A DNA stretch of 53,374 nucleotides, taken from positions 1 to 53,374 of the forward strand of contig WLPU01000013.1 of assembly GCA_009698615.1 (NCBI GenBank), in the 5' to 3' direction. The DNA comes from Actinomycetota bacterium. Lineage in GTDB: Bacteria; Actinomycetota; Actinomycetes; Nanopelagicales; Nanopelagicaceae. Position numbers and translations under genes: made by a program. The notes below the pieces were generated by a model. That model saw nothing but the letters and a program-made list of their open reading frames with translations. It did no database searches and was not told where the DNA came from. Below, piece after piece: positions 1 to 53,374 of the stretch (position 1 is the first letter of the stretch; each line of letters starts with the position of its first letter).

Positions 1-225
1 GCAACAGATGCAGCTAACTATGCTGCTGATGCTGCTGATGCTGCAACAACAGCTGCTGAAGAAGCAACTGCTGCTGCAACTGCAGCACAAGATTCAGCTG
101 ATGCTGCTCTTGCTGCTGTAACTGATCTTGGTCTTAAGGTAACTAGTCTGGTTAGCGCTCTTCGCGCCCAGATCACTGCCTTGACTAACATCATCGTAAA
201 GATCCAGAAGAAGGTAAAGGCCTAA
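1..225 (+). CDS. C-terminal end of an alanine-rich, coiled-coil surface protein (partial)
   Basis: The reading frame is open from the first base and stops at TAA 223-225, giving the last 74 residues of a protein that begins outside the window. The first 40 residues are an Ala/Asp/Glu/Thr-rich helical stretch coded almost only by GCT and GCA. A hydrophobic heptad-like segment follows, and the end is very basic (IQKKVKA). The composition fits an extended helical, probably exported, structural protein. I do not recognise a catalytic family. The downstream genes concern surface polysaccharide, so a cell-surface role is likely but inferred. A strong hairpin terminator follows at 265-304. Confidence 0.7.
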   Translation, partial: ATDAANYAADAADAATTAAEEATAAATAAQDSADAALAAVTDLGLKVTSLVSALRAQITALTNIIVKIQKKVKA

Positions 226-264
226 TTCGAGGTTAATCCTCGAGTTAGTTCTTAACTAACTTCA

Positions 265-308
265 CCGAAACCCGGTTCCTGCTCAGGCAGGGGCCGGGTT
301 TCGGCTTT
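265..308 (+). terminator. Intrinsic-type terminator after the Ala-rich protein
   Basis: CCGAAACCCGG at 265-275 pairs perfectly with CCGGGTTTCGG at 294-304. An inner 5-bp stem (278-282 with 287-291) caps it with a 4-base loop. A short pyrimidine-rich stretch, not a long U-tract, follows. It lies 40 bases after a stop codon and before the next gene's promoter region. Confidence 0.8.
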
Positions 309-412
309 CCCTAACATCACCTCGCACTTACTTTGTAATGAGAAGAGATTCACCTCTGGTTTTGAGCGTCGTATAAAGGAAATTCGAAATAGAGCCCTTT
401 AGACTCTGTTTA

Positions 413-418
413 TAGAAT
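413..418 (+). promoter_or_regulatory. Candidate -10 box (TAGAAT) for the surface-polymer genes
   Basis: TAGAAT matches the TAGNNT -10 form that recurs in this window. It would give a start near 425 and a 64-base leader before the GTG at 489. No convincing -35 is visible. An alternative is TTGACC at 431-436, but no clear -10 follows it. Between the terminator and this site (309-412) I see nothing else. Confidence 0.35.
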
Positions 419-488
419 TTTGTCAAAGTATTGACCCTTCACGATTTGGGACGTGGTTAATGGATTCAATGGAAAGGAGCTAATAAAA

Positions 489-2354
489 GTGCTGGCAATC
501 TCTCCAAGTCAGGCCAAATCCATGAGCAAACTTGTGATGTTAAGCGGCGCAGCAGTAACACTTTTTTATTGGCTTCCCCTTAATGACCCAGTACAACAAC
601 CGAAACTCTTTCTGCTGATACCTATTGCTGCGTGGCTGTTGGGTACAGTTGCATTTGCAGTGGGACCAGCCGGGATCCTTGCTTTACCAAAGATTTACTG
701 GGCTTATTTTCTTTTTGCTCTAGGAGTTCTAGTCGCGGCTCTGGCTACAGATGTTAAGTACACGGCCTTTTTTGGTGAGTCGCTGAGAAGTATGGGTGCT
801 TTGTCTTACTTGTCCTTGGTAATTATTGCTCTTGTGGCGATGATGAGTTTTAGCGCTGAAAATCTAAAAGCGATTAAAATAATATTTTTGGGTCTCGGCG
901 GAGTGCTCAGCGCTTATGGGTTTTTGCAATCGACCGGTCACGACCCAGCGCATTTCTACTCTGTATTTAGCCCTGTGATAGGAACCCTCGGAAATCCGGA
1001 CTTCATGTCAGGCACATTAGGAGTTTCTGCCATCGCCGCGCTCTGGGCAGTTCTTACTTTTGAAAAAATCCTCCAGCGCATAGGTGTTCTAGGGTTACTC
1101 ATTCTCGAACTTTTAGTGATCAAGAAGACTGCATCAAGTCAAGGGTTTCTAGTGCTTGCTGTTGGACTAGTTTTTTTATGTGTAGCAATCGCTTGGCAAA
1201 AACGAAAAGCATTTGGCATTGCCTCTCTAGCAACTTTTGCAGTATTGGCGATACCAGTAATTCTGGGGCTTTTGAATAAAGGCCCATTTGCTTCAAGGAT
1301 TTATCGAGCAACCCTTCAGAATCGATTTGATTACTGGCACTCAGCTATTGGCATGGGTAAGGCTCATCTGCTTGCCGGTGTTGGCCTTGAACGCTTTGGA
1401 GACAGCTATTTTCAATACGCGCCAACTATACGAATTTCTCAAACGCAACAAACTGATAACGCGCATAATCTTTTCTTGCAGTTTTTTGCCACTGGAGGCC
1501 TCATACTTGTTATTCCATATCTTTTATTGATCATAGGAATTGGCTGGATTTCGGCCCGCGGGATCAAGAATTTTGAAGGTAAGGAGCGGATTGACTTCAT
1601 CGCCATACTCTCGATGTGGGTTGGGCTATTAGTAGTCTCTTTAATCTCTATTGACAACCTGGGAGAAACTATTTGGTTTTGGATTCTTGGTGGAGCGCTC
1701 TGTGGAGCAGCCCTCTTGCAAAAATCGACCAAGGAAAAGCCCACTCATCTGCAAGTGGGTGCGAACACTCGAAGCGAGTTAAAGGCTCGCCAAGGCCGCT
1801 CTACAAGCAAGAAAAACCAACGGGACTCACCCGTCATGTCGCCCATGCGAATTTCCTCGATTGCGCTGGTTGTGATTGCATTTTTTGCTGTGATACCTCA
1901 ACTTCAGATCTCATCACAACTAGATGACCTTCGTCATAATAAATCCAAACTTGATCGGGCAGGCTATGTGACCAAGATAAAAAGTGTGGCAGATAGTCGA
2001 TTTAGCAGCACACAGGCAGAAATTTTCCTAGTGGGGTTTGCATCCACGATCCAAGAAACTGATTTGGCTATTGCATTGGCGAAGAAAATTGTGGACTCCG
2101 ACCCTCGCTCCTTTGCTGGTAATTTCCTCGGGGCGCAAGTAAGCGATGCCGCAAAGAATTATCCAGAAGCTATCGCTTTCCGCGAGCGACTTGCCAAATT
2201 AGACCCAGCGCAACCTGATAATTTATTTCAACTCGAGAAGGACTATCTAGCGATAGGAAATCGAGAAAAGGCTTTGCAGCTATCAAAATTGATTAGCGCA
2301 ATGGTTCCTGGAAGTCGCCTCCAGGACTCTGCTACCGCTGCGACTCTGGGATAG
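489..2354 (+). CDS. O-antigen ligase/polymerase-like membrane protein with TPR tail (copy 1)
   Basis: A 621-residue polytopic membrane protein of the Wzy/WaaL/PglL class (O-antigen ligase domain), which join or transfer lipid-linked glycans outside the membrane. About a dozen hydrophobic helices fill residues 15-400. The large extracytoplasmic loop carries the hallmark motif D323-N-A-H-N327. A further helix near 455-475 is followed by about three TPR-like helical repeats to the C-terminus. The start is taken as GTG 489 because AAGGAG (474-479) lies 9 bases before it; an in-frame GTG at 453 has no such site. It is a close paralogue of the next gene, 10 bases downstream. The substrate cannot be told from sequence; transfer of glycan to a surface protein or polymer is inferred. 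Confidence 0.8.
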   Translation: MLAISPSQAKSMSKLVMLSGAAVTLFYWLPLNDPVQQPKLFLLIPIAAWLLGTVAFAVGPAGILALPKIYWAYFLFALGVLVAALATDVKYTAFFGESLRSMGALSYLSLVIIALVAMMSFSAENLKAIKIIFLGLGGVLSAYGFLQSTGHDPAHFYSVFSPVIGTLGNPDFMSGTLGVSAIAALWAVLTFEKILQRIGVLGLLILELLVIKKTASSQGFLVLAVGLVFLCVAIAWQKRKAFGIASLATFAVLAIPVILGLLNKGPFASRIYRATLQNRFDYWHSAIGMGKAHLLAGVGLERFGDSYFQYAPTIRISQTQQTDNAHNLFLQFFATGGLILVIPYLLLIIGIGWISARGIKNFEGKERIDFIAILSMWVGLLVVSLISIDNLGETIWFWILGGALCGAALLQKSTKEKPTHLQVGANTRSELKARQGRSTSKKNQRDSPVMSPMRISSIALVVIAFFAVIPQLQISSQLDDLRHNKSKLDRAGYVTKIKSVADSRFSSTQAEIFLVGFASTIQETDLAIALAKKIVDSDPRSFAGNFLGAQVSDAAKNYPEAIAFRERLAKLDPAQPDNLFQLEKDYLAIGNREKALQLSKLISAMVPGSRLQDSATAATLG

Positions 2355-2357
2355 AAT
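2352..2357 (+). promoter_or_regulatory. -10 box (TAGAAT) before the second O-antigen-ligase-like gene
   Basis: TAGAAT overlaps the stop codon of copy 1 and sits 7 bases before ATG 2365, where no Shine-Dalgarno sequence is visible. The spacing predicts a transcript starting at or one base before the start codon. Copy 2 may therefore be expressed independently of copy 1. Confidence 0.5.
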
Positions 2358-2364
2358 CAAATCC

Positions 2365-4800
2365 ATGAAATTTTCTAGCCAAGCAAGCGCAGTAGTTGCC
2401 ACCGCGGAGAAAATAACGGGAATCCAAAGACTTGTTCTCGTTACGGGCGCTTTAACGACGATGTTTGTGTGGACTGGGCTCTCGGATCCGGTCAACCTAC
2501 CAAAGATGTTCATAGTTGCAGTTCTCGGAGCATGGATATTTGGTGCTGTCGTGATGGGCACCATAATTTCTCGAGGCAAAAACTTCACCTTAGGCAGTTT
2601 CGCTGTAGTTCTTTTTGCAATCGGACTCTTTATATCAACCTTGTCCACCGATAATAGATACACCGCATTTTTTGGTGCCGACATGCGAAATAACGGATTC
2701 TTTTCCTATTTTGCATTAGCAACATTGATGGTTGCGGCCATGATGAGTTTCCGCCTTGAAAATATCAAACATGTGATGCTTGGATTTAACGTGGTAGGAC
2801 TCTGGCTTACCGCTTATGGGTTTATTCAGTTGTCCCATAATGATCCTTTGCCTTGGGTCAATGCCTATGGCCCCATTATTGGGACGCTAGGTAACCCTGA
2901 CTTTGTTTCCGCGCTCCTGGGCTCATCTGCGATTGCAATGTTTTGGTTTTTGCTCTCTGCCACCACGATGTCACGACGACTAATTACCGCCGCCGCACTT
3001 CTGGCTGAATTGTTCATCCTTTATAAAACTGGCTCGATCCAGGGACTTGTTGCATTTGTTGTAGGTCTTGGACTAATCAGCCTCACAAGAATTCTGCAAT
3101 GGAATAAGAGAGTTGGATTATCAGGAATAGTTTTCGGCTCGATTCTTGCAACTCCCATTTTATTAGGCCTCTTCGGTATGGGTCCACTAGGAGAGAAGTT
3201 ACACAGAAGTTCGGTTGGGATTCGCCAAGATTATTGGAGCGCAGCTATTCATATGTTTAAGGCGCACCCCCTATTTGGTGTGGGTATCGAAAGATTTGGT
3301 GAGAACTACTTTCAATATGCCCCCGCTATTAGACAAGTTCAAACCCAAGCGACAAATAATGCTCATAATGTATTTCTTCATTTTCTAAGCACGGGCGGGC
3401 TAATTCTACTATTACCTTATTTAGCATTGCTGGCGATTATCGCCTGGACCGGTCTCCGAGGAATTTGGAGAACTCGGGGACATGTTCAAATCAACTTAGT
3501 ATCACTCTTCGCGATTTGGATTGGCTTGGCGTTGATTTCTTTCATCTCGATCGACAATATTGGTGTTGGCGTATGGTTTTGGATTTCAGGTGGCGCGCTC
3601 TATGGCGCATCGCACCAATCCCGGAGTGCCACCGGTAATGATTCAAAGATTCTAAGTCAGAATGGCCGAGGGAAAACTAGTTCACATAAAAGCAATTTCT
3701 CTTTGATGACACCAGCAGTATCATTGATTTTTTCAATAATCGCTTTAGTTATTATGATCCCAGCATGGAAGGCTTCCACGGCGCTGCATATTGTTTTCTT
3801 CAATAGGGACGGCTTAAATGCAGAACAGTACGTAGCACGGCTTAAGGAAATTGCCGCGATCCAGCCTAACAATTTACAACTTCAGTTTAGTACCGCAAAT
3901 CTTGCACTGAAAGCCAATGGTTCAGAGATGGCTTTGTCCTATGCTCAAAAGATTATCAAAAAGGATCCAAGACCATATTCTGCATATCAGCTTTCCGCAC
4001 TTGTAAACGAGGCAATTGGGAAGCCACAAGATGCTATTCCGTTCCGTCTAAAAATGCTGAGATTGAATCCTAATGACAATACAATATTCATGGGAATTCT
4101 AGAAGATTACTTGAAGCATAAGGATTTCGACAAAGCCAAGTCTCTTTCTCTTGCTATTTCAAAAGAAAATCAACTTTCTCGCCTTGAATCAATTGCCAGC
4201 CTTTTCGAGAAGTATCAACTATTTGACTCGGCAGTCATCTATCGAAAAAGAGCATTCGAATTAGATTCTAGTAATTTAGAGAGAGTGTTCCCATTAATGA
4301 ATGACTATATGAGTTTAGGTGACAATTCAGGTGCAATAACTTTGGCTCAAAAGGTTGCACAAATTCAACCTGGATCCGAATACGAAGCGCGTGCGTGGGA
4401 TGCTTCAAGGCTATTCACTAGGTCGTTGCCAATTAGACAAAAAGCATCTGCTCTCGATCCTACGAATTTATCAAAGTTGAATTCACTGCTCTGGAATTTT
4501 ATGAATGTCGGAAATTCGAGTAAGGCTCGCGATATAGCTTCGGAAATTTCAAGACTCAAGCCTGGGAGTTCCGAGGAAGCCGACGCATTTGAAAACAGCG
4601 GGCAGTACTCTCGTGCGCTCTCCTATCGAGTTCAATTCTTAAATGCCCATCCTCAAGATCCCGGTGCGCTTCTTAGCTTGGCATCTAATTACATGAAGTC
4701 GGGTCAACGTGCTTTATCGCTCCCACTGATCGAGAAAATTCAACAGGTAGCACCAAGTAGCATCTGGTCGCAATATGCTCAAGATTTACTCAAAGGATAG
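2365..4800 (+). CDS. O-antigen ligase/polymerase-like membrane protein with long TPR tail (copy 2)
   Basis: An 811-residue paralogue of the preceding gene, with the same order of membrane helices and the loop motif N331-N-A-H-N335 (Asp of copy 1 replaced by Asn), followed by STGGLIL as in copy 1. After a helix near residues 450-470, about 340 residues of TPR-like repeats extend to the C-terminus, far longer than in copy 1. Repeated signatures such as ALSYAQKIIKKDPRP and AITLAQKVAQIQPGS mark the repeats. TPR tails on such enzymes probably bind protein partners or acceptors; that is inference. The two copies arose by tandem duplication, after which the repeat domain grew or shrank. Confidence 0.8.
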   Translation: MKFSSQASAVVATAEKITGIQRLVLVTGALTTMFVWTGLSDPVNLPKMFIVAVLGAWIFGAVVMGTIISRGKNFTLGSFAVVLFAIGLFISTLSTDNRYTAFFGADMRNNGFFSYFALATLMVAAMMSFRLENIKHVMLGFNVVGLWLTAYGFIQLSHNDPLPWVNAYGPIIGTLGNPDFVSALLGSSAIAMFWFLLSATTMSRRLITAAALLAELFILYKTGSIQGLVAFVVGLGLISLTRILQWNKRVGLSGIVFGSILATPILLGLFGMGPLGEKLHRSSVGIRQDYWSAAIHMFKAHPLFGVGIERFGENYFQYAPAIRQVQTQATNNAHNVFLHFLSTGGLILLLPYLALLAIIAWTGLRGIWRTRGHVQINLVSLFAIWIGLALISFISIDNIGVGVWFWISGGALYGASHQSRSATGNDSKILSQNGRGKTSSHKSNFSLMTPAVSLIFSIIALVIMIPAWKASTALHIVFFNRDGLNAEQYVARLKEIAAIQPNNLQLQFSTANLALKANGSEMALSYAQKIIKKDPRPYSAYQLSALVNEAIGKPQDAIPFRLKMLRLNPNDNTIFMGILEDYLKHKDFDKAKSLSLAISKENQLSRLESIASLFEKYQLFDSAVIYRKRAFELDSSNLERVFPLMNDYMSLGDNSGAITLAQKVAQIQPGSEYEARAWDASRLFTRSLPIRQKASALDPTNLSKLNSLLWNFMNVGNSSKARDIASEISRLKPGSSEEADAFENSGQYSRALSYRVQFLNAHPQDPGALLSLASNYMKSGQRALSLPLIEKIQQVAPSSIWSQYAQDLLKG

Positions 4801-4803
4801 GGT
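4798..4803 (+). promoter_or_regulatory. -10 box (TAGGGT) before the UDP-sugar dehydrogenase
   Basis: TAGGGT begins inside the stop codon of the upstream gene and lies 7 bases before ATG 4811. The spacing is that of a leaderless or near-leaderless mRNA. Translation by read-through from upstream is also possible, since AAAGGA lies at 4792-4797. Confidence 0.4.
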
Positions 4804-4810
4804 TCTCACC

Positions 4811-6049
4811 ATGCCTGAACGCGATAAAACTATTGCCATTATTGGACAAGGCTACGTTGGTCTTCCATTGGCAATGGCAGCGATTGGCGCTGGTTGGAGC
4901 GTTATTGGGGTTGAGAATTCTCCTGCTAAGTTCGAAGAAATTTCTCGCGGGAGTAGCCCTGTTGAAGATGTAGCAGATTCGCTAATACAAGCTGGACAAA
5001 AGTCCGGGAAATATAAGGTTTCAAATTCGAGTTCCGCCGTAAAGGATGCCTCTATTGTCATCATCTGTGTACCAACCCCGTTAGATGAAAAACGTGCTCC
5101 AGATTTAGCTATTTTGGAATCAGCTGTTAAGGGGATCGCACCTCACCTTGCCTTTGGAACTCTTGTGATTAGTGAATCTACTTCATATCCGGGCACAGTC
5201 AGAGATGTTGTAAAGCCACTAATCGAAAAGCTTAAATCAGCACCCGATGTAAAGATTGATATTGCTGTTGCACCAGAGCGGGTTAACCCTGGCGATGCTA
5301 AATACCACCAAAAGAACACACCGCGTCTTGTTGGAGGATTGGATGCTCAATCCACCACAAGGGCCGTTGATTTCTACTCTACGATTTGCGATCAAGTGGT
5401 CCAAGTTTCATCACCTGAAGTGGCTGAAACTGCGAAGCTCCTTGAAAATACTTTTCGTCTAGTTAACATTGCTCTGGTAAATCAACTCGCGCAATTGTGT
5501 GGAGATCAGAATATAAATGTGCATGAAGTAATTGATGCCGCCGCCTCTAAGCCCTATGGGTTTATGAAATTCACTCCAAGTGTGGGTGTGGGCGGACACT
5601 GCATTCCAGTTGACCCCATGTATTTATCGTGGTGGGCAGAAAAGAACGGCAAGAACGCATCCATAATCGAGGAATCTGATGAAATTAATCTTGGTATGCC
5701 GATTTATGTTGCTAAACGTGTTCGCGAATTACTTCCCTCAACTGCTAAAAGGAAGCGTGTGTTGATTCTTGGTGTTGCCTACAAGCCTGGCGTCAAAGAT
5801 GTTCGCGAAACCCCTGTCACAGCACTTCGCAATGATTTGATTTCACATGGGTGTGAAGTTGCTTGGATTGATCCGCTTGTCTCAGAGTGGGAAGGACTCA
5901 AGCCTGCAGATGCTTCATGGGAGTGCGATGTGGCCGTAGTTGCAACGGCGCAACCCGGTTTGCCTATTGCCGCTATTGCAGCACGAGGGGTTCCGATTTT
6001 GGATTGCACTGGTGTATTTAAAGACCTACCAAATGTGACGCGACTTTAA
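4811..6049 (+). CDS. UDP-N-acetylhexosamine/UDP-sugar 6-dehydrogenase (WbpA/WecC type)
   Basis: A 412-residue NAD-dependent nucleotide-sugar dehydrogenase that oxidises the C6 hydroxyl of a UDP-sugar to the uronic acid in two steps. The Rossmann motif G12-x-G-x-x-G17 opens the protein. The catalytic cysteine is C264 in VGVGGHCIPVDP. The C-terminal UDP-binding domain contains LGVAYKPGVKDVRETP. The sequence resembles the UDP-GlcNAc / UDP-ManNAc dehydrogenase branch more than UDP-glucose dehydrogenase; exact specificity is uncertain. ATG 4811 is preferred over the in-frame codon at 4775, which lies inside the upstream gene. It probably supplies a precursor for the polymer handled by the two upstream membrane proteins. 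Confidence 0.85.
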   Translation: MPERDKTIAIIGQGYVGLPLAMAAIGAGWSVIGVENSPAKFEEISRGSSPVEDVADSLIQAGQKSGKYKVSNSSSAVKDASIVIICVPTPLDEKRAPDLAILESAVKGIAPHLAFGTLVISESTSYPGTVRDVVKPLIEKLKSAPDVKIDIAVAPERVNPGDAKYHQKNTPRLVGGLDAQSTTRAVDFYSTICDQVVQVSSPEVAETAKLLENTFRLVNIALVNQLAQLCGDQNINVHEVIDAAASKPYGFMKFTPSVGVGGHCIPVDPMYLSWWAEKNGKNASIIEESDEINLGMPIYVAKRVRELLPSTAKRKRVLILGVAYKPGVKDVRETPVTALRNDLISHGCEVAWIDPLVSEWEGLKPADASWECDVAVVATAQPGLPIAAIAARGVPILDCTGVFKDLPNVTRL

Positions 6050-6059
6050 AGCAGAGTGG

Positions 6060-7022
6060 CTATTTATCCTCTAGGTCCTTGGCAACATCACGAATAATAG
6101 TTTCAAGATTGCGTGTCGGCGCCCACCCAGTTAGGGCTTTAATGCGATCAATATTTGGAACTCGGCGCTCCATATCTTCGAAACCTGGCGCGTAGGCATC
6201 TTCATATGATTGATAGACAACCTTGCTTTTCGAGCCAGTGATAGCAACAACTTTTGCCGCTAAATCGTTGATAGAAATTTCACCGCTATTTCCGATGTTG
6301 ACCACTGTGCCAATTGTTTTCTCTGTGCCGGTGACTTTGATAAGTGCCTCAACAACATCGGCGACGTGGCCAAAGCAGCGAGTTTGCTTGCCATCCCCGT
6401 AAATTGTGATGTCCTCATTGGCGAGCGCTGCGGCGACAAAGCGGGGAACAACCATTCCGTATGCGCCAAGTTGGCGAGGACCCACGGTGTTAAAAAAGCG
6501 CACGATACGCGCCTGCAAACCCTTCTCTTGCCAGTAAGCAAAAGCCAAAGTTTCATCCAATGCCTTTGCTTGGCTGTAGGACCAGCGAAGCATTAACGGG
6601 GATCCAAGAATTCGCGAGTCATCTTCTTGTAACGAATCGGAAACATTCTTTCCGTAGACTTCACTACTGCTTGCAACCAAGACTGGTTTGGAAAACTTGT
6701 GCGCGGCATCAAGGACATTTTCTGTTCCGCGAACATTGGTCATCAAACTTTGAAGTGGCCGCTCCAGAATATTAAATACACCAACAGCTGCAGCTAAGTG
6801 ATAGGTAAAATCGGCCGCTCCGACTAACTTCTCGACAATTGCAGCATCAAGAACTGAGCCTTCGATAAAGGTCAGCTTCCCGGTGGCCTGGGCGCTATCA
6901 AGGTTGCTCATTCGACCGGTCTCGAGGTTATCCAGCACCGTGACACTATGGCCATCGGCGATGAGGCGGTCAGCGAGGTGGGAGCCGATAAATCCAGCCC
7001 CGCCAGTCACAAGTACGCGCAT
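6060..7022 (-). CDS. NAD-dependent nucleotide-sugar epimerase/dehydratase
   Basis: A 320-residue extended short-chain dehydrogenase. It has the N-terminal Rossmann motif G7-G-A-G-F-I-G13, the catalytic Y149-x-x-x-K153 and S118-S120. The family includes UDP-glucose 4-epimerase and UDP-glucuronate decarboxylase. The C-terminal part (NIGNSGEISINDLA, ending in a GWAPTRNLE motif) is typical of UDP-glucuronate decarboxylase/epimerase relatives. The gene is convergent with the UDP-sugar dehydrogenase, 10 bases apart, and the two could act in the same sugar pathway. A TAGGCT box exactly 6 bases before the start codon suggests a leaderless message. Confidence 0.8.
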   Translation of the reverse strand: MRVLVTGGAGFIGSHLADRLIADGHSVTVLDNLETGRMSNLDSAQATGKLTFIEGSVLDAAIVEKLVGAADFTYHLAAAVGVFNILERPLQSLMTNVRGTENVLDAAHKFSKPVLVASSSEVYGKNVSDSLQEDDSRILGSPLMLRWSYSQAKALDETLAFAYWQEKGLQARIVRFFNTVGPRQLGAYGMVVPRFVAAALANEDITIYGDGKQTRCFGHVADVVEALIKVTGTEKTIGTVVNIGNSGEISINDLAAKVVAITGSKSKVVYQSYEDAYAPGFEDMERRVPNIDRIKALTGWAPTRNLETIIRDVAKDLEDK

Positions 7023-7028
7023 GAGCCC

Positions 7029-7034
7029 AGCCTA
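7029..7034 (-). promoter_or_regulatory. -10 box (TAGGCT) of the epimerase, leaderless spacing
   Basis: On the minus strand the order is TAGGCT, six bases, ATG, so transcription should begin at the A of the start codon. No Shine-Dalgarno sequence is present. The rest of the gap to the next gene (7035-7311) is described as a finding; I recognise no RNA family in it. Confidence 0.6.
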
Positions 7035-7311
7035 TTGCCTCATGGGCACGCTCAGAGCCTTTGAATACGTGCCTTTATCCCTTACCGATGGGGATTTGTA
7101 TCAGCGAGCAATCGTGGCTCGACCCAATGTTTCGGCGCCATGGTGTCAGCTTCGGTAACAATTCCCTGCCGCCCTTGTACATGGGCGACCGAGTCAATCA
7201 ATGGGCCTGTCCCGTCTCAACCAAACCAGCCTCCTTCAACGCTGGCCAACTGTGCGCCTGAGCCCAGCAAAGGTTCACCTAACTCTCAGGAAGATGGAGT
7301 TACCTAGCGCC

Positions 7312-8658
7312 ATGTCCGAGCCAACGCGCAGCACCAAAACAGCAGGGGTCGATTGGGCAGCGCTGATTACTGGCCTTGGCCTTGGTCTGACGATCGCGTT
7401 GCAACTGACGACTCTTCGCAAATCTGACATTTCATCGGTGTATTCATCTATCAATTCACTCTCACGATTGTGCGCACTTGTCGGAACTTATTTTGCACTT
7501 CTTGGAATATTGCTCGTCGCTCGCATTCCGTGGGTCGAACGCGGAGTCGGTCACGATCGTCTAGTGACATGGCATCGCAAACTTGGACCGTATTCACTCT
7601 TCCTCGTGGGATTTCATGTTCTCTTTGTCGTCTTCGGTTATGCCGGTCAAGATCACCTCTCTCTCATTGTCGAGTTATGGCGCCTTCTGCACCAATTCTT
7701 ATGGATGTGGGCAGCCCTTGCCGGATTTATTTTCATGATGGCTGCAGGGATAAGTTCCTATAAGAAGGCTCGCGCCAAAATGAGTTATGAAACGTGGTGG
7801 CTAATCCATATTTATACTTACCTTGCAATTGGACTTTCCTTTATGCATCAAGTTCTCAACGGCCCAATGTTTATTGGCCACCCACTCAATCGTGCCTACT
7901 GGACTGCCCTCTATATAGTGATGGCATTTAGTATTGTGGTTTGGCGACTTGGAATTCCAATCGCTCGATCCGTTCGTCATAATTTAAAAGTTGAAAAAGT
8001 AGTTATTGAGGGCCCTGGAGTTATCTCAGTTATTATGCGCGGCCGTAAATTGCATAAATTGGCGGCAGAGGGCGGACAATTTTTTGGATGGCGCTTTTTT
8101 GCACGCAACCATCTTCTTATGTCGCACCCCTATTCATTGTCAGCAGCGCCCACCGAACATCTCTTACGCATTACCGTGAAAGATTTGGGTGATCATTCGC
8201 GCTCCCTGGCATATCTCAAGCCTGGTACACGCGTTTTCGTCGAAGGTCCCTACGGTGCATTTACTGCAGGACGCTCATCCCGCCCTCACGTTGTATTAGT
8301 TGGTGGCGGTGTTGGAATCACACCTATTCGCGCGATCATGGAAGAGTTTCGCGACGGGGTCCAAATGGACGTTATTTATCGGGCCTCTCGCGAGGAAGAC
8401 CTAGTTTTGCGCGACGAGCTCGATTACTTGGCTAATCAATCCGAGGACACAATTCGAGTTCATTATTTAGTTGGTCCTCGCAAGCAACACCCTATGGATG
8501 CTAAGACTTTAAGAAAACTTGTGCCGCGCTTTGCCGATTCTGATATCTATATTTGCGGACCTGGCCCACTCGTTGAGGCAGTCCGTTCTGCCGCGCGCGA
8601 TTGTGGCGTTCCAAAGAACCGTTTCCACGATGAAGCTTTCGCTTTCCATTCCGAGTGA
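7312..8658 (+). CDS. Ferric-reductase-like transmembrane flavocytochrome
   Basis: A 448-residue protein of the ferric reductase / NADPH oxidase type, which moves electrons from NAD(P)H through FAD and membrane hemes to the outside. Residues 15-215 form about six membrane helices with paired histidines H88/H102 and H166/H179, the usual spacing for two b-hemes. An FAD-binding domain follows with HPYSLSAAP (residues 272-280). A NAD-binding domain has VGGGVGITPIR (330-340) and ends in a CGPGP motif. ATG 7312 is chosen because the conserved sequence begins there and GGAG lies 12 bases before; ATG 7294 is possible. The next genes encode an FMN-binding exported protein and the enzyme that attaches FMN, so this protein probably feeds electrons to them. 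Confidence 0.85.
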   Translation: MSEPTRSTKTAGVDWAALITGLGLGLTIALQLTTLRKSDISSVYSSINSLSRLCALVGTYFALLGILLVARIPWVERGVGHDRLVTWHRKLGPYSLFLVGFHVLFVVFGYAGQDHLSLIVELWRLLHQFLWMWAALAGFIFMMAAGISSYKKARAKMSYETWWLIHIYTYLAIGLSFMHQVLNGPMFIGHPLNRAYWTALYIVMAFSIVVWRLGIPIARSVRHNLKVEKVVIEGPGVISVIMRGRKLHKLAAEGGQFFGWRFFARNHLLMSHPYSLSAAPTEHLLRITVKDLGDHSRSLAYLKPGTRVFVEGPYGAFTAGRSSRPHVVLVGGGVGITPIRAIMEEFRDGVQMDVIYRASREEDLVLRDELDYLANQSEDTIRVHYLVGPRKQHPMDAKTLRKLVPRFADSDIYICGPGPLVEAVRSAARDCGVPKNRFHDEAFAFHSE

Positions 8659-8666
8659 GGGTTGAA

Positions 8667-8804
8667 ATGAATAGTCGCACCGCACCCTCGGGACTAATTA
8701 AGGCATCTCTCAGGTTTCGAGACCACAGTGCCCCTATGAAACTATCCGCGGCGACCTTTCAGGGGCGCTCGGTAGTTCTCCATGTAGAGGAGGGGAGAGT
8801 ATGA
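8667..8804 (+). CDS. Possible 45-residue small ORF coupled to the FMN-binding protein gene
   Basis: ATG 8667 follows GAGGG (8657-8661) by five bases. The frame stays open for 45 codons and its stop overlaps the next start as ATGA (8801-8804). The peptide is basic, without a clear membrane segment, and I do not recognise it. The geometry suits translational coupling, but chance is not excluded. The region could simply be leader for the strong ribosome site GAGGAGGGGAG. Confidence 0.3.
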   Translation: MNSRTAPSGLIKASLRFRDHSAPMKLSAATFQGRSVVLHVEEGRV

Positions 8805-9622
8805 AACGCGCGTTGCTGATAGCAGGTGGCACCATCGGCGGCCTCGGTGCAGTTTTATCGATCACTCCACCACAATTAAACACAACAAGTATGGCTGGGT
8901 TAGCGGGCACAACTGCTCCAACAAATATGCCAGCTCCTGCAAATACATCATCGATGGCTTCATCGAATTCCTCTGGTCAACAGAATTCAACGTCGTCAAC
9001 CGCGGCGCAATCAACTTCTACCTCTTCTACCTCTTCGACATCAACGACAAAGGCTGCAACTCAAAAAGTTGCCAAGAAGTCTTCCGCAGCTAAGTCCGCC
9101 AATTCAACCGCAAAGAGTTCGGCAAAGGCTGCATCAAACTCTTCTACTAATGCCACGACTTCTTCAAATGGAGCCTCTGGTAATTCAAATTCGTCAACTA
9201 CTAATTCAAATTCGTCGGCAACTAACTCAAATTCTTCTGCCTCAGTGACCGCCTCTACTCCTACCCCTTCATCAACCCCTACGAAAACGGTTGAACCTGC
9301 CCCTACAAAATCTGCAGCTCCAACACCTGTTGAACCAACAACGCAGGGGGTGAACGGGGATTTCACAGGCACAACGGTTAATGTTGGTTACGGAAACGTG
9401 CAAGTTCGCATCACTGTTAAAAATGGCAAAATCACTGACGCCCAAGCCTTACAAGCACCTAATGGACGAAATGATCGTTTTACCAATTACGCAGTTCCAA
9501 TCCTTCGCCAACAAACGTTGGCAGCGCAATCGTCGAAGATTCAAGGCGCCTCCGGTGCTTCTTATACTTCGTGGGGCTGGTACACGTCGCTGCAAGCAGC
9601 CCTAGTTAAAGCCGGCATGTGA
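8801..9622 (+). CDS. Exported FMN-binding domain protein with Ser/Thr/Ala-rich linker
   Basis: A 273-residue protein. Residues 1-25 form a signal peptide or anchor. Residues 30-185 are low-complexity Ser/Thr/Asn/Ala, Lys/Ala and Pro/Thr stretches, probably a wall-spanning linker. Residues 187-273 form an FMN-binding domain (PF04205 type). Such domains carry FMN covalently bound to the last Thr of a D-x-x-(S/T)-G-A-T motif, attached by ApbE. Here the motif reads Q248-G-A-S-G-A-S254, so Ser254 is the likely site. A strong ribosome site (GAGGAGGGGAG) precedes the ATG. It sits between a ferric-reductase-like gene and apbE, which supports a role as an extracytosolic electron carrier. Confidence 0.8.
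   Translation: MKRALLIAGGTIGGLGAVLSITPPQLNTTSMAGLAGTTAPTNMPAPANTSSMASSNSSGQQNSTSSTAAQSTSTSSTSSTSTTKAATQKVAKKSSAAKSANSTAKSSAKAASNSSTNATTSSNGASGNSNSSTTNSNSSATNSNSSASVTASTPTPSSTPTKTVEPAPTKSAAPTPVEPTTQGVNGDFTGTTVNVGYGNVQVRITVKNGKITDAQALQAPNGRNDRFTNYAVPILRQQTLAAQSSKIQGASGASYTSWGWYTSLQAALVKAGM
9182..9244 (+). repeat. Three tandem 21-bp units in the linker of the FMN-binding protein
   Basis: Units at 9182-9202, 9203-9223 and 9224-9244 share the core AAATTC and encode NSNSS followed by two small residues. They keep frame, so slippage would change linker length by seven residues without breaking the gene. Confidence 0.8.
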
Positions 9623-9634
9623 CATCATCAGCGC

Positions 9635-10411
9635 GTGGCACATCTCTCCGCTGAAATAGAAGTGTGGGGAACGGTCCTTTATTTAGAGATCGCATCCCCC
9701 ATCGACAATCAAGGAGCACTCAGCGCTGGCATCGAAAGGGTGCGCGAATTTACAACGCACGTCGATGGAGTCTTTTCTACATATAAAGAGAATTCAACCG
9801 TTTCGCAACTGCGCCGAAATGAAATTACCATCGATCAAACATCCGATGAAGTTCGCGATGTGTGGCGAAGGTGTGAAAGTGCAAGGTATCTCACTGACGG
9901 AGCATTTGATCCATGGGCGATTGAAGGTGGATTTGATCCTTCAGGCCTTGTTAAAGGTTGGGCAGCAGATCGATGCGCTGAAATTTTGTTGGCCAATGGT
10001 GCGGTGCATGTGCAAGTCAATGCTGCAGGCGACATTTCTCTGCGCGGCGGATATCTAGAAGGCCAAAGCGTCTCACCGTGGTCGATAGGTGTGGTTAACC
10101 CTGAAATCCGTAAAGAGATTTTGCAAGTATTTAAAATTACCGATGGTGCAATTGCAACAAGTGGAACTTACGAACGTGGTACACATATTTTTGATCCGCA
10201 TTCAGGCTTGATTGCAATCGGCGCAAAGTCCGCAACAGTTTTGGGGCCAGATGGCGCTATGGCTGATGCACTCGCAACCGCACTCATGGTCGAAGGTAGG
10301 GACGGCGCAATGTGGTTTTCGCAACCAGAATTAGTGCAATATTCAGCGTGGGTTATCGATCGTCAAGAGGATATCGCGTGGAGTGTTGGACCTGACATAG
10401 GGCAGGATTAA
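9635..10411 (+). CDS. apbE: ApbE family FAD:protein FMN transferase
   Basis: A 258-residue flavin transferase that cleaves FAD and links FMN to a Thr/Ser of target proteins outside the membrane, using Mg2+. Family motifs are clear: GGFDPSGLVKGWAADRC (FAD site), VNAAGDISLRG, ATSGTYERGTHIFDPHSG and the metal-binding DGAMADALATALM. No signal peptide is visible, although many ApbE proteins are exported lipoproteins. The start is GTG 9635, 12 bases after the FMN-binding protein gene, with no ribosome site. Its natural substrate is almost certainly the adjacent FMN-binding protein. Confidence 0.9.
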   Translation: MAHLSAEIEVWGTVLYLEIASPIDNQGALSAGIERVREFTTHVDGVFSTYKENSTVSQLRRNEITIDQTSDEVRDVWRRCESARYLTDGAFDPWAIEGGFDPSGLVKGWAADRCAEILLANGAVHVQVNAAGDISLRGGYLEGQSVSPWSIGVVNPEIRKEILQVFKITDGAIATSGTYERGTHIFDPHSGLIAIGAKSATVLGPDGAMADALATALMVEGRDGAMWFSQPELVQYSAWVIDRQEDIAWSVGPDIGQD

Positions 10412-10414
10412 GCC

Positions 10415-10906
10415 ATGGTTGAAACTACTGGAGGCTTTACTAGCGCTGGTCTAACGCTAGAGGCACAGACACTCACGTTGCCTTCGCTTACCGTTGCCGA
10501 TGCACTAGAACTTGGCGAAATTGTTTTACAGCTTGGTCGCGAACGGGCACTTCCAATTGCAACAGAGGTTCGCATTGGCGATTGGACTGTTTTTCATGCA
10601 TCACTTCCTGGCTCCACCTCTGATAACGATTCGTGGATGAATCGAAAAGCGCGAGTGGTGTTGGCAACTGGTAATTCGACAATTCACGAACGCGTTTTAG
10701 CTGAAGAGAAGGGCAGCGATTGGTATGCCGCAACAGGTTTTTCTGAAGATCTCTATGCCATTCACGGCGGTGGCCTTGCACTCAATGTTAAAGATGTCGG
10801 CTTTGCTGGAGTGCTCCTGGTAAGTGGTTTGCCGCAAATTGAAGATCATCTCCTTGGCGTTGAAGCGATTGCGGAATTTTTAGCTCGCAAAGGCGAACTT
10901 GCGTGA
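10415..10906 (+). CDS. UPF0303 / DUF336 (GlcG-HbpS fold) protein
   Basis: A 163-residue protein resembling the UPF0303 group, annotated as a heme-degrading-domain-like fold. Visible features are a conserved DSWMNRKARVV segment, a glycine-rich AIHGGGLAL and a hydrophobic VGFAGVLLVSGLP strand. The biochemical role of UPF0303 is not established, and heme or flavin binding is only suggested by fold relatives. It starts 3 bases after apbE and its stop overlaps the GTG of the sugar kinase (GTGA), so it is translated within the same operon. Confidence 0.7.
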   Translation: MVETTGGFTSAGLTLEAQTLTLPSLTVADALELGEIVLQLGRERALPIATEVRIGDWTVFHASLPGSTSDNDSWMNRKARVVLATGNSTIHERVLAEEKGSDWYAATGFSEDLYAIHGGGLALNVKDVGFAGVLLVSGLPQIEDHLLGVEAIAEFLARKGELA

Positions 10907-11811
10907 GTATCTGGGTCTGCGGTGAAGTCTTAATAGATCTCCTACCCGTTGGCCCAGTAGTTGGCGGTGGTCCTGCAAATACTGCTCGCGCTTTAGCTCG
11001 CCTTGGTAACGATGTGGAATTCATTGATGGAATCTCGAGTGATGAGTATGGGGTAAGTGCACGTAAAACTTTGCTGCGAGATGGTGTGAAATTAAGTCAT
11101 GTTCATACAAGCGAAAAGCCAACTTGCACAGCGAAAGTAACCCTTGATAAATCCGGAGCCGCTTCTTATGAGTTCTTAATTGAGGCAACTGCAACATTTG
11201 ATTTCAATCCAGCATGGCTACCAGATCCATCACGGCACAAACCTAACCTGCTCCACATAGGGACTCTTGCAACAATTGTTGAGCCTGGCTGCTCACATGC
11301 CTTTCAATGGGCGCTGGACGTAGCTGAATTTGCACCGATAGTTTTTGATCCAAATATTCGCCCATCCGTTATCAACGATCGAGATACCTATGTTGCATCG
11401 GTCGAAAAATGGGCAGCCATTTCAACGGTGGTCAAACTCAGCGATGAAGATCTGGGCTGGCTCTATCCAGGTCAAGACCTCATCGATGTGGCACGCAGAT
11501 GGGTTGGCGACGGGGTTGCCATCGTTGTCATCACAAAGGGCGCCACAGGACTTGTTGCGATCACGGCCGATGAGATGGTGGAAGTAAATGGAGTCACAAC
11601 GAAAGTCATCGACACAGTCGGTGCTGGTGACACAGTCGGTGCAGTGATCGTGGATGCAATTGCGAAAAACGGAGTTTTAAATTTGCATGGTGAGGCATTG
11701 CGCTCTTTATTGGATTGTGCGGCGGTCGCTGCTGCAATAACCTGTAGTCGTGCTGGGGCCCAACCTCCAACGCAGTATGAACTTGCTGATGCACTCGAAG
11801 GGCGGAAGTGA
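10903..11811 (+). CDS. PfkB family carbohydrate kinase (fructokinase-like)
   Basis: A 302-residue ribokinase/PfkB sugar kinase. The N-terminal substrate site has GGGPANTARALARLG. The C-terminal signature DTVGAGDTVGA carries the catalytic Asp and anion hole. The overall sequence is closest to fructokinase-type members, but the sugar is not certain. It starts at GTG 10903 overlapping the previous stop and is followed one base later by an aldose epimerase, pointing to joint use of a hexose. Confidence 0.85.
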   Translation: MSIWVCGEVLIDLLPVGPVVGGGPANTARALARLGNDVEFIDGISSDEYGVSARKTLLRDGVKLSHVHTSEKPTCTAKVTLDKSGAASYEFLIEATATFDFNPAWLPDPSRHKPNLLHIGTLATIVEPGCSHAFQWALDVAEFAPIVFDPNIRPSVINDRDTYVASVEKWAAISTVVKLSDEDLGWLYPGQDLIDVARRWVGDGVAIVVITKGATGLVAITADEMVEVNGVTTKVIDTVGAGDTVGAVIVDAIAKNGVLNLHGEALRSLLDCAAVAAAITCSRAGAQPPTQYELADALEGRK

Positions 11812-11812
11812 C

Positions 11813-12577
11813 ATGGAATTTATCGATGATGCAGAGTTTCAAATTGCTATCGATCTTGATCAAGGCGCGCGCATCGCATCATTGAAATGGCGCGATATGG
11901 AATTTGCAGTTCCTTTTCGTGGCGAGGTAACAACGTGGGGTTGGTATTCATTATCCCCATGGGGTGGACGAATTCGAGATGGAATTATCAAAAGTCCAAC
12001 AGGTGAAGAATTTCAACTCCCAACAAATCTCGATCCTCCGCATGCAATGCATGGTTTTGGATTTACTTCATCATGGCGGGAAATCGGTCCAGGACGTGCG
12101 CTTTTAGAGTTTCCACCTCCCTACGGCGGCGCAAGCGTTGAGCAAACAATTGAAGTTCTAGATGATGCCGTGCGCTGGAGTTTGGAATATGACCCTGGAA
12201 AGTGCAACCTTCCTGCGTGGCTGGGTTTTCACCCTTGGTTTCCTCGCGATTTAGGTCATGGCGATAGCGCAGAAGTTAATTTTGATGCGGAGGTGATGTT
12301 AGAGCGCGGAAGCGACGGCATGATTACTGGAAAACGTGTACCTCCCAGCAAGCAACCGTGGGATGACGCATTCACCCAAATTCGTGGAGTGCCATCGGTT
12401 GTCTGGGAAGGCGCTGCGCGTATTGATATTGAATCAGATGCGCCATGGTGGGTTGTTTACACAGAAGATCATGAAGGTGTGTGCATCGAACCTCAAACCG
12501 CTCCACCAGATGCCGCCAATTTAGGATTGCTCGGAGAGCACTATCTTGAGGCGCTTTTTTTATTTTCAGAGGATTAA
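11813..12577 (+). CDS. Aldose 1-epimerase (galactose mutarotase family)
   Basis: A 254-residue beta-sandwich mutarotase that interconverts alpha and beta anomers of aldoses. The conserved catalytic histidines appear in PHAMHGFGF and LGFHPWFP, and a C-terminal acidic residue (IEPQT) fits the catalytic Glu. ATG 11813 lies one base after the kinase stop; an in-frame ATG at 11750 lies deep inside the kinase gene. It is cotranscribed with the kinase. Confidence 0.8.
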   Translation: MEFIDDAEFQIAIDLDQGARIASLKWRDMEFAVPFRGEVTTWGWYSLSPWGGRIRDGIIKSPTGEEFQLPTNLDPPHAMHGFGFTSSWREIGPGRALLEFPPPYGGASVEQTIEVLDDAVRWSLEYDPGKCNLPAWLGFHPWFPRDLGHGDSAEVNFDAEVMLERGSDGMITGKRVPPSKQPWDDAFTQIRGVPSVVWEGAARIDIESDAPWWVVYTEDHEGVCIEPQTAPPDAANLGLLGEHYLEALFLFSED

Positions 12578-12578
12578 A

Positions 12579-13928
12579 ATGATTGATCGTCAGCACTTAG
12601 CTCAATTAAACGCGCTCGAAGAAGCGCGATTTTTGAAACTTCACCCAAAAAGTGGCGCGCTCTTTGAGTCAGCAAAGAAAGTAATGCCAGGTGGAGTACC
12701 GATGTCGTGGATGGCCAAGTGGCCAGGTGCCTATCCAGTCTTTGTTGAAAGTGCACAGGGTGCTCATTTTAAAGATGTTGACGGAAATAGTTATATCGAT
12801 TTTTGTTTAGGTGACACCGGATCTATGACTGGACATTCACCCTCTGCCACGGTCGCTGCAATTGCCGAACAGATGAAACACGGCTTTACCTCGATGCTGC
12901 CGACCGAAGATGCGGTAGTGGTGTCACAAGAGTTAGCAACTCGCTTTGGTCTGCCACTATGGCAATTTACTGTGACCGCCACTGATGCTAATCGACATTC
13001 GATTCGTTATTGCAGATTAATCACCGGGAAATCGAAAATCATCGTGATCGATAAGTGTTACCACGGCAGCGTTGATGAAACATTTGCAACCCTCGATAGC
13101 TCTGGAAATACAGTCAAACGCGAAGGCAACCTTGGTGCACCAGTTGACTTAGATCAAACCACTCGTGTGGTGGAATTCAACGATTTAGTTGCGATGGAAG
13201 CGGCTCTCAAACACGGGGATGTTGCCGCAATCTTGATGGAACCTGCGATGACAAATATCGGAATCGTTCTGCCAGGTGAAGGTTATTTAGAATCAGTAGG
13301 AAAGCTTGCTAAGAAGTATGGTGCTATCTGGATCATTGATGAAACACACACAATCTCTGTTGGCCCTGGCGGCATGACCGCACTGCATGGCTTGAAGCCA
13401 GACATCTTGACTATTGGTAAAGCAATTGCTGGAGGAATTCCTACCGGAACATTTGGGATGACGCACGAGGTGGCTCAGGCAATTAAGGAAAGAACTTCTC
13501 GCGAAATTATTGATACAGTTGGCATTGGTTCTACTTTGGCTGGCAACTCCATGAGCCTTGCTGCAATGCGAGCAACCTTGACGCAAGTTCTCACTGTCGC
13601 CGCATTTGAAAAGATGGTTGCACTCGGAAGCTCGTGGTGTGATGGCGTTGATCGCGCAATCACTGAATTTAAATTGCCATGGTTTTGTTCTCGCCTGGGC
13701 GCCCGCGGCGAATATCTATTTCAAGCCACTGCTCCAAAGACAGGCAAAGAAGCCGCTGATGCAGGCGACTTTGAACTCGAGCAATACATTCACCTACGCA
13801 TGCTCAACGATGGCTTCTTAATCACTCCATTTCACAATATGGCTTTAATTTCGCCTGCAACTACTACTGCAGATGTCGAAGCTCACAGTGGGGCATTTCG
13901 TGCAATGTGCCTCGACCTAGTTGGTTAA
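12579..13928 (+). CDS. Class III aminotransferase (glutamate-1-semialdehyde aminomutase-like)
   Basis: A 449-residue PLP enzyme of aminotransferase class III. Landmarks are the cofactor-binding IIDETHTISVGPGG, the PLP lysine K281 in TIGKAIAGG, and GSTLAGNSMSLAA. It is similar in length and motifs to glutamate-1-semialdehyde 2,1-aminomutase, but its operon (sugar kinase, aldose epimerase) gives no link to heme synthesis, so a sugar or amino-acid transaminase is equally likely. AGAGGA (12568-12573) lies 5 bases before ATG 12579. Its 3' end overlaps the convergent mshD by 12 bases. Confidence 0.8.
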   Translation: MIDRQHLAQLNALEEARFLKLHPKSGALFESAKKVMPGGVPMSWMAKWPGAYPVFVESAQGAHFKDVDGNSYIDFCLGDTGSMTGHSPSATVAAIAEQMKHGFTSMLPTEDAVVVSQELATRFGLPLWQFTVTATDANRHSIRYCRLITGKSKIIVIDKCYHGSVDETFATLDSSGNTVKREGNLGAPVDLDQTTRVVEFNDLVAMEAALKHGDVAAILMEPAMTNIGIVLPGEGYLESVGKLAKKYGAIWIIDETHTISVGPGGMTALHGLKPDILTIGKAIAGGIPTGTFGMTHEVAQAIKERTSREIIDTVGIGSTLAGNSMSLAAMRATLTQVLTVAAFEKMVALGSSWCDGVDRAITEFKLPWFCSRLGARGEYLFQATAPKTGKEAADAGDFELEQYIHLRMLNDGFLITPFHNMALISPATTTADVEAHSGAFRAMCLDLVG

Positions 13929-14834
13929 TTTCCTATACATCACGTCACGACCCCATTCGCTAAACCCTAAGTTCTTATAGAGAGCGATGGCTGCGAAATT
14001 TTCCGCATCAACGTAGAGCATTGCTGACAACAGACCTTGACGACGAAGATGGGCTAATCCAGCCAGCGTGATTGCACGGCCGAGACCTTTGTGCACAAAG
14101 TCTGGATCAACTCCCATTGCATAAAGCTCGCCGATTGGGTCATGGTCATGAGTTTCCTCCTCATCGTGTGAATGTGAGTGCCCTCCATGAATCTTTGTCC
14201 AACAAAAAGAGATCAACTTTTCATGATCAGTTGTCAGTAAAAACCCCTGTGGGTCAAACCATTTTTCTTGCATTCGATGGCGAAGGTTGGCAAGAGTCCA
14301 ATTACCTTGTTCGGGGTGGTCGCGAAAGACGCGATTATTGAGGGCAACCCATGATTCATCATCGAGCCCCGGGAGAAAAGAACGCAACGTCATCTCGATG
14401 CTGATCTCGGGTAGATGCTCACTGAGAGAACGACGCATTTGAATGACGGTACGAGTGCGCTGGAAGCCGTTTTCGGTGGCTAGTTTTTGAGCGCTCTTCA
14501 AATCTCCGTGGGACCATAAACGAGAATGTGGAGCGATGCGATAGATCTCAGATAAAAGGGCGCGACCCAAGCCTCCTGTGCGATGTTGGGGATGAACTAC
14601 TAACTCAGCACTCGCCCCGGCAACAGTGTCGGTGAGATCCAAATGCGCATAACCAATAATCGCGCCATCTTTTTCAACCACAATATGGCGATCATCTTTA
14701 TCTCCACCGTGGCGCAGATGTAATACGACATGTTCTGCAATGGGAGGAATTCCGTCTTGATCAGTTGCCGCAGAGATGAGATCCAATACACCCGTTTGTT
14801 GGGCTGGGTTGAGACTTTCGAGGTAGGTAATCAC
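13917..14834 (-). CDS. mshD: Mycothiol acetyltransferase (mycothiol synthase)
   Basis: A 305-residue protein with two GNAT domains. It acetylates Cys-GlcN-Ins with acetyl-CoA, the last step of mycothiol synthesis. The C-terminal active domain shows the acetyl-CoA loop HKGLGRAI and the typical YVDAENFAAIALYKNLGF end. The N-terminal domain has RTGGLGRALL. A His/Asp/Glu-rich insertion (HSHSHDEEETHDHD, about residues 222-235) is unusual and could bind metal. It follows glnR without a gap. mshA of the same pathway lies at 19387. Confidence 0.9.
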   Translation of the reverse strand: MITYLESLNPAQQTGVLDLISAATDQDGIPPIAEHVVLHLRHGGDKDDRHIVVEKDGAIIGYAHLDLTDTVAGASAELVVHPQHRTGGLGRALLSEIYRIAPHSRLWSHGDLKSAQKLATENGFQRTRTVIQMRRSLSEHLPEISIEMTLRSFLPGLDDESWVALNNRVFRDHPEQGNWTLANLRHRMQEKWFDPQGFLLTTDHEKLISFCWTKIHGGHSHSHDEEETHDHDPIGELYAMGVDPDFVHKGLGRAITLAGLAHLRRQGLLSAMLYVDAENFAAIALYKNLGFSEWGRDVMYRKLTN

Positions 14835-15560
14835 TTACTGAACGCGATCTGAAATCAAGCTCTCTTTATGTCCTTGAGGCAAGGTAAAGCGGTATCCAAC
14901 ATTTCGAACAGTTCCGATGATGGATTCAAACTCAGCACCTAGCTTTGCACGCAGCCTGCGAATATGTACGTCAACGGTTCGAGTACCGCCGAAGTAGTCA
15001 TAGCCCCAAATCTCTTGTAACAATTGCGCACGAGTAAAGACGCGACCAGGGTGTTGTGCTAAGTACTTGAGTAATTCAAATTCCTTAAAAGTCAGGTCAA
15101 GGGAACGGCCCTTAATTTTTGCCGTGTACGTACTTTCATCGATTACAACATCTCCTGTGCGAATTTCGCCAGAAGTTGGATCGGCAGCGCTACGGATTGC
15201 CATGTATTTACCAATTGCAATTCGAATTCGTGCATCGACCTCAGCCGGACCTGCAGTATCAAGAATTACATCATCGACGCCCCAGTCAGCACTCATCGCA
15301 GAAAGCCCACCATCGGTTGTAATTGCAATGACAGGTGAACCAACTCCGGTTGTAGTGAGTAAACGCGTAAGGTTCTTAACTGCAGGTAATTCTCGACGAG
15401 CATCAATAAATAAAACATCCATCTGGGGAACGTCAACTAACACGCTGGCCTCAGCGGGCAAGATGCGTACTTGATGTTGCAACAAAGCTAAGGCAGGCAA
15501 CACTTCAGCGCTAGCACCATGCGTGTTTGTTAATAATAAAACGCGGGCCACGGCTGACAT
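14835..15560 (-). CDS. glnR: GlnR, OmpR-type nitrogen response regulator
   Basis: A 241-residue orphan response regulator that controls nitrogen assimilation genes in actinobacteria. The receiver domain (1-130) is atypical, and GlnR is known to work without canonical phosphorylation. The C-terminal winged helix (about 150-233) contains [20 protein letters not shown] and [15 protein letters not shown], close to mycobacterial and Streptomyces GlnR. It abuts mshD, an order also seen in other actinobacteria. No GlnR-regulated nitrogen gene lies in this window. Confidence 0.9.
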
Positions 15561-15610
15561 CCCTTCATTGGCGAGTATGAACTTTGCAGTTAATAGGACA
15601 GACTACCCGC

Positions 15611-16021
15611 GTGAAATCTTTCGCTCCAATCCTGATTGTTTTAGCGCTAGCTAGCGCCTATAGATTCTGGTATCAGAGCATTCGGGGAAAGATTAAGGGC
15701 GCCAAACCCCTAGGAGTCCGGCTCAATGCAAGCATCCTGGGCCGAGAGTTGGGCACGCGAGGAACCTTGGTCCAATTCTCTTCAGCTTTTTGTACCCCAT
15801 GTCGCGCGACTCGGACGCTATTGGAAAACGTTGTGGCAGGCATTGAAGATGTCACTCACATTGAAATTGATGCAGAAGCAAATCTAGAACTCGTTCGCAC
15901 GCTAGATATTCGATCAACTCCGACGACCCTGATTCTTAATTCTCAAGGAACTGAAGTTGGGCGGGCCGTTGGTGCACCAAAGCGTGAGCAAGTGCTCACA
16001 GCCCTTGCTGCACTTGCCTAA
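15611..16021 (+). CDS. Membrane-anchored thioredoxin-fold protein
   Basis: A 136-residue protein with an N-terminal hydrophobic helix (residues 3-17), then a thioredoxin fold with the redox pair in AFCTPCRA and the cis-proline segment RSTPTTLIL. It probably reduces or shuffles disulfides; whether the domain faces outward depends on the basic residues after the helix and is unresolved. GTG 15611 is chosen over an in-frame TTG at 15584; CAGACT sits 6 bases before it, a weak -10 with leaderless spacing. It is divergent from glnR. Confidence 0.75.
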   Translation: MKSFAPILIVLALASAYRFWYQSIRGKIKGAKPLGVRLNASILGRELGTRGTLVQFSSAFCTPCRATRTLLENVVAGIEDVTHIEIDAEANLELVRTLDIRSTPTTLILNSQGTEVGRAVGAPKREQVLTALAALA

Positions 16022-16058
16022 CTGACTGCGGATCTATCTTCTCTTGCTTGCCCTCAAG

Positions 16059-16064
16059 TAGGAT
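16059..16064 (+). promoter_or_regulatory. -10 box (TAGGAT) of the Fur-family gene, leaderless spacing
   Basis: TAGGAT is followed by six bases and then ATG 16071, placing the predicted transcription start on the A of the start codon. There is no ribosome-binding site. Confidence 0.6.
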
Positions 16065-16070
16065 CATCAC

Positions 16071-16487
16071 ATGGCCGACCAACACGAGTTACGAGATAAG
16101 GGATTACGCCTTACTCCCCAACGCGAGCTAGTTCTCTCTGCTGTGCGCGAGCTTGGTCATGCGACTCCAGAAGAAGTTGCTGAAAAAGTTCGCAAGACAC
16201 ATCCCGGAATTAATCTCTCGACTGTCTATCGCAACTTGGAAACACTTGAAAATGTCGGCCTTGTTCAACACACTCACCTTGGACATGGCGGCGCCACCTA
16301 TCACGCAGCAGAGGAGTTGACGCACCTGCATCTTGTTTGTGGAGTGTGCGGATCAGTAGGAGATGCCCCCATTGATGCAGCAGCAAGCTTTGTAAATTCT
16401 CTTTCAGATGACTATGGATTTAAAACAGATGTCACGCACTTTGCGATCTATGGAACATGCTCAGAATGTCTTCCAGCTAACACATAG
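16071..16487 (+). CDS. Fur-family metal-responsive transcription regulator
   Basis: A 138-residue Fur/Zur/PerR family repressor. The N-terminal winged helix carries the recognition helix NLSTVYRNLETLENVGLV (about residues 47-64). The dimerisation domain has HLHLVCGVCG and ends with CSEC, two CxxC pairs that hold structural zinc. Which metal it senses (Fe, Zn or peroxide via Fe) cannot be settled. It is followed by ygfZ, an Fe-S maintenance gene, which mildly favours an iron-related role. Confidence 0.85.
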   Translation: MADQHELRDKGLRLTPQRELVLSAVRELGHATPEEVAEKVRKTHPGINLSTVYRNLETLENVGLVQHTHLGHGGATYHAAEELTHLHLVCGVCGSVGDAPIDAAASFVNSLSDDYGFKTDVTHFAIYGTCSECLPANT

Positions 16488-16500
16488 GCTCACTCGGGAG

Positions 16501-16506
16501 TAGATT
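16501..16506 (+). promoter_or_regulatory. -10 box (TAGATT) of ygfZ, leaderless spacing
   Basis: TAGATT, six bases, then ATG 16513. The gene therefore has its own promoter despite lying only 25 bases after the Fur-family gene. GGGAG a few bases upstream would lie outside the mRNA if this start is used. Confidence 0.55.
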
Positions 16507-16512
16507 GCACCT

Positions 16513-17409
16513 ATGAGTGCGGTTCTGGTCGAAGACGGTCCCGATAAGGGGGCCATTTGGCATTTTGGTGAACCAACTAAAGAGCAAAGAGCACTCGAAG
16601 CAGGAACTGCATGGGCGGATCTTTCGCACTACGAAGTAATTGCCGTAGATGGTCCTGAGCGCCTGACGTGGTTGCATTCACTCACCACTCAACATCTTGA
16701 AGCACTTACACCCGCAGTCTGGCAAGATGTTTTAATTCTCGATCCGCAAGGCCATATTGAACATCAGTTTTATATGGTTGATGATGGCAAAACTTCATGG
16801 TTGGTTGTCAATCCAGGTCGTTCAGAATTACTTCTTGTGCACTTATTGAAAATGAAGTTTCGCATGAATGTTGAAATTCGAGATGTATCCAATGAATTCG
16901 CAGTATTGCGTGCCCCTGGCGTAACCGATGCACTCGGTGGCCCATACGCGCTTGTGCCAAGGACCGAATTAGACGAAATGAAGAAATCCTTCGCCTCGAT
17001 TGCCACTCAAGTAGGAACATGGGCCCTTGATGCGCAAAGGGTTGCAACTATGCGTCCTCGCCTCGGTTTTGAAACAGATCACAAATCAATTCCTAATGAA
17101 CTCGGGATGCTCAACAAATCTGTGCACATGAACAAAGGTTGTTACCGAGGACAAGAAACGGTTGCCAAGATCGCAAACCTTGGTAATCCTCCAAGGCGCC
17201 TAGTGCTGTTGCATTTGGATGGCAGCGTTGTCACTATTCCGGCAACTGGCGCCGATGTAGAAAAAGATGGAGTTAAAGTTGGTTTCATTGGCACCGTTGC
17301 GCGCCATCACGAATTAGGGACAATTGCCCTTGCGGTCATTAAGAGAAACACGCCGACGGATGCAGCGCTGACTATTGATGGAATTCCTGCGGTTCAAGAA
17401 GTTGGTTAA
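16513..17409 (+). CDS. ygfZ: YgfZ/GcvT-like folate-binding Fe-S maintenance protein
   Basis: A 298-residue member of the aminomethyltransferase-fold YgfZ family, which uses tetrahydrofolate to support assembly or repair of certain Fe-S enzymes. The diagnostic motif K-G-C-Y-R-G-Q-E is present with C210. It overlaps the convergent DsrE-like gene by the palindrome TTAA (17406-17409), which is read as TAA stop on both strands. Confidence 0.85.
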   Translation: MSAVLVEDGPDKGAIWHFGEPTKEQRALEAGTAWADLSHYEVIAVDGPERLTWLHSLTTQHLEALTPAVWQDVLILDPQGHIEHQFYMVDDGKTSWLVVNPGRSELLLVHLLKMKFRMNVEIRDVSNEFAVLRAPGVTDALGGPYALVPRTELDEMKKSFASIATQVGTWALDAQRVATMRPRLGFETDHKSIPNELGMLNKSVHMNKGCYRGQETVAKIANLGNPPRRLVLLHLDGSVVTIPATGADVEKDGVKVGFIGTVARHHELGTIALAVIKRNTPTDAALTIDGIPAVQEVG

Positions 17410-17774
17410 TACACCAGCGCTTGTGTTGCCTCAGCCGTAATTTCTTCAACAAAGCTGGCCGCACCTGCAATACGAATCCCAGAAATCTGATCTCCATCTT
17501 TTATATCCCGTCGCACGGCACATTGCGTACAAAGCGTGACGGTCGCGTTCAAAAGTAACGAGGCTAGTAATTCGTGCAGCGGAGCCGAGTGTGGCAATGA
17601 AAACTCTTCGGCTTTTCCTGCGATCGCAAACCAAGATGCTTCGCCCGTGAGCCAGAATGAAACCTCAATACCGCTTGCAAGTGCTGTGGTGGCAACAGAA
17701 AATGCTTGTGCAACTCGTTCTGGATCTTCGATTCCAGATGCAAGTTTTACGACTAGTCGGGATGCTCGCGCCAT
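17406..17774 (-). CDS. DsrE/DsrF-like small protein
   Basis: A 122-residue protein with the alpha/beta look of the DsrE family (sulfur-relay and related small proteins). The N-terminal strand RLVVKLASG is followed by a helix AFSVATTALASG and a second strand VSFWLTGEAS. A pair of cysteines (TLCTQCAVRR) near residue 80 could carry sulfur. The role is unknown; sulfur transfer is inferred from the family. Confidence 0.6.
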   Translation of the reverse strand: MARASRLVVKLASGIEDPERVAQAFSVATTALASGIEVSFWLTGEASWFAIAGKAEEFSLPHSAPLHELLASLLLNATVTLCTQCAVRRDIKDGDQISGIRIAGAASFVEEITAEATQALVY

Positions 17775-17780
17775 AGTTAA

Positions 17781-17786
17781 ATCCTA
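17781..17786 (-). promoter_or_regulatory. -10 box (TAGGAT) of the DsrE-like gene, leaderless spacing
   Basis: On the minus strand TAGGAT is followed by six bases and ATG 17774. No ribosome site is visible. Confidence 0.6.
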
Positions 17787-17814
17787 AAGGATTAACTCTT
17801 TTCACATTGACGGG

Positions 17815-17820
17815 TAGGCT
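17815..17820 (+). promoter_or_regulatory. -10 box (TAGGCT) for the small membrane protein / nitrobindin operon
   Basis: TAGGCT predicts a transcript start near 17827, just before GGAG (17830-17833), the ribosome site of the 34-codon ORF. A six-codon ORF (ATG 17828) would begin almost at the 5' end. Confidence 0.5.
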
Positions 17821-17838
17821 TGCCAGTATGGAGTTGCA

Positions 17839-17943
17839 ATGGAATTAGTGACCTCAGTTCTACTTGCTCTCTCGGCTATCGTTCTAGGCGTTGGCCTCAT
17901 TGCGTATGGGTTGAGCGGTTTTCGCCGAAAGGGTGGCAGATAA
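17839..17943 (+). CDS. 34-residue single-pass membrane protein
   Basis: ATG 17839 follows GGAG (17830-17833) by five bases. The product is 34 residues: a short acidic N-terminus, one hydrophobic helix (about residues 5-26, sequence VTSVLLALSAIVLGVGLIAY) and a basic tail FRRKGGR, giving an N-out/C-in topology by the positive-inside rule. Its stop overlaps the start of the nitrobindin-like gene as TAATG, a strong sign of translational coupling. I do not recognise a family. The neighbours suggest a link with heme or nitrogen-oxide chemistry, but this is inference. Confidence 0.7.
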   Translation: MELVTSVLLALSAIVLGVGLIAYGLSGFRRKGGR

Positions 17944-18443
17944 TGGTATTTACGATCCCCGAAGGATTACATGCTGATCTCAATCCACTTGCTTGGCTCA
18001 TTGGAACCTGGCGCGGTAAAGGTCGTGGCGAATACGAGAGCGTTCCTGCATTTGAATTTGATCAAGAAGTTGTTTTTAGTCATGACGGTCGACCTTTTTT
18101 GACGTACTACTCACGGTCGTGGATTATTGATGCCAATGGCGAAGTGATTCGATCGGGAGCATCTGAAACAGGATTTTGGCGCATTAAGCCTGGAAATATT
18201 TTGGAAGTTGTTATCTCCCACAACACCGGAATCTCAGAAGGATGGGTGGGGCGCTTCGATGGCCCAAAGATTCAGCTAGAGATGGATCGGTGCTATTTCG
18301 CTCCAAGCGCCAAAGTTGTTACGGGTGGTTCTCGACTTTATGGTTTAGTTGAAGGAGAACTCTTTTTTGCATACGACATGGAGGCCGAAGGATATGTGAT
18401 GCAACCGCACTTATGGTCGACACTCGCACGTGCACATGAGTGA
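17943..18443 (+). CDS. Nitrobindin-like heme-binding beta-barrel protein (FABP/DUF1794 family)
   Basis: A 166-residue ten-stranded beta-barrel related to nitrobindins, which bind heme and react with nitric oxide or peroxynitrite. It begins with the family signature LAWLIGTWRGKGRGEY (residues 14-29). A histidine close to the C-terminus (MQPHLWSTLAR) fits the proximal heme ligand. The start ATG 17943 overlaps the stop of the small membrane protein. The frame is also open upstream to 17820, but that part overlaps the small gene and has no family similarity. Confidence 0.85.
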   Translation: MVFTIPEGLHADLNPLAWLIGTWRGKGRGEYESVPAFEFDQEVVFSHDGRPFLTYYSRSWIIDANGEVIRSGASETGFWRIKPGNILEVVISHNTGISEGWVGRFDGPKIQLEMDRCYFAPSAKVVTGGSRLYGLVEGELFFAYDMEAEGYVMQPHLWSTLARAHE

Positions 18444-19368
18444 TGCGAATATTCCTCCCGTTCTTGCAGAAGTAACTCGTAGCGGAATTGTTGAATCTCA
18501 ACACAGAGGCCACATGGTTGTATTAGCTGCAGACGGATCAGTCCAGTTCGCTTTAGGAAATCCAAACATTTCCATTTTCCCTAGATCAAGCATCAAATGT
18601 ATTCAGGCATCTGCAATGGTGCGTGCTGGATTGAAACTCGAACCACGGCTGCTGGCTCTTGTTGCGGCAAGTCATTCTGGGGCAACGATGCATCAAGATG
18701 GCGCGCGTGAGATTCTGGCATCCGTTGATTTAGACGAATCTGCACTTCTCAATGCTTCGGATAAACCACTGGGAGATGAGGAACGCAAACAATGGGGCGC
18801 AAAGCCTGCAACTGCTCTTGCTCACAATTGCAGCGGAAAACACGCAGGAATGCTTGCAACCTGCGTTAAGAATGGCTGGTCACTAGGAAATTACCTTGAG
18901 GCATCGCATCCATTGCAAGTTGCGTGCAGGCAAGAGCTAGAAAATCTGGCGCAAGAGAAAGTTTCTCTCGTCAGCGTTGATGGATGCGGTGCTCCGCTTT
19001 TTGTACTTTCTTTAATGGGTCTTGCGCGAACAATTCATGCAATTACTATTTCAACAGACCCAGTCCATGTCAGCGTGCTGCGCGCGTGCAAACAATTTCC
19101 AGAAATGGTTGCGGGTGAAGGTCGTCTTACAACTCGCAAGATGCGTGAGATCCCTGGCTTATTTATAAAAGAAGGAGCCGAAGCAGTAGAAGTCGGATCA
19201 CTTCCAGATGGGCGCACCTTTGTATTTAAAATTGAAGATGGCTCGTGGCGAGCGTTTGGTCCCATCGTGGTGCGTATTTTGGAAAGATTCGGCATCCCTT
19301 CAAAAGATGAAGTTACGCCTATTTACGGCGGTAAAGAGGTCATTGGTTCCATTCGCGCAATTTTCTAA
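18436..19368 (+). CDS. L-asparaginase II family protein
   Basis: A 310-residue protein of the bacterial asparaginase II family (PF06089, Rhizobium type), which hydrolyses asparagine to aspartate and ammonia. The hallmark AHNCSGKHAGML is present near residue 130, with SHSGATMHQDG before it. ATG 18436 overlaps the nitrobindin stop by eight bases; GTG 18430 two codons earlier is equally possible. It is cotranscribed with nitrobindin. Confidence 0.85.
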   Translation: MSDANIPPVLAEVTRSGIVESQHRGHMVVLAADGSVQFALGNPNISIFPRSSIKCIQASAMVRAGLKLEPRLLALVAASHSGATMHQDGAREILASVDLDESALLNASDKPLGDEERKQWGAKPATALAHNCSGKHAGMLATCVKNGWSLGNYLEASHPLQVACRQELENLAQEKVSLVSVDGCGAPLFVLSLMGLARTIHAITISTDPVHVSVLRACKQFPEMVAGEGRLTTRKMREIPGLFIKEGAEAVEVGSLPDGRTFVFKIEDGSWRAFGPIVVRILERFGIPSKDEVTPIYGGKEVIGSIRAIF

Positions 19369-19374
19369 CGCGGG

Positions 19375-19380
19375 TAGAAT
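19375..19380 (+). promoter_or_regulatory. -10 box (TAGAAT) of mshA, fixes the second ATG as start
   Basis: TAGAAT lies directly before ATG 19381 and exactly six bases before ATG 19387. If the usual spacing holds, the mRNA begins on the A of the second ATG, which cannot include the first. Confidence 0.55.
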
Positions 19381-19386
19381 ATGAAT

Positions 19387-20649
19387 ATGAATGGTCGCAT
19401 TGCCACTTTGATGGTTCATACATCACCGTTGGATCAAGCAGGTATTGGCGATGCCGGCGGAATGAATATTTATGTTGCCGAAAGCGCCAAGCGCATGGCT
19501 GCCATGGGTGTATCCGTAGATATTTTTACAAGGCGAAATCACGGCGACTTACCAAAAAGCATTGAACTAGCCCCCGGAGTGATGGTGCATCACATCGATG
19601 CCGGACCAGTCGAAGGCGTAACTAAAGAAGAACTCCCGCAGTATATTCCAGAGCTCTCGGATAAATTTATCAAGGCCCTAGAAGGCAAGAGCGCCTACGA
19701 CATTATTCATTCGCATTATTGGATTTCTGGAGAAGTAGGAATTCCCGCTAGCAAAAAGCTCGGAATTCCACTGATTCATACGATGCACACAATGGCTAAA
19801 GTAAAAAACCTTGCATTGGCAGATGGCGAAACGCCAGAACCTGGTTCGCGTGTTCGTGGCGAAATGGAAGTTGTTGCTTCTGCTCGCGGCTTGATTGCAA
19901 ACACTGATTCTGAAGCAGCAAGTCTTGTATCTCTCTATTCTGCTTGCCCCGATAATGTGCATGTCGTTAGCCCCGGTGTGGATCTCTACACATTCACTCC
20001 CGGACAAGGTCGCGCTGCAGCGCGTAGCGCACTCGGCATTTCACCTGATGCCCAGGTCCTAACATTCGTTGGAAGAATTCAACCTCACAAAGGTCCCGAG
20101 TTATTGATTCGCTCTACGGCAGAGATGGTTTCGCATTCACCGCATCTTCGCCGAAAATTGATTGTTTATATTATTGGTGGGGCCTCGGGTGCAGGTGGCG
20201 CCGAAGTACAACGCCTTCAAGAGCTAGTGAATTGGCTAGGCATTAGCGATGTTGTTAACTTTATGCCTCCAGTCCCTCGCGCTGAATTGCCACAGTGGTA
20301 TCGCGCAGCAGATTTAGTCTGCGTTCCAAGTTATAGCGAATCTTTTGGATTAGTTGCATTAGAAGCACAAGCGTGCGGAACTCCTGTCGTTGCAACAGCG
20401 GTCGGCGGATTACGCACGGCGATAGCAGATGGCATTTCTGGTGTTTTGGTTGATGGTCATGATCCACGTGCGTGGTCATCGGTATTAGCCCGTTTATTAG
20501 TTGAGCCGCAGCGTCGTGTCTTACTGTCTATGGGGGCGATTGAGCATGCATCGCACTTCGGTTGGGACACCACCGCCCGTGGAACTTTAGATATTTATGA
20601 CCGCGTAATCTCGGAAATACAACAACAGCCCGTGGTTTCTGGCCAGTAA
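19387..20649 (+). CDS. mshA: D-inositol-3-phosphate glycosyltransferase (mycothiol synthesis)
   Basis: A 420-residue GT-B glycosyltransferase (GT4) that adds GlcNAc from UDP-GlcNAc to inositol 3-phosphate, the first step of mycothiol synthesis. The N-terminal domain has GDAGGMNIYVAESA, characteristic of MshA. The C-terminal domain has VGRIQPHKGPELL and the nucleotide-binding ESFGLVALEAQACGTPVVA. The start is placed at 19387 rather than 19381 from the position of the -10 box; the difference is two residues. The order mshA-ybjN-gpmA-senX3-regX3 matches mycobacteria. Confidence 0.9.
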   Translation: MNGRIATLMVHTSPLDQAGIGDAGGMNIYVAESAKRMAAMGVSVDIFTRRNHGDLPKSIELAPGVMVHHIDAGPVEGVTKEELPQYIPELSDKFIKALEGKSAYDIIHSHYWISGEVGIPASKKLGIPLIHTMHTMAKVKNLALADGETPEPGSRVRGEMEVVASARGLIANTDSEAASLVSLYSACPDNVHVVSPGVDLYTFTPGQGRAAARSALGISPDAQVLTFVGRIQPHKGPELLIRSTAEMVSHSPHLRRKLIVYIIGGASGAGGAEVQRLQELVNWLGISDVVNFMPPVPRAELPQWYRAADLVCVPSYSESFGLVALEAQACGTPVVATAVGGLRTAIADGISGVLVDGHDPRAWSSVLARLLVEPQRRVLLSMGAIEHASHFGWDTTARGTLDIYDRVISEIQQQPVVSGQ

Positions 20650-21132
20650 ATGGCGCCAATAAATCCCTGCGCAGTTATTGAAGAATTTCTTGATTCTCAC
20701 TCGCTAGATTTTGAGCAAAAAGACAAAAATACTTTTCTGGTCACTCTTCCTGGTGAAAAAAAACTTGAGACACATTGCGCCTTGATTGTTGGCGACCATT
20801 CACTGAGCGTTAACGCATTCGTGATTCGAAAGCCTGACGAGAATCAAGATAGCGTCCATGAATGGTGCTTGAGCAAGAACGCCGGAATGTATGGAGTCGC
20901 CTTTGCCATCAATGACGTAGGAGATATCTTTCTTGTTGGTCGCTTACCGTTTACCGCCGTGACGGAACGCGAAATTGATCGCTTACTTGGTGCCATCTTG
21001 CAATATTCCGACTCAGCCTTCAATCCACTCTTGGAGTTAGGTTTTGGTTCTGCGATTAGGCGTGAATGGGCTTGGCGAGTATCACGCGGTGAATCTTTAG
21101 CCAACTTACAAGCCTTTGAGCATTTGATATAG
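20650..21132 (+). CDS. YbjN domain protein
   Basis: A 160-residue protein with a YbjN fold (type III secretion chaperone-like). It begins at the base after the mshA stop without its own ribosome site, so translation is coupled. Related genes occupy the same place in mycobacteria (between mshA and gpm). The function is not established; no catalytic motif is visible. Confidence 0.75.
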   Translation: MAPINPCAVIEEFLDSHSLDFEQKDKNTFLVTLPGEKKLETHCALIVGDHSLSVNAFVIRKPDENQDSVHEWCLSKNAGMYGVAFAINDVGDIFLVGRLPFTAVTEREIDRLLGAILQYSDSAFNPLLELGFGSAIRREWAWRVSRGESLANLQAFEHLI

Positions 21133-21159
21133 CGTGCACACTATTGAGAAGATAGCCCC

Positions 21160-21906
21160 ATGCCTTTTTCATTGATTCTCTTGCGCCACGGCGAGAGCGA
21201 TTGGAATGCCAAGAATTTATTTACGGGATGGGTGGATGTGCCCCTGTCCCCAAAGGGAGAAAATGAAGCCGCTCGAGCTGGCCAATTACTAAAAGATCGT
21301 GGCTTACTTCCTGATGTCGTACACACTTCATTACTGCGCAGAGCGATACAGACTTCTAATCTTGCACTGGATACATGCGACCGCCAATGGATTCCCGTAC
21401 GCAGGTCATGGCGTTTGAATGAGCGCCATTACGGAGCTTTGCAAGGCAAGGATAAGAAGGCCACTCTTGAACAATATGGCGAAGAACAATTTAAGTTATG
21501 GCGTCGTTCCTACGATGTTCCACCACCAAAGATTGAACAATCCGACCCTTTTAGCCAATCGGGTGATCCACGCTATTTTGACTTAGGTTCCTTATTGCCA
21601 TCCACGGAATGTTTGAAGGATGTCGTCGTCAGAATGTTGCCGTATTGGAGCGAATCAATCATTCCGGATCTGCGCACAAAGAAGACCGTATTGGTAACCG
21701 CTCACGGTAACTCGCTTCGCGCGCTTGTAAAACACTTAGATGAAATATCGGATGCCGATATTTCTGAACTCAACATTCCAACAGGGATTCCCCTGCTTTA
21801 CCAACTTAATGAGCAATTCCAACCATTGAAAAAAGGTGGAGAGTATTTAGATCCTGCCGCTGCCGAGACTGCGATCAGTGCAGTTGCAAAGCAGGGCAGA
21901 AGCTAG
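21160..21906 (+). CDS. gpmA: 2,3-bisphosphoglycerate-dependent phosphoglycerate mutase
   Basis: A 248-residue glycolytic enzyme that interconverts 3- and 2-phosphoglycerate. The phosphohistidine is H10 in [10 protein letters not shown], and the second catalytic histidine is in [24 protein letters not shown] and the family length (about 250) fit GpmA. Its last codon shares the palindrome CTAG (21903-21906) with the stop of phoU on the other strand. Confidence 0.95.
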
Positions 21907-22556
21907 TTTTGATCGGAAGCGTATTCTCCTGTAACTAAGAAATACACGCGTCGAGCAACCGAAACTGCGTGGTCGGCACATCGCTCGTAATAGCGGCCCA
22001 GTAAAGTCATGTCGATTGCCGTCTCAATCCCATGTGGCCAAGCGTCATCAAGCAGTGTCAAGAAAAGTTTGCGATGGAGTTTGTCCATTTCATCATCATC
22101 TTTTTCAAGCTGCAATGCAGCCTCTAAATTATGTGTAGCTATAACAGTGGTTGCCTTCTCAATAATGCGTTGCGCAACTTTGCCCATTTCTTGAATTGTT
22201 AGGGCTAATTCAGGAGGTACGGCAGTAGCCGGATAGCGCATGCGAGCCAATTTTGCTATGTGGTGGGCAAGGTCTCCCATGCGCTCTAAGTCTGCACTCA
22301 TTCGAAGTGAGGTAACCAAAGTCCGAAGATCTCCGGCGACGGGTTGTTGGCGCGCCAGCAGAGTTAATGTCTTAGCGTCAAGGTCATGTTGCATCTGGTC
22401 AATTTGCGTGTCTTCAGAAATAACCTTTTCGGCGACAGCTAAGTCTGCAGTTAATAGCGCCGTGGTTGCAAACTCCATTGCGATACCCACTTTGCGACCC
22501 ATCTCAATTAAAGTGTCTCGGACGGCATCTAATTCGTCGTGGAAGGCATCGCGCAT
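21903..22556 (-). CDS. phoU: PhoU phosphate-signalling protein
   Basis: A 217-residue protein with two three-helix PhoU domains that restrains the phosphate sensor kinase and the Pst transporter. Visible signatures are [30 protein letters not shown] and [15 protein letters not shown], the paired metal-binding motifs. It is divergent from senX3, its presumed partner kinase; no pst transporter genes lie in the window. The message is probably leaderless (TAGTAT box). Confidence 0.92.
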
Positions 22557-22562
22557 TTGGGA

Positions 22563-22568
22563 ATACTA
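22563..22568 (-). promoter_or_regulatory. -10 box (TAGTAT) of phoU, leaderless spacing
   Basis: On the minus strand TAGTAT, six bases, ATG 22556. The 60-base gap to senX3 must hold both divergent promoters. A half-site reading GTTCAC on the minus strand (22599-22604) resembles actinobacterial Pho boxes, but no second repeat is visible. Confidence 0.6.
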
Positions 22569-22616
22569 CCGACCTGAGCCTGCCAATAGGCCGTTGTTAG
22601 TGAACAGGAATTGAAT

Positions 22617-23798
22617 GTGGCGTTAAGAATTGGCGTAATGGGGGGTTTAGGCCAAGAAGGTGGGCTGCATTTGGTAGCGAGTCTCTACGATAGGACCGTG
22701 TTAAGGCGCCGAAAAACTATCGCACCCGAACCTCCTCAATGGGAGATTCCTGATGGCCTCCTTGAAGTCCTATCACTCGTTGATGCTGAATATTTAGTTT
22801 TAGCTCCCGGAGAAGTAGTTGTTAAATCATCTCGGGGCGGCTCTATCTTAACTTTAATTAAAGAAGGACGACTTTCTTCAGATCCGTTGATTACTCTTAT
22901 TCGTGCCGTGAGGCGTTCAGGTAAGTATCAAGAGGCAACAATTGAATTGCCTCGGGGCCCTGTCGGTGAAGGTACTCATGATTTGTTAGTCCGCGCGACA
23001 CCTTCTGGACACCAGGGGTTAGTTGTTGCCCTTATCTTTGACGATAGCGAGCTCCGCCGCCTCGACTCAATTCGACGCGACTTTGTTGCCAATATTTCAC
23101 ACGAACTTAAGACACCGATTGGGGCACTTTCCATTCTGAGCGAAGCAGTACTTGGAGCAAGTGATGACCCAGAGGCGGTCACTAAATTCTCCTCTCGAAT
23201 GCTGGTAGAGACTAAACGTCTCACTGACTTAGTTCAAGAGATTATTAATCTTTCTAGATTGCAAGACGAAGATCCGCTTAAGAATGCACAAGTATTGAAC
23301 GTGTCCGACATAATTAATGAAGCGATAGATTCATCGAGACTTTCTGCAGAGTCGCGAGATATCACCTTGGTATTTGGAGCTGCAGATAAAAGTGAAGTTT
23401 TGGGCGATAGGGCACAAATTGAAATGGCAGTAAGCAACCTTATTGAGAACGCAATCAATTACAGCCCTAACGGAACTCAAATTGGAATTGGTCTAAATTG
23501 CGATGATGGGTTAGTCAAAATCTCGGTTAGTGATCAGGGGCTTGGAATAGCGGAGAAGGATCTAGAGAGAATATTTGAACGTTTCTATCGAGTCGATCCA
23601 GCGCGCTCGCGTGCAACCGGAGGAACAGGCTTGGGCTTGTCGATTGTAAAACACGTTGTAACTAATCACGGCGGAGATGTTTCGGTGTGGAGCGCAGAAG
23701 GATCAGGGAGCACTTTCACGATCCGCTTGCCACTATATGTAGGTCAAGGAAATTCATTAGATCAAGCAACCCATGATGCTGCGGAGGCAAATAGATGA
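22617..23798 (+). CDS. senX3: SenX3-like sensor histidine kinase (phosphate two-component system)
   Basis: A 393-residue histidine kinase paired with RegX3. A PAS-like region (about 45-145) is followed by the phosphoacceptor H162 in FVANISHELKTPIG, and the ATPase domain with NLIENAINYSP, DQGLGI and GGTGLGLSIV. GTG 22617 is supported by AGGAA (22606-22610). Unlike mycobacterial SenX3, which begins with membrane helices, the first 35 residues contain Gln, Glu and His within the hydrophobic part and then RTVLRRRK, so no convincing membrane helix is present. The kinase may be soluble or peripherally attached. Confidence 0.88.
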   Translation: MALRIGVMGGLGQEGGLHLVASLYDRTVLRRRKTIAPEPPQWEIPDGLLEVLSLVDAEYLVLAPGEVVVKSSRGGSILTLIKEGRLSSDPLITLIRAVRRSGKYQEATIELPRGPVGEGTHDLLVRATPSGHQGLVVALIFDDSELRRLDSIRRDFVANISHELKTPIGALSILSEAVLGASDDPEAVTKFSSRMLVETKRLTDLVQEIINLSRLQDEDPLKNAQVLNVSDIINEAIDSSRLSAESRDITLVFGAADKSEVLGDRAQIEMAVSNLIENAINYSPNGTQIGIGLNCDDGLVKISVSDQGLGIAEKDLERIFERFYRVDPARSRATGGTGLGLSIVKHVVTNHGGDVSVWSAEGSGSTFTIRLPLYVGQGNSLDQATHDAAEANR

Positions 23799-24481
23799 CA
23801 CGAATACTCGTTGTAGAAGATGAAGAATCTTTCTCGGATGCGATCTCATATCTGTTAGGGCGCGAAGGATTTGAGGTTGGCATCGCGGATACGGGCCCTA
23901 AAGCAATAGAAGAATTTGATCGCAATGGCGCCGACTTAGTCTTGCTAGATCTTATGCTTCCGGGACTTTCTGGCACAGAGGTTTGCCGTCAACTTCGCTC
24001 GCGCTCGAATGTACCCATCATCATGCTGACAGCCAAGGATGCCGAAGTAGACAAAGTTGTGGGGCTGGAGCTGGGGGCGGATGATTACGTCACAAAGCCT
24101 TATTCTTCGCGCGAACTTATCGCTCGCATCCGTGCTGTTTTGAGGCGCAATGGGGATGAACAACTTCATGATAACGAGGGACACGTATTGGCGGCCGGCC
24201 CAGTACGGATGGATACCGATCGACACTTAGTCTCAGTTGAAAATCAACCAACTAATTTGCCACTTAAAGAATTCGAACTTCTCGAGTTTTTAATGCGCAA
24301 TTCTGGTCGCGTTCTGACTCGCATGCAGCTGATCGATCGCGTGTGGGGCAGCGATTATGTTGGGGATACAAAAACCCTTGATGTCCACATTAAACGCCTA
24401 CGCGCAAAGATAGAAAAAGATCCAGCAAATCCGATATACATTCAGACCGTTCGTGGCCTGGGATACAAGATGGAAGCTTAA
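23795..24481 (+). CDS. regX3: RegX3-like OmpR-family response regulator
   Basis: A 228-residue response regulator. The phosphoacceptor is D52 in LVLLDLMLPGLSG, with acidic residues at 8-10 (VVEDEE) and the lysine of LTAKD. The C-terminal winged helix contains LPLKEFELLEFLMRN and TLDVHIKRLRAKIE. The start overlaps the senX3 stop (ATGA), so the pair is coupled. It is expected to control phosphate-starvation genes; it overlaps the convergent lipoprotein gene by TTAA. Confidence 0.92.
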   Translation: MTRILVVEDEESFSDAISYLLGREGFEVGIADTGPKAIEEFDRNGADLVLLDLMLPGLSGTEVCRQLRSRSNVPIIMLTAKDAEVDKVVGLELGADDYVTKPYSSRELIARIRAVLRRNGDEQLHDNEGHVLAAGPVRMDTDRHLVSVENQPTNLPLKEFELLEFLMRNSGRVLTRMQLIDRVWGSDYVGDTKTLDVHIKRLRAKIEKDPANPIYIQTVRGLGYKMEA

Positions 24482-24957
24482 GCAGTTACCCCTGCATATA
24501 CGCCAGTTTGTTCGCGCACAATTGCATCAAGTGTCATCTCTCCTGCATGAGAAAAGAAGAGCTTCACTTTCACGCGATTACCAGGTGCAATGTTGAGGTT
24601 GGGGAAAACAGCTTTGGCGTTTGAAGTATCACCAGAAAAACGTAGTGGCTGATTTTCTAACATAGGAATTGTTGTGGCTGACAAGGTTGCAACTACATCA
24701 TTAGCCCCAACTGCTAGTAGATCATCAGATTGTGTGTTGCGATTGATCATCGTTGCGACAAGTACTGCCGAGCCATCAGGTTGAGCAACAAGTAGTAGGC
24801 CACTCACACTCAAGTCATTGCCTTGAGTTGTAATTGCGCCTTCAACACCGTCAGTGACTTGTTTCGTCATTGCTGTTGGCGCATCATTGCCCGCAGCACA
24901 CGAAGTAAGTCCCATTGCTAATGTTGCTGAAAGTGTGATGACTGCGATGGGACGCAT
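24478..24957 (-). CDS. LpqE-like lipoprotein
   Basis: A 159-residue exported lipoprotein. The signal peptide ends in the lipobox L-T-S-C20, followed by a beta-rich domain of about 130 residues with a conserved NLNIAPGNRVKVKLFF segment. Mycobacteria have lpqE in the same position, divergent from carD, which supports the name. The role of LpqE is not established. A good ribosome site (AAGGAG, rc at 24964-24969) precedes the start. Confidence 0.75.
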   Translation of the reverse strand: MRPIAVITLSATLAMGLTSCAAGNDAPTAMTKQVTDGVEGAITTQGNDLSVSGLLLVAQPDGSAVLVATMINRNTQSDDLLAVGANDVVATLSATTIPMLENQPLRFSGDTSNAKAVFPNLNIAPGNRVKVKLFFSHAGEMTLDAIVREQTGVYAGVTA

Positions 24958-25064
24958 TACATACTCCTTGAGTGAGAGTGAAAGTGATCAAGTGAAATGG
25001 TGCGTAATTCTCTCATGTCTTCTAAAATATACGAATAACCCTTATTTTGCGCCTATTTACGAGG

Positions 25065-25094
25065 GTGACTAGAGGCACTAATGGCTGGTATTAT
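25065..25094 (+). promoter_or_regulatory. Promoter of carD
   Basis: GTGACT (25065-25070) and TATTAT (25089-25094) are separated by 18 bases, giving a start near 25101 and a 17-base leader before ATG 25118. This is one of the few places in the window with both elements visible. Confidence 0.5.
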
Positions 25095-25117
25095 TAGCGT
25101 CTAACGAAGGGCTTTAC

Positions 25118-25600
25118 ATGTCATTTAAGGTAGGCGAAACCGTTGTTTATCCCCATCACGGAGCAGCTCTGATCGAAGCGATCGAGACTCGAGTGATCAA
25201 AGGCGAAGAAAAGACCTATCTAGTTCTCAAAGTGGCACAAGGTGACCTCACCGTACGAGTCCCTTCAGATAACGTGGATCTTGTCGGAGTGCGCGATGTT
25301 GTTGATAGTGCCGGACTTGACCGCGTATTCAATGTCTTGCGTCAGCCATACACGGAAGAGCCAACCAACTGGTCTCGTCGTTACAAGGCCAACCTTGAAA
25401 AATTAGCTTCTGGTGATGTCATTAAGGTCGCTGAAGTAGTGCGCGACCTATATCGCCGTGACCTTGACCGCGGACTTTCAGCTGGTGAAAAGCGCATGCT
25501 CTCAAAAGCAAAGCAGATTCTTATTTCTGAGCTCGCACTTGCCGAACGTACAGATGAAGAAAAAGCCGGAGTTATTCTTGATGAGGTTTTAGCTTCTTAA
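25118..25600 (+). CDS. carD: CarD family transcription initiation regulator
   Basis: A 160-residue global regulator that binds the beta subunit of RNA polymerase and stabilises the open promoter complex, notably at rRNA promoters. The N-terminal Tudor-like RNA-polymerase-interaction domain spans 1-60 ([14 protein letters not shown]); the helical DNA-contacting domain follows, with [16 protein letters not shown]. Length matches mycobacterial CarD. It leads the run carD-ispF-cysS-rlmB. Confidence 0.95.
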
Positions 25601-25619
25601 TTTCACCGAAAGGTAATTT

Positions 25620-26147
25620 ATGACTCCGCCCAACTCTGACGGCGTCAGCACTCCTTCGTTTCGTACTGGTGTTGGCGTTGATGCGCACGCCTTTTCGATG
25701 GATAAAGACCGTGAGATGTGGCTGGCTGGCTTGCATTGGCCTAATGAAATCGGCGTCGACGCACATTCAGATGGCGACGTTGCAGCACATGCAATGTGCG
25801 ATGCGCTTTTTGCAGCAGCCGGGTTGGGTGATCTAGGAACTAATTTTGGTGTCGACCGTCCTGAATACGCGAAAGCTTCTGGCCTTGCGCTTTTATCTGA
25901 AACTTTAAAGAAGATCGAAGCTGCAGGCTTTCGTATCGGAAACGTTTCAGTGCAAGTGATCGCCAATCGACCAAAACTAGGCACTCGCAGAAGCGATGCG
26001 ATTGCAGCCCTTTCTGGCGCCCTCAATGGCGCCGAGGTATCTATTACGGCGACCACAACTGATGGCTTAGGGTTTACAGGCGAAGGCAAAGGAATTGCTG
26101 CGGTTGCATCGGCACTTGTCTATAAGACTTCTCAAGTGTCGCGATAG
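25620..26147 (+). CDS. ispF: 2-C-methyl-D-erythritol 2,4-cyclodiphosphate synthase
   Basis: A 175-residue enzyme of the MEP isoprenoid pathway. Metal ligands are D21, H23 (GVDAHAF) and H57 in [13 protein letters not shown]; the C-terminal [16 protein letters not shown] closes the active site. AAAGG lies before ATG 25620. In mycobacteria ispD sits between carD and ispF; here it is absent and the genes are 19 bases apart. Confidence 0.95.
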
Positions 26148-26154
26148 TCAAAGA

Positions 26155-26160
26155 TAGAAT
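26155..26160 (+). promoter_or_regulatory. -10 box (TAGAAT) of cysS, leaderless spacing
   Basis: TAGAAT, six bases, then ATG 26167; no ribosome site. This fixes the start over the in-frame TTG at 26161. Confidence 0.6.
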
Positions 26161-26166
26161 TTGCCC

Positions 26167-27570
26167 ATGAGTTCACTTGCCCTATATGACACTCTTTCTA
26201 GAACAATCAACCCATTTGTTCCCATAAAAAATGGCAGCGCTTCAATTTATCTATGCGGAGCAACGGTTCAGGCTCCACCGCATATTGGTCATATCAGAAG
26301 CGGCGTGAATTTCGACATTCTGCGTCGATGGATGACCAAGAGTGGCTATGCCGTCACCTTTATTCGTAACGTCACCGATATTGATGACAAGATTTTGCAC
26401 AAAGCGCACGAAGAAAACTTGCCCTGGTGGGCACTGGCTATGAAGTATGAGCGCGCCTTTAGCGATGCATATGCGGCGCTAAATGTTTTGCCACCTACAT
26501 ACGAGCCTCGCGCAACAGGTCACATCACACAGATGATCGAGTTGATGACAACGCTTATTGAAAATGGAGCCGCATACGCGCCAGGCAATGGTGACGTTTA
26601 TCTTGAGGTTCGAAAATTGAATTCCTATCTCACGCTTTCGCGTCAAAAGTTAGATGATTTATTACTGGCAGATGATGCTGCAGAGACGTTCAAGAAAGAC
26701 CCTCGCGATTTTGCACTGTGGAAGGGCGCTAAAGCTGGCGAGCCATCATGGCCAACACCTTGGGGCGATGGAAGACCTGGTTGGCACTTGGAATGTTCTG
26801 CAATGGCCTATGCCTATCTTGGAGAATCTTTCGATATTCACGGAGGTGGATTAGATTTAATTTTCCCTCACCACGAAAATGAAATTGCTCAATCAGAGGC
26901 CGCTGGTTATGTATTTGCAAAAAGTTGGATGCACAATGCATGGGTCACAACTTCTGGCGAGAAAATGTCCAAATCTTTGGGCAATTCTCTGCAAGTGATG
27001 CAATTGCTGAAGAAAGTTCGTGGAATTGAATTGCGTTGGTATCTGGGAAGTGCGCACTACCGTTCAATGCTTGAATTTTCGCAGGCTGCCCTTGATGAAT
27101 CCGCTACTGCATTTCGGCGAATAGAAAGCTTCTTGAATCGCGCTACTGAGATCCTGGGTCACCAGCCAAATCCTCAGCATTCACAAGCCTTTACTGAGGC
27201 GATGAATGATGATTTGGCTGTACCTCTGGCGCTGGCATTAGTTGCTGAATCTTTGCGACTTGGAAATAGCGCTGTGACATCTGGTGACAAGAAAGTGATC
27301 GAAACTAGCGCCAATGAGATCCGAGGCGCCCTTGAAATCCTTGGTTGCGACCCGTTTGATCCCGCGTTCGGCTTGTCTCACGGTGGTGATGTGACCGCTG
27401 CACTTGATGGGACAATTGCACTTGCTCTTACACAACGTGCTGCTGCACGAGAGCGAAAAGATTTTGCTGCATCTGATGCAATTCGTGATGGCTTGAGCGC
27501 CCTTGGAATTACTATCGAAGATACGCCGCAAGGACCACGTTGGTCGATCTCACGTATGGAAGAGCGGTAG
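26167..27570 (+). CDS. cysS: Cysteinyl-tRNA synthetase
   Basis: A 467-residue class I aminoacyl-tRNA synthetase. Zinc-ligand C30 (LCGATVQ), the HIGH motif at 39-42 (PHIGH) and KMSKS at 266-270 are all present, as is the zinc-site segment HGGGLDLIFPHHENE. Length is normal for CysRS, and it is not the shorter mycothiol ligase MshC. It is followed four bases later by rlmB. Confidence 0.95.
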   Translation: MSSLALYDTLSRTINPFVPIKNGSASIYLCGATVQAPPHIGHIRSGVNFDILRRWMTKSGYAVTFIRNVTDIDDKILHKAHEENLPWWALAMKYERAFSDAYAALNVLPPTYEPRATGHITQMIELMTTLIENGAAYAPGNGDVYLEVRKLNSYLTLSRQKLDDLLLADDAAETFKKDPRDFALWKGAKAGEPSWPTPWGDGRPGWHLECSAMAYAYLGESFDIHGGGLDLIFPHHENEIAQSEAAGYVFAKSWMHNAWVTTSGEKMSKSLGNSLQVMQLLKKVRGIELRWYLGSAHYRSMLEFSQAALDESATAFRRIESFLNRATEILGHQPNPQHSQAFTEAMNDDLAVPLALALVAESLRLGNSAVTSGDKKVIETSANEIRGALEILGCDPFDPAFGLSHGGDVTAALDGTIALALTQRAAARERKDFAASDAIRDGLSALGITIEDTPQGPRWSISRMEER

Positions 27571-27574
27571 TCAC

Positions 27575-28516
27575 ATGGCTGGGAATTCATCTCGCAAAGG
27601 CGCCGTGCGCGCATCTAAAAAAGGTCCATCCGGCGGTAGCGGTGGCACAAATAAAAAGCGCCTTTCCGGTAAAGGTCCAACACCAAAAGCCGAAGACCGT
27701 CCTTACCATGCCGCTGCAAAGCGTAAAAAAGCTGCATCTAAGGACACAAGAGAGCGAGCGCCCCGAGTTAAGAGTGAGCGTCCAAAAGGTGGTGGCGAAT
27801 TAGTTGCCGGACGAAATGCCGTTGTTGAAGCACTTCGTGCTGGTGTCCCGGCAATCGAGTTGATTGTTGCACGCAGCATTGATGTCGATGATCGAATTAC
27901 AGAATCGCTCCAGTTGGCGTTATCTGCACGCCTTCCGATTCGCGAAGTGCACCGGGCAGAAGTAGAAGGTTTATCTGGAAGCAGTCAAGGAATTCTTCTT
28001 GCGATCAAGCCTTTTCAATATTCAAGTTTTGAAGAGATTATGCAACGCGCAACATCTCCAAACTTGATCATTGCATTAGACGGAGTGACAGATCCACGAA
28101 ATCTTGGCGCCGTAGTTAGAAGTGCTGCCGCTTTTGGTGCACATGGGGTGGTCATGACTGAACGTCGCGCAGCGGCTATGACAGCATCAGCGTGGAAGAG
28201 CTCTGCTGGCGCCGCTGCACGTTTACCAATTGCTCAAGTAACCAACTTGGCTAGAACCATTGATGCTGCTAAGAAATTGGGCTGTTTTGTTATTGGTTTA
28301 GATGGGGATTCGGACCAAACTTTAAGTGAAATGAAAGTTGCAGAAGAGTCACTCATGATTGTGGTTGGAAGTGAAGGCAAAGGGCTTTCTCGTTTAGTGC
28401 GCGAGAAATGCGACTTAGTCGTCTCAATTCCTATGCGTGCAACAACTGAATCCCTGAATGCCAGCGTGGCAACATCCATTGCTTTATTTTGGGTTGACGA
28501 GCAACGCCGCAAGTAA
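27575..28516 (+). CDS. rlmB: 23S rRNA (guanosine-2'-O)-methyltransferase, SpoU family
   Basis: A 313-residue SPOUT methyltransferase that methylates a guanosine ribose of 23S rRNA. Residues 1-70 are a very basic, disordered-looking extension rich in Lys/Gly/Ser. A substrate-binding domain follows (GGELVAGRNAVVEALRAG), and then the knotted domain with DGVTDPRNLGAVVRSAAAFG, VVGSEGKGLS and the C-terminal ESLNASVATSIALF. ATG 27575 is preferred over an upstream in-frame codon lying inside cysS. Confidence 0.92.
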   Translation: MAGNSSRKGAVRASKKGPSGGSGGTNKKRLSGKGPTPKAEDRPYHAAAKRKKAASKDTRERAPRVKSERPKGGGELVAGRNAVVEALRAGVPAIELIVARSIDVDDRITESLQLALSARLPIREVHRAEVEGLSGSSQGILLAIKPFQYSSFEEIMQRATSPNLIIALDGVTDPRNLGAVVRSAAAFGAHGVVMTERRAAAMTASAWKSSAGAAARLPIAQVTNLARTIDAAKKLGCFVIGLDGDSDQTLSEMKVAEESLMIVVGSEGKGLSRLVREKCDLVVSIPMRATTESLNASVATSIALFWVDEQRRK

Positions 28517-29287
28517 ATGTTTACACGCTTCCTGATCTGCGGTGATTCCTTCTCTGAAGGAATGAGTGATGAAATCGTCAACGGTAATTATCGTGGCTGG
28601 GCAGATCGTGTTGCTGACGTCATGGCCAGAGGTAACCCAGGCTTTACATATGCAAATTTCTCAATTCGAGGCAAGTTGGTTCATCAAGTGATCAAAGATC
28701 AAATTCCCTTAGCTTTGAAATTTGTGACAGGTCCCGAAACCTTAATTTCCTTTCATGCCGGCGCTAACGATGTTTTGCGACCGAACTACAAACCAGATCT
28801 AGTCTTACCTCATTATGCTCAAGCGGTTCGACAAATTGCTGCATCTGATGCCACCGTCATGCTCTTTACGGTGCTGGAGCGAACTGATTCACAAGGAAAA
28901 TCTGCCGATGTTTGGGCCGCCCGCTTTGGAGAGTTCAACGCAAATGTGCGACGTATCGGAAATGAAGTCGGCGCAATCGTTGTGGATGCAAACGAAGAAG
29001 GCTTTCTCGCAGATCGACGTTTTTTGGCAAGCGACAGATTGCACTTAAACGCCATGGGGCATGATCGCGTTACTCAAGGCGTATTAGAAAAACTTAGCCT
29101 TGCGTGTTCATCAGATTGGCGTAGTCCATTACCTCCTGCGCAGCCCAAGAAGTGGCTCTTAAAATTGAAAGAAGATCTTCGTTGGTTTTTTACCTTTTTA
29201 CTCCCGTGGATCATCCGTCGCATCCGAGGAAAATCATCGGGAGATGGTCGCCGCGCTAAGCAATCTAGGCCCATCCCTTGGCCATAG
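28517..29287 (+). CDS. SGNH/GDSL-type hydrolase
   Basis: A 256-residue esterase-like protein. Catalytic blocks are GDSFSEG (Ser near residue 10), GANDVL and the Asp/His block SDRLHLNAMGH. No signal peptide is visible. A basic, aromatic C-terminal segment (WFFTFLLPWIIRRIRGK) may sit at the membrane. It begins at the base after the rlmB stop, so it is translationally coupled. The substrate is unknown. Confidence 0.8.
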   Translation: MFTRFLICGDSFSEGMSDEIVNGNYRGWADRVADVMARGNPGFTYANFSIRGKLVHQVIKDQIPLALKFVTGPETLISFHAGANDVLRPNYKPDLVLPHYAQAVRQIAASDATVMLFTVLERTDSQGKSADVWAARFGEFNANVRRIGNEVGAIVVDANEEGFLADRRFLASDRLHLNAMGHDRVTQGVLEKLSLACSSDWRSPLPPAQPKKWLLKLKEDLRWFFTFLLPWIIRRIRGKSSGDGRRAKQSRPIPWP

Positions 29288-29376
29288 GGGATGCGGGCGA
29301 TTTAGAAGACCATTGATTTGATGTACGGTGGCATTCTCGTCACCTGTTGTTCATCTGCATTGGAGACCCTTCAACC

Positions 29377-31437
29377 GTGGTTCATAGCGAACATCTCATT
29401 GATCGAGAGCTCAGTTGGCTTTCTTTCGACACCCGCGTCTTGGAACTGGCAGAAGATCCTGCAATTCCCTTACTGGAGCGGGTCAGATTCCTATCCATTT
29501 TTTCCTCAAACCTAGATGAATTCTTTATGGTGAGAGTAGCCACACTCAAAAGCAAGATCGAAGCAGGGCACACCAATCACAATACTGCAGGGTTTACGCC
29601 AACCAAGTTGCTACAAGCGATTTCGAAAAAATCGGCAGAATTGGTGAAGCGTCAAAATGACTGTCTTCATAAATTACTTCTTCCAGCCCTAGCGCTGGAG
29701 GGAATCTCTCTTGTGACCTGGAATCAACTAAATGAAAAAGAAAAAGATGCCGCAACTCGTCTATTCAACGAGCGAATATTCCCGGTTCTCACTCCGTTAG
29801 CAGTAGATCCATCCCATCCATTTCCTTATATTTCTGGACTCTCGCTCAATATTGCAGTGATTGTGAAGAATAAGACGACCCAAGAAGAATTCTTTGCTCG
29901 CGTGAAAGTTCCTCCAGTTTTGCCCAGGTTGGTAGAGACTGCTTCCAACGAGGGCAAGAGATTTATCCCCCTTGAGGATTTGATTACTGCTCACTTAGAT
30001 CAACTTTTTCCTGGTATGAAAATTGATAAATGCTTCACTTTCAGAGTAACGAGAAATCAAGATATGGAAATGGATGAAGAAGAGACAGAAGATCTTCTTT
30101 CATCCATTGAACAGGAGCTCTTACGCAGACGTTTTGGTCCTCCAGTGCGATTAGAAATTGAAGATGGAATTGAGCCAGAACTCTTGAACAGTTTGGCAGA
30201 AGAGCTCGGAATTGAAGAATCTGGAATCGTGCGATCTGCCAGACCTCTTGATCTCACTGCTTTCCATAAAATTGCTGACTTAGATTTTCCCGCATTAAAA
30301 TTCCCTCCCTTTAGGGCACAAAGCGCATTGGGCTTAGCTGGCGTAGATCCTGAAAACCCCGAGTCTTTTTTTACTGCTATCCGCGCGGGGGAGATCTTGC
30401 TTCACCACCCATATGAGTCATTTTCAAGCTCTGTCGTGCAATTTCTAAACTCAGCTGCCCAAGACCCGCATGTCCTAGCGATTAAGCAGACGTTGTACCG
30501 AACCTCGGGTGATTCGCCGATTGTTGAAGCCCTGATTGAAGCGGCAGAAGCGGGTAAACAAGTACTCGTCGTGATTGAGATTCGGGCGAGGTTTGATGAG
30601 CTAGCCAATGTTCGTTGGGCCAGAAAGCTAGAAGCAGCTGGAGCTCATGTGGTGTACGGATTAATGGGCTTTAAAACGCACGCAAAACTCTCGTTAGTTG
30701 TGCGAGATGAGCCCTCTGGACTTCGAAGTTATTGCCATGTTGGAACTGGAAATTACAACCCGAAGACTGCGAGGTTTTATGAAGATCTGGGTTTGCTCAG
30801 CGCCGATCCAGTCCTCACGGATGACTTAACAAAACTATTTAATCAACTTTCTGGCTTTGCTCCTCAATCTGAGTACTCACGGTTACTAGTTGCGCCACGA
30901 ACTCTGCGCTCAGGGTTACTTGCAAAGATTGATCACGAGATAGAAAATTACAAGGCCGGCCTACCTGCCGGAATTCAATTTAAGTTAAATTCTTTACTCG
31001 ATGAAGACTTTGTCGAAGCCTTGTATAAAGCTTCAAGCCATGGCGTACCAGTGGATTTAGTCATCCGAGGGATTTGCGCATTGCGACCCGGAATCGCTGG
31101 ACTTTCCGACAACATTAAAGTCCGTTCAATTCTTGGCAGGTACCTAGAACACTCTCGAATATTTCACTTCGCCAACGGAGGAAACGACGAATATTGGATT
31201 GGAAGTGCGGATTTGATGCATAGAAATCTGGATCGTCGCGTAGAGAGTTTAGTTCGCCTAGATGCTTTAGCTCATAAGCAGGAGTTACAACGAATTCTCG
31301 ATTTGAATCTTTCTGAAAATATTGCAAGCTGGCACCTAGCCGATGATGCGTGGACACGAGTCGCGCTCTCAGCGCTTAACGAGAAACTTATCGATATTCA
31401 AGACTCAATGATTCAGTATCATCAAAAAGGTAGGTAA
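29377..31437 (+). CDS. ppk: Polyphosphate kinase 1
   Basis: A 686-residue enzyme that reversibly makes polyphosphate from ATP. The N-terminal domain starts with IDRELSWLSFDTRVLELAED, as in the family. The autophosphorylated histidine lies in GFKTHAKLSLVVR, residue 435 with this start. Other family segments are YCHVGTGNYNPKTARFYEDLG and MHRNLDRRVESLV. GTG 29377, 11 bases after GGAG (29362-29365), is preferred to TTG 29347. The next gene is a MutT1-like enzyme, the same order as in mycobacteria, and ppx follows on the opposite strand. Confidence 0.93.
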   Translation: MVHSEHLIDRELSWLSFDTRVLELAEDPAIPLLERVRFLSIFSSNLDEFFMVRVATLKSKIEAGHTNHNTAGFTPTKLLQAISKKSAELVKRQNDCLHKLLLPALALEGISLVTWNQLNEKEKDAATRLFNERIFPVLTPLAVDPSHPFPYISGLSLNIAVIVKNKTTQEEFFARVKVPPVLPRLVETASNEGKRFIPLEDLITAHLDQLFPGMKIDKCFTFRVTRNQDMEMDEEETEDLLSSIEQELLRRRFGPPVRLEIEDGIEPELLNSLAEELGIEESGIVRSARPLDLTAFHKIADLDFPALKFPPFRAQSALGLAGVDPENPESFFTAIRAGEILLHHPYESFSSSVVQFLNSAAQDPHVLAIKQTLYRTSGDSPIVEALIEAAEAGKQVLVVIEIRARFDELANVRWARKLEAAGAHVVYGLMGFKTHAKLSLVVRDEPSGLRSYCHVGTGNYNPKTARFYEDLGLLSADPVLTDDLTKLFNQLSGFAPQSEYSRLLVAPRTLRSGLLAKIDHEIENYKAGLPAGIQFKLNSLLDEDFVEALYKASSHGVPVDLVIRGICALRPGIAGLSDNIKVRSILGRYLEHSRIFHFANGGNDEYWIGSADLMHRNLDRRVESLVRLDALAHKQELQRILDLNLSENIASWHLADDAWTRVALSALNEKLIDIQDSMIQYHQKGR

Positions 31438-31442
31438 AGCAG

Positions 31443-32345
31443 ATGCCAGACACAGCGGACTTTATCCAAGCGGCCGGCGCAGTTCTGTGGCGACGAAATA
31501 AAGCTACAGAAATTGAAATTGCCGTGATCCATCGCCCTAAATATGACGATTGGTCTTTACCTAAAGGTAAATTGGAGGCAGGTGAGTCACATATTGCTTG
31601 CGCATTTCGTGAGGTCCTTGAAGAAACTGGCGTAACAGCTGTGTTCGGACCCGAGCTTGGTCAAACCACTTACACAGTTGAAGGTGAAAAAAAGATTGCG
31701 CGCTATTGGTCTGCACGAGCAACCCATGTTCCTTTAGGCAAACCCGATCCCTTGGAAGTTGACAAGATTCAATGGCTCAAACCAAACGAAGCGAAAAAAG
31801 AATTAACAAATAAAGATGACTGTAAAGTCGTAGATTTCTTTCTTGAATTCGGACCTGATACAACTCCACTGATTCTCTTAAGGCACGCTAAAGCTGTTAA
31901 ACGATTTGATTGGGATGGCGATGATGGTGATCGCCCGCTGGATGTCCTTGGCCAACGTCAAGCTAAGCGTCTATTGCTAAGTTTTTTGCCTTACGCGATT
32001 CAAAGTATCTATTCCTCTGATGCGATGCGATGCCTAGATTCAGTCAATCAAATGGCAAAAATTCTGAACTTGAAACTATTATCAACAAAAGATTTAAGTG
32101 AGTATGGTTACGAGCAAGACAAAGAGTCAGCAATTAAGTATGTGCGAAAGCTAGTAAAGAAGAATGTTTCAACTTTAGTGTGCAGCCACAATCCCCTACT
32201 TCCAGGGATAGTAAAAGAGCTCATTGGAAAGAAGAACTTCAAGAATCTCGATTATGAAAAGTTGAGCCCTGGAGATGCTTGGGTTCTCCACCATCGCGAC
32301 GGAGAAGTGGTTGCTATTGACTGGGTTTTGGCCCCGGAAGTTTAG
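31443..32345 (+). CDS. Nudix hydrolase fused to a SixA-like histidine phosphatase (MutT1 type)
   Basis: A 300-residue two-domain protein. Residues 1-135 form a Nudix domain with the box GKLEAGESHIACAFREVLEETGV. Residues 140-300 form a histidine-phosphatase domain beginning ILLRHAKAVKRFDWDGD and ending with the second histidine in LVCSHNPLLPG. Mycobacterial MutT1 has this fusion and cleans up oxidised guanine nucleotides and diadenosine polyphosphates. It sits 5 bases after ppk and overlaps the convergent ppx by four bases. Confidence 0.88.
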   Translation: MPDTADFIQAAGAVLWRRNKATEIEIAVIHRPKYDDWSLPKGKLEAGESHIACAFREVLEETGVTAVFGPELGQTTYTVEGEKKIARYWSARATHVPLGKPDPLEVDKIQWLKPNEAKKELTNKDDCKVVDFFLEFGPDTTPLILLRHAKAVKRFDWDGDDGDRPLDVLGQRQAKRLLLSFLPYAIQSIYSSDAMRCLDSVNQMAKILNLKLLSTKDLSEYGYEQDKESAIKYVRKLVKKNVSTLVCSHNPLLPGIVKELIGKKNFKNLDYEKLSPGDAWVLHHRDGEVVAIDWVLAPEV

Positions 32346-33259
32346 CGTTCGTTCCAATCGAGCCATTTAAGAATAACGCCTTCACGAAGAGCCCACGGGC
32401 ATATTTCTAACTCTGAGATATTTAAATTGTCCATCACCGACTGAGCGACGATGGCACCGGCCACAATTTGCTGAGCTCTAGCACCGGAAATGCCTGGCAA
32501 TTTAGATCGTTCTTCATTCTTCATCTCGATCAATTTAGGTATTAGGCCTAGGAGGGTATTTGCTTCTAACGCCTGCGGATCGTCTCCGTACCAATGATTA
32601 GCTAACCGCGCCAAAGTTCGGAAGGTCTTGCTTGTTGCTACAAAATGGTCTGCATTGTGGCTTCTCAATTTTAGAGGCATTTTATTTTGCAAAGTTTCAT
32701 CAACATAATTTTGCAAATTCTTCAAACCCTTAGCTGGTATTGTGCCGGCGCTTATAAATTCACGCGTGAGCCGTGCTGCACCCAATGGAAATGAAATTGC
32801 GACCTCTGGGCTCTCATCAACACCCGTTGCAAGTTCGAGGGAGCCTCCGCCGATGTCAATGACTAACAGTTTTCCGCTTGACCACCCAAGCCAACGTCGT
32901 ACAGCCAAGAATGTAATTCGCGCCTCCTCTTCGCCAGAAAGAATTTGAAGGTCGAGTTCATATTTCCTATTGATGGTTGCAATTATCTCTAAGCCATTTT
33001 TTGATTCACGAATAGCTGATGTTGCAAATGCAAGAATTTCTTCGGTTTTAAAACTTTTAGCGTGAGCGATGGCACCGTCAATACCTTGAATGAGCAGAGC
33101 GATGCCCTCAGGAGTGATCGCACCTTTTGCATCGAGGTATTCCGTGAGCCGAAGTTCCACTTTGTGGTTTGTGGTTGGGGTAGGTCGAGCCCCCGGATGA
33201 GCATCTACTACCTGGAGATGTATTGTGTTTGACCCCACATCCAGCACCCCGAGTCGCAT
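32342..33259 (-). CDS. ppx: Exopolyphosphatase / Ppx-GppA family
   Basis: A 305-residue member of the ASKHA-fold Ppx/GppA family, which degrades polyphosphate or pppGpp. The phosphate-binding loops are LDVGSNTIHLQVVD at the N-terminus and VIDIGGGSLELA near residue 140, with catalytic Glu in GEEEARI. At about 300 residues it is the short actinobacterial form. It faces ppk-mutT1, so synthesis and degradation of polyphosphate are encoded together. Confidence 0.9.
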   Translation of the reverse strand: MRLGVLDVGSNTIHLQVVDAHPGARPTPTTNHKVELRLTEYLDAKGAITPEGIALLIQGIDGAIAHAKSFKTEEILAFATSAIRESKNGLEIIATINRKYELDLQILSGEEEARITFLAVRRWLGWSSGKLLVIDIGGGSLELATGVDESPEVAISFPLGAARLTREFISAGTIPAKGLKNLQNYVDETLQNKMPLKLRSHNADHFVATSKTFRTLARLANHWYGDDPQALEANTLLGLIPKLIEMKNEERSKLPGISGARAQQIVAGAIVAQSVMDNLNISELEICPWALREGVILKWLDWNER

Positions 33260-33265
33260 GGAGAC

Positions 33266-33271
33266 AACTTA
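33266..33271 (-). promoter_or_regulatory. -10 box (TAAGTT) of ppx, leaderless spacing
   Basis: On the minus strand TAAGTT, six bases, ATG 33259, without a ribosome site. Confidence 0.5.
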
Positions 33272-33306
33272 CACGCTCATTTGTGTGCACCTTGGCAATC
33301 AGATGC

Positions 33307-33315
33307 TGACATAAT
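33307..33315 (+). promoter_or_regulatory. Extended -10 element of tRNA-Thr
   Basis: TG-A-CATAAT is an extended -10 sequence ending 15 bases before the tRNA, giving a start near 33322. No -35 at proper spacing is visible. Confidence 0.4.
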
Positions 33316-33330
33316 GCCCCAGTACCAAAT

Positions 33331-33405
33331 GCCTCCCTAGCTCAGTGGTAGAGCGCCCGCCTTGTAAGCGGAAGGTCGTCAGTTCAATCCTGACGGGGGG
33401 CTCCA
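33331..33405 (+). tRNA. tRNA-Thr (anticodon TGT)
   Basis: A full cloverleaf can be drawn: acceptor GCCTCCC with GGGGGGC (one T-G pair), D-stem GCTC/GAGC, anticodon loop CTTGTAA with TGT at 33363-33365, T-stem GTCAG/CTGAC around TTCAATC, discriminator T and an encoded CCA (33403-33405). The top pair of the anticodon stem is a C-A mismatch. It reads ACA codons and, by wobble, others of the Thr box. Confidence 0.95.
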
Positions 33406-33413
33406 TTCAGACT

Positions 33414-33419
33414 TAGAAT
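33414..33419 (+). promoter_or_regulatory. -10 box (TAGAAT) of the lysine-rich small protein gene
   Basis: TAGAAT lies 9 bases after the tRNA and predicts a start near 33426. The resulting 27-base leader contains AAAGGGGA before ATG 33453. Confidence 0.5.
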
Positions 33420-33452
33420 CACTCATCTCGATAAAACAAAGGGGACACGCAA

Positions 33453-33560
33453 ATGGCTAACAAAGAACAAAAGAGCAACGCAAACCAAAAGAAGGAACCA
33501 AAACTCTCTCTTAAAGAAAAGCGCGCAAAGAAGCAAGAAAAGAAAGATAAGAATAAGTAA
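33453..33560 (+). CDS. 35-residue lysine-rich small protein
   Basis: ATG 33453 is preceded by a strong ribosome site AAAGGGGA (about 33438-33445) at good spacing, and the frame ends in TAA after 35 codons. Thirteen of 35 residues are lysine, with repeated KKQEKK-like stretches, no hydrophobic segment and one proline. It is probably a disordered nucleic-acid-associated or ribosome-associated peptide; no family is recognised with certainty. A -10 box of its own (33414) and the ribosome site argue that it is real. Confidence 0.75.
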   Translation: MANKEQKSNANQKKEPKLSLKEKRAKKQEKKDKNK

Positions 33561-33585
33561 TTTTGATTAACGGAAGGGCTTGCTG

Positions 33586-34116
33586 ATGTCTGGACAAGAG
33601 CGTCTCAGTGCTTTTCCTCTGGAGTCATTCCGCGATGTATTAGCAGCAAACGGTGAGTTCTCCGCCGCATTTAAAGGGAGCGCTCTCACCGGTTCTGCGG
33701 CTAAAGGTTTAGCCATAGTGACGTGCATGGACTCTCGTATTAGTCCATTGGCCTTGGTGGGAATGCAATCAGGAGATGCCAAGATTTTGAGAAATGCTGG
33801 CGCTCGCGTGACAGAGGATGTTTTGCGCACATTGGTTCTTGCCACTTACTTGTTAGGCGTGAATCGTATTTTGGTCATGCCCCATACGGATTGTCGAATG
33901 GCGCAAAGCGAAGAAGCCGATATTCACGCAACAATCTCTCAAGAATTCGGCGTTGACACGCGCAGTTTGGAATTTCGCACCGTTTCAGATCAACGCAAAG
34001 CACTGACTACAGATGTCACCCGTATTCGCTCATATCCACTTTTGCGAAAAGGCGTCACTGTAGGCGGGGCGATATACAACGTCACCACAGGAGCTCTCGA
34101 ACCGCTCGATTGTTAG
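33586..34116 (+). CDS. Beta-class carbonic anhydrase
   Basis: A 176-residue zinc enzyme interconverting CO2 and bicarbonate. Zinc ligands appear in TCMDSR (Cys, Asp-Arg dyad) and PHTDC (His, Cys). Length is short for the class but typical of actinobacterial members. GGAAGGG (33571-33577) precedes ATG 33586. Its stop falls five bases before the murT start. Confidence 0.85.
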   Translation: MSGQERLSAFPLESFRDVLAANGEFSAAFKGSALTGSAAKGLAIVTCMDSRISPLALVGMQSGDAKILRNAGARVTEDVLRTLVLATYLLGVNRILVMPHTDCRMAQSEEADIHATISQEFGVDTRSLEFRTVSDQRKALTTDVTRIRSYPLLRKGVTVGGAIYNVTTGALEPLDC

Positions 34117-34121
34117 TAGCC

Positions 34122-35345
34122 ATGAAATTGCGATTAGTAATAGTGGTGGCAAATGCTGCGGGATGGCTTTCGCGCATTACTAAAAAGGGTAGCGGCGTCA
34201 TGGTTACCGGGCGAATTATTCTTAAACTGGTACCAAGTGCCGTTCAAACGCTATCCAAGTCAAGAAAAGTAATCCTGATATCGGGTACCAATGGGAAGAC
34301 AACTACGACATCCTTGATCTATCACGCACTTTCTTCGCAAGGCCCCGTTGTAAGTAATTTTACTGGCGCTAATTTATTTGCTGGGATAGCGGCAGCTCTC
34401 AGCAAGAATCAAGCTGCTCCAGTTGCAGTTTTAGAAGTTGATGAAATGGTCATTCCTTGGGCAATGAAACAAACCAATCCTCGATTGATTGTTTTACTTA
34501 ATCTTGGCCGCGACCAGTTAGACCGGCTCTCTGAAGTGCGAGTAGTGGCACAAAAATGGAAGGTCGCCCTGGCAACTGCTCAAGCACATTGCGCTGTTTT
34601 GGCAGATTCTGACGATCCCTTTGTGACTTGGGCAGCACAAGATTGTGTCAATGTGATTTGGTTTACAAGTGGAGCCGTCGGACATATTGATGCATCAACG
34701 TGTCCCGAGTGCGGAAAAGTATTGGAATGGAATACGCACTTAACTAGCTACTCGTGCACATGTGGATTTAAGAAACCAAACCCCGAATGGATTTTGAGAG
34801 ATGGCGAATTAACTGGGCCAAACAATCAAAAAGTTGGGGTGCAAAGTGGAATCCCTGGTGCTGCTGCTTTAGGAAATGCCGCGCGAGCGATCGTGGCTGC
34901 AAAGGCTTTTGGCGTACCAATAGATAAGGCTGCGTCAGAAATTGCGAAAGTTTTAAGTGTGGACGGCCGATTTGGATCCTTAAAAATCGGCAGAACTAAT
35001 TTTCGATTGCTCCTTTCTAAGAATCCTGCGAGCTGGCGCGAGACTTTGGCAACCAGTGCACAAGGACCTAAAGCTGTAGCACTTGTCGTGAATGCAAATA
35101 CACAAGACGGCAAAGATACTTCTTGGTTATGGGATGTTGATTTTTCTCCACTGGCTAACAGAACGGTGATTGCAACGGGCGAGCGACGCTTAGATCTCTC
35201 CGCTCGACTCACTGTGGCTGGAATTAAACACGAAGTATGTGCGGATGAAGGCGCCGCCGCTAAAGTTTTTGGAGCGGTTGATGCTGACATCATCGCTTCA
35301 TACACCGCATTTCACCGCTTATCTAAGCAGGTGAAACCCTCATGA
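34122..35345 (+). CDS. murT: Lipid II isoglutaminyl synthase, MurT subunit
   Basis: A 407-residue Mur-ligase-like protein that with GatD amidates the D-glutamate of peptidoglycan lipid II. The ATP-binding loop is SGTNGKTTTTS. A zinc-ribbon insertion with CPECGKV and CTCGF (about residues 197-222) is characteristic of MurT, as is the C-terminal DUF1727 region. It overlaps gatD by ATGA. Confidence 0.92.
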   Translation: MKLRLVIVVANAAGWLSRITKKGSGVMVTGRIILKLVPSAVQTLSKSRKVILISGTNGKTTTTSLIYHALSSQGPVVSNFTGANLFAGIAAALSKNQAAPVAVLEVDEMVIPWAMKQTNPRLIVLLNLGRDQLDRLSEVRVVAQKWKVALATAQAHCAVLADSDDPFVTWAAQDCVNVIWFTSGAVGHIDASTCPECGKVLEWNTHLTSYSCTCGFKKPNPEWILRDGELTGPNNQKVGVQSGIPGAAALGNAARAIVAAKAFGVPIDKAASEIAKVLSVDGRFGSLKIGRTNFRLLLSKNPASWRETLATSAQGPKAVALVVNANTQDGKDTSWLWDVDFSPLANRTVIATGERRLDLSARLTVAGIKHEVCADEGAAAKVFGAVDADIIASYTAFHRLSKQVKPS

Positions 35346-36037
35346 CTTTAACTCTTGTTCATTTACTGCCTGAACTATTGGGCACTTACGGGGACCGAGG
35401 CAATGTCGAAATTGCTAGTTGGCGGCTGAAGCAACGAGGGATAGCGCACGAAGTAATCACCGTGCATGCCGGGGATCGTGTTCCAGTTTCTGCTGATTTA
35501 TATTTCCTTGGCGGCGGAGAAGACGATGCCCAAGTTGCTGCTCGAGAAATTTTGGAACGAGATGGAGCAATGCGCAAAGTAATTAATAATGGAGGTCACA
35601 TATTTGCCGTATGTGCTGGATTTCAGTTGCTAGGAGCAAGTTTTCCAGCATCTGGCGATCGCACAATCATTGGCTTAGGTATTTTGCCGGTAGATACTTT
35701 TGCTGCCACACCGCGATCTGTAGGCGAATTGCTATCAGAATCCACAATTGGAATTGGCATGCTCACCGGATTTGAAAACCATGCAGGTCAAACTGGCTAC
35801 CTTGACGAAATTCAACCGCTAGGAAATGTTATTTCGGGGGTAGGAAATGCCCAAGCCAGCACCGTTGATGGAGTTGTGACAGATCAAGTGGTGGCGACCT
35901 ACATGCATGGCCCTGCCTTTTCTAGAAACCCTGATTTAGCAGATTGGGTGTTAGCGCGAAAGGTTGGAGAACTTAAGCCACTTGCTGCGCCGATATTTAC
36001 CCAACTCCACCAAGAGCGAGTAGCAAATATCAAATAA
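35342..36037 (+). CDS. gatD: Lipid II isoglutaminyl synthase, GatD glutaminase subunit
   Basis: A 231-residue class I glutamine amidotransferase (CobB/CobQ-like) that supplies ammonia to MurT. The nucleophile is C91 in FAVCAGFQLLG, and the catalytic histidine lies in ATYMHGPAFSRNPDLADW. It starts inside the murT stop and its end overlaps the convergent hydrolase gene by 8 bases. Confidence 0.92.
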   Translation: MTLTLVHLLPELLGTYGDRGNVEIASWRLKQRGIAHEVITVHAGDRVPVSADLYFLGGGEDDAQVAAREILERDGAMRKVINNGGHIFAVCAGFQLLGASFPASGDRTIIGLGILPVDTFAATPRSVGELLSESTIGIGMLTGFENHAGQTGYLDEIQPLGNVISGVGNAQASTVDGVVTDQVVATYMHGPAFSRNPDLADWVLARKVGELKPLAAPIFTQLHQERVANIK

Positions 36038-36806
36038 TCTCTGGATTAGTCCTGCGGATGGGCATGCGCGTGATGGGCGCCGAAAGATCTACAAGGAATT
36101 GTTTGATCACCATTTGAGTGAGTTCAGGTTTTTCTTTGATCACGAAGTGTGAAGTGCCTGGAATAACTGCGAGTTGTCCTTGCGGAATTGCTTCATAGAG
36201 TGCGCTCGTGTGTTCCAAACTAAAGGGTTCGTCATCGCCAGCTAAAATGAGTGTAGGACATGTAATTTTTGCAAGGTCACCCGACGTCATTGTTGGTTCG
36301 GAATTCCAAATCGCCAGCATTCTAGATTGCTTACTATCAATTGTTTCTGGCGCATCTGGAGAGCGCATTGCGTATTCGACTCTGTCTTCATCGCTAATTG
36401 TCCAGGCTGGAATTGGTTTACCACCCGAGTTGTGATGATAGTTGGCGCCCAGGGCCACAATCGATTTCACTAGTTCGGGTCGTTGGATAGCGATCATCAA
36501 AGCGATGATTCCTCCATCACTCCAGCCAACAAGGTGTGCCGGTTCTTTCACTATATCTTCAAGATAGGCAATCGCTTCTGCGCATTGGAAATCAAAGTGC
36601 AAGCTATTGGGTTGATCCGCGGTTCTACCTTGTCCAGTTCTGTCATAGGCAAAGACATGGTGTTTGGATTCAACAGCAGGCAAAACGCAGGTGTCCCAAT
36701 CTTCCGTGGCACTCAGGCCACCATGCAAAAGTACAAGGGCTTCACCATTGTTAGCCCACTCATAATTCCAAACTTGGTGACCACGCAAATTAATATATGA
36801 AGGCAT
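36030..36806 (-). CDS. Alpha/beta hydrolase
   Basis: A 258-residue alpha/beta-fold hydrolase. The oxyanion segment is LLHGGLS, the nucleophile is S96 in GWSDGG and the histidine is in GTSHFVI. No export signal is visible. Its start codon directly abuts the stop of the upstream NADH dehydrogenase gene, so the two form an operon. Substrate unknown. Confidence 0.82.
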   Translation of the reverse strand: MPSYINLRGHQVWNYEWANNGEALVLLHGGLSATEDWDTCVLPAVESKHHVFAYDRTGQGRTADQPNSLHFDFQCAEAIAYLEDIVKEPAHLVGWSDGGIIALMIAIQRPELVKSIVALGANYHHNSGGKPIPAWTISDEDRVEYAMRSPDAPETIDSKQSRMLAIWNSEPTMTSGDLAKITCPTLILAGDDEPFSLEHTSALYEAIPQGQLAVIPGTSHFVIKEKPELTQMVIKQFLVDLSAPITRMPIRRTNPEII

Positions 36807-38030
36807 TTACATTGAGTCCATAATGTGACGATTTCCACGGTCGAAGGTGAGGTAATTCCACATCCAGTCGGCAACGGTCAGCACTTTATTTCTTCCACCC
36901 AATAAATAGAAAAGGTGAAGTGTCAACCATGCAGACCAGGCTAGCGCACCGGCGAACTGTAGATTCTTCACTTCCACCACAGCTTTGTGTCGACCAATTG
37001 TTGCCATCGAACCCTTATCTTTGTAAACAAATTTTCCCGCTTGTTTTCCTTGTGTGATTGCCATAATTTGGCGCGCCACCCATCGACCTTGTTGCATCGC
37101 AACAGGAGCAACCATGGGTAAGTAGCGACCATTTTCACTTTTTGCGCCAGCGATATCTCCAATTGCCCAAATGTGGGGGTAGTGCTGAACTTGAAGAGTT
37201 TGCTCAATGTCTATTCGTGTGGAGGTAACCGGCATGTTGAGTTGCTTAGCTAATGGCTCGCCCTGTACCCCCGCTGCCCAAATAGTCACTTCGGAAGGAA
37301 TGAAAGTGCCATCTTTGAGTTCGATTTTTCGAGGTTTAATTTCTTTTACTGCTGTGTTGCAGCGCACTTTAACTCCGAGTTTTTCCAAATCCCTCTGAGT
37401 GCGAGCAGAAAGCCGTGGAGAAAAACTTGGGAGCAATCGTGGTCCTGCCTCAATCAGATAGATATCAATATGGGCCGCTGCGTTTTCTTGATCAGAGCGC
37501 AATGGACCGCGGACAAGTTCTGCCAAGGCGCCAGCCATTTCGACTCCTGTTGGCCCGCCGCCAACAACGGAAATCGAAAACACGGTCTCATCTTCAAAGC
37601 GACATAGGTCTTCAAAGCGTCGCATCACCTCTGCACGAATTGTGATTGCTTCAGAAACACTTTTCATCCCTAGCGCATGCTCTTGAACGCCTTTGACTCC
37701 AAAGTCAGCAGTGGCCGAGCCCAGCGCAACAATCAAATGATCAAATTCTAGAATTTCGCTGCTATCCAACTTCACTGCCTTGTTCTTATGATCTATCGAT
37801 AAGGGAGAGCCCATACGAAATGCAACGTCTGTTTTTCTCAGTGCTCCGCGAATCGGATAGGCAACGTGGTCTGCAGCTAATCCGGCAGTAGCAACTTGGT
37901 AGAGCAGCGGTAGAAATGTTTGAAAATTGTGGCGATCCACAAGTGTTACGTGGGCCTTTCCTGAAAGCGCTTTTGCCGCAGTGAGCCCACCGAAACCCGC
38001 ACCAAGGATGACAACGCGAGGCTTCTTCAT
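36807..38030 (-). CDS. Type II NADH dehydrogenase (NDH-2-like flavoprotein)
   Basis: A 407-residue FAD enzyme that passes electrons from NADH to quinone without pumping protons. The FAD motif ILGAGFGGLTAAKAL opens the protein. The NAD motif VVGGGPTGVEMAGALAE is near residue 165, AIGDIAG contacts FAD, and the C-terminal amphipathic segment (SAWLTLHLFYLLGGRNK) binds the membrane. GGAAGGA six bases before ATG 38030 decides the start over an in-frame upstream codon. Confidence 0.88.
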   Translation of the reverse strand: MKKPRVVILGAGFGGLTAAKALSGKAHVTLVDRHNFQTFLPLLYQVATAGLAADHVAYPIRGALRKTDVAFRMGSPLSIDHKNKAVKLDSSEILEFDHLIVALGSATADFGVKGVQEHALGMKSVSEAITIRAEVMRRFEDLCRFEDETVFSISVVGGGPTGVEMAGALAELVRGPLRSDQENAAAHIDIYLIEAGPRLLPSFSPRLSARTQRDLEKLGVKVRCNTAVKEIKPRKIELKDGTFIPSEVTIWAAGVQGEPLAKQLNMPVTSTRIDIEQTLQVQHYPHIWAIGDIAGAKSENGRYLPMVAPVAMQQGRWVARQIMAITQGKQAGKFVYKDKGSMATIGRHKAVVEVKNLQFAGALAWSAWLTLHLFYLLGGRNKVLTVADWMWNYLTFDRGNRHIMDSM

Positions 38031-38068
38031 GGCAATTCCTTCCGCAGGCAATTTCAACCTCCCCAGTC

Positions 38069-38074
38069 TAAGGT
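38069..38074 (+). promoter_or_regulatory. -10 box (TAAGGT) of the SDR/DUF2867 gene
   Basis: TAAGGT lies 7 bases before ATG 38082 with no ribosome site; predicted leaderless or one-base leader. Confidence 0.4.
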
Positions 38075-38081
38075 TTACGGT

Positions 38082-39572
38082 ATGAATCAGGAGACTGAAA
38101 AACGGAGATATCTAGTAACCGGGGCGTCAGGTTATGTTGGTGGGCGATTGGTTCGCGCGCTATTAGATGATCATCAACTCGTACGAGTCTTTGTGCGTGA
38201 CAAAGGCAAGATTCAAGGCCAACCCTGGGCCAATCAAGTGGAAATCCTTGAGGGGAATGCAAATAACTTAGAAGATCTCAAACGAGCACTTGCCGGTATC
38301 CACACCGCATATTACCTATTGCACTCCATAAACCTCGGTCCCGATTTTGATGAGATTGAAGCGCAGATGGCACGTAATTTTGCAATGGCGGCAAAGAATC
38401 AGAATGTCCAGCAAATTATTTACTTAGGTGGAATTGCTAACGATAAGAAAACAAGTAAACACCTGGCTTCACGTGCGCGCACTGGAGAGCAGTTGGCGAC
38501 CCAAGGTGTTGCAGTGATGGAGTTGCGCGCAGGAATCGTGATCGGGTCGGGTTCCGCTTCTTTTGAAATGCTGCGCCACCTCACTCATCGATTGCCCATT
38601 ATGACGACTCCGAAATGGGTTATGAATCGCACGCAACCAATTTCTATCAGAGACGTGCTTTGGTATTTGCGAAAGAGCGCAGAGTTAACAACGCCAGTTA
38701 ATAAGGTTTTTGATATCGGAGGCCCAGAAGTACTTACCTATGCGGGCATGATGCAAAAGTTTGCCAAGATCTCCGGGTTACCTAAACGTTGGATTATTAA
38801 GGTCCCAGTTCTTACACCAGAACTATCTAGCTTGTGGATCGGCCTAGTAACACCTGTGCCAACAGCCCTTGCGCGACCGCTAGTTGGCTCGCTCATTAGC
38901 GAAGTTGTTGCTGACCCAAAGAAAAGTATTGATGCACTTATTCCGCCACCACCAGAGGGGCTGCTGAACGTAGAACGTGCAATTGAATTAGCGTTGAGCA
39001 AGATATCTCAGCACACTGTCGAAACTCGATGGTCTGATGCTGGAATCGTGACCGCGCCCTGGCAAAAAGCGCAGGGAGATCCAGACTGGTCTGGTGAAAT
39101 GTTATTGCGTGACAAACGCGAGATTCTTACGCAACTTCCGGCAGCGCATGTGTGGAAACAGATTGAATCAATTGGCGGGGAAAACGGTTGGTATGGCGCT
39201 GGGTGGCTTTGGTTTTTGCGAGGGCTCTTGGATCGACTTGTTGGCGGAGTGGGATTGCGGCGTGGAAGACGAGACCCTGATCATTTGCGAGTGGGTGAGA
39301 GTTTAGATTTTTGGAGAGTGGAGGCACTTGAAAGCGAGAAACTTTTGCGTCTTTATGCTGAAATGGTTTTGCCAGGAAAGGCGTGGTTAGAGTTTCGGCT
39401 CAATGAGGTTGACGGGAAAACCCAGATTACGCAGGAGGCAACATTTGCTCCGCATGGACTAGGTGGGCAACTTTATTGGTATGCGGTTCTTCCTTTTCAC
39501 GCTTTTATTTTTCCAACAATGTTAAGAAATATCGTCAAAGAGGCGTCACGACAGATGAAGAAGCAAAAGTAA
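38082..39572 (+). CDS. NAD(P)-binding SDR-like protein with C-terminal DUF2867 domain
   Basis: A 496-residue two-domain protein. Residues 7-290 form an atypical short-chain dehydrogenase (VTGASGYVGGRLVRALL at the cofactor site) resembling NAD(P)H-binding complex-I-associated types. Residues 330-495 form a DUF2867 domain, an SRPBCC-like fold rich in Trp. The fusion is common in actinobacteria, but its reaction is not known. It overlaps the convergent prenyltransferase gene by 38 bases. Confidence 0.8.
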   Translation: MNQETEKRRYLVTGASGYVGGRLVRALLDDHQLVRVFVRDKGKIQGQPWANQVEILEGNANNLEDLKRALAGIHTAYYLLHSINLGPDFDEIEAQMARNFAMAAKNQNVQQIIYLGGIANDKKTSKHLASRARTGEQLATQGVAVMELRAGIVIGSGSASFEMLRHLTHRLPIMTTPKWVMNRTQPISIRDVLWYLRKSAELTTPVNKVFDIGGPEVLTYAGMMQKFAKISGLPKRWIIKVPVLTPELSSLWIGLVTPVPTALARPLVGSLISEVVADPKKSIDALIPPPPEGLLNVERAIELALSKISQHTVETRWSDAGIVTAPWQKAQGDPDWSGEMLLRDKREILTQLPAAHVWKQIESIGGENGWYGAGWLWFLRGLLDRLVGGVGLRRGRRDPDHLRVGESLDFWRVEALESEKLLRLYAEMVLPGKAWLEFRLNEVDGKTQITQEATFAPHGLGGQLYWYAVLPFHAFIFPTMLRNIVKEASRQMKKQK

Positions 39573-40326
39573 CGAGTACAACCACGTCGGTAAGTGCCAG
39601 TAACAAGATGAGAACAAATCTGGCTTTCATTGGAACCGCAAAAAGCGCGATAAATGCCAAGGTTCCGATGATGAGTGAGAATCTAAGTCCAGTAACGGAT
39701 GTAAGAATTATTGAGACACACATGAGCGATGTGCCAGCAATGAGAGAGCTCGTGCCGCTTCCGACGCGTTGTGGAAATCCCATAACACCGGCGGAACGAT
39801 CGCGCTCCATATCCTTGAGAACATTTGCGAAGTGAGCTGCAATTCCAAATAGAGATCCGGTAGCCACCAGCCATAACGGCACTGTGTTGTATTTACTCAA
39901 AACGATGCACGAAGGTAGCGCCGCAAAGGCAATGATGTAGGCAATAGGCGAGGCGAGATTAGCTTTGAGATAAAAGTTATAAGCAACTCCACAACCCACA
40001 CCAAGTAGGTGCACCAAACCACCGCGAATTCCTAGTGGCCCAAAAAATGAAAGAGCGATACACAGCGCAAGTGCGATAAATGTAGAAGTGCGAACTGTAG
40101 AGATAGATATCTCTCCGTTTGCGATTGGTTTATGTGCTCGCCGTTGCTCACGATCTGACTCAACGTCGACGAGATCATTTGTCCATCCCACGCAGAGCTG
40201 GCCCGTGAAGATGGTTAGCGCGATGACAAGTGCAGGGCCTTCCCACCAGAGGGCAATTGCTAAAAGATAGGAGACCAGACTCACAACAAGGGTTGGCCCA
40301 AGGTGTGAGGTTCGAAGCAAGCGCAT
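39535..40326 (-). CDS. UbiA-family prenyltransferase
   Basis: A 263-residue membrane protein with about eight helices. The two Asp-rich motifs that bind Mg-prenyl diphosphate are NDLVDVESD (about residues 52-60) and DMERDRSAG (about 178-186). The family includes MenA, UbiA and chlorophyll or lipid prenyltransferases; the acceptor cannot be decided. ATG 40326 is chosen because the first helix begins soon after; the frame is open further upstream but would overlap the divergent gene. Confidence 0.8.
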   Translation of the reverse strand: MRLLRTSHLGPTLVVSLVSYLLAIALWWEGPALVIALTIFTGQLCVGWTNDLVDVESDREQRRAHKPIANGEISISTVRTSTFIALALCIALSFFGPLGIRGGLVHLLGVGCGVAYNFYLKANLASPIAYIIAFAALPSCIVLSKYNTVPLWLVATGSLFGIAAHFANVLKDMERDRSAGVMGFPQRVGSGTSSLIAGTSLMCVSIILTSVTGLRFSLIIGTLAFIALFAVPMKARFVLILLLALTDVVVLVTFASSSVVTPL

Positions 40327-40362
40327 AGAGAGATTCTCTCGTATCGTGGCAGACTTACCACT

Positions 40363-41712
40363 ATGCATGAGTTCACGCCGGAAGTCGAAGCGCTTGCCCA
40401 AGAGGTTTTGGCTTACAGCCTGCATCGACTCAAGAGCGATCCACCTTTGGATGGCCCTCAAAGTGCAGAAAAATTATTTGAATTGGTCGGTAATACCATC
40501 ACAGGAAAAGGATTAGGCGGCCATAAAGCGCTAGAAGTCTTCACCGAAGTCTTGGCAAAGGCTTGCATCTCTACCGATCACCCACGCAACTTGGCGTTTA
40601 TTCCGTCAGCCCCCAGTGAGTACGCAAACCTTTTTGATCTTGTTGTCGGAGCAAGCGCACTCTACGGAGGGTCGTGGCAAGAAGGTGCAGGGGCAGTATT
40701 TGCAGAAAATCAAGCGCTGCAATGGCTTTCGAATTTAGCGGGAATGCCATCAAGTGCTGGAGGAGTATTCGTGCAAGGCGGCACAGTTGGAAATCTTTCT
40801 GCACTTGTTGTTGCTCGCGCGCAAGCAAGAAAGCAATGGCCACACATCACTCGATGGGCAATCGCATGTAGCGAAGAGGCGCATTCATCCATTGTGTCTG
40901 CGGCCGAAGTTATGGATGTTGATCTGTTACCAATCGCCCCTGATGCTGGAGGCAAATTGCGGGGCGCCGATGTTGCTCGCGAGATAGATAAGTTTCATGC
41001 AAATAGTTCTTCGCGTGTCTTTGTTGTAGTTGCAACTGCTGGCACAACAAACCTTGGCACTATCGATGATCTTGCAACTGTTGGCCAAGCCGCAAGGGAG
41101 CGCAACCTCTGGTTTCATGTTGATGGTGCATACGGATTAGCCGCACTATGTTCACCTGCGTTGCGGCCAATGTTTGCTGGCGTCGAAAACGCAGATTCAT
41201 TTATTGTCGACCCACATAAATGGCTCTTTGCACCATTTGATGCGTGCGCACTTGTTTACCGCAATCCAGATGTCGCACGACAAGTGCATACGCAAAAGGC
41301 CTCTTACTTGGAAACCCTTACCGATGATCCATCATGGAGTCCTTCAGATTATGCAATTCATCTCACACGTAGAACTCGTGGTTTACCTTTCTGGTTTTCA
41401 CTTGCTGCGCATGGTACTGATGCGTATGCAGAAGCGATGGAGCAAACTATGGATGTTGCTCGCGCGGCTGCACAAAAGATTAGAGAACATCCACATCTTG
41501 AACTTGTTCGCGACCCAGAACTTTCGGTCGTCGCATTTGTTCGAACGGGATGGTCCAAAACGGATTATCAAAAGTGGAGCGATAAATTATTGGCCGACCA
41601 AATCGGATTTATTCCTCCATCATCACATCACGGCCAACCCATCTTGCGTTTTGCGATCGTCAACCCATGGACGAAAGTGGCCGATATTGAAGCGATCTTG
41701 GCCACTCTGTAA
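40363..41712 (+). CDS. PLP-dependent amino acid decarboxylase (group II)
   Basis: A 449-residue decarboxylase of the aromatic amino acid / glutamate decarboxylase family. The PLP lysine is K286 in VDPHKWLFAPFD, and the cofactor-contacting HVDGAYG precedes it. The N-terminal helical cap is present. Substrate (aromatic amino acid, aspartate or other) is not predictable here. It is divergent from the prenyltransferase, with 36 bases between starts. Confidence 0.85.
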   Translation: MHEFTPEVEALAQEVLAYSLHRLKSDPPLDGPQSAEKLFELVGNTITGKGLGGHKALEVFTEVLAKACISTDHPRNLAFIPSAPSEYANLFDLVVGASALYGGSWQEGAGAVFAENQALQWLSNLAGMPSSAGGVFVQGGTVGNLSALVVARAQARKQWPHITRWAIACSEEAHSSIVSAAEVMDVDLLPIAPDAGGKLRGADVAREIDKFHANSSSRVFVVVATAGTTNLGTIDDLATVGQAARERNLWFHVDGAYGLAALCSPALRPMFAGVENADSFIVDPHKWLFAPFDACALVYRNPDVARQVHTQKASYLETLTDDPSWSPSDYAIHLTRRTRGLPFWFSLAAHGTDAYAEAMEQTMDVARAAAQKIREHPHLELVRDPELSVVAFVRTGWSKTDYQKWSDKLLADQIGFIPPSSHHGQPILRFAIVNPWTKVADIEAILATL

Positions 41713-41739
41713 ATCCCACAGTTTTTAGGCACAGTGGTT

Positions 41740-41745
41740 TAGGCT
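41740..41745 (+). promoter_or_regulatory. -10 box (TAGGCT) of the DUF3263 gene, leaderless spacing
   Basis: TAGGCT, six bases, ATG 41752. This supports the first ATG over the second (41767), although GGAAGAG precedes the latter. Confidence 0.55.
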
Positions 41746-41751
41746 AATTAC

Positions 41752-42015
41752 ATGGAAGAGTCAGCAATGAATTCAGCGCCATCAGCGTTGAGTGAATTGG
41801 AATCTCGCATCCTCGAATTTGAACGCAACTGGTGGCAATATGCCGGGGCTAAGGAAAACGCGATCAAAGAGCTTTTCGACCTCACCCCGCCTCGCTATTA
41901 CCAACTCCTCAACGACCTCATTGACCGGCAAGATGCCCTTATCGCCTCACCAATGTTGGTCAAACGCCTACGGCGTATGCGTCAGGCTCGCATGCAGGCC
42001 CGTTCGGCCCGCTAA
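41752..42015 (+). CDS. DUF3263 protein
   Basis: An 87-residue helical protein of an actinobacterial family of unknown role. The signature [32 protein letters not shown] resembles a helix-turn-helix, and the C-terminus is strongly basic ([18 protein letters not shown]), consistent with nucleic-acid binding. It lies just upstream of groEL but has its own promoter. Confidence 0.85.
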
Positions 42016-42038
42016 CTTCCGCCAGCCCACCCCTCAGT

Positions 42039-42067
42039 TTGCCCCGATGGAATGGCTGCTCTAGATT
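42039..42067 (+). promoter_or_regulatory. groEL promoter
   Basis: TTGCCC (42039-42044) and TAGATT (42062-42067) are 17 bases apart. The predicted start near 42074 falls at the left edge of the CIRCE operator, as expected for HrcA-controlled genes. Confidence 0.7.
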
Positions 42068-42072
42068 TAGCG

Positions 42073-42099
42073 TTAGCACTCTAGGGGTGCGAGTGATAA
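42073..42099 (+). promoter_or_regulatory. CIRCE operator (HrcA binding site)
   Basis: TTAGCACTC-N9-GAGTGATAA matches the CIRCE consensus TTAGCACTC-N9-GAGTGCTAA with a single change in the right arm. It lies 36 bases before groEL, so groEL should be repressed by HrcA and induced by heat shock. Confidence 0.93.
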
Positions 42100-42122
42100 G
42101 TGCCCCATAAACAAACAAATAG

Positions 42123-43757
<1,635 letters not shown>

Positions 43758-43777
43758 ATTAAGAAGTAGTTAAGCCT

Positions 43778-43814
43778 GAAAGGCCTCCCGATTACCTCGG
43801 GGGGCCTTTCTGCT
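43778..43814 (+). terminator. Intrinsic terminator after groEL
   Basis: A 13-base arm (43779-43791) pairs with 43797-43809 with one T-G pair and a 5-base loop; C/T-rich bases follow. It lies 20 bases after the groEL stop and directly before the DUF3027 promoter. Confidence 0.85.
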
Positions 43815-43815
43815 T

Positions 43816-43821
43816 TACCCT
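43816..43821 (+). promoter_or_regulatory. -10 box (TACCCT) of the DUF3027 gene, leaderless spacing
   Basis: TACCCT, six bases, ATG 43828, with no ribosome site. Confidence 0.5.
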
Positions 43822-43827
43822 TACCCC

Positions 43828-44517
43828 ATGGCGCTATTTAAAAGAACTCCTAAGGTGCAGACATTCGATGCACTTGATTTGGCGCGTTCTGCAGTTTTAG
43901 AAGATGCCGGCGATCCAAAATTAGTCGGCGAGTACGTGTCTGTTGATTTTGATGACGAAGGACGAATTGCAAGTTATCTATTTGAGGCGTTATTGCCTGC
44001 TTATAAAGGCTGGCGCTGGGTTGTCACCATTGCAAAAACTGATGCGACCTCTGCACCAACTGTGTGCGATGTTGTAGTTCTTCCAGGGCCAGATTCACTT
44101 CTTGCTCCAGCATGGATTCCTTACGTTGATCGCTTGCAACCTGGCGATGTTGGCGTTGGCGATGTAGTCCCGTCATCGATTGATGATGCGCGATTAGTTC
44201 CAGGGATTGCCGCACTGCCAGCTGATGAAGATCTTGATGCAACACAAATTTGGGACCTTGGTTTAGGTCGTGCACGTGTCATGTCAATCGAAGGCCGCGA
44301 TCAAGCAAGCAAGCGTTGGTACACGGGCGATCGCGGACCCGAAAGTGCAATGGCTAAGGCTGCTCCAAAACCATGTGCGTCGTGCGGATTTTTTATTCCA
44401 ATTTCAGGTTCATTGCGCGCAGCCTTTGGTGCGTGCGCAAATGCGATTTCCCCGGAAGATGGACGAGTTGTTTCGGTAGATCATGGCTGCGGCGCACATT
44501 CTGAGGCCACGCTCTAG
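43828..44517 (+). CDS. DUF3027 protein
   Basis: A 229-residue protein of an actinobacterial family of unknown role. The N-terminal two thirds contain a conserved aromatic segment YKGWRWVVTIA and PAWIPYVDRLQPGD. The C-terminal third has cysteines in PCASCGFFIPI, FGACANA and DHGCGAHS, a possible zinc-binding site. It is usually near cold-shock genes in actinobacteria, as here. Confidence 0.8.
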   Translation: MALFKRTPKVQTFDALDLARSAVLEDAGDPKLVGEYVSVDFDDEGRIASYLFEALLPAYKGWRWVVTIAKTDATSAPTVCDVVVLPGPDSLLAPAWIPYVDRLQPGDVGVGDVVPSSIDDARLVPGIAALPADEDLDATQIWDLGLGRARVMSIEGRDQASKRWYTGDRGPESAMAKAAPKPCASCGFFIPISGSLRAAFGACANAISPEDGRVVSVDHGCGAHSEATL

Positions 44518-44543
44518 GCCTAAGTACGGCAAAAATACCTGTT

Positions 44544-44597
44544 CCCCGCGGCCTGTGAGTGAGATAAACTTGCCACCTGCCCGCACCCCGCGGCCTA
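44544..44597 (+). repeat. Direct 11-bp repeats CCCCGCGGCCT in the cold-shock gene leader
   Basis: Copies at 44544-44554 and 44586-44596 are identical and 42 bases apart, flanking the candidate -10 box. Each holds the self-complementary core CCGCGG. Confidence 0.75.
44565..44570 (+). promoter_or_regulatory. Candidate -10 box (TAAACT) of the cold-shock gene
   Basis: TAAACT would give a start near 44577 and a 59-base leader with AGAAGGAG (44618-44625) before ATG 44636. The -35 is poor. Confidence 0.4.
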
Positions 44598-44635
44598 CAC
44601 GAGTTCAGTAGCGAATTAGAAGGAGCGTTCCCCAA

Positions 44636-45019
44636 ATGCCTACAGGAAAAGTTAAATGGTTTAGCCTGGAAAAAGGCTTTGGGTTTATCGCATCCGATGA
44701 AGGCGAAGATGTTTATCTTGCAGCAACATCACTTCCTGAAGGCGTAGCAACTGTAAAGCCTGGTACTAAGTTGGAATTCGGCGTTGCAGATGGACGTCGT
44801 GGACCTCAAGCTCTTTCAATTCGTATCATTGATGCACCACCATCACTTGTTGCAAATAATCATGTCAACAGCGATGACCTTGCAGCAATGATCGAAGACA
44901 CCATCAAGATATTGGACAAAGTGGGTAATGGATTGCGCCACGGGCGTCATCCATCTCCGGTTGAGACAGAGCGACTTGGAAAAGTACTTCGTGGAATTGC
45001 TGGGCAATTAGAGGCTTAA
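44636..45019 (+). CDS. Cold-shock domain protein with C-terminal extension
   Basis: A 127-residue protein. Residues 1-65 form a cold-shock domain with RNP1 KGFGFI; the RNP2 position reads DVYLAATSL, where the usual motif is VFVH, so RNA contact may differ. Residues 70-127 are a helical extension that includes a conserved KVGNGLRHGRHPSPVETERLGKVLRGIA. The longer form is common in actinobacteria. It shares TTAA (45016-45019) with the convergent DUF2530 gene. Confidence 0.88.
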   Translation: MPTGKVKWFSLEKGFGFIASDEGEDVYLAATSLPEGVATVKPGTKLEFGVADGRRGPQALSIRIIDAPPSLVANNHVNSDDLAAMIEDTIKILDKVGNGLRHGRHPSPVETERLGKVLRGIAGQLEA

Positions 45020-45204
45020 AGGCCACTTCTTCTTGCCCTGCGGATTGTGTAACGAATACCTGTTAGCCCTAGTCCAGCTCCCATAACGCATGTCCAAACA
45101 ATTTTGGATTGAGCACTCAACGCTATCGCGATCACTCCGGCCACAACCCACGCACTGGTGCCAACCACTATCAAAATTACGGTAGATCTCACATTCTGAG
45201 CCAT
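45016..45204 (-). CDS. DUF2530 small membrane protein
   Basis: A 62-residue protein with two membrane helices (about 8-30 and 35-52) and a basic tail RYTIRRARRSGL. Actinobacterial DUF2530 proteins occupy the same place between a cold-shock gene and an MFS gene. Function unknown. ATG 45204 is fixed by a -10 box six bases before it. Confidence 0.75.
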   Translation of the reverse strand: MAQNVRSTVILIVVGTSAWVVAGVIAIALSAQSKIVWTCVMGAGLGLTGIRYTIRRARRSGL

Positions 45205-45210
45205 GGTCAA

Positions 45211-45216
45211 ATACTA
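45211..45216 (-). promoter_or_regulatory. -10 box (TAGTAT) of the DUF2530 gene, leaderless spacing
   Basis: On the minus strand TAGTAT, six bases, ATG 45204. Confidence 0.6.
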
Positions 45217-45258
45217 GACCACCGAGTTCTCTCTGTCCGTCCTCACGCCTTCAAGAGA

Positions 45259-45264
45259 TAGGCT
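45259..45264 (+). promoter_or_regulatory. -10 box (TAGGCT) of the MFS transporter gene
   Basis: TAGGCT predicts a start near 45271 and a 15-base leader that begins with the ribosome site AGAAGGGG (45271-45278) before ATG 45286. Confidence 0.5.
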
Positions 45265-45285
45265 GACAACAGAAGGGGCGGTCGG

Positions 45286-46554
45286 ATGCGTATAAATGAA
45301 AATGGCAATTGGCGCTCATTCCGTCATCGCAATTTTCAAATTCTATTCTCTGCCAACGCGGTATCAAACATTGGTAGTTGGGCACAACGCATTGCGCAAG
45401 ATTGGCTCGTACTTGAACTTAGCCACAATAACGGAACCTACCTAGGGTTAGTAACTGGATTGCAATTTCTTCCCGTATTATTTTTTAGTCTGCACGGTGG
45501 CGCGCTAGCCGATCGCTTCGATAAGCGAAAAGTTTTAATCGCAACCAATATTGGTGGCGGCTTATCGGCTTTAATCCTGGGTCTCTTAGTCACCTCGCAT
45601 AATGTGCAACTCTGGCATGTATTTGTTCTTGCCTTCGCATTAGGTATCTCCAGCGCTATTGATGCTCCAGTCCGTCAAGCATTTACTTCAGACGTGGTTG
45701 GGCATGCAGATGTAGCAAATGCAGTAAGCCTTAATTCAGCGAATTTCAATGCTGGGCGTCTTATCGGGCCTGCACTATCTGGCGCTTCTATTGCGCTTTT
45801 TGGCACTGGCCCATCATTTCTTATGAACGCCACCTCCTATGTCCTTGTGATTGTTGCCCTTATGAATTTGCGTAAGAGCCAATTCTTCACGCAACCACGC
45901 AGTAAAAGTTTGGCAAATGTTCGAGAAGGTTTGAGGTATGTACAAGCTCGTCCAGACCTGTACGCCATCATGATCATTGTTTTCTTTATGGCAACTTTTG
46001 GACTTAACTTTCAAATATTCAATGCCCTCATGGCAACAAAAGTCTTTCATCGAGGTCCAGGATCATTTGGATTACTTGGCACCTTTATTGCAATCGGTTC
46101 TTTTAGCGGAGCCCTATTTTCCGCCCGCCTTGAGCGGTTTCGAACAACGATGTTTGTGGTTTATGGAAGTCTGTTTTTTGGAGTATCGATAATTATTTCC
46201 GCCTTTATGCCAAGTTATGCTGCTTACGGAGCCTGGTTGCCATTTTGTGGATTCGCCGCTCTTACAACACTGATTGCCGCTAATTCTTTGATGCAGATTA
46301 ATACCGACCCAGTTTTGCGTGGACGCGTCATGGGAATCTATTTATTAGTTTTTATGGGCGGAACTCCGTTTGGCTCGCCACTTGTCGGTGTCATGGCTGA
46401 ATATGTGGGTGTTCGACAAACTATATTTACTGGTGGATTAATCACGATTGTGGCCGGGTTATTTGTGCTCATTCGCTATCGCGACAAAGTTGCGGTCCCT
46501 GAAGATTTTTCAGTTGAAGTGGTACTACCGCCCACTTATGACAATAAGAGCTAA
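45286..46554 (+). CDS. MFS transporter (EntS-like exporter group)
   Basis: A 422-residue, 12-helix major facilitator. The loop between helices 2 and 3 has GGALADRFDKRKVL, and the N-terminal FRHRNFQILFSANAVSNIGSWAQRIAQDWLV is typical of the DUF894/EntS-like exporter branch. Substrate unknown. The 59-base gap to the next gene holds only AT-rich sequence with a weak hairpin. Confidence 0.82.
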   Translation: MRINENGNWRSFRHRNFQILFSANAVSNIGSWAQRIAQDWLVLELSHNNGTYLGLVTGLQFLPVLFFSLHGGALADRFDKRKVLIATNIGGGLSALILGLLVTSHNVQLWHVFVLAFALGISSAIDAPVRQAFTSDVVGHADVANAVSLNSANFNAGRLIGPALSGASIALFGTGPSFLMNATSYVLVIVALMNLRKSQFFTQPRSKSLANVREGLRYVQARPDLYAIMIIVFFMATFGLNFQIFNALMATKVFHRGPGSFGLLGTFIAIGSFSGALFSARLERFRTTMFVVYGSLFFGVSIIISAFMPSYAAYGAWLPFCGFAALTTLIAANSLMQINTDPVLRGRVMGIYLLVFMGGTPFGSPLVGVMAEYVGVRQTIFTGGLITIVAGLFVLIRYRDKVAVPEDFSVEVVLPPTYDNKS

Positions 46555-46613
46555 TATTCCAAAAAGTGTAATTAATGTAATGATTCGGCGTGATTTCGCG
46601 TTCATTATTAACC

Positions 46614-47768
46614 TCACTTAGTTCGTGCGGGTAGAACTTGTGAAGGTACTGCAACAACCGTAGTAAGCGCAATCACAATCAGCACAGGCATCATTAAATA
46701 TGCACGGGAAATACCCAAATGATCTCCCAGCATTCCTAAAAATAGTGGCGCTAGAGCAATTGCAGTTCCAGCTGCAAGGGAGCTTCTAGCAATCGCTAAG
46801 TCCGGACGAGCCTCACTAAATCCCATGAGTCGTAATGATGAGAGGGCAAATTGCATGGAGAGTCCAAATCCATTGAGCAAGAGACCTATCAACGAAATCC
46901 ATAGAACATGCGATAGCCACAAGATGACAATCCCAATCAATTGTGTAACCAATATATTTTTAAGTTGGGAATCCACCGGCATGCGCTTTAACACAATTGG
47001 TCCATACCAACGACCCAATCCCATTCCAGTACCAATTGCCACAATGCAGAGAGTGGAGATTGATGCACTTGATGCAAGTCGGTCTCTGAGTAGTGCTGCC
47101 GACCAAAATGTCGTTGCGAATTCTGTAGAGATGCAAGCGATAAAACCAAACCATGCAACCCAAAACTTTCGATCTAGAGATCCGCGTTGCGGCCCGTGCT
47201 CATCAGGTAGGTGTTCCACAACAAGACTTTTTCGTGAGAATAAGAAGAGTATGAGTCCGGCAGGTATCACAAGGAGAAGTCCCCATCGCCAGTTAATTCC
47301 AACTCCAACTAAAGTTCCGATAAGCAGTGTGCCGCTGATGTAGCCAATTGATCCAAATGCATTGGATTGAGAAACCGCACGGGATGCATCTTCTGGGTTG
47401 TTATCCCATAGTTGAGTGACACTGGAATTAATCAATGTAGAAATTCCGAAGCCGGTAATTAATATTGCGGCAAGTGTGAGTTGGACGGGAGGAAGGAACA
47501 CGAATAGCCCGGCACCAACGCAAAAGAAGATCATTCCAATCCACGACGTCACTGCCCGACCAAAACGATGAGCTAATTTAGGTCCAGTAAACCCTGACAA
47601 AATGGCCGCCACACCCAGCGCTGTTCCGTGAAGTCCGGCGACAGTGAGCGATGTGTGTTGCTCTGTCCTAAGGATGGGCTGGGCTGGTCCAAAGCCGCCC
47701 ATAAAGAAATTAGTGAAAGCGATTTGTAGGGTGACAATCCAAAAGACGTGATTACGGCGATTAGGCAT
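46614..47768 (-). CDS. MFS transporter
   Basis: A 384-residue, 12-helix major facilitator, not close to the previous one. The helix 2-3 loop reads GPKLAHRFGRAV. It starts 5 bases after serC and so belongs to the pdxH-serC operon. An amino acid or vitamin-B6-related substrate is possible only by context. Confidence 0.78.
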   Translation of the reverse strand: MPNRRNHVFWIVTLQIAFTNFFMGGFGPAQPILRTEQHTSLTVAGLHGTALGVAAILSGFTGPKLAHRFGRAVTSWIGMIFFCVGAGLFVFLPPVQLTLAAILITGFGISTLINSSVTQLWDNNPEDASRAVSQSNAFGSIGYISGTLLIGTLVGVGINWRWGLLLVIPAGLILFLFSRKSLVVEHLPDEHGPQRGSLDRKFWVAWFGFIACISTEFATTFWSAALLRDRLASSASISTLCIVAIGTGMGLGRWYGPIVLKRMPVDSQLKNILVTQLIGIVILWLSHVLWISLIGLLLNGFGLSMQFALSSLRLMGFSEARPDLAIARSSLAAGTAIALAPLFLGMLGDHLGISRAYLMMPVLIVIALTTVVAVPSQVLPARTK

Positions 47769-47773
47769 TGAGT

Positions 47774-48901
<1,128 letters not shown>

Positions 48902-49612
48902 CTAAGGGTAGAGACGGGTTATCTCCCACTTAATTTCATTGGTGCCTGCTGTGACGCCGTTCTCATTTACATTCGCGCGCTCATATCTGAGTCGATCATG
49001 CAATCGCGAGTATCGACCCTGCCAAAATTCAATTGCATCTGGAAATACTCGATACCCACCCCAATGAGGGGGAGTTGGAACAGTAGAACCCTCTGGCCAT
49101 TTTTGTGCTGCCGCCTTCCAACGATCTTCCAACTCAGAACGAGATTCAAGCGGATCAGATTGACGACTTGCCCATGCACCGATCTGACTATTCCATGGCC
49201 GTGTTGCAAAATATTCTTCACTTTCACTTCGAGAGATCTGTTCGGCACGGCCGTTGATAATCACTTGGCGTTCCATGGCATACCAAGGAAAAAGCAAGGT
49301 GACGTGTGGTTGAGAATGCATCGCTTTGCTTTTGCGTGATGAGTAATTGGTAAAAAAGGTGAATCCGTCTTCTGATAAATCTTTCAATAGGACTGTGCGT
49401 GAGGAGAGAAGACCTTTGTGGTCTTGAGTTGAAAGGACCATCGCGTTAGCTTCCACGATAATTGGATTCTCGTGGGCCTCGGTAAGCCATGTAGAAAATG
49501 CTGCAAATGGATCTTCGGCTAATGAATCAAGGCCAGTTTCACCATAAGAACGTCGCATTGCGGAAATTTCCGCGCGAGTGAGTTCGTTTTCCATACCTGT
49601 ATCTAACGTCAC
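48902..49612 (-). CDS. pdxH: Pyridoxamine 5'-phosphate oxidase
   Basis: A 236-residue FMN enzyme that oxidises pyridoxine/pyridoxamine 5'-phosphate to PLP. FMN-contacting SSRTVLLKDL and FFTNYSSRKSKAM, and the C-terminal WGGYRVFPDAIEFWQGRYSRLHDR are diagnostic. GTG 49612 with GAGG five bases before it is used; ATG 49594 is an alternative, with TTAGAT six bases before it. Confidence 0.92.
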   Translation of the reverse strand: MTLDTGMENELTRAEISAMRRSYGETGLDSLAEDPFAAFSTWLTEAHENPIIVEANAMVLSTQDHKGLLSSRTVLLKDLSEDGFTFFTNYSSRKSKAMHSQPHVTLLFPWYAMERQVIINGRAEQISRSESEEYFATRPWNSQIGAWASRQSDPLESRSELEDRWKAAAQKWPEGSTVPTPPHWGGYRVFPDAIEFWQGRYSRLHDRLRYERANVNENGVTAGTNEIKWEITRLYP

Positions 49613-49676
49613 TTTCGCCTCAACGGCATCTTGCGCCTAATTGAGCGCTAGCAGGCCGAAGAATGGTCGAAAGTAC

Positions 49677-49690
49677 CCCCTAAGTAGGGG
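49677..49690. promoter_or_regulatory. Inverted repeat upstream of citrate synthase
   Basis: CCCCTA-AG-TAGGGG is a 6+6 palindrome 46 bases before the start of citrate synthase and within the pdxH-citrate synthase divergent region (49613-49735). It could be an operator; the regulator is unknown. Confidence 0.45.
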
Positions 49691-49735
49691 CAGAATTAGC
49701 ATTGTTGAATACATATAACGAAGAAGGAGCCGGCC

Positions 49736-50851
49736 ATGAGTGATGATTTCAAACCTGGTTTAGAGGGTGTCATTGCATTTGAGTCGGAGATTGCCGAGCC
49801 AGATAAAGAAGGAAGCGCGCTTCGTTATCGCGGTGTTGATATTGATGATTTAGTTGGACGCGTTTCTTTTGGAAATGTATGGGGACTTTTGGTTGATGAT
49901 GAATTTAATCCCGGTCTCCCTCCTGCAGAACCTTTTCCACTTCCAGTTCACTCTGGTGATGTCCGTGTAGATGTGCAATCAGCGATTGCAATGTTGGCAC
50001 CTGCCTGGGGATTTAAACCACTTCTAGATATTTCAGACGAAGAAGCTCGGGATAACTTAGCGCGCGCTTCTGTCATGGTTTTATCTTACGTTGCACAATC
50101 TGCTCGCGGCACATGGCAACCGATGATTCCTCAAACTGAAGTAGATAAGGCGCATACGGTCGTAGAGCGCATGATGATTCGCTGGCGCGGTGAGCCAGAT
50201 CCACTTCATGTTCGTGCCATTGATGCTTATTTTGTATCTGCGGCAGAACACGGAATGAATGCATCCACCTTTACTGCTCGTGTAATCGCATCAACTGGCG
50301 CCGATGTTGCCGCATCACTGTCAGGTGCGATCGGTGCAATGTCAGGCCCACTTCATGGAGGAGCACCATCTAGAGTCCTTCATATGATTGAAGAAGTAGA
50401 AAAGTCTGGCGATGCACGCGCCTATGTAAAGGGAATCATGGACCGCGGAGAACGCCTCATGGGATTTGGTCATCGCGTTTATCGCGCGGAAGATCCACGT
50501 GCACGTACTTTGCGTCGGACTGCAAAAGAATTAGGTGCACCACGTTATGAAGTTGCCCTTGCGCTAGAAAAGGCTGCGCTTGCAGAATTGCACGAACGCC
50601 ATCCAGAGCGCGTACTTGAGACAAACGTGGAGTTTTGGGCTGCGATTGTTCTGGACTTTGCTCAAGTACCTAGCCATCTCTTTACTTCAATGTTCACAGC
50701 TGCTCGCACCGCTGGTTGGAGCGCCCACATACTTGAGCAAAAACGCACGGGTCGCTTAGTGCGTCCCTCTGCGCGATATATAGGTAAGGGTCCTCGTAAG
50801 GCTGAAAGCGTGCATGGCTGGGATGAAACCGTGGTCCAGCTCCACTCTTAA
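49736..50851 (+). CDS. Citrate synthase (short actinobacterial type)
   Basis: A 371-residue citrate or 2-methylcitrate synthase-family enzyme. Catalytic histidines are in GPLHGGAPSRV and GFGHRVYR, and the Asp is in VLDFAQVP. The length and its position next to serC match mycobacterial citA rather than the longer gltA2. AAGGAG precedes ATG 49736 by 7 bases. Whether it is the only citrate synthase of the cell cannot be seen. Confidence 0.88.
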   Translation: MSDDFKPGLEGVIAFESEIAEPDKEGSALRYRGVDIDDLVGRVSFGNVWGLLVDDEFNPGLPPAEPFPLPVHSGDVRVDVQSAIAMLAPAWGFKPLLDISDEEARDNLARASVMVLSYVAQSARGTWQPMIPQTEVDKAHTVVERMMIRWRGEPDPLHVRAIDAYFVSAAEHGMNASTFTARVIASTGADVAASLSGAIGAMSGPLHGGAPSRVLHMIEEVEKSGDARAYVKGIMDRGERLMGFGHRVYRAEDPRARTLRRTAKELGAPRYEVALALEKAALAELHERHPERVLETNVEFWAAIVLDFAQVPSHLFTSMFTAARTAGWSAHILEQKRTGRLVRPSARYIGKGPRKAESVHGWDETVVQLHS

Positions 50852-50959
50852 GCCCTAACTCATAGAAACCAACTCAATGCGAGTAGTCCTTCTCGCGGAC
50901 CTAAATCACGTCTTCACTTTAGAAGCGCGCAATTGACTCCATAGTGCTTAAATCGTGCC

Positions 50960-52312
50960 ATGAAATCGCGATCCATATTTTGGTTTCGTCGGGATTTACG
51001 TCTTGCAGATAATCCAGCTCTGTTGGCTGCAATTGCCGAGTCAGACGAAATCATTCCTGTTTTTATTATGGATCAAGAAATTGCTAGCAGAGCCGGTGAT
51101 CATCGCAGAGCGTACTTAGCTGACTCTCTTCGCGCGTTAGATCATTCTCTCAATGGCGCACTCCATGTTTTATCTGGAGATCCCGCAAAAATTCTTTCAG
51201 ATTTGATGTCGCGAAAGGGTGCTGCATCCGTGCATGTTGCGGCGGAGTACGCACCGTATGGAGTTGCACGAGACTCCAAAGTAGAGGCGACTGGAATTGC
51301 ATTAACTAAAACGGGAAGCATTTACGCAGTCGCACCTGGCCGAGTGCGCAAAAGCGATGACACCCCGTACAAGGTTTACACACCATTTTTCAAAGCATGG
51401 GCGGCACATGGATGGCGTCCCCCCGTTGCTGCACCTAAATCAATCTCGACGGTCTCACCTGACAAATCAGAACGGGAATTTCCAGAATGGGTAGCACCAG
51501 AAGGCGCCTTACTTCAGCCTGCAGGCGAACACGCAGCAGTAGCTCGATGGAAACTATTTCTTTCCGGTGAAATCGACAATTATGACGAGCAGCGCAATCT
51601 TGCGGGCATTGATGGAACTAGCAAACTAAGTCCCCATCTTCGCTGGGGCGAAATCCACCCTCGCACTTTGCTTGCTCCATTAGGCACGAGTAAAGGGCAC
51701 GAAGTTTTTCGTAAAGAAATTGCGTGGAGAGAATTTTATGCCGATGTCCTCCACCACAATATGCATACTTCGCGAGATTATTACGCGCCGAGATTTGCTG
51801 GGATGCGGTACGACAAACCCGCCAAACAATTCACCGCTTGGTCTGAAGGCAAGACTGGATACCCATTTGTTGACGCGGCTATGAGGCAACTGGTCCGCGA
51901 GGGCTGGATGCATAACAGGACACGCATGGTGGTTGCCTCCTTTTTAGTGAAAGATTTACACCTGGAATGGCAACACGGGGCCAACTTCTTTATGAAGTAC
52001 CTAGTAGATAACGACGTAGCTTCAAATTCTCATGGGTGGCAGTGGACGGCTGGATGCGGGACCGATGCCTCCCCGTATTATCGAATATTTAATCCGATAG
52101 AACAGGGCAAACGCTTTGATCCAGAAGGCGACTACATCAGGAAGTATGTTCCCGAGTTAGCTCATTTAACCAAAGCTGAGATTCATGAGCCTTGGTTGCA
52201 TGAGGATGGATACAAGCATGCTTACTCACAACGCATTGTCGATCATGCAACTGAACGACTTGAATCTTTAGAAAGATTGGCAGAAATTAAAGTCCCTACG
52301 CAAGAAAGTTAG
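50960..52312 (+). CDS. phr: Deoxyribodipyrimidine (CPD) photolyase
   Basis: A 450-residue light-driven DNA repair flavoprotein. The N-terminal antenna domain starts IFWFRRDLRLADNPALLAA. The FAD domain has the conserved GWMHNRTRMVVASFLVKDL, NSHGWQWTAGCGTDASPYYRIFNP and KYVPEL. It matches class I CPD photolyases. TTAAAT lies six bases before ATG 50960, so the mRNA may be leaderless. The last 17 bases overlap the end of the truncated gene on the other strand. Confidence 0.92.
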   Translation: MKSRSIFWFRRDLRLADNPALLAAIAESDEIIPVFIMDQEIASRAGDHRRAYLADSLRALDHSLNGALHVLSGDPAKILSDLMSRKGAASVHVAAEYAPYGVARDSKVEATGIALTKTGSIYAVAPGRVRKSDDTPYKVYTPFFKAWAAHGWRPPVAAPKSISTVSPDKSEREFPEWVAPEGALLQPAGEHAAVARWKLFLSGEIDNYDEQRNLAGIDGTSKLSPHLRWGEIHPRTLLAPLGTSKGHEVFRKEIAWREFYADVLHHNMHTSRDYYAPRFAGMRYDKPAKQFTAWSEGKTGYPFVDAAMRQLVREGWMHNRTRMVVASFLVKDLHLEWQHGANFFMKYLVDNDVASNSHGWQWTAGCGTDASPYYRIFNPIEQGKRFDPEGDYIRKYVPELAHLTKAEIHEPWLHEDGYKHAYSQRIVDHATERLESLERLAEIKVPTQES

Positions 52313-52727
52313 AAAATTGCCACGGATCTGATTCATCATAAATTCGACCGTTCCAACCCTTGAAAAGATCATTGCGTGACATCAGTGGATCCCAAAGCTC
52401 TAGTGAAGTATTGAGATAAATAACCCCGTGATCATGTGCCCAACCAATAATGTCGTTGGCATCGATATTCCAAGCCAAATCTAATAAAAAATCTCCGGCA
52501 CTGAGGTATTTACTTAGAAATTGATCCATATTTTCGCGAGTCAGTTGATCAATTAAATATGTCGCACCCTTTGAAATTGGATCCTTAAATCTATGTCGAG
52601 TGTCACGCTGATCCACGATCGTCATCTGTTTTCCATCCACCAAGTGTTCGAGGAGGAGGGGAACTACGCATTGAGAAACTGAACCTGTGCCAAGCACCAG
52701 AATTCGATTGTGGAAAGTTTTAGCCAA
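52296..52727 (-). pseudogene. Truncated homospermidine synthase (N-terminal NAD-binding domain only)
   Basis: A 143-residue ORF resembling the first third of homospermidine synthase, which is normally about 470-480 residues. The Rossmann start RILVLGTGSVSQCVVPLLLEHL, PLTREN-like QLTRENMDQFL, SAGDFLLDLAW and GVIYLNTSLELW correspond to conserved N-terminal parts. The catalytic remainder is missing; the ORF runs into the photolyase 3' end. It starts at TTG 52727 without a clear ribosome site. It is either a decaying remnant or a stand-alone NAD-binding protein. Polyamine synthesis from this copy is not expected. Confidence 0.6.
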
Positions 52728-52765
52728 TTAGACTTCGTCTGCAAAACTGTAGGATTTTCGCGTCG

Positions 52766-53374
52766 TTAGAGTACTGGCTCTGACCAGACCCCTACACCCT
52801 CGCGCTTTGCTTGATACATCGCCAGGTCTGCTCTGCGCATCAGATCAGAGGCCCCATCGTTGCTGACATGCCCGATGCTGACGCCAACTGTGATCTCCTC
52901 GACCCCAATTGAAAAGGGATAGCTCAGTGCAGCTCGCAGCGAGCGAGCGATATCAATTGTTGTGGCGCGCTCTCCCGAAACTATCGCTGCGAATTCATCG
53001 CCGCCGAGTCTTGCAAGTACGGATCCATCGGGAAGCACTCGTGAAAACCGTAATGAAACTTCTTTCAAGAGGCGATCGCCAATGGCATGGCCATATTTAT
53101 CGTTGATAGGTTTAAATCCATCAAGATCTAGCAAAAGTAAGGCACTATCAAATTGGGTTCCTTGTGAGAGAACATTGAGATCACTAATGAAACGTCGGCG
53201 GTTGGCAAGTCCAGTCAGGTCATCTGTTCTAGCAAGAATTCTCTCTTCGCCAATTGAGCGAGACTCGCGAAGAGCAATTGTCATCCGAACGAATGCCAGC
53301 ACGAGAGTTGTGATTGTTGGAAACAGAATGAAGTTTGGGAGATATCCAGGTCGCAGCGCGGTGATACTGAGCAA
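52766..53374 (-). CDS. Diguanylate cyclase-like GGDEF protein (partial, N-terminus outside)
   Basis: The last about 200 residues of a protein that continues beyond the window edge. A hydrophobic segment (ILFPTITTLVLAFVRMTIAL) suggests a membrane-bound N-terminus. The GGDEF domain includes DDLTGLANRRRF, DLDGFKPINDKYGHAIGD and the intact active-site motif RLGGDEF. It should make cyclic di-GMP. The inhibitory RxxD site normally five residues before GGDEF is absent (PDGS instead). The TTG at the window edge is not taken as a true start. Confidence 0.85.
   Translation of the reverse strand: MLSITALRPGYLPNFILFPTITTLVLAFVRMTIALRESRSIGEERILARTDDLTGLANRRRFISDLNVLSQGTQFDSALLLLDLDGFKPINDKYGHAIGDRLLKEVSLRFSRVLPDGSVLARLGGDEFAAIVSGERATTIDIARSLRAALSYPFSIGVEEITVGVSIGHVSNDGASDLMRRADLAMYQAKREGVGVWSEPVL

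Follow-up and report, generated by a model that had tools for sequence, protein, structure and literature searches.

The forward strand of the window, by which we mean the whole 53,374-nucleotide stretch of DNA analysed here, carries all the features described below. Foremost among these are three adjacent genes: one for an FRD-FNR protein of 448 residues (7312–8658; Pfam PF01794, E 3.5e-14; PF08022, 1.8e-5; PF00175, 5.3e-12), one for a predicted exported FMN-binding protein of 273 residues (8801–9622), preceded by the ribosome-binding-site-like GAGGAGGGGAG, and one for an ApbE flavin transferase with a GTG start (9635–10411; PF02424, 1.7e-37). Pfam and profile matches thus place the ferric-reductase-like flavocytochrome, the FMN-binding protein and ApbE side by side, as the original prediction had them. 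The start of the first gene at 7312 lies in a longest open reading frame that begins at 7201, and matches the column where the homologues begin. Since the order FRD–FMN–ApbE is found across the family, as well as in loci of other Actinomycetota and of Chloroflexota, the arrangement is not due to chance. Moreover, a six-frame profile search of the host genome (1.5 Mb, 99.98% complete) recovers a single FMN_bind domain and a single ApbE, so that each is the other's only partner from these families. A gene for an HbpS-like protein (PF03928; 10415–10906) starts 3 bp past apbE; it goes with the downstream PfkB block, lies outside the module in distant kin, and is part of that following sugar-gene block rather than of the electron-transfer module. 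Read-through of the FMN stop to yield an FMN–ApbE fusion was also considered and rejected: the two genes share a frame in the window, whereas many relatives have them in different frames. The named relatives are freshwater actinobacteria, among which a Candidatus Nanopelagicaceae genome nests within the supported clade of the FRD tree that holds the window protein; this suggests Nanopelagicaceae for the window as well.

The FRD-FNR protein displays a six-helix ferric-reductase domain followed by predicted cytosolic FAD and NAD(P)H domains (Pfam). Its predicted haem-ligating pairs, His88/His102 and His166/His179, would hold two haems, and none of the four is substituted in any of 28 homologues. 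Their spacing (14/13) equals that of human NOX2, whose haem histidines are 101/115 and 209/222 (PMC3591440). An extra His at NOX2 position 119 is the signature of the NOX proteins, and in YedZ/MsrQ the first haem His is replaced by Arg (PMC3591440). The window protein has V106 at the former position, where the 28 homologues uniformly show V, I or T, which speaks against an NADPH oxidase. Likewise, it retains His88, as do all 28 homologues, where a true MsrQ/YedZ should have the Arg, and the genome is devoid of PF00174; hence, this identity too was set aside. By its four haem histidines and its FAD and NAD(P)H domains the protein is classified as a long-form bacterial ferric reductase, with a putative ferric reductase activity, and its NAD(P)H domain together with the charges of the FMN protein's anchor suggests that electrons would flow outward.

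The N-terminus of the FMN-binding protein, MKRALLIAGGTIGGLGAVLSITPPQL (8801–8878), with hydrophobic residues 4–22, reads as a Sec-type signal anchor, for which the positive-inside rule predicts an N-in/C-out orientation. The FMN proteins of the relatives share this anchor in the form M-[KR][KR] (the basic pair being KR, RR, RK or KK) plus a hydrophobic run of about 18 residues, and a linker rich in S, T and P comes after it; given this conserved combination, the FMN domain should lie outside the cell. In the window protein the Ser/Thr/Ala/Asn-rich linker (8879–9352) comprises 158 residues (43 S, 32 T, 26 A and 15 N), with an entropy of 2.96 bits versus 3.86 in the domain. The low-complexity linker of about 150 residues with 21-bp repeats that had been predicted is therefore present and its repeat is real, but the latter is small, covering 54 bp (9181–9234; 2.6 copies, TRF score 80), and most of the linker is low-complexity sequence that lacks the 21-bp unit. 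The linker varies from 29 to 298 residues across 63 homologues and might allow the FMN domain to reach through the cell wall.

The FMN_bind domain itself (9353–9619) gave no PF04205 match at 1e-3 in an hmmscan of the whole protein; in the six-frame genome search PF04205 scores 27.9 bits against a cut-off of 22 (E 4.8e-6). A profile built from the kin of the protein matches PDB 8P2A with an E value of 1.6e-34, and the AlphaFold model of the domain (9344–9619, mean pLDDT 94) superimposes on this structure with a TM-score of 0.90, an rmsd of 0.8 and 51% identity. 8P2A shows the second domain of the Streptomyces azureus protein SaFMN3, in which FMN is borne on Thr72 and contacts Tyr14, Ile45 and Tyr73 (PMC10339131). 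The corresponding window residues are Ser254, Tyr197, Phe227 and Tyr255, with the flavin-stacking Tyr pair retained. In the model, Ser254 sits at the correct position for flavinylation, and FMN would accordingly be expected on this residue.

The flavinylation motif (9542–9562) runs from Gln248 through Ser251 to Ser254 as QGASGAS, with the Ser254 codon at 9560–9562, and the reading of Ser at the attachment site and Gln in place of the usual Asp holds in the translation. What does not hold is that this combination is out of the ordinary. Passages of the published survey of flavinylation systems give the FMN_bind motif as [S/T]GA[S/T] (PMC8238504), and the SGAS of the window protein fits this rule within an FMN_bind fold; Gln248 takes the place of the Asp expected three positions ahead of its first [S/T]. 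All 31 FMN_bind copies from 20 genomes of the genus have Ser (as SGAS, TGAS or GGAS) and only 3 of them the Asp; the outcome that would have told against the serine, namely Thr in all close homologues, was thus not encountered in this alignment, and Ser254 cannot be regarded as a peculiarity of the present genome. The rest of the family shows both Thr and Ser, while the classical D..SGAT dominates in other families of the class. Across 139 motif-bearing, non-redundant homologous domains the attachment residue is Ser in 80, Thr in 54 and Gly in five, the last probably representing misreads of diverged copies by the search pattern; the Asp position is occupied by Gln in 53, Asp in 26, Asn in 18 and Ala in 14. 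Mapped onto a 111-protein FRD tree, built by a quick method without bootstrap and sampled with a weight toward the kin of the window protein, the Ser/Thr state changes at least 14 times and the Asp/other state six times. The D-to-A change of the motif is reported to have a minor effect, and in engineered proteins T-to-S cuts labelling by 10–55% (PMC12052999). Because of that minor effect, and as the Asp occurs in only 26 of the 139 domains, we did not treat its absence as defining; judged from these alignments, Ser without Asp is an ordinary variant, normal for the bacterial family of the window. A review calls the motif Asp strictly conserved (PMC12052999), and its absence was counted against the electron-export reading offered below.

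ApbE presents a different problem, which the original prediction had missed. An in-frame stop lies four codons upstream of its GTG start, and residues 2–10 form a core strand of the fold; examination of the upstream codons and the N-terminus revealed neither a secretion nor a lipoprotein signal in this sole ApbE of the genome. The enzyme otherwise appears intact: its model matches the Vibrio ApbE 6NXI (Foldseek, E 1.2e-16), Ser176 and His184 are invariant, and Asp211 is found in at least 90% of the homologues, matching the catalytic Ser-His-Asp set described in a review (PMC12052999). Nor is the window unusual in this regard, for approximately 88 of 90 non-redundant FRD-linked ApbEs lack a signal peptide, 39 of the 90 having a stop within 25 codons upstream of the conserved W/MGT. 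By the criterion of a 15-residue Kyte-Doolittle mean of at least 1.6, just two of the 90 could be extended upstream by a segment containing a hydrophobic stretch, and both extensions resemble an overlap with the upstream gene. On the same measure the E. coli lipoprotein Ftp, our positive control, scores 1.99 and its leader is detected; a set of unlinked actinobacterial ApbEs is likewise leaderless and was unusable as a positive control. Lack of a leader may thus characterize the ApbEs of the phylum at large and not the FRD–FMN–ApbE system in particular. ApbE is usually exported, with a cytosolic example acting on a cytosolic substrate (PMC12052999). We tentatively propose that in the actinomycetotal FRD–FMN_bind–ApbE systems the leaderless enzyme flavinylates its substrate in the cytosol, before or during export, or else that ApbE exits by another route; the alternative is that the topology deduced from the anchor is wrong. 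If flavinylation does precede export, a covalent flavoprotein would cross the membrane in its modified form and FAD export would not be needed. TatC is present in the genome and Tat may export the pre-flavinylated protein; a strict Tat signal on the FMN protein was rejected, as KK anchors replace RR beside the same type of ApbE and the signal is not conserved. That the missing leader leaves modification of an exported domain unexplained was also counted against the electron-export reading.

A direct-repeat element, TTAAGGCATCTCTCAGGTT (8698–8716), of consensus TTMAG-N4-CTCWCAGGTT and with a CAG-to-CAG period of 11 bp, lies between the FRD and FMN genes. It occurs with at most one mismatch in 18 of the 25 family loci whose FRD–FMN gap was read, and its distance to the FMN start is exactly 54 bp in 12 loci and 84 bp in the window; one further genome has a weaker site with three mismatches. 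A scan of 21 genomes returned 15 matches in the 13 genomes of the genus, close to one for each genome, all in the FRD–FMN gap except two. In one large genome, three other copies lie beside unrelated genes. As the pattern was derived from the same gaps, its conservation there is not independent evidence, unlike its rarity elsewhere in the genomes. Direct repeats spaced by 11 bp fit the sites of OmpR/PhoB-type regulators, and in distant loci kinase and response-regulator genes frequently lie next to the FRD cluster. The element is probably a dedicated response-regulator site for the FMN–apbE genes; against Rfam the FRD–FMN gap yielded no match up to E 1, and thus no sign of a riboswitch. Such a conserved repeat would offer a route to the signal that induces the module and, hence, to its electron acceptor.

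The domain matches, the conserved gene order and the invariant haem histidines together support the outward flavin-based electron-transfer module of the original prediction. We are confident that the three genes specify a module for exporting electrons across the membrane, one of the flavinylated systems published as "MsrQ-like". Passages of Meheust et al. (2021, eLife) describe 1,797 such clusters, broadly or mostly actinobacterial, with 1,437 featuring PF00175 and 153 VIT1 (PMC8238504); the window, like these, has a PF01794 protein clustered with FMN_bind and ApbE. In the proposed pathway, FAD of the cytosolic FNR domain would be reduced by NAD(P)H, and its electrons would cross the membrane through the two b haems of the FRD helices to an FMN that ApbE would have bonded covalently to Ser254, in a domain hanging outside on its N-terminal anchor and flexible linker. 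The reduced FMN would pass them to an external acceptor, which could be O2 or, for assimilation, chelated Fe(III). No clear recurrent acceptor gene emerged among the neighbors of the homologous clusters, where sensor kinases, response regulators, ABC transporters, NAGPA-like proteins and aldo/keto reductases recur; this, too, was counted against the electron-export reading.

The original suggestion of iron reduction or of respiration to an external acceptor goes beyond what the genes show, as the cluster has no iron gene and FTR1 is near-universal in the family. A narrower version, which we hold to be a possible but still tentative way of naming the acceptor, is that the module is an assimilatory ferric reductase whose surface reduction of Fe(III) feeds an FTR1-type permease. 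The four-His long form of the FRD, with the NOX-type His absent, is in keeping with this, as is the presence of FTR1 and VIT1 in a genome with no match to FeoB_C or FecCD, along with the VIT1 genes in the published clusters counted above (PMC8238504). Nevertheless, both of these genes are unlinked to the module, with FTR1 standing alone; and because FTR1 is near-universal and present even in three relatives without ApbE, its presence is untied to the module and its co-occurrence lends iron no support. Oxygen is a less probable recipient, to which the reduced FMN would give electrons to dispose of reductant or to make peroxide: reduced SaFMN3, the nearest measured homologue, does react with O2 (PMC10339131) and the habitat is presumably oxic, but the rate of 1.2 per s is slow, free reduced flavoproteins are generally O2-reactive, and the residue at the NOX2 His119 position is not that of an oxidase.

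We consider it improbable that, in the manner of MsrPQ, a periplasmic reductase receives the electrons. Membership of the FRD superfamily and the MsrQ-like label in the published passages (PMC8238504) might evoke such a role; however, no recurrent reductase adjoins the module, and the genome encodes no Oxidored_molyb (MsrP-type, PF00174) protein, so that an MsrPQ partnership, with MsrP already largely refuted, was rejected. Least credible of all is a degenerated site that binds no flavin, with Ser and Gln as the marks of its loss. One could cite for it the lowered flavinylation of engineered T-to-S proteins and the reputed constancy of the Asp (PMC12052999), and in a few relatives the motif is indeed wholly lost (NSCRSQASF in three loci). 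Against this, Ser persists throughout the genus copies together with the flavin-stacking Tyr residues, and the neighboring ApbE keeps its catalytic residues. The electron-export module, therefore, remains our preferred reading. On this reading, a published but little-tested system reaches streamlined actinobacteria that are abundant in fresh water, and the pairing of a leaderless ApbE with an exported substrate raises the testable question of where in the cell flavinylation occurs and how a flavoprotein crosses the membrane.

Several characterized systems offer partial parallels. Like the proposed module, the Listeria FmnB/PplA system uses a flavinylated protein outside the membrane to deliver electrons to external acceptors. 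There, the electrons enter via membrane proteins other than the FRD type. Moreover, passages on FmnB have it acting outside the cell, with flavin exported to it (PMC9973259), in contrast to the leaderless ApbE of the window. An ApbE without a signal peptide is known from Klebsiella, where, as cited in passages of a review (PMC12052999), it serves a soluble fumarate reductase; that substrate is cytosolic, whereas the window substrate has a membrane anchor and appears to lie outside. MsrQ/YedZ shares the FRD superfamily membrane domain, but the window protein differs in keeping four haem histidines where YedZ has Arg as the first, in its fused FNR domain, and in the lack of MsrP in its genome. 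Closer still is the SaFMN3-type Streptomyces protein, which is flavinylated, with a potential of -184 mV and the O2 reactivity noted above (PMC10339131): the two share the FMN_bind fold, the N-terminal anchor and the flavin-stacking Tyr residues, and a SaFMN3-like three-domain homologue adjoins FRD and ApbE in a relative from the same class. The window protein departs from it in having one domain rather than three, Ser for Thr72, Gln for the Asp and Phe227 for Ile45. With the MsrQ-like systems, as presented in passages of the survey (PMC8238504), the window shares the full set of a PF01794 plus PF00175 membrane protein, FMN_bind and apbE in one cluster. It differs in its Ser and Gln for Thr and Asp (allowed by the [S/T]GA[S/T] rule given there), its long linker, its streamlined freshwater host and its leaderless ApbE, a point absent from those passages. 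Thus, the module belongs, on good support, to a published kind, and the parts worth following are its leaderless ApbE and its private direct repeat.

The ApbE flavin transferase encoded in the window lacks a signal peptide, as read across window positions 9611-9660, and the same is true of ApbE in about 88 of the 90 clusters linked to the ferric-reductase-type membrane protein (FRD). Yet the FMN_bind substrates of these leaderless enzymes are anchored and apparently exported. Upstream of the gene for the anchored FMN_bind protein lies a direct-repeat element, TTMAG-N4-CTCWCAGGTT (window 8698-8716), which is kept across most of the genus; outside this site, the element is nearly missing from the remainder of the genus genomes. 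As judged by eye, a 44-codon ORF (window 8668-8804) also lies between the FRD and FMN_bind genes; it starts at 8668 and shares an ATGA overlap with the FMN_bind start codon.

Whereas the window has a single FMN_bind gene between FRD and ApbE, several genus members carry two in tandem in this interval (loci L065, L067, L072, L074, L075, L080 and L084); in most of these members, one of the two copies has diverged and carries a long linker. One relative, G007, presents three near-identical FRD–FMN_bind cassettes on the separate short contigs C24 (L081), C25 (L079) and C30 (L082), reflecting either duplication or assembly splitting. In unlinked FMN_bind proteins of relatives (L077 and L090) the domain sits close to the N-terminus; after it come a long tail rich in P/T and a similar C-terminus that contains Cys.

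Altered versions of the flavinylation motif are seen in three FMN_bind homologues located between FRD and ApbE: L051 515-1207 (genome G035), L053 2200-2892 (G029) and L127 1203-1919. Here the motif reads NSCRS[QR]AS, with Cys close by; its Gly is substituted, and ApbE is nevertheless retained.
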